Virus record (IMG/VR): IMGVR_UViG_3300043410_000094
Span: 1-29,039 of that record
Origin: a virus
Strand: one strand, 5' to 3'
DNA length: 29,039 nucleotides
Positions 1 to 29,039 of this stretch are shown one piece after another. The translations under genes were made by a program, and so were the position numbers. The notes under the pieces are model-generated. The model was not told the origin of the DNA and ran no database searches. It saw nothing but the letters and a program-made list of their open reading frames with translations. Each line of letters opens with the position of its first letter. Within the stretch, counting starts at the first letter, position 1.

Positions 1-216
1 CATGCAGAGACGGGGGGAACGTTGAAGCCTCCCGTCAAAGCTGGCGATAACCCGCGCAGAGCGTCTTTCCTTGCAAGGATGGGCAATATGCCCGGCCCAA
101 TGGAAAAGGACGGCAAACCGACCCGATTGGCGCTGTCCTTGAAGGCATGGGGTGCAAGCAGTAAAGAAGATGCCAAGGCTAAAGCCAAAGCCATCTCGAA
201 ACGTAATAAAACTTAA
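1..216 (+). CDS. Small basic phage protein, 5'-truncated by the window edge
   Basis: The reading frame is open from base 1, so the gene begins outside the window. A TTG at 22 is an internal codon, not a convincing start, because the protein-like sequence (ETGGTLKPPVKAGDNPRRAS) runs through it. The visible 71 residues are rich in Lys, Arg and Ala and have no membrane segment. The pattern TGG-LKPPV-AGDNPRRASFLARMG, a Pro/Gly turn, then PTRLALSLKAWG and a Lys/Ala tail matches small phage proteins I associate with the DUF6321-type group; that match is from memory. Function is unknown. It ends two bases before the next gene, just upstream of the terminase genes, so it is probably co-transcribed with the packaging block. 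Confidence 0.6.
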   Translation, partial: HAETGGTLKPPVKAGDNPRRASFLARMGNMPGPMEKDGKPTRLALSLKAWGASSKEDAKAKAKAISKRNKT

Positions 217-218
217 TC

Positions 219-1544
219 ATGCCAAGAATTGCGGATGCTGTAGAGCCAGTCGAGACAACGGGAACGCCGATTTCGTCGATGGCGCAGCTTCTCAATTCTA
301 ATTTGGTTCGGCAGGGCGCAAGAGGGCGGGCTAACATGATGCCGCCGACTTCCATCATGGACGAGCGTTATCCGGCGTGGAAGCGCAATCAGGAGGACGC
401 TGAGAAACTTATGTTGGCGACCGATTTGATTGGATCGGCTATCCCGTTGGCTGGCCCTGCTGCAAAGGGCATGGTGAAACTAGCGGATATTGCAAAGCCG
501 CAAGTAGGTCAAGCGTTGGAAAATTACGCATTCAGAACCGGCATGGCTTTGCCAGTAATTGATACAACTGGTTTGCCGAACAGGGGTAGAGATTTAATCC
601 GCAGCAAAGCAGACGAATTAGCAGACACGTTAAACAAACAAGGCTTTGAAGCGACTACGCAATACTCTGGCAGCGCGGCAGGCCCTTCAGCTTATGTAGA
701 TGTGTTTGACCCGCAAACGGGACGTTCCATGAGATATCCAGCAAGAATTTCCGGGCATTCAAAAGGGCCGTTTCAAAGTCAATTTGTGCATGAAATTTCG
801 GATGACCCTCAATCAGCGCAAAGATTTGTTGATCTTGCAATGGAAATGCGGGCTAAAGGGCCGACAGAATTGATGCAAAAACAAACTGCTGCTGAACAAA
901 CGGCAATGCAAATGCGGTATGAAAGCGCACAGAAGAAAATAGCTAAAGGTAAATCATTGACCAACAGCGAACAAGAAGCTGTTGCAATGGTTGAGCGTCA
1001 AGCAGGGCGCATGTTTTCTGCGCCGCAGGACGAGGCATTGCGCCTAGCCCAAGAACGAGCAGCATTGCCTGTTGAGCAAGGTGGTCTAGGATTGCCGCCC
1101 AATAATACGGCAGAGCAACGGGCAGCGGCGATGGGGTTCAATACGACTGCGTATCATGCAACCGATGCTGACATATCGGCTTTTAACAATGCAAAACTTG
1201 GTACGAATACAGCTTACTTAACTGGCGGCGATGAAGATGCAATTAAATCAGCAATGCGAGGGCATTGGTTTTCCGACAGAGATTTAACAAACAAAGACCC
1301 AAGAGGATATATGTTTGGGGATGTTTCTTATCCGGTTAAATTAGCAAATCCAAAAGTAATAAACGACAAAGAATTTGGATCGAAATCTTTTATAGTAAAA
1401 GACTCCGACAACATTCGTTCGCGATTTGCCGCCTTTGATCCGTTCCGCAGAAACGCCGCAATAGCCGCAGCAATGGGCGTGGCAGCACCTGATTTACTGG
1501 CTCAAGAGCGCACTAAGATCAAAGATTTAGCCAAAACTAAGTGA
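219..1544 (+). CDS. Putative virion-associated protein with C-terminal ADP-ribosyltransferase-like (ART-PolyVal-type) domain
   Basis: This is a 441-residue protein. The first ~110 residues contain a hydrophobic Ala/Gly stretch (about 66-90). The middle (about 120-300) is charged and partly helical. The C-terminal ~135 residues resemble the ADP-ribosyltransferase-type domains of phage polyvalent proteins: AYHATDADISAFN near 311-323 (the conserved Y-H-[AG]-T strand), GHWFSDRD near 348-355 (the F-S-D-R segment), a K-L-A-N-P strand near 374-378, and the ending IRSRFAAFDPFRRN near 399-412. Known for the family: such domains transfer ADP-ribose from NAD to host targets or are delivered with phage DNA. 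Inferred here: enzymatic activity, and injection with the genome. The gene lies directly upstream of the terminase genes. No strong ribosome-binding site precedes the ATG, so it may be coupled to the gene before it. Confidence 0.6.
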   Translation: MPRIADAVEPVETTGTPISSMAQLLNSNLVRQGARGRANMMPPTSIMDERYPAWKRNQEDAEKLMLATDLIGSAIPLAGPAAKGMVKLADIAKPQVGQALENYAFRTGMALPVIDTTGLPNRGRDLIRSKADELADTLNKQGFEATTQYSGSAAGPSAYVDVFDPQTGRSMRYPARISGHSKGPFQSQFVHEISDDPQSAQRFVDLAMEMRAKGPTELMQKQTAAEQTAMQMRYESAQKKIAKGKSLTNSEQEAVAMVERQAGRMFSAPQDEALRLAQERAALPVEQGGLGLPPNNTAEQRAAAMGFNTTAYHATDADISAFNNAKLGTNTAYLTGGDEDAIKSAMRGHWFSDRDLTNKDPRGYMFGDVSYPVKLANPKVINDKEFGSKSFIVKDSDNIRSRFAAFDPFRRNAAIAAAMGVAAPDLLAQERTKIKDLAKTK

Positions 1545-1580
1545 CGATTATTGTCAACAAAACTTAATTAGATCAAGACG

Positions 1581-1865
1581 ATGGAAATTGAAACAAAAGG
1601 ACGCGGAGCGCCGATAGGCAATCAGAATGCTGCAAGGCAGAGATTGTTCTACGACAAGCTGCGGAAAATCCTTACGCAAGAACCACATAGGCTTCATTCC
1701 ATTGCTGAGAAGCTGATTACAGAGGCTGAGAACGGCGAGGCTTGGGCGATCAAAGAGATCATTGATCGGGTGGACGGCAAAGCACTGCAAGCCGCCACGT
1801 TTGAAAATGCCGATGGAACGCCGCTGCTGTCAGGCATCACCGTCACTTTTGTCAGGCCGGAATGA
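1581..1865 (+). CDS. Putative terminase small subunit
   Basis: A 94-residue protein with a Gly/Asn/Gln-rich N-terminus (KGRGAPIGNQNAARQRLFYD), a helical centre and the segment EAWAIKEIIDRVDGKA near 53-68. This arrangement is common in short proteins encoded immediately before the large terminase gene of P22-like and other podoviruses; they are generally taken as DNA-recognising terminase small subunits. The role is supported mainly by position and by the recognisable N-terminal GNQNA pattern; no recognition-helix motif is unmistakable. Its stop overlaps the start of the large subunit in an ATGA quartet, implying translational coupling. The DNA before its ATG has only a weak purine tract. Confidence 0.65.
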   Translation: MEIETKGRGAPIGNQNAARQRLFYDKLRKILTQEPHRLHSIAEKLITEAENGEAWAIKEIIDRVDGKALQAATFENADGTPLLSGITVTFVRPE

Positions 1866-3145
1866 CTGACGTTGCAGCAGCAATAGCGAATGCTCAGTTT
1901 CCCGCGAAGCTGGAATGCCTGTTTAAGCCTGAGAAGTCTCGTTACCGCATTTTGTGGGGTGGTCGAGGCGGCGCTAAGTCTTGGGGGATTGCTAGGGCGC
2001 TGCTGATCCTTGGGGCTAGGAAACCGCTGCGTATCCTGTGTGCCCGCGAGTTTCAGACTAGCTTGAAGGATTCTGTCCACAAGCTGCTGTGTGACCAAAT
2101 CGAGAGCCTTGGACTCATGGGGTTCTACGAGATCACCCAAGCAACGATCCGGGCACAGAACGGCACAGAATTCTTCTTCTCCGGCTTAAAGAACAATGTA
2201 ACAAACATTAAATCCTTCGAGGGCGTAGACATTTGCTGGGTGGAAGAAGCTGCGAACGTAAGCAAACTTTCGTGGAATGTCCTGATCCCGACCATTCGCA
2301 AGGAAGGTTCTGAGATATGGATCAGCTTCAACCCGGAACTAGAGACAGACGAGACCTATCAGCGATTCGTCGCCAATCCTCCTAAGGATGCAGTAGTTCA
2401 AAAGATCAACTGGTCAGACAATCCGTGGTTTCCCGAAACCCTAAACCTAGAGCGAGAATCCCTCAAGAATCGGGACATTGATGCCTACAACACGGTGTGG
2501 GAAGGTGTCTGTAGGCAGACGGTAGACGGGGCGATCTTTGCCCGCGAGATGCAAATGGCTGAACTGCAAGGGCGCATCACAAATGTTGTCTATGACCCTG
2601 CAAAGCCTGTTCATGCTGTTTTTGACCTTGGTTGGTCTGACAGCACGGCGATATGGTTTTTGCAGTACGTGGGCATGGAAACCCGCCTGCTGCGGTACTT
2701 TGAGGATAGCCAGCAGACGATCAGCTACTATCTGTCCAAGATGCAGACATTCGGCTATGTCTACGACACCTTATGGCTACCGCACGACGCTGAAAACAAA
2801 ACTTTAGCCGCCAACGGTAAGAGCATCGAAGAAATTGTTAGGAACGCGGGATATAAGACACAAATCTTACCGCGTGTGCCCATCGTGGACAGCATCAACG
2901 CCGCCCGGACGATCTTCCCTGCCTGTTGGTTTGACCGCGAGAACACCCGCGAAGGCATCGATTGCCTGCGGCATTACCGGTACGAGGTCGATCCCAACAC
3001 CGGGCAATTTAGTAAACAACCGTTACATGACCATTACTCACACGGCGCTGATGCCTTTAGATACATCGCATTGATGGTCAAAGAGCCGCGCGGTCGCAAG
3101 GCACAAACCAATACCTATGTTGTGCCCGCTAATTGGATGGGATAA
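1862..3145 (+). CDS. terL: Terminase large subunit (ATPase-nuclease)
   Basis: The packaging motor: it hydrolyses ATP to pump DNA through the portal and cuts the concatemer. At 427 residues it has the usual length for the PBSX-type TerL group. The ATPase half shows a Walker A loop GGRGGAKS (33-40), a Walker B strand with catalytic glutamate VDICWVEE (122-129) and the coupling motif SFNP (155-158). The RNase-H-like nuclease half shows the three acidic positions expected of the family: D255 in AVFDLGW, D309 in LPHDAEN and D397 in SHGADAFRYI. It is coupled to the small subunit by ATGA and followed 8 bases later by the portal gene. No frameshift or missing key residue is seen. Confidence 0.96.
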   Translation: MTDVAAAIANAQFPAKLECLFKPEKSRYRILWGGRGGAKSWGIARALLILGARKPLRILCAREFQTSLKDSVHKLLCDQIESLGLMGFYEITQATIRAQNGTEFFFSGLKNNVTNIKSFEGVDICWVEEAANVSKLSWNVLIPTIRKEGSEIWISFNPELETDETYQRFVANPPKDAVVQKINWSDNPWFPETLNLERESLKNRDIDAYNTVWEGVCRQTVDGAIFAREMQMAELQGRITNVVYDPAKPVHAVFDLGWSDSTAIWFLQYVGMETRLLRYFEDSQQTISYYLSKMQTFGYVYDTLWLPHDAENKTLAANGKSIEEIVRNAGYKTQILPRVPIVDSINAARTIFPACWFDRENTREGIDCLRHYRYEVDPNTGQFSKQPLHDHYSHGADAFRYIALMVKEPRGRKAQTNTYVVPANWMG

Positions 3146-3153
3146 ACTGAGCC

Positions 3154-5259
3154 ATGCCCTATCAAGAAGATGACCCAAGAATAGAAGCCGCGATGAAGTT
3201 TTTGCGGCTGGCTTCCGAAGCCGATAGCAACAATCGGATGGAGGCGCTTGAGGATTTGAAGTTTGCAGCAGGCGATCAATGGCCTGTTGAAATTCAGAAC
3301 AGTCGCAACCTTGAAGCGCGACCCTGTTTGACGATCAACAAGATCGACAGCTATGTGCGGCAGGTTACAAACCAGCAGCGGCAGCAACGCCCGCGCATCA
3401 AGGTGCATCCTGTCAACAACGAAGCCGACCTAAAGATAGCCAAGGTCTTAGAAGGCATCACGCGGCACATTGAGATCAACTCAAACGCTGACACTGCCTA
3501 TGACAACGCCTTCGATTACGCAGTCAGGATGGGTTGGGGTTACTGGCGAATTGAAACCGATTACGTGCGGGAAGATTCGTTCGATCAGGAAATTTATATC
3601 CGTCCGATTCATAACCCGTTCACGGTTTACTTTGATCCGAACAGCGTTGAGCCGGATGGTTCAGATGCCGAACAATGCTTGATAACGGAAGTCATTCCTA
3701 AAGCAACGTTCCGCGAAATGTATCCCGATGCCGATGATGGATCGGGATTTACGCTGCGTGCGACCGGCGATTCTTCGGCTGAATGGGTAATGAAAGAAGA
3801 TATCCGCATCGCGGAATACTTCCACACTGAGCGTAAAGCGGCGACGCTTGTTCTGCTTTCTGATGGCACGAAAGTCTACAAAGAGGACTTGCCCGATGCC
3901 AACATGATGTTGGCGGCTGGTGTCTTTATCGTTAGCGAGCGCAAGACGTACCGCAAAATTATCAAGTGGTGCAAAGTCACTTCGATGCAGGTGTTGGAAG
4001 AAGGCGAATGGATTGGTAGCTACATTCCTGTTGTTCCGGTCTACGGCGCACAACTGACGGTTGAGGACAAGCGTAAAAAGTTCGGATTGGTTCGCCATGC
4101 TAAAGACCCGCAGCGGATGTATAACTTTTGGCGCACCAGTCAGACTGAGAGCATCGCCCTTGCACCGAAAGCAAAGTGGCTGTTGGCTGAAGGTCAGGAC
4201 GAAGGCCATGAGAACGAATGGGCGCAGGCTAACATCAAGTCAGCGCCGGTCTTGCGTTATAAGCAGACTGACATTGAAGGGCGCGTAGCACCGCAACCGA
4301 CCCGGCTGCAACCTGAGCCGCCGCCGCAAGGCATCATGGAAGCAGCATCGTCAATCAATGGCGACCTGCAAGCGGTTCTTGGCATCTTCGATCCGAATCA
4401 AATGCCCACTGGCAACATTTCGGGCAAAGCGCTTAACGGTCAGCAGCAGCAGATTGACCTGTCGAATTACCATTTCTACGACAACCTGACCCGTTCGATC
4501 AAACACACCGGCAAGATCATTCTTGACCTGATCCCGAAGATTTACGATTCGGAGCGCGTCATGCGGATTATTGGCGATGACGGTCAGCCGGACATGGTAA
4601 CGATCAACCAGCGCGACGCTGTGGGTGCGATTCTTAACGATGTTACTGTCGGTGAATACGACATTGTTATGGATACCGGCCCGGGATATCAGTCCAAACG
4701 CATTCAAGCAGTCGAGGCAATGATGCCTCTGATGGCAAAAGATGAACTGTTTAAGATTGCTGGCGACCTAGTGTTTCGTAACATGGATTTCCCCGGCGCA
4801 GACATTATCGCCGACCGACTGGCAGCGACTAACCCGCTGGCGCAAATCGACGAGAAAAGCCCGATTCCGCCGCAGGTGCAGATGCAACTGGCACAAAGCA
4901 AGCAGATTATCGAGCAGCAGCAACAACAGTTGCAGGCTATGCAGCTTGAGATCAACAACCGTGGTCAGGTTGCCCAAATCAAGGAAGATGGGGCGACTAA
5001 ACGTAAGTTGATGGAAGTGACCAGCAAGGCGCATAACACCGAGACGATGGCAGAGGTCAAGGTTAACGACCAAAACACCCGCGCCATTACGTCGCAGAAC
5101 AAGACCGAAATTGATGCCATCGTGCAACTGTTGTTGCATCACATGGATACCAATAGACTATTGCAGGAAATTGAGCGCAGGAACATGGAACAAAGCCAGT
5201 ATGCTCAATTCGCAGCACAAGATATTTCGCAAGGTGGTAGCCCATTCTTGCAGCAGTAA
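3154..5259 (+). CDS. Portal protein, P22 gp1-like
   Basis: A 701-residue protein close in length to P22 gp1 (725). The N-terminus has the family signature of an acidic helix followed by AAGDQWP near 49-55, RPCLTINKIDSYVRQVTNQQRQ near 68-90, and then the IKVHPVN strand. The middle contains NPFTVYFDP, typical of this portal family, and a stretch naming the stem/wing region (EAASSINGDLQAVLGIFDPN near 400). The C-terminus is a glutamine-rich coiled coil (Q-run around residue 587) matching the barrel extension of P22-type portals. It forms the dodecameric entry for DNA and docks TerL and the gp4/gp10-like hub proteins encoded downstream. The start has a weak Shine-Dalgarno (GGATGGGAT). Confidence 0.92.
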   Translation: MPYQEDDPRIEAAMKFLRLASEADSNNRMEALEDLKFAAGDQWPVEIQNSRNLEARPCLTINKIDSYVRQVTNQQRQQRPRIKVHPVNNEADLKIAKVLEGITRHIEINSNADTAYDNAFDYAVRMGWGYWRIETDYVREDSFDQEIYIRPIHNPFTVYFDPNSVEPDGSDAEQCLITEVIPKATFREMYPDADDGSGFTLRATGDSSAEWVMKEDIRIAEYFHTERKAATLVLLSDGTKVYKEDLPDANMMLAAGVFIVSERKTYRKIIKWCKVTSMQVLEEGEWIGSYIPVVPVYGAQLTVEDKRKKFGLVRHAKDPQRMYNFWRTSQTESIALAPKAKWLLAEGQDEGHENEWAQANIKSAPVLRYKQTDIEGRVAPQPTRLQPEPPPQGIMEAASSINGDLQAVLGIFDPNQMPTGNISGKALNGQQQQIDLSNYHFYDNLTRSIKHTGKIILDLIPKIYDSERVMRIIGDDGQPDMVTINQRDAVGAILNDVTVGEYDIVMDTGPGYQSKRIQAVEAMMPLMAKDELFKIAGDLVFRNMDFPGADIIADRLAATNPLAQIDEKSPIPPQVQMQLAQSKQIIEQQQQQLQAMQLEINNRGQVAQIKEDGATKRKLMEVTSKAHNTETMAEVKVNDQNTRAITSQNKTEIDAIVQLLLHHMDTNRLLQEIERRNMEQSQYAQFAAQDISQGGSPFLQQ

Positions 5260-5300
5260 ATCTACCGTTGGATTCAACGGGTCAAATCGTGGGGTAACTC

Positions 5301-6191
5301 ATGTCCGAAGTGCAAGAGCCGAAGCAGGCTCAAAACGTTGTAACGAGTGAAAATTTAGCCGAATTTAACATCCAGCATCTGCGTCTAGCTCCCGACGAGC
5401 AAGTTGAGGCGACTGAGGTCGAGCCGACTGAATCCGAGGATGAGAGTGGACAGGAAGCAGTTAACGAGGCAACCGAACCGGAGAAGAAACAGAATCCGAA
5501 ACTCGAAAAACGCTTTTCAGAACTGACCAAGCAACGCGAACTAGCGCGGCAAGAAGCCGCAAAAGAACGTGAAGCAAGATCGGCGCTAGAAGCGCGGTTA
5601 AGGGAACTCGAAGCGCAGGTTACGCCAAAAGCTAACCCGATCAACGAAGAACCGAAACCGGAGCAATTTACCGATGCTTTTGAGTATGCGAAAGCGTTGG
5701 CAGATTACTCAGCAGAAAACGCATTGGCAAAGCGAGATCAGCAAGAGGCTGAACGTCGTATTCAGGAAGAACGTCAAAAAGTCATAACGGCTTGGAACGA
5801 ACGACTTGAAAAGACTAAAGCGGAATTGCCTGATTTTGAGGAAATGGTAGCAAGCAGCGAAGTCGCCGTTAGCGATCAGGTGCGAGATGCCATCCTTGAA
5901 AGTGATGTAGGGCCGAAAATCCTGTATCACCTTGCAGAGAACCCCGAAATTGGGGAACGGTTGTCGAAAATGTCAACCATCAATGCACTGCGCGAGATTG
6001 GGAAACTGGAGGCGAAGCTAGAAACGCCCACTGGTTCGGAAAAACCTGTGCAAGTGTCAAAAGCACCTGCGCCGATTAAACCGATTAAAGCGATGGGGTC
6101 AACATTGGATAGCAAAGTCGATAGTAACGGGGAGTTCCACGGTACTTACGCCCAATGGAAAGCTGCACGCCAATCGGGAAAAATCCGCTGA
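5301..6191 (+). CDS. Scaffolding protein, P22 gp8-like
   Basis: A 296-residue highly charged protein, near the 303 of P22 gp8. Residues 35-70 are acidic, residues about 65-120 form a heptad-like coiled coil (Glu/Arg/Lys/Ala-rich, LEKRFSELTKQRE onward), and the centre carries long helices. The C-terminus is basic (YAQWKAARQSGKIR), like the coat-binding basic helix-loop-helix tail of podovirus scaffolds. It directs procapsid assembly of the coat protein encoded 26 bases downstream and is expected to leave the capsid before DNA packaging. GGGG six bases before ATG 5301 supports the start. Identity rests on position between portal and coat plus composition, because scaffolds diverge strongly. Confidence 0.85.
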   Translation: MSEVQEPKQAQNVVTSENLAEFNIQHLRLAPDEQVEATEVEPTESEDESGQEAVNEATEPEKKQNPKLEKRFSELTKQRELARQEAAKEREARSALEARLRELEAQVTPKANPINEEPKPEQFTDAFEYAKALADYSAENALAKRDQQEAERRIQEERQKVITAWNERLEKTKAELPDFEEMVASSEVAVSDQVRDAILESDVGPKILYHLAENPEIGERLSKMSTINALREIGKLEAKLETPTGSEKPVQVSKAPAPIKPIKAMGSTLDSKVDSNGEFHGTYAQWKAARQSGKIR

Positions 6192-6217
6192 TTCCATTCT
6201 CATTTTAAGGAAAAATC

Positions 6218-7465
6218 ATGTCAAACAATCTGTTGACTATTAGTAAGATCACCAACGAGGCCTTGATGGTCTTGGAAAACGAACTCACCTTTACTGGTGA
6301 AGTTGACCGTAACTATGACGATCAGTTCGCCGTTGTTGGCGCGAAGATCGGTAACACCGTGAACGTTCGCCGTCCGGGGCGCTTCATTGGTACGACCGGC
6401 CCTGCGCTGAACGTTGAAGATTTCAACGAAACCAGCGTGCCTGTCACCCTGTCCACCCAGTTCCACGTCGATACCCAGTTCACCACGCAAGACTTGGCGC
6501 TAACGCTGGATATGTTCTCGGATCGTGTGCTCAAGCCCGCGATTGCGACCATTGCTAACCGCATCGACCGCGACGGTCTGCTGATGGCAAAGAACAACAC
6601 CGCCAACATCGTCGGTACTGCTGGAACGCCGCCGACCGGTCTGATTACCTACCTGACCGCTGCTGCTTACCTTGACAGCGAAGGTGCGCCGCGTGATGGT
6701 CGCCGTTCGTGCATCGTTGAGCCGTTCACTTCCGCGACCATTGTTGACAGCCTGAAAGGTCTGTTCATGCCGTCGGCTAAGATTAGCCAGCAGTATGAAA
6801 AAGGCTTGATGGGTACTGACAGCGCCGGTATGAAGTGGAAGATGGATCAGAACGTGGTTAACCAAACCTTCGGTTCTTACTCCACCGCTACCCTGTCGTG
6901 CGCTACCACGACCGCTACGGGCTTCCTGACGACTGGTTGGGCTTCGACCTCGACCATCGCTCTGACCGCTGCCACGGCTGCTGCTGGCCTCAAGCAAGGC
7001 GACGTGATTCAAATTGCGAACGTCTACGCTGTGAACCCGCAGAACCGTCAAGCCTATGGCGCGAACAAGCTGCGTAATTTCGTCGTTATGTCGGATGTGA
7101 CCGTTGCCACCAGCGGCACGACCTCTGTGACTGTTTCCCCGGCGGTGATTACTGCTGGTCAGTTCCAAAACGTCAGCATCTCGGCTACTTCGGCTTCGGC
7201 TGCTGTTACCCCGTTTAACCAAACCGGTGTCGTTTCGCCGCAGAACATCATCATGCACCGCAACGCCTTCACGGTTGCGATGGCTGATCTTGAACTGCCC
7301 GAAGGTGTGCATTTCGCAGGCCGCGCAAGCGACAAAGAACTGGGCATGAGCATCCGCGTTGTCCGTCAATACACCATCAATAACGACTCGATTCCGACTC
7401 GTCTTGATGTGCTGTATGGATGGGCTCCTCTGTATCCGGAACTCGCTTGCCGCGTGGCTTCGTAA
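6218..7465 (+). CDS. Major capsid (coat) protein, P22 gp5-like
   Basis: A 415-residue protein with the P22-coat start pattern NLLTISKITNEALMVLENEL, followed by NYDDQFAVVGAKIGNTVNVRRPGRF (about 30-54) and DTQFTTQDLALTLDMFSDRVL, all typical of P22-type HK97-fold coats. Residues about 225-330 are Thr/Ser/Ala-rich beta sequence at the position of the telokin-like inserted domain of P22 coat. The C-terminus returns to the conserved fold (FAGRASDKELGMSIRVVRQYTIN and WAPLYPELACRV). It builds the icosahedral shell. AAGGA eight bases before the ATG is a strong ribosome-binding site. Codon choice (GCT, ACC, GTT, CTG, CGT) looks more biased than in its neighbours, as expected for the most abundant phage protein. 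Confidence 0.95.
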   Translation: MSNNLLTISKITNEALMVLENELTFTGEVDRNYDDQFAVVGAKIGNTVNVRRPGRFIGTTGPALNVEDFNETSVPVTLSTQFHVDTQFTTQDLALTLDMFSDRVLKPAIATIANRIDRDGLLMAKNNTANIVGTAGTPPTGLITYLTAAAYLDSEGAPRDGRRSCIVEPFTSATIVDSLKGLFMPSAKISQQYEKGLMGTDSAGMKWKMDQNVVNQTFGSYSTATLSCATTTATGFLTTGWASTSTIALTAATAAAGLKQGDVIQIANVYAVNPQNRQAYGANKLRNFVVMSDVTVATSGTTSVTVSPAVITAGQFQNVSISATSASAAVTPFNQTGVVSPQNIIMHRNAFTVAMADLELPEGVHFAGRASDKELGMSIRVVRQYTINNDSIPTRLDVLYGWAPLYPELACRVAS

Positions 7466-7498
7466 TCCCAACAATCAACACAGAAAAGGAAACGACAA

Positions 7499-7930
7499 AT
7501 GTCTAATCCCGGCCCAGCTTCCACTAGCACCATTCACCCGTCGAATTTGGCGACCAATCAGGCGATCCGTCTGCTGGCATCTGCGAGCGCTGTACCCATC
7601 TCGCAAACTGGCGATTCTTCGGTGACCTTGGCGATCAACAACACGACCTCCTACGCAGTGACCAACGTCGCTATTACCAACGCTAACAAAGACGTTAGCA
7701 GCGGTGCATTGGCGATTTGGACTGGCGCAGCAGGTACGGGTACTGAGATTGTGACCAACGCCGCACTGACCAGCAACACCGGTGCGACCTACGTCACGAA
7801 CTCGACCGTAGTGTCGGCAACCAAAAACGTAAACCTTTCGGCTCAGACGCTGTATGTCAAAGTTGGCACAGCGGTTGCGGGCGGCACTGTAGACATTTTC
7901 GTCTACGGTTACGACTTCAGCGAGTTTTAA
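7499..7930 (+). CDS. Small Ser/Thr/Ala-rich beta protein, possible head decoration protein
   Basis: A 143-residue protein without a recognised domain. It is almost entirely Ser, Thr, Asn, Ala and Val with alternating hydrophobic residues (YAVTNVAITNANKDVS, QTLYVKVGTAVAGGT), i.e. predicted all-beta, with no signal peptide, membrane segment or cysteine. The strong site AAAAGGAAACGACAA precedes the ATG. It lies 33 bases after the coat gene and directly before an intrinsic terminator, so it is expected to be made at levels similar to coat. A decoration or head-fibre role is inferred from position, composition and codon bias; a soluble structural protein of another kind is equally possible. Confidence 0.55.
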   Translation: MSNPGPASTSTIHPSNLATNQAIRLLASASAVPISQTGDSSVTLAINNTTSYAVTNVAITNANKDVSSGALAIWTGAAGTGTEIVTNAALTSNTGATYVTNSTVVSATKNVNLSAQTLYVKVGTAVAGGTVDIFVYGYDFSEF

Positions 7931-7949
7931 TAGGTGACGTAAAAAAGGG

Positions 7950-7980
7950 AAAGCCGCTTCCACTAGGGGCGGCTTTTCTT
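7950..7980 (+). terminator. Rho-independent terminator after the coat/decoration genes
   Basis: An 8-bp perfect stem AAAGCCGC (7950-7957) pairs with GCGGCTTT (7969-7976) around an 11-base loop, and is followed by TTTCTTCTTT. It lies 20 bases after the stop at 7930 and before the next ribosome-binding site. It probably limits read-through from the abundant head transcript into the fibre genes. Confidence 0.8.
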
Positions 7981-7998
7981 CTTTAGAAAGGTCGAAAA

Positions 7999-8340
7999 AT
8001 GGTTAACACTTCGGTTATCAGAATTAGTGGCAAAACGTATGCGCTTGATTTGACTACTTCAGCAAGTTCCGCGCTGCAAATTGTCGCCACGACAAACGAT
8101 CAAACGAACTATGTGCAACTGCTTAACACCGGAACTGGTGTGGCAGCGGTTGAACTGTCCAACAGCAGCACCGTCGCAACGCCTGCAATTCCCACGACCG
8201 GCACTGGCAGCAGCAGCTACATTCTGCCCGCAGCAATGAACTACCCGGTTTTGATTGCAGCACCGAAAGCACCGTTCTACATCAAGGCGATTAGTTCCGG
8301 CACGAATACGCTCTACATTGCTGCCGCCCAAGCCGACTAA
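7999..8340 (+). CDS. Small all-beta hypothetical virion protein
   Basis: A 113-residue protein of unrecognised family. The sequence alternates short hydrophobic strands with Ser/Thr/Asn turns (YVQLLNTGTGVAAVELSN, FYIKAISSGTNTLYIAAAQ). It has no cysteines, signal peptide or membrane segment. The C-terminal pattern, a proline-containing strand, then F-Y-I-K-A-I, then T-L-Y-I-A, resembles small capsid- or fibre-associated beta-sandwich proteins, but this is only a composition-based impression. AAAGG upstream of ATG 7999 supports the start. It is the first gene after the terminator at 7950-7980 and heads the fibre block, so it could be a decoration or fibre-associated protein. Confidence 0.5.
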   Translation: MVNTSVIRISGKTYALDLTTSASSALQIVATTNDQTNYVQLLNTGTGVAAVELSNSSTVATPAIPTTGTGSSSYILPAAMNYPVLIAAPKAPFYIKAISSGTNTLYIAAAQAD

Positions 8341-8349
8341 GGGGCTGTT

Positions 8350-9717
8350 ATGTCTCAGACACTTTACAATCAAACCGCAAACACGCAAACGATAAACATC
8401 GTCCCGGTACAGGGCATTTTTACCGATACAGCGGGCTTTGTGACGTTTGTCGGGCCTGCTGGCACGTACTTTACGGTTGGCGCAAGTGGAATCGCATCAA
8501 TCACTGGTGGCACGATTGATGGCGCAACAATTGGCGCGACCGTTCCGTCTACTGGCGTGTTTACAAACATTGCTACGACAACGGGAACGATTGCAACAAC
8601 GCCCGCAAGTGGCACTGACATAGTAAATAAAAACTATGTTGATGCGCTGGTTACGGGTCTTGATGTAAAAGGTTCGTGTGTTGCTGGTACAACGGTTGAC
8701 ATTACGCTGTCAGGCGCGCAAACCGTTGACGGCATTGCGCTAGTTGCTGGCGATAGGTGTCTAGTCAAGAATCAAAGCACCGCGTCAGAGAACGGCATTT
8801 ATGTCGTTGCAACGGGTGCATGGACACGTTCGACCGACATGGATACATGGTCAGAAGTTCCCGGCGCGTTTACGTTCTTGGAGCAGGGTAGTAGCCAAGG
8901 TGACACCGGTTGGGTGTGTACGGCTAACGCGGGTGGAACGATTGGCGTAACCGCGATGAACTGGTCGCAGTTTTCGGGCGGCGCGTCATACACAGCGGGA
9001 ACAGGTCTGACGCTGGTTGGCTCAACGTTTAGCCTGACTAATCCTGTCGCTGTAAACCTTGGTGGTACGGCGGGAACTGCTACCCCAACAGCGGGTGCTG
9101 TGGCTTATGGTAGCGGCACTGCTTATGCGTTTACGTCTGCGGGCACTGCGGGACAGTTTTTGCAAAGCAACGGAGCAAGTGCGCCGACATGGGCAGCACC
9201 TTCGACTGCAATCACGATTACCGATGACACAACTACCAATGCCACGCGCTATCCGCTGTTTACCAGCGCGACTAGCGGCACGATTTCGACTGAAAACACC
9301 AGCTCTACAAAGCTAAGTTTCAATCCTTCAACCGGCTATTTGACGGTTACGGGACTGACAAGCCCGATCATCAACAACCCGACCGTGACTAACTACGTCG
9401 AAAGCGTTGTAGCTATTGGTACGGTAACAACGTCAAACACTTTGTCGCTAACTAATGGAACGGTGCAGACAGCTACGCTCACCGCATCTACGGCTTGCAC
9501 GTTCACGATGCCGACGGCGACTGCTGGTAAGTCTTTTGTGCTGCTACTTAAGCAAGCTGCTTCGACGGGTAACGGTACGGCTACTTTTACTAGCGTGAAG
9601 TGGGGCACAAGCGGTGCGCCGACAATTACGGCGACTGCGGGCAAGATGGACATTCTGACGTTTATCAGCGATGGGACGAACTGGTACGGTTCGATTGCTC
9701 AAGGATACACACCTTAA
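8350..9717 (+). CDS. Phage tail fibre protein
   Basis: A 455-residue protein with a modular fibre architecture. Residues 1-60 are beta-rich with Gly turns. Residues about 95-205 carry the recurrent phage-fibre module: VNKNYVDALVTGLDVKGSC, a VDGIALVAGDRCLVKNQ strand, NGIYVVATGAWTRSTD and GWVCTANAGGTIGVTAMNW. Residues 215-330 are Thr/Gly/Ala-rich low-complexity beta sequence, and the C-terminal ~75 residues form a separate domain (TLTASTACTFTMP, DILTFISDGTNWYGS) also seen at phage fibre ends. It probably binds a host surface structure. AAGGGG six bases before the ATG supports the start. Its stop shares bases with the next ATG (TAATG), coupling it to the glycine-rich gene. Confidence 0.75.
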   Translation: MSQTLYNQTANTQTINIVPVQGIFTDTAGFVTFVGPAGTYFTVGASGIASITGGTIDGATIGATVPSTGVFTNIATTTGTIATTPASGTDIVNKNYVDALVTGLDVKGSCVAGTTVDITLSGAQTVDGIALVAGDRCLVKNQSTASENGIYVVATGAWTRSTDMDTWSEVPGAFTFLEQGSSQGDTGWVCTANAGGTIGVTAMNWSQFSGGASYTAGTGLTLVGSTFSLTNPVAVNLGGTAGTATPTAGAVAYGSGTAYAFTSAGTAGQFLQSNGASAPTWAAPSTAITITDDTTTNATRYPLFTSATSGTISTENTSSTKLSFNPSTGYLTVTGLTSPIINNPTVTNYVESVVAIGTVTTSNTLSLTNGTVQTATLTASTACTFTMPTATAGKSFVLLLKQAASTGNGTATFTSVKWGTSGAPTITATAGKMDILTFISDGTNWYGSIAQGYTP

Positions 9718-11462
9718 TGTTTGCAGCTAAAAACTTTTTCCTAGCCGCTGGTGCGGGTGGGCCTGTTGCCGACTTCCTTGTTGTAGCGGGTGGTGGCGGC
9801 GGTGGCGCGGGCGGCGGCGGTGGTGGCGCGGGTGGCTATCAATCTTTTACATCGCAATCTCTGTCGTATGGAATCGCTTACACTGTAACGGTTGGTGCTG
9901 GCGGCAATGGCGCATCCACTGGATCGGCTGCAAATGGGACAACAGGCAGCAATTCAGTTTTTAATACAGTCACTTCCGCAGGCGGTGGGGGTGGTGGCAG
10001 TGGAAATACGGTAAACGGACTCAACGGCGGTTCGGGTGGCGGTGGTTCGGGATTGTTTTCCGGTGGTGGTGGCGCGGGTGGCACAGGAAACACTCCTAGC
10101 ACTTCTCCCGTTCAAGGTTACAACGGTGGCAGCGGAAGCGGCGCAGCTTCTTATTACGGAAGCGGCGGTGGTGGTGGTTCAGGCGGCGCTGGCGCTAGTG
10201 GCACTGGCGCTGGCGGTGGCAACGGCGGCATAGCCACATCAAACTCTATCACTGGCTCGGCTGTTTATTACGCTGGCGGTGGTGGTGCAGGATCGTATAG
10301 CGGAGGCACTGCCGGTCTAGGTGGTGGTACATCAACAACTTCGCAAAAAGGTGGCGCAACTGACGGCAATAGTTCAGGCGGCGTAGCATCAAACGCAACC
10401 GCTAACACAGGTGGAGGCGGTGGCGCAGGTGGATATGGCGCACCATATATGGCTGGCGGCAATGGCGGTTCAGGCATCGTCATCATCAAAGTGCCAAACA
10501 CTGTTGGCGCTACTTTTTCAAGCGGCGTGACGTACACGCTTAGTACGTCTGTTGCTGGCTACAACATTTATTCCGTGACGGCTACTAGCACGACCAGCGA
10601 AACTGTAACTTTTGGAACTGCTATATCCGTTGATTACCTTGTGGTAGCTGGAGGCGGTGGCGGTGGTGATTTTGGCGGCGGCGGTGGCGGTGGCGGTGGT
10701 ATGCGTACCGCTACAGGATTATCACTAGTTACTGGAACTAACTACACGGTAACTGTTGGTGGTGGCGGTGTTGGCGCTAGAAGTCCTACGAGATCAACTG
10801 CCGGAAGTAACAGCGTTTTTGGCACAATAACATCGGCTGGCGGCGGTCTTGGCGGCGATAATGATGGCACTGGCGTAGGAGGCAACGGCGGTTCGGGTGG
10901 TGGCGCTTCCCGTAATTCCGGCACAGGCGGCACAGGTAACACCCCAAGCACATCTCCGTCACAAGGCGCAAACGGTGGCGGCGGCACAAACTCAAGCCCG
11001 TATCCCGGAGGCGGTGGTGGAGGCGGTGGAGCATCAGGAACTGCTGGATCAACTGGGTCAGGATCGACTGCTGGCGCAGGTGGCGCGGGAACGGCCTCAA
11101 GCATCACAGGTTCGTCAGTTACTTACGCTGGCGGTGGAGGTGCTGGTATTGCCAACGGAGGAACTAGCGCATCAGGCGGCGCTGGTGGCGGCGGCAATGG
11201 TGGTAACAGCGGTCACATAGGCTATGACGGGACGGCAAACACCGGAGGTGGTGGTGGTGGCGGTTGGTCATCCAACACTTCATTTACGACCTACACAACT
11301 GGTGGCGCAGGTGGTTCAGGTGTTGTCATCATCAAGATTCCTGACACCTATACCGCAACTTTCTCCGGTGGCGTGACGCAAACTTCTGTCACTAGCGGCG
11401 GGTACAAGATTTATACTGTAACGGCTACTTCTACCACTAGCGAAACCGTATCGTTTGCATAA
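9717..11462 (+). CDS. Glycine-rich repeat adhesin / tail-tip protein
   Basis: A 581-residue protein starting at the ATG of TAATG (9717-9719). The frame is open 39 codons further upstream, but that part overlaps the fibre gene and is not fibre-like. After a short N-terminus there are two homologous halves, each beginning D[FY]LVVAGGGGGG, running through ~230 residues of Gly/Ser/Ala/Asn with short aromatic strands, then GGSG[IV]VIIK[VI]P and ending YTVTATSTTSETV[TS]F. This is the glycine-rich domain arrangement of some phage receptor-binding proteins; polyglycine-rich sheets also form the receptor-binding domain of T4-like gp38 adhesins. A host-adhesin role is inferred. Long GGN runs are prone to repeat slippage. 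Antisense proline-rich frames here are shadows. Confidence 0.7.
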   Translation: MFAAKNFFLAAGAGGPVADFLVVAGGGGGGAGGGGGGAGGYQSFTSQSLSYGIAYTVTVGAGGNGASTGSAANGTTGSNSVFNTVTSAGGGGGGSGNTVNGLNGGSGGGGSGLFSGGGGAGGTGNTPSTSPVQGYNGGSGSGAASYYGSGGGGGSGGAGASGTGAGGGNGGIATSNSITGSAVYYAGGGGAGSYSGGTAGLGGGTSTTSQKGGATDGNSSGGVASNATANTGGGGGAGGYGAPYMAGGNGGSGIVIIKVPNTVGATFSSGVTYTLSTSVAGYNIYSVTATSTTSETVTFGTAISVDYLVVAGGGGGGDFGGGGGGGGGMRTATGLSLVTGTNYTVTVGGGGVGARSPTRSTAGSNSVFGTITSAGGGLGGDNDGTGVGGNGGSGGGASRNSGTGGTGNTPSTSPSQGANGGGGTNSSPYPGGGGGGGGASGTAGSTGSGSTAGAGGAGTASSITGSSVTYAGGGGAGIANGGTSASGGAGGGGNGGNSGHIGYDGTANTGGGGGGGWSSNTSFTTYTTGGAGGSGVVIIKIPDTYTATFSGGVTQTSVTSGGYKIYTVTATSTTSETVSFA

Positions 11463-11488
11463 GTCCTTAACCAAACGGAGATTTTAAA

Positions 11489-11848
11489 ATCGCACACTTC
11501 GCAAAACTTGATGAAAATAATATCGTGGTGTTTGTCACTGTCGGCAGGGATGAGGACAATGGCAAGGAAGCGGAACTGACGGCGCGTACTGGCGATGTCT
11601 ACAAGCAGACTTCGTACAACACAATCGGCGGTGTTCACTTGTTAGGCGGTACGCCATTCCGCAAGAACTACGCAGGAATTGGCTACACCTATGACGAACA
11701 GCGCGATGCTTTTATTCCTCCGCAACCGTATCCGTCTTGGGTGCTAAATGAGGATTCCTGTTTGTGGGATGCGCCCGTGCCTATGCCGACTGATGACAAG
11801 CGATATTCGTGGGATGAAGTCACCATTTCTTGGAAGGAACAAGCATGA
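11489..11848 (+). CDS. Conserved small phage protein, apparent ATC start codon
   Basis: The frame encodes 119 residues if read from 11489. The codons after ATC 11489 spell AHFAKLDENNIVVFVTVGRD, which I recognise as the normal start (M)AHFAKLDENN of a small protein common in phages, usually near fibre genes. The C-terminal half (RKNYAGIGYTYD, DAFIPPQPYPSWVLNEDSCLW) is the conserved part. The frame is closed upstream by TAA at 11468, and no ATG, GTG or TTG occurs in frame until GTG at 11522. GGAG at 11477-11480 sits eight bases before ATC, ideal spacing, whereas the GTGs at 11522/11525 have none. I therefore place the start at ATC, or a sequence error has changed an ATG. The role is unknown. 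Confidence 0.75.
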   Translation: MAHFAKLDENNIVVFVTVGRDEDNGKEAELTARTGDVYKQTSYNTIGGVHLLGGTPFRKNYAGIGYTYDEQRDAFIPPQPYPSWVLNEDSCLWDAPVPMPTDDKRYSWDEVTISWKEQA

Positions 11849-12042
11849 AGCTGATCCGTTTGACCAATGCTACAAAAGGCCGGATCGGTGAAGGTTTGAT
11901 CCTTAACACCGAAGCAATGATGTCATTTTTTGAAAACACGCAAGAAGATGGCACAAAAGTTACCGTGGCTTTTGGAATGAACGGCAATTCTTGGGAAGTG
12001 CAAGAATCTATTGATGAAATTATGAGCAAAATTGATGGTTAA
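11845..12042 (+). CDS. Small hypothetical protein
   Basis: A 65-residue protein read from the ATG of an ATGA overlap with the preceding gene (MKLIRLTNATKGRIGEGLIL). A TTG five codons upstream is possible but lies inside the previous coding sequence. AAGGAACAAGC immediately upstream gives a good ribosome-binding site. The protein looks like a small beta-barrel or strand-rich fold (LIRLTN, LILNTEAMMSFFE, TKVTVAFGMNGNSWEVQES) with an amphipathic C-terminal helix. It has no cysteine or membrane segment, and I do not recognise the family. It travels with the two conserved small genes on either side, between the adhesin and the tail-hub genes. Confidence 0.6.
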   Translation: MKLIRLTNATKGRIGEGLILNTEAMMSFFENTQEDGTKVTVAFGMNGNSWEVQESIDEIMSKIDG

Positions 12043-12340
12043 CCTGCAATGGCAGATTCTTAGCGTCGAGGAAACCGACGGCGTTATCACTAGTGCCTAT
12101 TACCGGGTGACGGCTAGGGGCTATGAGCAGGTGGTGCAAAGCGAAGGACACTGGAAGTTTCCCAATCCGGTAGCAAATCTTCCCTATGAAAAAGTGCGGC
12201 AAACAGATATCATTTCATGGATTGAGCAAGGCTCAAAAGGCGCAATCAGCAGCAACCTAGAAAGTCAGCTTTTGGCGCTGAACAAGGAAAAACCTGTGCT
12301 GCCGTGGCTAAAGACTGCTTTTACGCCGTTTAAGGACTGA
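12035..12340 (+). CDS. Conserved small phage protein (DUF7936-like)
   Basis: A 101-residue protein starting at ATG 12035, overlapping the previous gene by 8 bases; a TTG at 12032 would add one residue. It shows the arrangement of a small protein widely seen in marine and freshwater phages: an N-terminal WQILSVEETDGVITSAYYRVTA strand pair with Gly turns, a central P-N-P, then DIISWIEQGSKGAISSNLES and a variable helical tail. I link it to the DUF7936-type group from memory. Function is unknown; in other phages the gene sits near fibre or tail genes, as here. Confidence 0.55.
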   Translation: MVNLQWQILSVEETDGVITSAYYRVTARGYEQVVQSEGHWKFPNPVANLPYEKVRQTDIISWIEQGSKGAISSNLESQLLALNKEKPVLPWLKTAFTPFKD

Positions 12341-12342
12341 AA

Positions 12343-13314
12343 ATGGCACAACCGATTGACATTATTAGCCGCGCCTTGAAAGACATAGGTGCGCTAGAAG
12401 CGGGCGAAACGCCAACAGCGGATGCCGCGCAGGACGCATTCGATATGCTCAACGACCTAGTGGATCAATGGTCAAACGAGCAGATGATGGTGTTTTACAA
12501 GACGGAAATTATCTTTCCGGTAACGCAAAATCAAATTCAATACACCATTGGGCCGGGTGGTCAGATTGGCGCGACGTTCATAGGTTCAATCTCAGGGACT
12601 ACCCTGACGATCACTTCCCTGTCTGCTGGTGCGGTGGCTATTGGGCAGACTCTTAGCGGTACAGGGGTGACTGCGGGAACAACCATCACAGGCTTCAATT
12701 CGGGCGCAGGCGGCAACATCAACGAGGCTGGTACGTACACAGTCAACGTGCCGCAAACTGTCGCCAGCACCACGTTATCGGCTTACTACCAGCGTCCTTT
12801 AGCGATTAATTCTGCTTTCGTCCGTGTGACCACCACCAGCAACGGTGTTCCTATCTATAACGGTGGCTTGGACTACCCTGTGGGCGTTTTGAACGTCGAG
12901 GAATACGAGCAGATTGGACTGAAAAGCCTCAACGGGCCGTGGCCTAAGGCGCTTTACTATATGCCGGGTGAGCAGCTAGGCACGATCTACGTATGGCCTA
13001 ACCCTGCACAGGGCGAGATGCACTTGTTTGCGGATACGGTATTTGCCCGCTATCAGACGATGTACGACACGATAGCCTTACCGCAGGGCTACAGCATGGC
13101 GCTGCGATGGAATCTTGCAGAGCGTCTAATGCCGATGTACGGCAAAGCATCAACGACACAAATCACGATGATTAACGCTTATGCCGCGCAAAGCAAAGCG
13201 ACGATCAAACGCACGAATATGCGACCGACCCAAGCTGCTAGATACCCCGATTCGCTCCTAGTTGGCAAAATGAAGGATGCGGGCTGGATTCTTAGCGGCG
13301 GGTTTATGAGGTAA
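12343..13314 (+). CDS. P22 gp4-like tail accessory / DNA-stabilisation protein with inserted beta module
   Basis: This protein is expected to bind under the portal, close the packaged head and prepare the tail hub. Of 323 residues, the N-terminal ~70 (IDIISRALKDIGALEAGETP, DMLNDLVDQWSNEQMMVFY) and residues 150-323 (LNVEEYEQIGLKSLNGPWP, ALPQGYSMALRWNLAERLMP) match P22 gp4-type proteins. Between them, residues about 77-147 form a Thr/Gly-rich beta module that interrupts the family and recurs in the next gene. P22 gp4 is much shorter (166), although gp4 relatives in other phages are also longer. AAGGA upstream supports the ATG, and the next gene begins 4 bases after its stop. Confidence 0.85.
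   Translation: MAQPIDIISRALKDIGALEAGETPTADAAQDAFDMLNDLVDQWSNEQMMVFYKTEIIFPVTQNQIQYTIGPGGQIGATFIGSISGTTLTITSLSAGAVAIGQTLSGTGVTAGTTITGFNSGAGGNINEAGTYTVNVPQTVASTTLSAYYQRPLAINSAFVRVTTTSNGVPIYNGGLDYPVGVLNVEEYEQIGLKSLNGPWPKALYYMPGEQLGTIYVWPNPAQGEMHLFADTVFARYQTMYDTIALPQGYSMALRWNLAERLMPMYGKASTTQITMINAYAAQSKATIKRTNMRPTQAARYPDSLLVGKMKDAGWILSGGFMR
12571..12783 (+). repeat. Beta-module copy 1 inside the gp4-like gene
   Basis: It encodes about 71 residues from GATFIGSISGTTLTITS to NVPQTVASTTLSA. The plan is F-[IV]-G-S-I-S-G-T-T-L-T-[IV]-T, then IGQTLSGTGVTAGTTIT, a Gly-rich turn, then GTYTVN--QTVASTT. The same plan is present in the gp10-like gene at 13708-13911 and, more diverged, at 14188-14355. Confidence 0.8.
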
Positions 13315-13317
13315 CAA

Positions 13318-15417
13318 ATGCCGGATTTCGGATTCGTCGGGGCTAGTTACGAAGCACCTAGCATTTATCAGGATGCACAGGAGTGCATTAACTGGTTTCC
13401 CGAAGTAGACCCCACTAAACAAGCCGGTGAACGCGGTGTGGTGGCTCTATACCCTACGCCGGGGCTAGTCTCGCAAATTGTGTTGCGAAACCAGCAAGAA
13501 GTCCGTGGGATGCGTACTTTGTCGGGTGGATCATTGTTGCTGGCAGTGTGCGGCCCTTACGTCTATTCGATGGATTCGACCTACGTCCCGACCATTATCG
13601 GGCAGCTAAATTCCTCATCCGGTCGCGTCGGCATTACTGACAACGGGCTGAATGCCTACATTGTGGACGGGTCTTATCGGTACACATGGCGCATTTCTAC
13701 CCCGACCGGCGCTCAGTTTGTAGGCTCAATTTCGGGCACGACGTTGACGGTTACGCTGATGAACAGCGGCACAATCACTACCGGACAACAACTGTTTGGG
13801 GTGGGCGTAACAGCCGAAACAATCATTACCGCAACCGGCACAGGATCGGGCGGGGTGGGTACATACACCATCAACATTTCGCAGACAGTCGCATCCAGCA
13901 CCATGAACTCGGCGGCTGTTGCGTCGGTAATGACTGCCTCTATCGGTAGCGGTGTTCAGTCGTTTGCTGTGACTAATGGCGGGTCGAACTACATTAGCCC
14001 AATCATTACGTTTAACACGCCCTCGGGGGGCGTAGCAGCTACGGGAACGGTAACGCAGGTGGCAGGCGTTATCACTGCGGTGACGATTACCAACCCCGGC
14101 ACTGGCTACACCACGACCGCAACGTTTACGATTTCCGACACGTTAGGTGGTACGGGTTCAGCGGCGACCGGAACGGTCACGATGGCTAACTACTCGCTGA
14201 ATGTCACAGCGACTTCGGGAACATTGTATCCCGGTCAGACGATACAAGGCGCAGGCATTACGGCTAACACCATTATTACCGCCCTCGGTACAGGTACGGG
14301 TGGGACAGGTACTTACAGTGTCAGTCCTTCGCAGACGATTTCTAGCGAAACAATGTATGCGTTGAACTTCACAGTGTTACCGGCTTCGGATGGTGCATTC
14401 TCAGGTGCAACGTCGGTTGACGTAGTGGATAACTACATTGTCTACAACCGACCGAACACTCAGCAATTTGGATCGACTTCGGCGTTGTCGCCATTTTCTC
14501 CGGCGCTATCTTTTGCAAGCAAAGACGGCGCACCCGATAACCTAGTGGCGATCATGGTCGATCACAGAGAGGTTTATCTGATTGGAGAAGTCTCTAGCGA
14601 AGTGTGGATAGATTCGGGCACTTTTCCGTTTCCTTTCCAAAGGATACCGGGAACGTCTACGCAACACGGTATAGCAGCAAAGTTTTCAATTGCACGAATC
14701 GGCAATTCGTTTGCTTACGTTTCAAAAAACAATCGAGGCGATGCAATCATCGTGCAGATGAATGGTTATGTCCCGCAGCGAATTAGTACGCACGCAGTTG
14801 AAAACACGATTGAAGGTCAAACGATTAGCGATGCTGTCGCGTGGTCTTATCAGCTAGAAGGTCACGAAGTCTATGTAGTGTCATTTCCAACATTGCAACT
14901 AACATGGGCATGGGATGCAACTACCGGACTGTGGCACAAATGGTTGTATTGCACCAATGAAAACCAGTTCCAACGACACAGAGGAAATTGTTCTGCATTC
15001 TTCCAAGGCTTTACGCTTGTCGGTGACTACGAAAACGGCAACATCTATGCGTTGAAAAGCGGTGTGTATACCGACAACGGACAGCTAGTGCGTCGCGTGC
15101 GTCGATGCCCGCATCTAGTAACGGATTTTCAGCGGCAATACTTTGATGAATTGCAAATTCAATTTCAGCCGGGTGTTGGTATCTCGACAGGACAAGGCGA
15201 TAACCCGCAAGCGATGCTGAGATGGTCAAACGATGGTGGCTCTACTTGGTCAAATGAACACTGGACAAGCATCGGGCAGATCGGAAAGTATCGCAATCGC
15301 GCTATATGGCGCAGGCTTGGAACTTCAAGAGATAGAATCTATGAAGTTGTTGTAACTGATCCGATCAAAGCGGTCATTGTGTCGGCAAACCTAAAAGCCA
15401 CATCCGGGGATAGCTAA
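13318..15417 (+). CDS. P22 gp10-like packaged-DNA stabilisation / tail hub protein
   Basis: A 699-residue protein. Residues 1-130 (MPDFGFVGASYEAPSIYQDA, QECINWFPEV, GLVSQI) and 349-699 (DNYIVYNRPNTQQFG, EVYLIGEVSSEVWIDSG, MLRWSNDGGSTWSNEHW, IGKYRNRAIWRRLG) are clearly P22-gp10-type, a beta-propeller-rich hub that attaches below gp4. About 218 residues (131-348) are an insertion of beta modules; subtracting it leaves about 481 residues, close to the 472 of P22 gp10. This suggests the inserts were added to a complete ancestral protein. GAGGT upstream of the ATG supports the start. Its stop overlaps the next ATG (TAATG). Confidence 0.9.
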   Translation: MPDFGFVGASYEAPSIYQDAQECINWFPEVDPTKQAGERGVVALYPTPGLVSQIVLRNQQEVRGMRTLSGGSLLLAVCGPYVYSMDSTYVPTIIGQLNSSSGRVGITDNGLNAYIVDGSYRYTWRISTPTGAQFVGSISGTTLTVTLMNSGTITTGQQLFGVGVTAETIITATGTGSGGVGTYTINISQTVASSTMNSAAVASVMTASIGSGVQSFAVTNGGSNYISPIITFNTPSGGVAATGTVTQVAGVITAVTITNPGTGYTTTATFTISDTLGGTGSAATGTVTMANYSLNVTATSGTLYPGQTIQGAGITANTIITALGTGTGGTGTYSVSPSQTISSETMYALNFTVLPASDGAFSGATSVDVVDNYIVYNRPNTQQFGSTSALSPFSPALSFASKDGAPDNLVAIMVDHREVYLIGEVSSEVWIDSGTFPFPFQRIPGTSTQHGIAAKFSIARIGNSFAYVSKNNRGDAIIVQMNGYVPQRISTHAVENTIEGQTISDAVAWSYQLEGHEVYVVSFPTLQLTWAWDATTGLWHKWLYCTNENQFQRHRGNCSAFFQGFTLVGDYENGNIYALKSGVYTDNGQLVRRVRRCPHLVTDFQRQYFDELQIQFQPGVGISTGQGDNPQAMLRWSNDGGSTWSNEHWTSIGQIGKYRNRAIWRRLGTSRDRIYEVVVTDPIKAVIVSANLKATSGDS
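13708..14361 (+). repeat. Inserted beta-module tract inside the gp10-like gene
   Basis: Three modules in a row. Residues 131-198 (AQFVGSISGTTLTVT to QTVASSTM) match the module in the gp4-like gene. Residues about 205-290 form a different module with the pattern GGSNYISPIITF, V-A-G-V-I-T-A-V-T-I-T-N-P-G-T-G-Y. Residues 291-346 (LNVTATSGTLYPGQTIQGAG to QTISSETM) are a diverged further copy of the first module. The conserved propeller protein resumes right after. Confidence 0.8.
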
Positions 15418-15641
15418 TGCTTCCAACTTCACAAACACAACCTTATCCGCAAGCGGAATTCCTTGATAAAGCGACGAACCGCCCAACAAGGACATGGCAG
15501 CAATTTTTTATCAACTTGCTGAACTTTTCGAGTTCGACAAGCGCAACAGCGGGTAACTACGTGTTGCCTAGCAAACCTGCTGGCTTTATGAACGTCACGG
15601 TTAACGGTCAGCAGTTTAAAGTGCCTTATTACAACCAATGA
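15417..15641 (+). CDS. Small virion-associated hypothetical protein
   Basis: A 74-residue protein starting in a TAATG overlap with the gp10-like gene. The N-terminus is polar with Pro/Gln; a central aromatic helix reads RTWQQFFINLLNF; the end is a beta hairpin (GFMNVTVNGQQFKVPYYN). The last pattern, G-F-[MI]-N-V-T-[VI]-N-G---K-V-P-Y-Y, is recurrent in small proteins beside phage tail genes. Function is unknown. In P22 the tail-needle gene (gp26, 233 residues) lies at this position, but this product is far too short and has no long heptad coiled coil, so I do not call it a needle. Its stop is coupled to the next gene by ATGA. Confidence 0.6.
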   Translation: MLPTSQTQPYPQAEFLDKATNRPTRTWQQFFINLLNFSSSTSATAGNYVLPSKPAGFMNVTVNGQQFKVPYYNQ

Positions 15642-16015
15642 GCGATCAAGAGCAAGCACAGCGCATGATTTACGAATCGGTAAAGAGCCGATTGACAATG
15701 AATTTTGAGCAATTTGCAAAAGTATTGAACGAATGGGAAATTACTCCGCTAAAGCATAAGCAACAAGTCATTGGTGGGGTCATGAGAAAAGACAACGAAT
15801 TGCATATTGGTTACGGTGAAAAGCCAAAAGCAACGATTAGGAAGCATCTGAAGGAAACGATAGGCCGCGTCCTTCAGCAATACGGTTATGCGGTGACGGT
15901 AGTCAATGCAGCAAATGTGCGGGGTTTGAAGTTTTGCGAACGCTTGGGGTTTGTTGTAACCCGCAAGGAAAACGACAACCTTTATTTACAATGCGATAGG
16001 TGCAACTATGTTTAA
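15638..16015 (+). CDS. GNAT-like acyltransferase-fold protein
   Basis: A 125-residue protein. Residues 40-55 form a strand pair (KQQVIGGVMRKDNELHIGY), followed by a basic helix (KATIRKHLKETIGRVLQQYG), a beta strand (YAVTVVNA) and NVRGLKFCERLGF near 92-104. The last is the typical GNAT ending N---G--F-E-[RK]-L-G-F, where the Asn/helix contacts the acyl-CoA pocket. The canonical R/Q-x-x-G-x-G/A loop is weak here (YGEKPKA), so catalysis is uncertain. Short GNAT-fold proteins are common beside podovirus tail and ejection genes. It is coupled by ATGA upstream and overlaps the ejection gene downstream by 8 bases. Confidence 0.6.
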   Translation: MSDQEQAQRMIYESVKSRLTMNFEQFAKVLNEWEITPLKHKQQVIGGVMRKDNELHIGYGEKPKATIRKHLKETIGRVLQQYGYAVTVVNAANVRGLKFCERLGFVVTRKENDNLYLQCDRCNYV

Positions 16016-16877
16016 TAAGATTTATCTGAGCCGGGCGCAAAGCCGCGCATATTCGTATGAGTTTGGCGTTGGCGATCCTACGGGCGGCCCTGCATACGGT
16101 GAACGCCGCGATCCTGTATCTGCGGTTGTCTCAACAGTTGGCGGGTTGATTGGCGCTAATCAACAAGCAAACGCAGCGCAAAAAGCAGCACAAATGCAAG
16201 CGGATGCTGCTGCAAATGCTCAACGCATCCAGCAAGAGCAGTTCAACCTTATCAACGAGCAACAGCGCCCGCAACGCGAACTAGGCTATCAAGGCGTTGG
16301 ACAAATTTCGTCAATGATGCCGTATCTGACGAAACAGTTTACTGCTCAAGATTTGCAAGCAGGACTAGCGCCTAACTATGACTTCATGCTTAAGCAGGGT
16401 CAAGACATTAACGCGGCTAGAGCAAATCTAGCTGGCGGTCTTGTCGGCGGCAATGCCTTACAAGGGCTTAACCAGTTCACGCAAGACTATGCAGGCAATG
16501 CGTATCAAAATGCGTTTACTAACTTTCAGAATCAGCAATCGAACATTTACAACCGTCTTGCCAGCATTGCAGGCATCGGACAGGCGGCACAAAATCAAGT
16601 GAACACGGCGGGCGGCAACCTTGCAAACAATCTGTCAAGTCTTGGTGTAGGTAGTGCAGCAGCACAAGGCGCAGGGCAAATTGGCGCGGCTAACGCATAT
16701 AGCAACGCTCTAAACAATGCTGGCAATACCTATATGCTGTCATCAATGCTGAACAAGCCTGCGGTTACGCCGCAAGGTCAAGTATTTACTAGTCAAAGTG
16801 TTAATCCGTCAGACATATATGGCACTGGTCAAATGGGACAAGTCCCAAGAGAAGTAACAGACTTTAGCCTCGGTTAA
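16008..16877 (+). CDS. DNA ejection (injection) protein, P22 gp7-like
   Basis: A 289-residue Gln/Ala/Asn/Gly-rich protein with no membrane signal. Residues about 45-85 are a glutamine-rich helix (GANQQANAAQKAAQMQADAA), followed by REL-Y-QGVGQISSMMPYL and the segment LAPNYDFMLKQGQDINAARA, a pattern I recognise from predicted DNA-injection proteins of P22-like phages. Low-complexity Asn/Gly/Ala sequence follows (QNQVNTAGGNLANNLSSLG). Such proteins are packed in the capsid and leave with the DNA to form a channel through the envelope. It is the first of three ejection genes in the order gp7, gp20, gp16 of P22. ATG 16008 overlaps the GNAT-like gene. Confidence 0.75.
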   Translation: MFNKIYLSRAQSRAYSYEFGVGDPTGGPAYGERRDPVSAVVSTVGGLIGANQQANAAQKAAQMQADAAANAQRIQQEQFNLINEQQRPQRELGYQGVGQISSMMPYLTKQFTAQDLQAGLAPNYDFMLKQGQDINAARANLAGGLVGGNALQGLNQFTQDYAGNAYQNAFTNFQNQQSNIYNRLASIAGIGQAAQNQVNTAGGNLANNLSSLGVGSAAAQGAGQIGAANAYSNALNNAGNTYMLSSMLNKPAVTPQGQVFTSQSVNPSDIYGTGQMGQVPREVTDFSLG

Positions 16878-16886
16878 GGATAAATC

Positions 16887-18428
16887 ATGGCAGATTTTGG
16901 ATTTAACACAAACATTCCTTTAGGCGCACAAGTGCCAAGGACGAGCCTTGCTGACATGATTAACATGGCAAGCGGCATTACAAACTTGCAGCAAGCCCAA
17001 CAACTGCAACCTGTTCAGCTTGAAGCGGCGCGGCTACAACTTCAACAAGCACAGCAAATGAATCCTTTGCTGCTGCGGTCACAACAAGCAGAAACGCAAG
17101 TTGCTGAAAACACCGCAGCCCCAAGAATTACGCAGGCACAACAACAGGCAGACACTGCAAGAATTGCAACGTTAAAAGCGCAATTAGGATTAGATGACGC
17201 GCAAGCACAAATTGCTTACTCGCAAGGCGGCGCTTTGCTTGGTGATCCGCGCATTCACAATGCTGTTAAAAAAGTTGATGATGCTATTGATGCGATTGAA
17301 GATGCACGCGACAGGATGGTCGCTAATGGCGTGCCTAGAGCAAAAGCATCGGCTATCGTAGCGCCGTTTATTTTGAAAGCACAAAATAGCCCGCAGACGT
17401 TGGTGCAAGATTTGACTAATGCTGTGCAAGGTGCATCGGGTGTTGGTGCAATAGCTGGACAAGTAAACCGCCCACCGACACAAATTGGAGTAGGTTCAAG
17501 AATTGAACTTCGACCGACTTCGCCTTTGCAATTTGGACAGCCACAACAAAGCGTAGGAATGGAATTGCCGCCCGGTTCTCGCATGGTTGATACCGGTCGC
17601 GTTGACATTGAAAACAATCCGATTTTTAACGTGTTTGATGCAAGTGGTAGGGCAACTGGACAGGTTACTGTTCCGGCAAATGCTCCTGCATCGTCATTGC
17701 CGGGTGCTGCACCTACTGCACCGCGTCCTGTTGTGCCTCAAGCTGCCGCACCTGCTGCGCCGTCAATGGGTGTGGCTAGGATGCCGCCGGGTGAGACTGC
17801 CGAAACAATGGCGCTTGCAAAATCAATTCAACTTAAAGCAAATGAATCGGCAGCGCGAGTGCCACAAAGCCAGTTTAATGCAAACCAAATCATTCAACTA
17901 GCAGACAAAGCCGCTACAGGTAAAGGCGCAGAGTTGTTGCAAGGATTGACAGGTGGTTATGCGACTCTTGGGCTTGCAGGCACAACCGATATGGCTGATG
18001 CGTTTAACAAGCTAGGTCATTATATGGCGCTTGAAACTGCAAACCTTGCCGCAGCGTCAGGACTTGGAACAGATGCAGCGCGAGGAATTGCTGAAAGAAT
18101 GACAGGAACAACGTCGTGGACTGCTGACGCAATTAAGAGCACGGCAAGGATCAATCGTGCCATGTCAACGGGTGTGGACTTGTTCAATCAAGGCGTAAAC
18201 AATGCCGTAGCGCAAGCAAACAATAGCCCATTCGCTGCACGACAATTTCAAAACAAATGGTCACAAGTTGCAGATGTAAACGCATTCCGGTTGATGGATG
18301 CCATGCGAAATGAGGACAAAATTGCAGCAAAAGAATTGGTTAATGAACTTGGTGGCGTTAATTCTCCAAAATTCAAACAGCTTAAGTTGAAGGTCAACAC
18401 CATCAACAACATGATTGGCGGTCAATAA
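16887..18428 (+). CDS. Putative DNA ejection protein, gp20 position
   Basis: A 513-residue protein. The N-terminus (1-130) is helical and extremely rich in Gln/Ala/Leu (AARLQLQQAQQMNPLLLRSQ), followed by a charged helix (VKKVDDAIDAIEDARDRMV). A Pro/Ala-rich linker covers about 205-300 (PASSLPGAAPTAPRPVVP). The C-terminal ~200 residues are a helical domain (LNANQ-type start at QFNANQIIQLADKAA, ending LKLKVNTINNMIGG). Composition, size (P22 gp20 is 471) and position argue for the second injected protein. No enzymatic motif is seen. AAGGATAAATC gives a good ribosome-binding site, and its stop overlaps the next start (TAATG). Confidence 0.65.
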   Translation: MADFGFNTNIPLGAQVPRTSLADMINMASGITNLQQAQQLQPVQLEAARLQLQQAQQMNPLLLRSQQAETQVAENTAAPRITQAQQQADTARIATLKAQLGLDDAQAQIAYSQGGALLGDPRIHNAVKKVDDAIDAIEDARDRMVANGVPRAKASAIVAPFILKAQNSPQTLVQDLTNAVQGASGVGAIAGQVNRPPTQIGVGSRIELRPTSPLQFGQPQQSVGMELPPGSRMVDTGRVDIENNPIFNVFDASGRATGQVTVPANAPASSLPGAAPTAPRPVVPQAAAPAAPSMGVARMPPGETAETMALAKSIQLKANESAARVPQSQFNANQIIQLADKAATGKGAELLQGLTGGYATLGLAGTTDMADAFNKLGHYMALETANLAAASGLGTDAARGIAERMTGTTSWTADAIKSTARINRAMSTGVDLFNQGVNNAVAQANNSPFAARQFQNKWSQVADVNAFRLMDAMRNEDKIAAKELVNELGGVNSPKFKQLKLKVNTINNMIGGQ

Positions 18429-20671
18429 TGGGCGCTAGAGATGAGTATTCGTCTGCCGCGATTGATAATTTTGTCAATCAAGCAGTAGGTAAAGCCCCGG
18501 CTAGGCAAGCGCCTGCACGACAAGCGCCAGTTAGACCGGATATGGTTGTGTCGCCATCTCAGCAACAAGACCGCGACCGTGTGCGTCTGCGTATTCTGCA
18601 AGATGAGCAAAAACTAAATCCTGATGACGCAACGCTACGCAGACAAATACAAGGAATGCGAGCAACGCTAGGCGAAACTGGCGGCGAAGTTCCTAGCGAT
18701 TTTTCGTCGGAATCCATTGATAAATTTGTTACTGAAAGCACCGGAGAAGCGCCGAAAACTGTCCGATCTTTAGCAAGCAGACTGCAACAAGTTAGAGAAA
18801 AAACTGCTGAAGGTTACAGCGCAGAAAATTTGCGGCGCGTTGGTAGGGAAGCGGTTGAGGGCGTAACTGGTGCTGGTGAAGTTGTTCGGACGATGGTGCA
18901 AAACCCTGTGGCAACAGCAGTAAGTGGTCTTGCAGGTCTTGCAGGTACGATCCTCCCCGGCCCTGCTGGTCAAGGTGCAAATTGGGTTGAGCGCGTAGGC
19001 AAAGCCTTAAGCTACGAACCGCAAACCAAAACCGGCAGACAAGCTACAGAAGTTTTGGGCGTGCCGGGTCAACTAGCCGAAGAATACGTTGCAGAACCGA
19101 TAGGATCGGCTGTGGCGCAAGTTTCTCCTGCTGCGGGTGCTATCACTAAGGGCGCGTTAACTGCTGCGCCATTGGCGCTAGGATTGCGTGGGAAGCGTCC
19201 GACGGTAGAAGTTACACCGCCTCGCGTAGTGCCTCCGGGTGAGGGCGTAATCAACCTTGATGTGCCGACGCAACTTCGTCAACAGCTAGAAGCTAGACAG
19301 GCAGCACAAGCTGCACAGGCTCAACCCGCTGCCGGTACTGTTGCGCCGGTTGCCGCGCCTGCTGCCGGTACTGTTGCCCCAGTTGTTGCCCCTGTCGGGG
19401 TGCAAAGCGTTGGCGCTGCGGCAGTCTCGCCGGAAAAGTTACGGATTGAACGTGCAAGGTCGTTGCCGATACCTATTGAATTGTCTAAAGATTTGGCAAC
19501 GCGCAACCCTGCGGATGTTCGATTTGCCCGCGAAACAGCAAAAGACCCAGTGCTAGGGCAAAGATTTCAAGAAAATTATGCACGTTTAAATGACGAACTT
19601 CAGCAAAATATGCAGGCGTTAATTGAACGTACTGGCGCAGAAATGACTGGTGTTGCTCCGGCACAGTTAGGCGAAGCATTGGTGAACGTTGTTGAACCGT
19701 ACCGGCAAGCGAGAAAAGGCGAAGTTAAGACAGCATACGAGGCGGCAGATGCTGCTGGCGAAATGTCACAACCTGTGTCCTATGCACCGTTAGTCAATTA
19801 CTTGAACAAGGTCACAAAAGACCGTCCTACGTTAAAAGCAAACAACCCAATCCTTGGCATTATTGAGGACGAAATTAAAGCCAATGATCCAAACAAAACG
19901 GGTCAAATCAGCCTGCGACAGCTTGAGGACATTCGACAAGTCATTGTTAACGAAATTGATCCGACGCAACGCGGCAGTATGTATCACGGCAACAAGCTAA
20001 AAAAGGCTATAGACGTTGCAACGCAAAACGCTGGAGGCGATCTTTACAAACAAGCGCGGCAGCTTAACGCCCGTTACATGAGCGAGTTTGAAGATACGCC
20101 TGTCATTAAAAATCTGACGGCTATCAAAAAAGGCACGACTGATAGAGCCGTGGCTATTGAAAACCTTGTGGATAAATCTATCCTGCGTGGGCCTGCATCG
20201 GATGTGCAAAAGTTGTTTGCTACGCTTGAAAAGTCAGGGCCGGATGGCGTGCGTATGGCGAATGAATTGCGCGGCTATGTTGCTGAACACATCAAGAATG
20301 AAGCTACCAAAGGTGTCGAACGCGACATTAACGGCAAGCCTTATGTATCGACCGCAAAGTTAGACAATACTATTCGTCAGCTAGACAAAAGCGGAAAACT
20401 AGAATTGTTGTTTGGCAAAGAAGGTGCAGCGCATTACCGTACTTTGAATGATGTAACAAAAGACTTGCAAACCGTTCCTCGAGGCACGACTAACCCATCA
20501 GGCACTGCTGCACAAATTGGTGCAATGCTTGCAGAATCAGGCGCACAGTTTGCACTTAGTGGAATACCCGCGCCAATTGCGACGCTAGGAAAAATGGCTT
20601 ATGACAAACGTCAGACAGCAAAAAAGCTAAACAAGATCAACGAGTTTATTGAGTACGGCAAAAACCAATAA
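18428..20671 (+). CDS. Putative large DNA ejection protein, gp16 position
   Basis: A 747-residue protein and the third of the ejection trio. The N-terminus has two related short motifs, SSAAIDNFVNQAVGKAP (about 8-24) and SSESIDKFVTESTGEAP (about 93-109), separated by a charged helix. Residues about 150-270 contain Ala/Gly-rich hydrophobic stretches (VATAVSGLAGLAGTILPGPA and GAITKGALTAAPLALGL) that could insert into membranes. A Pro/Ala linker with tandem [PA]AAGTVAPV units follows (about 297-322), then a long helical C-terminal half. P22 gp16 has 609 residues and associates with membranes during ejection. No lysozyme or transglycosylase motif could be seen. Start ATG 18428 overlaps the preceding stop by one base. 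Confidence 0.65.
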   Translation: MGARDEYSSAAIDNFVNQAVGKAPARQAPARQAPVRPDMVVSPSQQQDRDRVRLRILQDEQKLNPDDATLRRQIQGMRATLGETGGEVPSDFSSESIDKFVTESTGEAPKTVRSLASRLQQVREKTAEGYSAENLRRVGREAVEGVTGAGEVVRTMVQNPVATAVSGLAGLAGTILPGPAGQGANWVERVGKALSYEPQTKTGRQATEVLGVPGQLAEEYVAEPIGSAVAQVSPAAGAITKGALTAAPLALGLRGKRPTVEVTPPRVVPPGEGVINLDVPTQLRQQLEARQAAQAAQAQPAAGTVAPVAAPAAGTVAPVVAPVGVQSVGAAAVSPEKLRIERARSLPIPIELSKDLATRNPADVRFARETAKDPVLGQRFQENYARLNDELQQNMQALIERTGAEMTGVAPAQLGEALVNVVEPYRQARKGEVKTAYEAADAAGEMSQPVSYAPLVNYLNKVTKDRPTLKANNPILGIIEDEIKANDPNKTGQISLRQLEDIRQVIVNEIDPTQRGSMYHGNKLKKAIDVATQNAGGDLYKQARQLNARYMSEFEDTPVIKNLTAIKKGTTDRAVAIENLVDKSILRGPASDVQKLFATLEKSGPDGVRMANELRGYVAEHIKNEATKGVERDINGKPYVSTAKLDNTIRQLDKSGKLELLFGKEGAAHYRTLNDVTKDLQTVPRGTTNPSGTAAQIGAMLAESGAQFALSGIPAPIATLGKMAYDKRQTAKKLNKINEFIEYGKNQ

Positions 20672-20680
20672 GGACGAACC

Positions 20681-21403
20681 ATGTCAGTCAACCTATCCCC
20701 TATCGGTAACGGGTTTCAATTCCTCACGACTTCGGGAAGCCCGCTTTCCGGTGGTTTGATCTACACTTATCAAGCAGGGTCTAGCACGCCGCTAGCGACG
20801 TATACCGACAACAGTGGAACGATTGCAAACGCAAACCCTATTGTTCTCGGTAGCGATGGTCGCCCTGCAACTGAAATTTGGATGACGTATGGATACAACT
20901 ACAAGTTTGTCCTAAAGGATTCTGCGGGCGTATTGATTCAAACCTATGACAATCTTTACGGAATTCTAGGAACGATTCCAGCAACGTCGCCCAGCCTGCC
21001 TTCGGGCGTGATTGTGTTGTGGTCGGGTGCGACTGGATCAATCCCTACTGGTTACTATCTGTGCGATGGTTCTAATGGCACTCCCGATCTTCGCAATCGG
21101 TTTATTGTTGGCGCAGGTTCGACTTACGCGGTAGCTGCGACTGGTGGTTCTGCTGATGCGGTAGTGGTAAGCCATACGCACACGGCAACTGCAACGGATT
21201 CCGGGCATACGCACACCTACACTGCCAACAACGGCAACATTAACGCTGCTGGCTCGCCCGGTGTGCAGTCAGGCAATGCGTCTACCTACACGACCGCGAC
21301 CGGCTATGCAAACGTATCAGTAACCAACGCATCAACGGGTGTTAGCGGAACGAATGCTAACCTGCCTCCGTACTACGCACTTGCGTACATTATGAAGTCG
21401 TAA
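20681..21403 (+). CDS. Tail fibre/spike protein with virion-anchor and collar-like HxH tip
   Basis: A 240-residue protein in three parts. Residues 1-90 (FQFLTTSGSPLSGGLIYTYQ, TPLATYTDNSGT, NPIVLGSDGRP, YKFVLKDSAGVLIQTYDNLY) match the short beta anchor at the N-terminus of many podovirus spikes, functionally like the P22 tailspike head-binding domain. Residues about 105-150 are a tail-collar-type domain (PSGVIVLWSG, IPTGYYLCDGSNGTPDLRNRFIVGAG). The remainder has repeated H-x-H motifs (SHTHTATATDSGHTHTYT) that in T4 gp12-type fibre tips bind metal ions, and ends LPPYYALAYIMKS, the usual closing strand. It should bind a host receptor and hang from the tail hub. AAGGACGAACC precedes the ATG. Confidence 0.8.
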   Translation: MSVNLSPIGNGFQFLTTSGSPLSGGLIYTYQAGSSTPLATYTDNSGTIANANPIVLGSDGRPATEIWMTYGYNYKFVLKDSAGVLIQTYDNLYGILGTIPATSPSLPSGVIVLWSGATGSIPTGYYLCDGSNGTPDLRNRFIVGAGSTYAVAATGGSADAVVVSHTHTATATDSGHTHTYTANNGNINAAGSPGVQSGNASTYTTATGYANVSVTNASTGVSGTNANLPPYYALAYIMKS

Positions 21404-21405
21404 TC

Positions 21406-21567
21406 ATGGACGATATGGATACCCGATTGTCTGTGCATGAAGCAGTTTGTGCAGAGCGATGGAAAGAAACCATTCTCCGCATTAAACGGATTGAATCTAT
21501 CGGTATAGCCTGTGCTGGCTCAATCATTCTTTTGTTGCTGCATCTAGTGACAAAAACAGGGGGCTAA
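21406..21567 (+). CDS. Small membrane protein of the lysis cassette, XhlA-like arrangement
   Basis: A 53-residue protein (MDDMDTRLSVHEAVCAERWK onward) starting 3 bases after the fibre gene and ending at TAA 21565-21567. A charged helix (about 1-31) precedes one hydrophobic C-terminal segment (IGIACAGSIILLLLHLV, about 32-48). This layout, a short coiled coil then one membrane helix, is that of hemolysin XhlA-type phage lysis accessories; the family match itself is uncertain. It is the first of four consecutive membrane proteins before the endolysin. No strong ribosome-binding site is seen, so translation may be coupled to the fibre gene. Confidence 0.6.
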   Translation: MDDMDTRLSVHEAVCAERWKETILRIKRIESIGIACAGSIILLLLHLVTKTGG

Positions 21568-21571
21568 ATGA

Positions 21572-22105
21572 ATGCTCGATCCCGTTACCATAGGAGCAGC
21601 GTTTGCTGTAGCTAAGACTTCGGTCGCCTTTGTCAAAGAGGCGATCAACATGGGTAAGGAAATCCGTGATTGCTACGGAGAACTGTCCCAATTCTTTACC
21701 GCGCAAGGTCAGATAGAAAAAGCCGCCAAACAAGTCGAAGCGGCAAAGGCAGCACCAAAGCCTGACGATCCAAAAGAAGCCGAACAGCATGAATCGGCTT
21801 TGTCACAGGCTTTTACCATCGTCATGCAGCGCAAGCAGATGCGCGAATTTGAGCAAGAACTGCGAGATATGTTCACGCTTAAGGGCGAGCTAGACCTATA
21901 TCACGAACTGTGCGCCGAACGACAGCGCATTGTCGGGGAGCAGGATGAAGCCGCTAGGGAAGCCATCCGCAAGGCTAGGTTGGCTAAAGACAGAGCAGCT
22001 AGGAAGAAGCAGGAACAAGAAGAACTGTTAATGTCAGCGGGAATCTTCGTGTTTCTAGGCATAGGCGGCATCATTATTTTCGTCGCCATCTACTTTAGAG
22101 GATGA
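21572..22105 (+). CDS. Conserved phage membrane-anchored coiled-coil protein
   Basis: A 177-residue protein starting MLDPVTIGAAFAVAKTSVAF, the D-P-V-T-I-G-A-A opening I recognise from a protein common in marine and freshwater phages. The middle is a long charged helix (EKAAKQVEAAKAAPKPDDP, MREFEQELRDMFTLKGELDL, then a basic Arg/Lys/Glu helix about 115-150). The C-terminus is one membrane helix (LLMSAGIFVFLGIGGIIIFV, about 152-174). An ATG four bases upstream is out of frame; GGGGG about 10 bases upstream serves as ribosome-binding site. Function is unknown. Its place in the lysis cassette suggests an envelope role such as a spanin-like or holin-regulating function, which is not proven. Confidence 0.6.
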   Translation: MLDPVTIGAAFAVAKTSVAFVKEAINMGKEIRDCYGELSQFFTAQGQIEKAAKQVEAAKAAPKPDDPKEAEQHESALSQAFTIVMQRKQMREFEQELRDMFTLKGELDLYHELCAERQRIVGEQDEAAREAIRKARLAKDRAARKKQEQEELLMSAGIFVFLGIGGIIIFVAIYFRG

Positions 22106-22106
22106 C

Positions 22107-22499
22107 ATGTTTCCACTCGGCGCAGTCTTAGACATAGGCAGCAAGATACTAGACAAGGTATTTCCTGATCCTGCACAGGCTGAAGCTGCCAAGCTAAAGT
22201 TGTTAGAGATGCAGCAGAACGGCGAACTGGCGCAACTGAATGCGGATGTGTCTGAGCAGCATGAACTGACCGACCGGCTCAAAGCAGACATGGCTTCGGA
22301 CTCATGGCTATCTAAGAACATTCGACCGACTACTTTGATTTTCATTCTTGTTACTTACACCGTGTTTGGTCTTATGTCGGCATGGGACATTGAGGTTAAT
22401 AAGGAATACGTCCAACTATTAGGACAATGGGGAATGCTTATCATGTCGTTTTATTTCGGCGGCAGGACGTTAGAAAAGATCATGGGTGTTAAAAAATGA
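22107..22499 (+). CDS. Holin, 3TM family-like
   Basis: A 130-residue protein. The N-terminal half reads ILDKVFPDPAQAEAAKLKLL followed by an acidic coiled coil (EMQQNGELAQLNADVSEQ), the signature of the phage holin-of-3TMs group (PF11351-type). After a basic SKNIRP turn come hydrophobic segments at about 74-92 (TTLIFILVTYTVFGLMSA) and 103-118 (LLGQWGMLIMSFYFGG), ending RTLEKIMGVKK. It is expected to form the inner-membrane lesion that releases the M15 endolysin encoded two genes downstream. It overlaps the next gene by ATGA. Confidence 0.75.
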   Translation: MFPLGAVLDIGSKILDKVFPDPAQAEAAKLKLLEMQQNGELAQLNADVSEQHELTDRLKADMASDSWLSKNIRPTTLIFILVTYTVFGLMSAWDIEVNKEYVQLLGQWGMLIMSFYFGGRTLEKIMGVKK

Positions 22500-22720
22500 G
22501 AGAGAAAACAATCTGTTTTGTTACAATCCTTGTAAGCATCACATTGTCGTTAGTGATGATCTCAATGGTGGGTGTGTTCCTTTATGGGCTGTTTATGCCT
22601 AACAGCATCATCAATAATGACGATGTGTTTCCCATCATCGGGCCAGCCTTTAACACGATTGTCGGCGGGTTTATCGGTATCCTTGCAGCAGTCAAAGTCA
22701 CGGAGCATATTGAGAAATGA
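22496..22720 (+). CDS. Small two-helix membrane protein, possible second holin or antiholin
   Basis: A 74-residue protein with two hydrophobic helices: about 7-32 (CFVTILVSITLSLVMISMVG onward) and about 46-67 (IIGPAFNTIVGGFIGILAAV), separated by an acidic loop (NNDDVF). The N-terminus is basic (MREK) and the C-terminus charged. Coupled by ATGA to the holin upstream and by ATGA to the endolysin downstream, it is translated as part of the lysis cassette. A class-II-holin-like or holin-modulating role is inferred from topology and context only. Confidence 0.65.
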   Translation: MREKTICFVTILVSITLSLVMISMVGVFLYGLFMPNSIINNDDVFPIIGPAFNTIVGGFIGILAAVKVTEHIEK

Positions 22721-23157
22721 CGCATCTAACTGAGCATTTCACTTTAGAGGAATTGACGCATTCCGAAGTAGCTGCTAGGAATGGATGGGACAATACGCCT
22801 AACGGCGACGAAGTGGCAAACCTTACTCGGTTGGCGCAACTGTTGGAGCAAGTCAAAAAAGCCGTCGGTGGTAAGCCGGTAATGATTAACAGCGGGTTTC
22901 GGTCAAAGCAGGTTAATGACGCGGTAGGCTCAAAAGATTCAAGCCAACACCGTCTAGGTTGCGCGGCAGACATTCGCGTCCCCGGCATGACTCCTAGACA
23001 GGTTGTAGATGCTTGCATCATGTCCTCGGTGCTGTTTGATCAAATCATCCTAGAGTTTGATGCGTGGACGCATATCAGCGTGTCTAATGATCCAACATTA
23101 GCTCCTCGGCACAGCAGGCTGATAATTGACAAGCAAGGAACTAGGCCGCTGGTGTAA
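22717..23157 (+). CDS. Endolysin, peptidase M15-type (zinc)
   Basis: A 146-residue protein of the M15/VanY-like zinc peptidase group that cleaves peptidoglycan cross-bridges or D-Ala linkages. It shows the family pattern: an N-terminal helix (HFTLEELTHSEVAARNG), the SGFRS turn near 59-63, the zinc-binding motif SQHRLGCAADI with H78 and D85, and the second ligand region AWTHISV with H119. The glutamate-containing strand (ILEFD, 111-115) precedes it, as in the family. It has no signal peptide, so it depends on the holin genes upstream. Its 3' end overlaps the opposite-strand gene 23141-23302 by 17 bases, where the late and early operons converge. Confidence 0.9.
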   Translation: MTHLTEHFTLEELTHSEVAARNGWDNTPNGDEVANLTRLAQLLEQVKKAVGGKPVMINSGFRSKQVNDAVGSKDSSQHRLGCAADIRVPGMTPRQVVDACIMSSVLFDQIILEFDAWTHISVSNDPTLAPRHSRLIIDKQGTRPLV

Positions 23158-23302
23158 CTTTTTTTCCAAATATCCACCGCAGTTGTTGTTCAGTAGGTTC
23201 GCGTTGTTGGGTATCAGGACATGACCTAACCTTGCACCACATGACTTTGTCGTTCTTTCGGAACGCCACGTCACAGACTTTGCAACGCTCATAATTTTCC
23301 AT
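23141..23302 (-). CDS. Small cysteine-rich (zinc-ribbon-like) protein
   Basis: A 53-residue frame starting MENYERCKVCDVAFRKNDKV. Four cysteines are spaced as a zinc knuckle pair: C7-x2-C10 and C23-x4-C28, with W22 beside C23. The rest is Gln/Arg-rich (DTQQREPTEQQLRWIFGKK). An in-frame ATG at 23305 would add one Met; AAGGA at 23312-23308 is better spaced for 23302. It overlaps the upstream gene by 14 bases and the oppositely oriented endolysin 3' end by 17 bases. It is the last gene of the leftward operon. DNA, RNA or protein binding is possible; no specific family is recognised. Confidence 0.65.
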   Translation of the reverse strand: MENYERCKVCDVAFRKNDKVMWCKVRSCPDTQQREPTEQQLRWIFGKKVTPAA

Positions 23303-23468
23303 CATCGTCCTTCATCTGATAGATACAAAAAAATTTCAGCGATGAAGCGACTTTAACAAGTTCATCCGCAATATCGCAAGCCTTTGCCCAATCCCGCGCT
23401 AGCAAAGCTGAATGCGCTTGCTGACGTAGTTGAGCAATTTGAATGATGCCGTCTGCATAGTCCATCAT
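23289..23468 (-). CDS. Small helical hypothetical phage protein
   Basis: A 59-residue protein from ATG 23468, two bases after the previous stop; a TTG at 23486 would overlap that gene. The sequence MMDYADGIIQIAQLRQQAHS - ALLARDWAKACDIADELVKV resembles small helix-hairpin proteins frequent in phage early regions: a [RK]-DYA-[ED]-G start, LR--AH-ALLAR-[WF]-KA. This is from memory, and no function is assigned. GGAAACTGACC upstream is an acceptable ribosome-binding site. The C-terminus (MKDDDGKL) is acidic and overlaps the next gene. Confidence 0.6.
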   Translation of the reverse strand: MMDYADGIIQIAQLRQQAHSALLARDWAKACDIADELVKVASSLKFFCIYQMKDDDGKL

Positions 23469-23470
23469 GG

Positions 23471-23641
23471 TCAGTTTCCAATCCAAATCAGTGCGCCAAT
23501 AATAGCAATCCCTAATCCCATCATCATCATGGCAGCACAGGCATCTTCAAGCCACAATCGTTTGTCATTGATCGGATCAGCGAACATAACGAACACGCCA
23601 AACGATACCGCAATCATAAAAAGCCCACCGAAAAAGATCAT
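23471..23641 (-). CDS. Small two-helix membrane protein
   Basis: A 56-residue protein (MIFFGGLFMIAVSFGVFVMF then ADPINDKRLWLEDACAA) with two hydrophobic helices, about 2-20 and 38-55 (MMMMGLGIAIIGALIWI), joined by a charged loop. AAGGGGAAAAC gives a strong ribosome-binding site, and its ATG overlaps the preceding stop as ATGA (23638-23641). As it is in the early operon, not the lysis cassette, it may act on the host membrane early in infection; that is an inference. Confidence 0.65.
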   Translation of the reverse strand: MIFFGGLFMIAVSFGVFVMFADPINDKRLWLEDACAAMMMMGLGIAIIGALIWIGN

Positions 23642-23811
23642 GTTTTCCCCTTGTGATAGTTTTCACGGCACAGCACGCGGTGACACTCTTTGCACCAAGA
23701 CGAGAGCGTTTTGAATTTCGTCAAACTGAACTGATCCGATTCCTTTATCGTTTTGCATTTCGTGCATTCCGCTGGATGCCCTTTGATTCGCCATCGTCGC
23801 TGCTTCCGCAT
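23638..23811 (-). CDS. Zinc-ribbon protein encoded inside another gene in a different frame
   Basis: A 57-residue basic protein, MRKQRRWRIKGHPAECTKCK onward, with C16-x2-C19 and C40-x2-C43 plus C48. The plan C-[TK]-K-C-K--K----F---K-----WCKECHR is that of small CxxC...CxxC ribbons known in phages and beside HNH nucleases. AAGGA at 23824-23820 lies eight bases before ATG 23811. Almost all of the gene lies within the 3' third of the winged-helix-like gene 23663-24058 in another frame. It is coupled by ATGA to the membrane-protein gene that follows. The match to a zinc ribbon is far better than the overlapping frame's C-terminus, so I take this gene as real. Confidence 0.65.
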   Translation of the reverse strand: MRKQRRWRIKGHPAECTKCKTIKESDQFSLTKFKTLSSWCKECHRVLCRENYHKGKT

Positions 23812-24058
23812 CTTTGAGTTCCTTTAATTTCTTGTAATTGATTCGCCAAATCATGTGTTTAGAGCGAGTTTTGCTGTTCCATTGAAGTTGTAAACCCATG
23901 CGAAACACTAGACCATCGCGCACCATGCCAGTCATGTAACGGGTGATATTGCCAGCATCGTCGTTAAGCACGATGGCGATGTTCGTTGCGGTCAGTTCCA
24001 TATCCCGGCGCAAAACTTCCTGCATCCCTTCAATGATTTGACGGGCACGTTGTTTCAT
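23663..24058 (-). CDS. Putative winged-helix DNA-binding protein
   Basis: The frame is 131 residues. Residues 1-75 look like a small winged helix: a helix RARQIIEGMQEVL, then ELTATNIAIVLNDDAGNITRYMTGMVRDGLV (helix-turn-helix with a recognition helix ending R-D-G-L-V) and a wing (FRMGLQLQWNSKTRSKHMIWR). This pattern is common in phage regulators. From about residue 82 the DNA also encodes the zinc-ribbon gene in another frame, and this protein's tail (ASSGMHEMQNDKGIG onward) is not recognisable. It overlaps the upstream lipoprotein gene by ATGA. The DNA-binding role is inferred. Confidence 0.55.
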   Translation of the reverse strand: MKQRARQIIEGMQEVLRRDMELTATNIAIVLNDDAGNITRYMTGMVRDGLVFRMGLQLQWNSKTRSKHMIWRINYKKLKELKDAEAATMANQRASSGMHEMQNDKGIGSVQFDEIQNALVLVQRVSPRAVP

Positions 24059-24297
24059 TTCAACGACGAGGTGAATTTAGGTATGCAAGTCACTTCCACG
24101 ACTGAAGGGATCATGTGACCATTGACCTTTCGATTTGTAGTGATGACCATCGCCCTTGTGCCCGATCCTTCGCATTCATTGATTGCTGCAATGACCTGCA
24201 TCCGCGACATGGGCGACACTTCTTTATCGACAAGCAGCATCGACGTACCATCTGCTGCACAGCCTGTAAGCAATAAAGCAAGACAAAGCATTTTCAT
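24055..24297 (-). CDS. Small phage lipoprotein
   Basis: An 80-residue protein beginning MKMLCLALLLTGCAADG: a one-lysine n-region, a short hydrophobic core and the lipobox L10-T11-G12-C13, so C13 should be lipidated. Position +2 is Ala rather than Asp, consistent with outer-membrane sorting in enterobacteria. The mature part (PMSRMQVIAAINECEGSGTR, VVEVTCIPKF) has two further cysteines, C42 and C71, that could form a disulfide. Its ATG and stop overlap its neighbours by ATGA on both sides. An early-expressed envelope lipoprotein fits receptor masking or superinfection exclusion, as known for T5 Llp, but this is an inference. Confidence 0.7.
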   Translation of the reverse strand: MKMLCLALLLTGCAADGTSMLLVDKEVSPMSRMQVIAAINECEGSGTRAMVITTNRKVNGHMIPSVVEVTCIPKFTSSLK

Positions 24298-24557
24298 TTT
24301 GCCACCTGTATCAATGTTTCGCCCTGTTGCTGGCGGGCGCGGTTGAAGATTACTGTTATGTCGGTGTGGCTTGATTTGGTAGGCGTAAAATGCCCATCAA
24401 GGATGTAGAGATTTCGTTCCCGCAGGTACTTGATGCACTCTTTTCGCTGTTCATCGTATCGACGCGGATCGTGTGGCCTCCAGTTGTCAACAGGAATCAA
24501 ATCAGGCTGCAATGCGTCGTAAGTCATCATCCAGTTGATTGCGTCAGCTATTCTCAT
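24294..24557 (-). CDS. Hypothetical early protein
   Basis: An 87-residue protein read from ATG 24557, which is six bases after GGAGG; an ATG two codons upstream (24563) directly abuts the GGAGG and is less likely. The N-terminal half is a helix with an acidic, aromatic segment (RIADAINWMMTYDALQPDLI, NWRPHDPRRYDEQRKECIKY). The end has short strands (LYILDGHFTP, TDITVIFNRARQQ). No domain, signal peptide or membrane segment is recognised. It overlaps the upstream gene by 14 bases and the lipoprotein gene by ATGA. Confidence 0.6.
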   Translation of the reverse strand: MRIADAINWMMTYDALQPDLIPVDNWRPHDPRRYDEQRKECIKYLRERNLYILDGHFTPTKSSHTDITVIFNRARQQQGETLIQVAK

Positions 24558-24921
24558 CGTCATCCTCCGGTAGAAACCTGCGTCGAGCAGGGTTGTTTTG
24601 CCAAAAGTAAAGATTAAACCGAAAATTGCGGCGCTGTTCTGCTGTGATGGTGTTGGTGAAATAAGTTTGTGAATTGTCGTACATGGATTTAAGTAATTGT
24701 TTTTTAAACCGATCCCCTTCCATACCTAACAACTCAACAAAGTGCTGTGCGCCTTCCATTAGAAACATCATTGCATCGATGGCTTTGTCTTGTGCGACTT
24801 CGACCTTATGCCGTTCCGGGCCTTTGCGTTTGACCGGCTTTAGACACGCATCAAGCACCGCAAGACTTACGACATTCGCAAGCAACTGTGTGCAGGCTAC
24901 GGTTTGCGCCTCCTCATCCAT
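24544..24921 (-). CDS. Hypothetical early helical protein
   Basis: A 125-residue protein that is largely alpha-helical: VACTQLLANVVSLAVLDACL (2-30, mildly hydrophobic), a basic turn (KPVKRKGPERHKVEVAQDKA), then AIDAMMFLMEGAQHFVELLGM and FKKQLLKSMY. The segment A-[MI]-[DE]-F[LM]-----FVELLG[MI]----FK-QLLK is a recurrent pattern in phage early proteins of unknown function. The C-terminus is acidic (PEDDDENS). Its start overlaps the MazG-like gene by 8 bases (ATGGATGA). Confidence 0.6.
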   Translation of the reverse strand: MDEEAQTVACTQLLANVVSLAVLDACLKPVKRKGPERHKVEVAQDKAIDAMMFLMEGAQHFVELLGMEGDRFKKQLLKSMYDNSQTYFTNTITAEQRRNFRFNLYFWQNNPARRRFLPEDDDENS

Positions 24922-25222
24922 TGTCGTTTTCTTTCACAAAGATGCCGTCAACCATCTTGCCTTTGCGATAACGGATTTCCTGCCACACAAGATCGAGGCA
25001 TTCTTCGACTGGCATATCAATCTGCGCAGCAATGATGGTCAACACGACCATAATGTCGCCAATTGAATCAACGATTCGGTCTATGTCATTGCGAGCTACG
25101 CCAGCAGCAAGTTCGCCGGATTCCTCAAGCAGCTTTACGACTTGCGCTTGCAGGGTGCTACCTTTGACGAGGTTGCGATCATTTGCCCATTCACAAATTT
25201 TTCCGAAATAATCGTAGTCCAT
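24914..25222 (-). CDS. MazG-like NTP pyrophosphohydrolase
   Basis: A 102-residue all-alpha protein. It carries the nucleotide pyrophosphohydrolase signature of the MazG superfamily: KLLEESGELAAGV with E33, E34 and E37, followed by RIVDSIGDIMVVLTII with D52 and D56, which together hold the Mg2+-diphosphate. Such enzymes cleave NTPs or dNTPs to monophosphates; phage versions may alter the nucleotide pool or (p)ppGpp signalling, as proposed for other phages. GAGGAACAACA precedes the ATG. It is the first gene after a 111-base spacer, so it may start a translational subgroup. Confidence 0.8.
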   Translation of the reverse strand: MDYDYFGKICEWANDRNLVKGSTLQAQVVKLLEESGELAAGVARNDIDRIVDSIGDIMVVLTIIAAQIDMPVEECLDLVWQEIRYRKGKMVDGIFVKENDNG

Positions 25223-25333
25223 TGTTGTTCCTCAAATTGGTGGGGTACTTGTTGTGTTAGCCCGATTTTGCAAGGCAAGTTTGCATATCGGTTGTCCTAC
25301 TGCCGGGATTGCTAACCAACTTTCCCCCGTTGA

Positions 25334-25591
25334 TCAGAAAGGAATCGAATCTTCCATGTCGGACAAATCGCCGGGATCAGCCTTTTTCTTTTTAGGCTGG
25401 TCTTTGTTTTTGTGTTGCATTGAGCAAGACATAAACTTGCCTTTAGCGCCTTCACGAATCCATGCACTAACCCATACAGGTTCGCCGTTCATGTCCAAGC
25501 CATCGCCACGATAGTCGGGATGGTTGTCTGCCTCTTTTTTCAAGTTCTTGAACAGCGTGAACGAACCGGGTTTTGGTATGTAAGCCATCAT
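25334..25591 (-). CDS. Small protein with SSB-like C-terminal tip
   Basis: An 85-residue protein (84 if ATG 25588 is used; AAGGAAG suits either). The first 55 residues are strand-rich (GEPVWVSAWIREGAKGKFMS), like small OB-type or DUF736-like phage proteins. Residues 60-72 are basic (NKDQPKKKKADPG). The end MEDSIPF matches the acidic-hydrophobic tip (D-D-[ID]-P-F) of bacterial SSB, which recruits recombination and replication proteins. It lies next to the exonuclease and ERF genes, so a single-strand-DNA or SSB-mimic role is likely but unproven. Its ATG overlaps the exonuclease stop by ATGA. Confidence 0.6.
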   Translation of the reverse strand: MMAYIPKPGSFTLFKNLKKEADNHPDYRGDGLDMNGEPVWVSAWIREGAKGKFMSCSMQHKNKDQPKKKKADPGDLSDMEDSIPF

Positions 25592-26202
25592 TTCTTCCTT
25601 ATGTTGTCAATCATTTCATTTACTTCGGACAGGAACTGCGTTACTGCTGCTTCGATTTCCTCGATGCGCTTGTCATCGCGGTCGAACCTATGCACAAACA
25701 ACTGTAGATCGTCAGGCAAACGCGGATCGTATGACACAAAGTCGCACCATTCCCGACCGGTGCAAGCCATTTGCCACAGCATCTGATTTTCGTACTGCTT
25801 GGGTTGTTTCTTGTCAATCAGCGTTTGCAGGTGCGTAGCCGTCTTAGGGCACTTGATTTCCACTAAGCCATTGGTAGACACCAGTCCATCAGGTGAAGCT
25901 GCGCCGCGCTCAATCGTCGGATGCAGCACGATTCCGATTTCGTCCACCGTCCAATCGCAAGCGAGTTCGTACTCGGCGCGGGCAAACTTTTCTTGTTCCG
26001 TTCCCCATTGCATTGCAGCATTGGTGAAGCCGGATTCCTGCGGCTGTTCCGTCAGAATCTCAGCCACAATCTGCGCCCTGTAATCCCGATAAGCTGCTGT
26101 GGTCTTGGATGCCATCACATCGTTGATTCGGCTGGCTGTGACCTTACCGGCGCGGGCGGCAAGCCATTCGGGACTACCCTGCGGCATTGACAAAACTTTC
26201 AT
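25588..26202 (-). CDS. YqaJ/lambda-exonuclease-family nuclease
   Basis: A 204-residue protein of the YqaJ-type viral recombinase nucleases (a PD-(D/E)xK fold). It shows QGSPEWLAARAGKVTAS near 8-24, WGTEQEKFARAEYE near 66-79, and the catalytic core GAASPDGLVSTNGLVEIKCP with D105, E115 and K117. Known function of the family: it resects one strand of double-stranded DNA ends, making 3' overhangs for an annealing protein. It is directly downstream of, and coupled by ATGA to, the ERF annealing gene, a two-component recombination pair. Lambda Exo is 226 residues, so the length is normal. Confidence 0.9.
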   Translation of the reverse strand: MKVLSMPQGSPEWLAARAGKVTASRINDVMASKTTAAYRDYRAQIVAEILTEQPQESGFTNAAMQWGTEQEKFARAEYELACDWTVDEIGIVLHPTIERGAASPDGLVSTNGLVEIKCPKTATHLQTLIDKKQPKQYENQMLWQMACTGREWCDFVSYDPRLPDDLQLFVHRFDRDDKRIEEIEAAVTQFLSEVNEMIDNIRKK

Positions 26203-26786
26203 GCTTCCCCCAGTTCTGCCTTGCGGGAATTCTTGGCGGCGACAATTGCTGTCATGGCTTCGTTATCGTTAACTTCTTTGGCGGATTTATAGGCGACCGT
26301 ATAAGCCGTTTTCAGCGCATCCTGTGTGGTAACTGCAGCGATAGCGTCCAAGTGCGTGTTGAGCGTTTCTAAGCGTTTCTGAGGGGCATTCTTACCGCTT
26401 GCCGCATTGCCGTCATCGTCCTCGGGGGCGACACCGCAGGCAGCGGCAAGGCTGTACCGGCGGGCATACGTCAAGGCGCTTCCGTAGCCTTGGGCATCAG
26501 CCTTGCTGACCGGCAGGTTAAGCACCCCACAGGACAGCCACTCACCGGAGGCGTGAAGCAGGATCGTTTCGACGCGCACTTCGTCCTTGTCGGATGGCTC
26601 GACCCGCTGAATGTAGCTCAACCCGCATTGACCAAAGGCGGGACGGATGGCCTCAACCACCGAGGACAGATCGGCGTACTTGGATTTGAAGAAAGGATTG
26701 TTACTATCCTTGATTGCGCCCTTGATGTTCATTTGCGCCATTGCCAGCGCGGTCGCAAGATTTGCGATGGATTCGGATTTGTTCAT
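26199..26786 (-). CDS. erf: ERF-family single-strand annealing protein
   Basis: A 195-residue protein from ATG 26786, near P22 Erf at 204; an open frame 35 codons upstream is not used because GGGGG lies seven bases before ATG 26786. The family signature is present: ALAMAQMNIKGAIKDSNNPF then FKSKYADLSSVVEAIRPAFG, then GLSYIQRV, LLHASGEWLSCGVLNLPV and GYGSALTYARRYSLAAACGV (G-[SA]-A-L-T-Y-A-R-R-Y-[SA]-L), followed by PEDDDGN. Known role: annealing of complementary strands in recombination and circularisation. It works with the exonuclease coupled downstream. Confidence 0.93.
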   Translation of the reverse strand: MNKSESIANLATALAMAQMNIKGAIKDSNNPFFKSKYADLSSVVEAIRPAFGQCGLSYIQRVEPSDKDEVRVETILLHASGEWLSCGVLNLPVSKADAQGYGSALTYARRYSLAAACGVAPEDDDGNAASGKNAPQKRLETLNTHLDAIAAVTTQDALKTAYTVAYKSAKEVNDNEAMTAIVAAKNSRKAELGEA

Positions 26787-26857
26787 GCCAATACCCCCGT
26801 AACGATCAGTAAAAAAATGATGGTGAAGCCAATAGCTACTGCGCGGTCGCCGCTCAT
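26783..26857 (-). CDS. 24-residue membrane microprotein
   Basis: A frame of 24 codons, MSGDRAVAIGFTIIFLLIVT then GVLA, between the cysteine-rich gene and erf. The N-terminus is short and charged, followed by a single hydrophobic helix of about 17 residues. GGAGGCTTGGAAT is a strong ribosome-binding site. Its ATG overlaps the upstream stop as ATGA (26857-26854) and its own stop overlaps the erf ATG as ATGA (26786-26783), so it fills the gap exactly. It could instead be a leader that carries ribosomes to erf, the protein being incidental. Function is unknown. Confidence 0.5.
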   Translation of the reverse strand: MSGDRAVAIGFTIIFLLIVTGVLA

Positions 26858-27147
26858 ATTCCAAGCCTCCGATTAGCACGTTCGTATTCAATATCGCCTA
26901 CATCAATCCACCGTTCCCATTCGCGGGATTTCATTTCGCGGTCGGCATCAATTTCTTCTTGAGTAGCGGTGCGGCGAAAGTGGATGCCTTCAGGTTTGCA
27001 AGTACCCCAATCAAGTCGCTCTGTATTGCAAAAGATAGGGAGGAATTTTCCCGTCACAGCCGACACAACAACTTTGCGATGGCAGGTGCTTGCTTCGGGG
27101 TTGTCGGGGTTGAGGCGAAATGATGAGCAGTCTTTGCAGAGATTCAT
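26854..27147 (-). CDS. Cysteine-rich zinc-binding-type early protein
   Basis: A 97-residue protein from ATG 27147 with AAAGGAACAACC upstream; the frame is open 46 codons earlier, but that part overlaps another gene and is not conserved-looking. Cysteines C4-x2-C7, C22, C40 and C50 (MNLCKDCSSFRL, ASTCHRK, FCNTERLDWGTC) give a four- or five-Cys metal site like the small C-x2-C...C...C proteins seen in many phage early operons. The C-terminal half is charged (TQEEIDADREMKSREWERWI). Its stop overlaps the microprotein ATG by ATGA. Function is unknown. Confidence 0.7.
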   Translation of the reverse strand: MNLCKDCSSFRLNPDNPEASTCHRKVVVSAVTGKFLPIFCNTERLDWGTCKPEGIHFRRTATQEEIDADREMKSREWERWIDVGDIEYERANRRLGI

Positions 27148-27157
27148 GGTTGTTCCT

Positions 27158-27427
27158 TTAAGCAAGCAGTTCGCAAGTGGCGATGCGTTTTTTTGCACCG
27201 ATCTGCTGAGTGGCAAAATACTTGCCGTTGAATGCTTGGCGTTTTGCACCGGTGCGCGATTGTTGATAGTTAGGTGTCTCACCATCGATAAGTAACACTT
27301 CTTTCACCTGCGCCATCGCATCCGATACTCGTTCAGCAGCAGCTACGATCTGCACGCTGCGCCATCCGGCGGGTGTCTTGACGCTAGATTGATATTTGAT
27401 CTTTACAAGCTCTTGAGTAGTAGTCAT
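27158..27427 (-). CDS. Small hypothetical early protein
   Basis: An 89-residue protein starting MTTTQELVKIKYQSSVKTPA. It seems to be a small alpha/beta protein: strand KIKYQSSV, strand RSVQIVAAAERVSDA-helix, strand KEVLLIDGE and a basic tail (RTGAKRQAFNGKYFATQQIG). AGGAGACAACAA gives a textbook ribosome-binding site, part of a leader repeated upstream of another gene (see the repeat entries). It has no cysteine cluster, signal peptide or recognised family. Confidence 0.65.
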   Translation of the reverse strand: MTTTQELVKIKYQSSVKTPAGWRSVQIVAAAERVSDAMAQVKEVLLIDGETPNYQQSRTGAKRQAFNGKYFATQQIGAKKRIATCELLA

Positions 27428-27472
27428 TTGTTGTCTCCTGTTGTTGTCAATTAGTGGGGGCTTGCGCCCCCT
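27425..27472 (-). repeat. Leader repeat copy A with GNRA hairpin
   Basis: The transcript reads (minus strand) GGGGGC-GCAA-GCCCCC, a 6-bp stem with a GCAA tetraloop at 27471-27456, then CACTAATTGACAACAACAGG and AGACAACAAATG including the start codon. It matches copy B (27692-27739) at 46 of 48 bases. No U-run follows the hairpin, so it is not a classical terminator. Confidence 0.8.
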
Positions 27473-27478
27473 GTTTCA

Positions 27479-27694
27479 TTAGTATTTTGAGATTTGATAT
27501 TTATAACGAGTTGTCAGTTCAACCATGCGTTTTCTAGCAGACTGATAATCCGGATAGAAAATTGGCCTACTGGTATCTTGCAGGTCGTCTGCATCGCGCT
27601 CAGAATCCGGTAAGCCAGTTACTTCATTGAAAACCAACCATGTACTGTCTGCCTGTTGCTCCATGCTTGCAAATTTGTTTGAATAAGTTTTCAT
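27479..27694 (-). CDS. Small hypothetical early protein
   Basis: A 71-residue protein from ATG 27694; the frame is open 57 codons farther upstream, but that part runs antisense-like through the repeat and the next gene. It starts MKTYSNKFASMEQQADSTWL and continues FNEVTGLPDSERDADDLQDT, then PIFYPDYQSARKRMVELTTR. The sequence is polar and helix-rich, with no recognised domain. GGAGACAACAA upstream is part of the repeated leader, and a GNRA hairpin lies 8-23 bases after its stop in the next leader copy. Confidence 0.6.
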   Translation of the reverse strand: MKTYSNKFASMEQQADSTWLVFNEVTGLPDSERDADDLQDTSRPIFYPDYQSARKRMVELTTRYKYQISKY

Positions 27695-27739
27695 TTGTTG
27701 TCTCCTATTGTTGTCAATTAGCGGGGGCTTGCGCCCCCT
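27692..27739 (-). repeat. Leader repeat copy B with GNRA hairpin
   Basis: The same unit as copy A with two substitutions: hairpin GGGGGC-GCAA-GCCCCC at 27738-27723, then CTAATTGACAACAATAGG and AGACAACAAATG. It starts 4 bases after the stop of the gene at 27744-28010. Confidence 0.8.
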
Positions 27740-27743
27740 TGTG

Positions 27744-28010
27744 TTAGTTAGCTTGCACTTTGGCAATACGTTCTTTTGCAGTCTTGTATGCCCACAATGT
27801 AGCGGCATCTTGACTAGCAAATGATTTGCTGCGTTGTTGCACACCAAACTCTTTCCACTCACCATTCACTCGGCGAGTGTTTTGCACATAAGCGCGAAAG
27901 TCTGTGCCGTTGTCACAGAACACAACGGCATATCCAATTTCACGACCTTTGAAATCTTTCTTACCTGTGGTTAGAAAGTTTGCTATCGGGTTGCTGTAGG
28001 TGGTTTGCAT
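27744..28010 (-). CDS. Small hypothetical early protein, first gene of the leftward operon
   Basis: An 88-residue protein from ATG 28010 with GGAGACACAA upstream; an ATG eight codons earlier (28034) lies in the leader and has no ribosome-binding site. The centre is strand-rich (IGYAVVFCDNGTDFRAYVQN, GEWKEFGVQQRSKSF), and the C-terminus is a helix (AATLWAYKTAKERIAKVQAN). It resembles small beta-sheet early phage proteins, but no family can be named. It should be the most promoter-proximal product of the leftward transcript. Confidence 0.6.
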   Translation of the reverse strand: MQTTYSNPIANFLTTGKKDFKGREIGYAVVFCDNGTDFRAYVQNTRRVNGEWKEFGVQQRSKSFASQDAATLWAYKTAKERIAKVQAN

Positions 28011-28037
28011 TTGTGTCTCCTTTGTTGTTGTCAATTA
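28008..28037 (-). repeat. Partial third leader copy, no hairpin
   Basis: On the minus strand TAATTGACAACAACAAAGGA then GACACAAATG: the leader part of repeats A and B without the GNRA hairpin. The 13-base core TAATTGACAACAA is identical in all three copies. Confidence 0.65.
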
Positions 28038-28058
28038 CTGCAAAACGAACTTTACACA

Positions 28059-28086
28059 GTTATTGGCTTTGTTACGAAAGTTGCAA
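28059..28086 (-). promoter_or_regulatory. Candidate leftward early promoter
   Basis: On the minus strand TTGCAA (28086-28081), a 16-base spacer, then AATAAC (28064-28059). Each box matches the sigma-70 consensus at four of six positions. It lies about 50 bases before the first leftward ATG. TTGACA at 28126-28121 with TACAAT at 28098-28093 is an alternative, but its 22-base spacing is too long. Confidence 0.35.
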
Positions 28087-28105
28087 AGGAAAATTGTAAA
28101 GAAAT

Positions 28106-28171
28106 GTTAACCACTTTTATTGTCAAGTTAACTTACCAAATTGCTCTATAATTTGCTTTGCAAGTTACCTT
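28106..28171. promoter_or_regulatory. Candidate operator array in the divergent control region
   Basis: The core GTTAAC occurs at 28106-28111 and 28127-28132 (21 bases apart, two helical turns), and GTTACC at 28164-28169. The middle one lies in the perfect palindrome AAGTTAACTT (28125-28134). A direct repeat CAAGTTAACTTACC (28124-28137) / CAAGTTACCTTACA (28161-28174) matches at 12 of 14 bases. The last site touches the cro ribosome-binding site. Likely binding sites for the Cro-like protein. Confidence 0.5.
28120..28152 (+). promoter_or_regulatory. Candidate rightward early promoter for cro
   Basis: A perfect TATAAT at 28147-28152 lies 31 bases before ATG 28184. The best upstream hexamer is TTGTCA (28120-28125), but the 21-base spacing is too long for a strong sigma-70 site; no good -35 exists at 16-18 bases. 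The -10 is flanked by the operator-like repeats, so regulation by the Cro-like protein is likely. Confidence 0.5.
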
Positions 28172-28183
28172 ACAGGAGGCAGT

Positions 28184-28405
28184 ATGGACGTTAAGCAAGC
28201 AGAGGCACACTTTGGAAGCCGTAGGAAGCTGGCAGAGGCGTTAGGCATCACTTCTCAGGCAATTAGCCAGTGGGTCAAGCGCAAACAGATACCGGAAGGC
28301 ATAGCGTACAAGCTAGAAGTCATTACCGGCGGCGCTTTGAAGGTCAATCCGAATGACTATATTTCCGTCAAGCAAATGGTGGCAGAGATCGTCCCACAGC
28401 AATGA
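28184..28405 (+). CDS. Cro-like repressor (helix-turn-helix)
   Basis: A 73-residue protein of the P22-Cro type: MDVKQAEAHFGSRRKLAEAL, GITSQAISQWVKRKQIPEGI, then AYKLEVITGGALKVNPNDY. The HTH spans about 12-37, with the recognition helix SQAISQWVK. The segment IPE--AY-LE-[IV]T-GALK matches P22 Cro closely (61 residues there). AGGAGG seven bases upstream is an excellent ribosome-binding site. It is the first rightward gene after the control region and should bind the GTTAAC-type sites there. No CI partner is present in this window. Its stop overlaps the next ATG as ATGA. Confidence 0.85.
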   Translation: MDVKQAEAHFGSRRKLAEALGITSQAISQWVKRKQIPEGIAYKLEVITGGALKVNPNDYISVKQMVAEIVPQQ

Positions 28406-28815
28406 GAACGGCCTACGAGACACAAGCCGACACGGACAGAGAGAATGCCATTGCCGAACGGTTTGCGTTTGCGTGGGGCTGTAAATTCGTTTCTATGCCT
28501 CGGTTCTATCCTGTGGATAAATTGATCTTAAAGGACAAGCCGCGGGCGTGGGCTGAGATAAAACGCCGTTACCGTAGTTTGCGCCAGTATCCCGACGTTT
28601 GGCTAAGTCTGCATAAGACCATCTACGGTCAACAAATGTCACAGGTCACAGGACTGCCGTTCTTTTTCCTAGTGCAGTTTGATGATTGTCATGCGTACAC
28701 AGAGATAGCTGGCAAGTATCCGGTGGGCTACGGCGGCAGGAAGGACAGGGGGGACTGGCAGGACATGGAAGCGTGTATCGAAATACCTGTTGACAAGTGG
28801 AAAGTTCTCAAATAA
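28402..28815 (+). CDS. PD-(D/E)xK-like nuclease-fold protein
   Basis: A 137-residue protein with YPVDKLILKDKPRAWAEIKR near 36-55: a D39 in a strand, then E52-x-K54, the arrangement of PD-(D/E)xK nucleases. It continues YPDVWLSLHKTIYGQQMSQV and FFFLVQFDD, then GGRKDRGDWQDMEACIEIPV. The same order (EVK-like motif, YP---[IV]SLHK, PFF-VV, GGRKDRGD-QD-EP--[IEH]IP) is found in small phage proteins of unknown function. Nuclease activity, perhaps resolvase- or end-processing-like, is inferred; the family has inactive members too. It is coupled to cro by ATGA and is the last gene before the structured terminator. Confidence 0.65.
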   Translation: MRTAYETQADTDRENAIAERFAFAWGCKFVSMPRFYPVDKLILKDKPRAWAEIKRRYRSLRQYPDVWLSLHKTIYGQQMSQVTGLPFFFLVQFDDCHAYTEIAGKYPVGYGGRKDRGDWQDMEACIEIPVDKWKVLK

Positions 28816-28843
28816 TGTGTCGGTGTCCGAGAGAAAGATCGGC

Positions 28844-28933
28844 CGCGTGTGGAAGCGCGAATAGCAGAACGAAGAACCCCTTAGCATGGGTTTCGGTTGT
28901 TCGGAGTTTGTTCTGCTGCTCCCTTCCACCGCG
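28844..28933 (+). ncRNA. Candidate structured RNA: long imperfect hairpin before the terminator
   Basis: Two nested helices: CGCG-T-GTGGAAG (28844-28855) pairs with CTTCCAC-CGCG (28923-28933) as 11 bp with one bulge, and AGCAGAACGAA (28863-28873) pairs with TTTGTTCTGCT (28907-28917) as 11 bp including one G-U. The 33-base apical region (28874-28906) contains the 5' arm of the terminator described next. No tRNA or known riboswitch was recognised. Possible roles are antiterminator, processing site or stable small RNA. Confidence 0.5.
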
Positions 28934-28965
28934 ACCTGAAACCCATGCTAGGGGGTTTTTCTTTT
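28875..28965 (+). terminator. Intrinsic terminator with a long stem, overlapping the RNA hairpin
   Basis: Bases 28875-28894 pair with 28938-28957 over 20 bp, with one G-U pair, around a 43-base loop, and are followed by TTTCTTTT. The loop contains the 3' halves of the hairpin at 28844-28933, so the two structures cross and are not simply compatible. The terminator ends the cro operon. Bases 28966-29039 hold no convincing gene; they contain AGTGGAAAGCGCAA (29006-29019), similar to TGTGGAAGCGCGAA (28848-28861). Confidence 0.75.
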
Positions 28966-29039
28966 GGGCTACACCGCATTGGGCAATGAGAGCAACAGCG
29001 ATGCGAGTGGAAAGCGCAACTGGTGGCTAAGGTCTGAAA

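Follow-up and report, generated by a model that had tools for sequence, protein, structure and literature searches.

We identified, just 3′ of a phage repressor gene, an RNA element of about 135 bases with two crossing folds, which, on balance, is probably a compact antisense attenuator of the C4/P4-CI type that is absent from Rfam. This attenuator model is built on the observed structure, conservation, gene order, C4-like layout and matched code swaps of the element, and from the sequence we infer its promoter activity, termination, the direction of the switch and action in trans. The window, which is the whole stretch of DNA that was analysed (29,039 nucleotides), is a 29-kb virus record of a P22-like phage, as indicated by domain matches to the P22 portal, Terminase_3, ERF, the YqaJ exonuclease and a P22_Cro/YdaS regulator. 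The order in the window is the cro gene (P22_Cro/YdaS family, E 2.6e-19; 28184..28405), a putative nuclease gene of the PDDEXK_14 family (E 3.7e-29; 28402..28815) and then the RNA element, all on the + strand. The lambdoid tR1/nut-like location proposed in an earlier reading of this DNA, made from the sequence only, was borne out: cro lies upstream of the element, and several relatives have a DUF1376-type replication gene immediately downstream of it.

Architecture of the element

The predicted promoter of the RNA, which is overlapped by the 3′ end of the PDDEXK_14 gene, consists of the -35 hexamer TTGACA (28790..28795) and, after a 17-nt spacer, a weak -10-like TAATGT (28813..28818) that retains 2-5 of 6 matches over the homologues. 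Transcription would start at about 28825, at P1, so that the RNA would begin with a hairpin. P1 (28826..28843) has a 5-bp stem and an A-rich loop, with compensatory changes in several homologues, and is followed by the hairpin P2a (28844..28859; CGCG-(UG)UGGAAG-CGCG), which carries target a (28849..28855) in its loop, and by the hypervariable target b (28859..28873). Targets a and b are the 5′ strands of the outer helix (P2) and the inner helix (P3) of hairpin A, respectively, and the 3′ strands are antisense a′ (28923..28929) and antisense b′ (28907..28921). The outer helix a:a′ (28849-28855 with 28923-28929) is of 7 bp, and the inner helix b:b′ (28859-28873 with 28907-28921) is pairable at about 14 of 15 positions, A28861 and C28919 being mismatched. 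The terminator stem T has its 5′ arm (28874..28899) inside the loop of hairpin A and its 3′ arm at 28932..28957, with 28875-28894 paired to 28938-28957, an apical extension of 28895-28899 paired to 28932-28936, and T 28937 bulged. It runs into the U-tract TTTTTCTTTT (28956..28965), and a U-run is also present in the homologues whose sequence extends that far.

The crossing hairpins were thus confirmed where the sequence-only reading had placed them, both helices being supported by the fold (z = -6.1) and by covariation. With respect to hairpin A, the a:a′ and b:b′ helices stood, whereas the outermost four pairs that had been assigned to it (28844-28847 with 28930-28933) were unconserved, and 28844-28847 pairs locally with 28856-28859 in P2a instead. 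The two structures had also been described as sharing bases in a crossing way; they do cross, but hairpin A and terminator T have no bases in common. The conflict between them is therefore one of topology and kinetics; A and T are not strictly exclusive, although a full-length pseudoknot would be topologically awkward.

Conservation, covariation and folding

By protein and pattern searches, the element was found in 35 other IMG/VR contigs, giving 27 distinct sequences in all. A TTGACA-like -35 was present in 26/26 homologues examined (TTGACA itself in 24 and a 5/6 match in the other two) at a near-fixed distance of 51-57 nt before target a/P2, and it was kept although the gene upstream of the element differs between homologues; the PDDEXK_14 gene is missing in several of them, where another gene directly precedes the element. 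Because the element always lies behind a consensus TTGACA promoter, it would be a leader and, at the same time, a short RNA gene in its own right, and the processed small RNA offered earlier as an alternative to a switch was partly right in this respect. In a relative (L005), the upstream PDDEXK protein is 98% identical to that of the window, yet its RNA element is of the other class, and hence the element has apparently been exchanged as a module.

The element itself had no Rfam match. DNA searches in annotated phages gave no match with the window element, none with the L049 element, and only 29-base matches at chance level with the L016 element, and the three matches of a genome-wide pattern scan did not contain the element. 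The element's model R1 also had no match in MW202520, MW202674 or Rhodoferax phage P26218, which are GenBank relatives of the window portal protein.

The 136-nt region folded with a z of -6.1, and 0/200 shuffles were as good. In an alignment of 19 distinct homologues, the 46 pairs of the crossing structure were formed in 95.4% of cells, compared with a shuffled mean of 83.0 ± 0.7 (0/500 reaching the observed value) and with 33-47% for slid structures. Compensatory changes, on which the earlier reading had staked its crossing hairpins beforehand, were present in both stems, changes on both sides of a pair being observed in 108 cells against a shuffled mean of 33, where the cell counts are not independent events because the contigs are mutually related. 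Double changes were seen at most P3 pairs, and a structure-anchored count, with class 2 included, indicated that most positions in the core of P3 have between three and five types of pair and that mispairs there are almost absent. Furthermore, about 14 distinct P3 sequences were present among the homologues, which argues for many independent changes. The a:a′ helix also covaries, with a GC-to-AU double change at its last pair in L044 and L048, as does P2a, with CGCC/GGTG in L047 and CTCG/CGAG in L049. The covariation indicates that both crossing structures are under selection. T by itself is a textbook intrinsic terminator, and an ordinary constitutive terminator between early genes, with hairpin A being incidental, would account for that part; this explanation is disfavoured by the covariation, P3 pairing having been kept through very many double changes, and is extremely improbable.

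The sequence-only reading had expected hairpin A to be complete before the 3′ arm of T is transcribed. In agreement with this, the RNA up to a′, without the T 3′ arm, was predicted to fold as hairpin A in 24/24 representatives, with a P3 of 10-13 bp, and, when the T 3′ arm was added, the minimum-energy fold changed to T in 23/24 representatives. It is nearly certain that this is the structure of a two-state RNA. A short alternative hairpin, S4 (28901..28922), overlaps P3 and, when T is formed, would present b′ as a loop. It was considered as a second proof of the exclusivity of A and T and was demoted to suggestive, being weak in about half of the homologues and convincing only in some families.

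Coordinated changes in b and b′

Two homologues (L045 and L046) share 99% identity upstream of the element and do not differ (100%) in the promoter, P1, P2a, T and a′, whereas their b and b′ are only 61-64% identical, with each pair still complementary. Such a coordinated swap would fit a recognition code or specificity determinant, as in immunity groups, and is less expected in a helix kept only for shape. This bears on the possibility that the element is a stable trans-acting small RNA, in which A and T coexist in one pseudoknot acting on another target or a protein, with constant termination and no switch. The predicted promoter, the 5′ hairpin and the terminator would all suit such an RNA, as would the conservation of both A and T without common bases and the strongly conserved letters, e.g., GCATGGGYTTCGGTTG. 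It is nevertheless unlikely, as a helix of 20-25 bp would need to be threaded through a closed loop, the swaps would be less expected of a purely structural helix, and the order of target and antisense is C4-like.

A remote version was found by reading by eye in the complete circular phage genome MW202520 (6530-6651), where model R1 had missed it; it has the same target-antisense-terminator order in other letters and lies between cro and a DUF1376 gene. The same genome carries an int-alpA RNA (RF02996) at 2423-2489. Among other phages with DUF1376 genes, no such element was seen in the stretches read of zth2-2 and Moraxella Mcat21; the DUF1376 gene abuts or overlaps the preceding gene in MW202722, phiAC-1, Mcat21 and IFTN2, and in Vibrio 1.003.O there are just 53 nt before it.

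Downstream genes and proposed mechanism

The next gene encodes a DUF1376-type replication protein in L005, L009, L013, L017, L024, L035 and L040, with its start 7-20 nt beyond that of the U-run, and the majority of class-1 relatives have their next good open frame some 220-430 nt further on. Between the element and the next gene, the window and several relatives have a Betaproteobacteria-1 RNA (RF02932), whose model matches a separate RNA starting at 28972 and not the crossing-hairpin element. In the window, this RNA comes directly after the terminator and is cut by the window end (28972-29039); full copies are present 3′ of the element in L015, L016, L018, L022 and L048, a further copy is at 4571-4691 of L004, and other copies are in the vicinity of primase-like genes in Burkholderiaceae genomes.

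In the attenuator that we favour, the predicted sigma-70 promoter would start an RNA of about 135 nt with, in order, a (in the P2a loop), b, the T 5′ arm, b′, a′, and the T 3′ arm with the U-run. In cis, pairing within one nascent RNA, of a to a′ and of b to b′, would give hairpin A, and the T 5′ arm would be caught in a closed loop, in which the 20-25 bp terminator could not wind up quickly, allowing RNA polymerase to read into the replication genes. In trans, a ready-made terminated copy, offering b′ and a′, would pair first with nascent a and b, which would block hairpin A and let the terminator close. The accumulating RNA would in this way shut its own operon, and recognition would be limited to phages that share its b code. 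A literature search found no description of this layout, with the antisense in the terminator loop and C4/P4-CI-like logic.

It is also conceivable that the short terminated RNA binds the read-through transcript and affects how this is translated or how stable it is, instead of where transcription ends, as reported for IsrK in Gifsy-1 (PMC4825925). In L017 and L024, the replication gene has its ATG 7 nt beyond the U-run start, and a Shine-Dalgarno-like AGAGG/AGGGG is part of the T 3′ arm, so that translation could be controlled too. An exclusively IsrK-like action is, however, rather improbable, given that the next good frame is so distant in most class-1 relatives and that none of 24 loci has a second target copy (a2/b2, or a seqA and seqC pair as in P4 CI), the upstream target being the only one.

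Phage context and significance

A search of 13 contigs, one of which (G011) has a 34-base terminal repeat and is therefore probably complete, gave no integrase, S24 repressor, serine recombinase or ParA, and no prophage copy of the element was present among about 770 bacterial genomes. The viral records G000-G013 are P22-like freshwater-type phages that have the Cro-like gene without a recognised S24 repressor, integrase or ParA. Lysogenic immunity is consequently just one reading of the role of the element, and early-gene shut-off or timing, or superinfection control, is equally possible. A bolder proposal is that of a one-RNA phage repressor, in which a transcript of about 130 nt would be sensor, topological antiterminator, terminator and self-specific trans-acting silencer at once, and the b/b′ code would set the immunity groups of phages that apparently have no protein CI repressor; we put this forward tentatively, as possible rather than probable.

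The loci of C4, P4 CI and IsrK are long and composed of several parts. For IsrK, a possible tuning of the leader terminator by the antisense part has been left open (PMC4825925). With all parts within about 135 nt and with naturally matched code swaps, the element would make such antisense tuning addressable with short templates. It would also supply Rfam with an RNA family that it lacks, point to attenuators that are specific and programmable, and offer phages without a recognised CI repressor a means of controlling early replication genes or of excluding relatives.

Comparison with known systems

The RNA switch proposed from the sequence only holds with respect to the two opposed structures and their position; the relation in sequences is to the C4/isrK/P4-CI antisense RNAs, which that proposal did not include, and its parallel with HK022 put did not survive. 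HK022 put is likewise a structured early phage RNA after cro, being composed of two stem-loops, with putR about 270 nt downstream of the PR start, and it occurs as putL and putR (PMC9378689). Identity with put was rejected because put needs one copy behind PL and another behind PR, whereas the element occurs once per phage record. Direct antitermination at RNA polymerase in the manner of put, with P1 and P2a as the two adjacent stem-loops at the transcript start, is very improbable for the same reason, and it would leave unexplained the conserved long-range b:b′ pairing around the terminator and the relation to C4.

That relation emerged from a covariance search of 401 Burkholderiaceae genomes, which gave two weak, short matches, both directly before an Rfam C4. 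At these distantly related loci (L063 and L064), the same 5′ module is followed by a terminator and then C4, and the strands of hairpin A are the leader targets a and b together with the C4 antisense b′ and a′; between the two loci, a matched change, GAGGC to GGAGC, is seen in the leader target, the C4 antisense and the second target. In a survey of 28 C4 loci, a- and b-type targets recurred in the leader, with TTGGNNN at the position of target a, a U-run lay between the leader target and C4 in most, and a second target followed C4. One Burkholderiaceae leader related to the window element matched isrK (E 8.3e-6) and c4-a1b1 (E 5.1e-5), both below gathering. About a dozen C4 RNA copies are present in one Burkholderiaceae genome (G052). 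The window element itself was not matched by the covariance models of C4 (RF01695; up to E 5) or of c4-a1b1 (RF03163) and isrK (RF01394; both up to E 10).

As in C4 of P1/P7 (RF01695, RF03163), b′ and then a′ are complementary to upstream targets a and b in the window, target a is in a hairpin loop starting with TTGG, an intrinsic terminator is within the unit and b is highly variable. In contrast to C4, the order in the window is a, b, T5′, b′, a′, T3′, which places the antisense inside the terminator loop rather than in a separate downstream C4 fold, and there is no second target before the gene. The C4 precursor of P1/P7 is reported to be processed by RNase P (PMC5320573). P4 CI is an antisense RNA processed out of the primary transcript, and by pairing with seqA and seqC it reportedly makes transcription of replication genes terminate prematurely (PMC4825925). 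The window layout would be consistent with antisense-dependent termination of this type: in both, an antisense segment of the transcript itself is proposed to govern early termination upstream of replication genes, although the window has one target only and its antisense RNA would stop at a terminator of its own. IsrK of Gifsy-1 (RF01394) resembles the element as a short phage RNA from leader termination, where the leader also reads through into the downstream operon, and differs in that the window antisense lies inside the short RNA, beside cro and replication genes instead of anrP. Finally, in the attenuators of the plasmids pT181 and pIP501, an antisense RNA on the nascent RNA stops antiterminator pairing, and the terminator forms; their antisense RNA comes from the opposite strand, whereas that of the window element would come from the same strand and the same promoter as its target.
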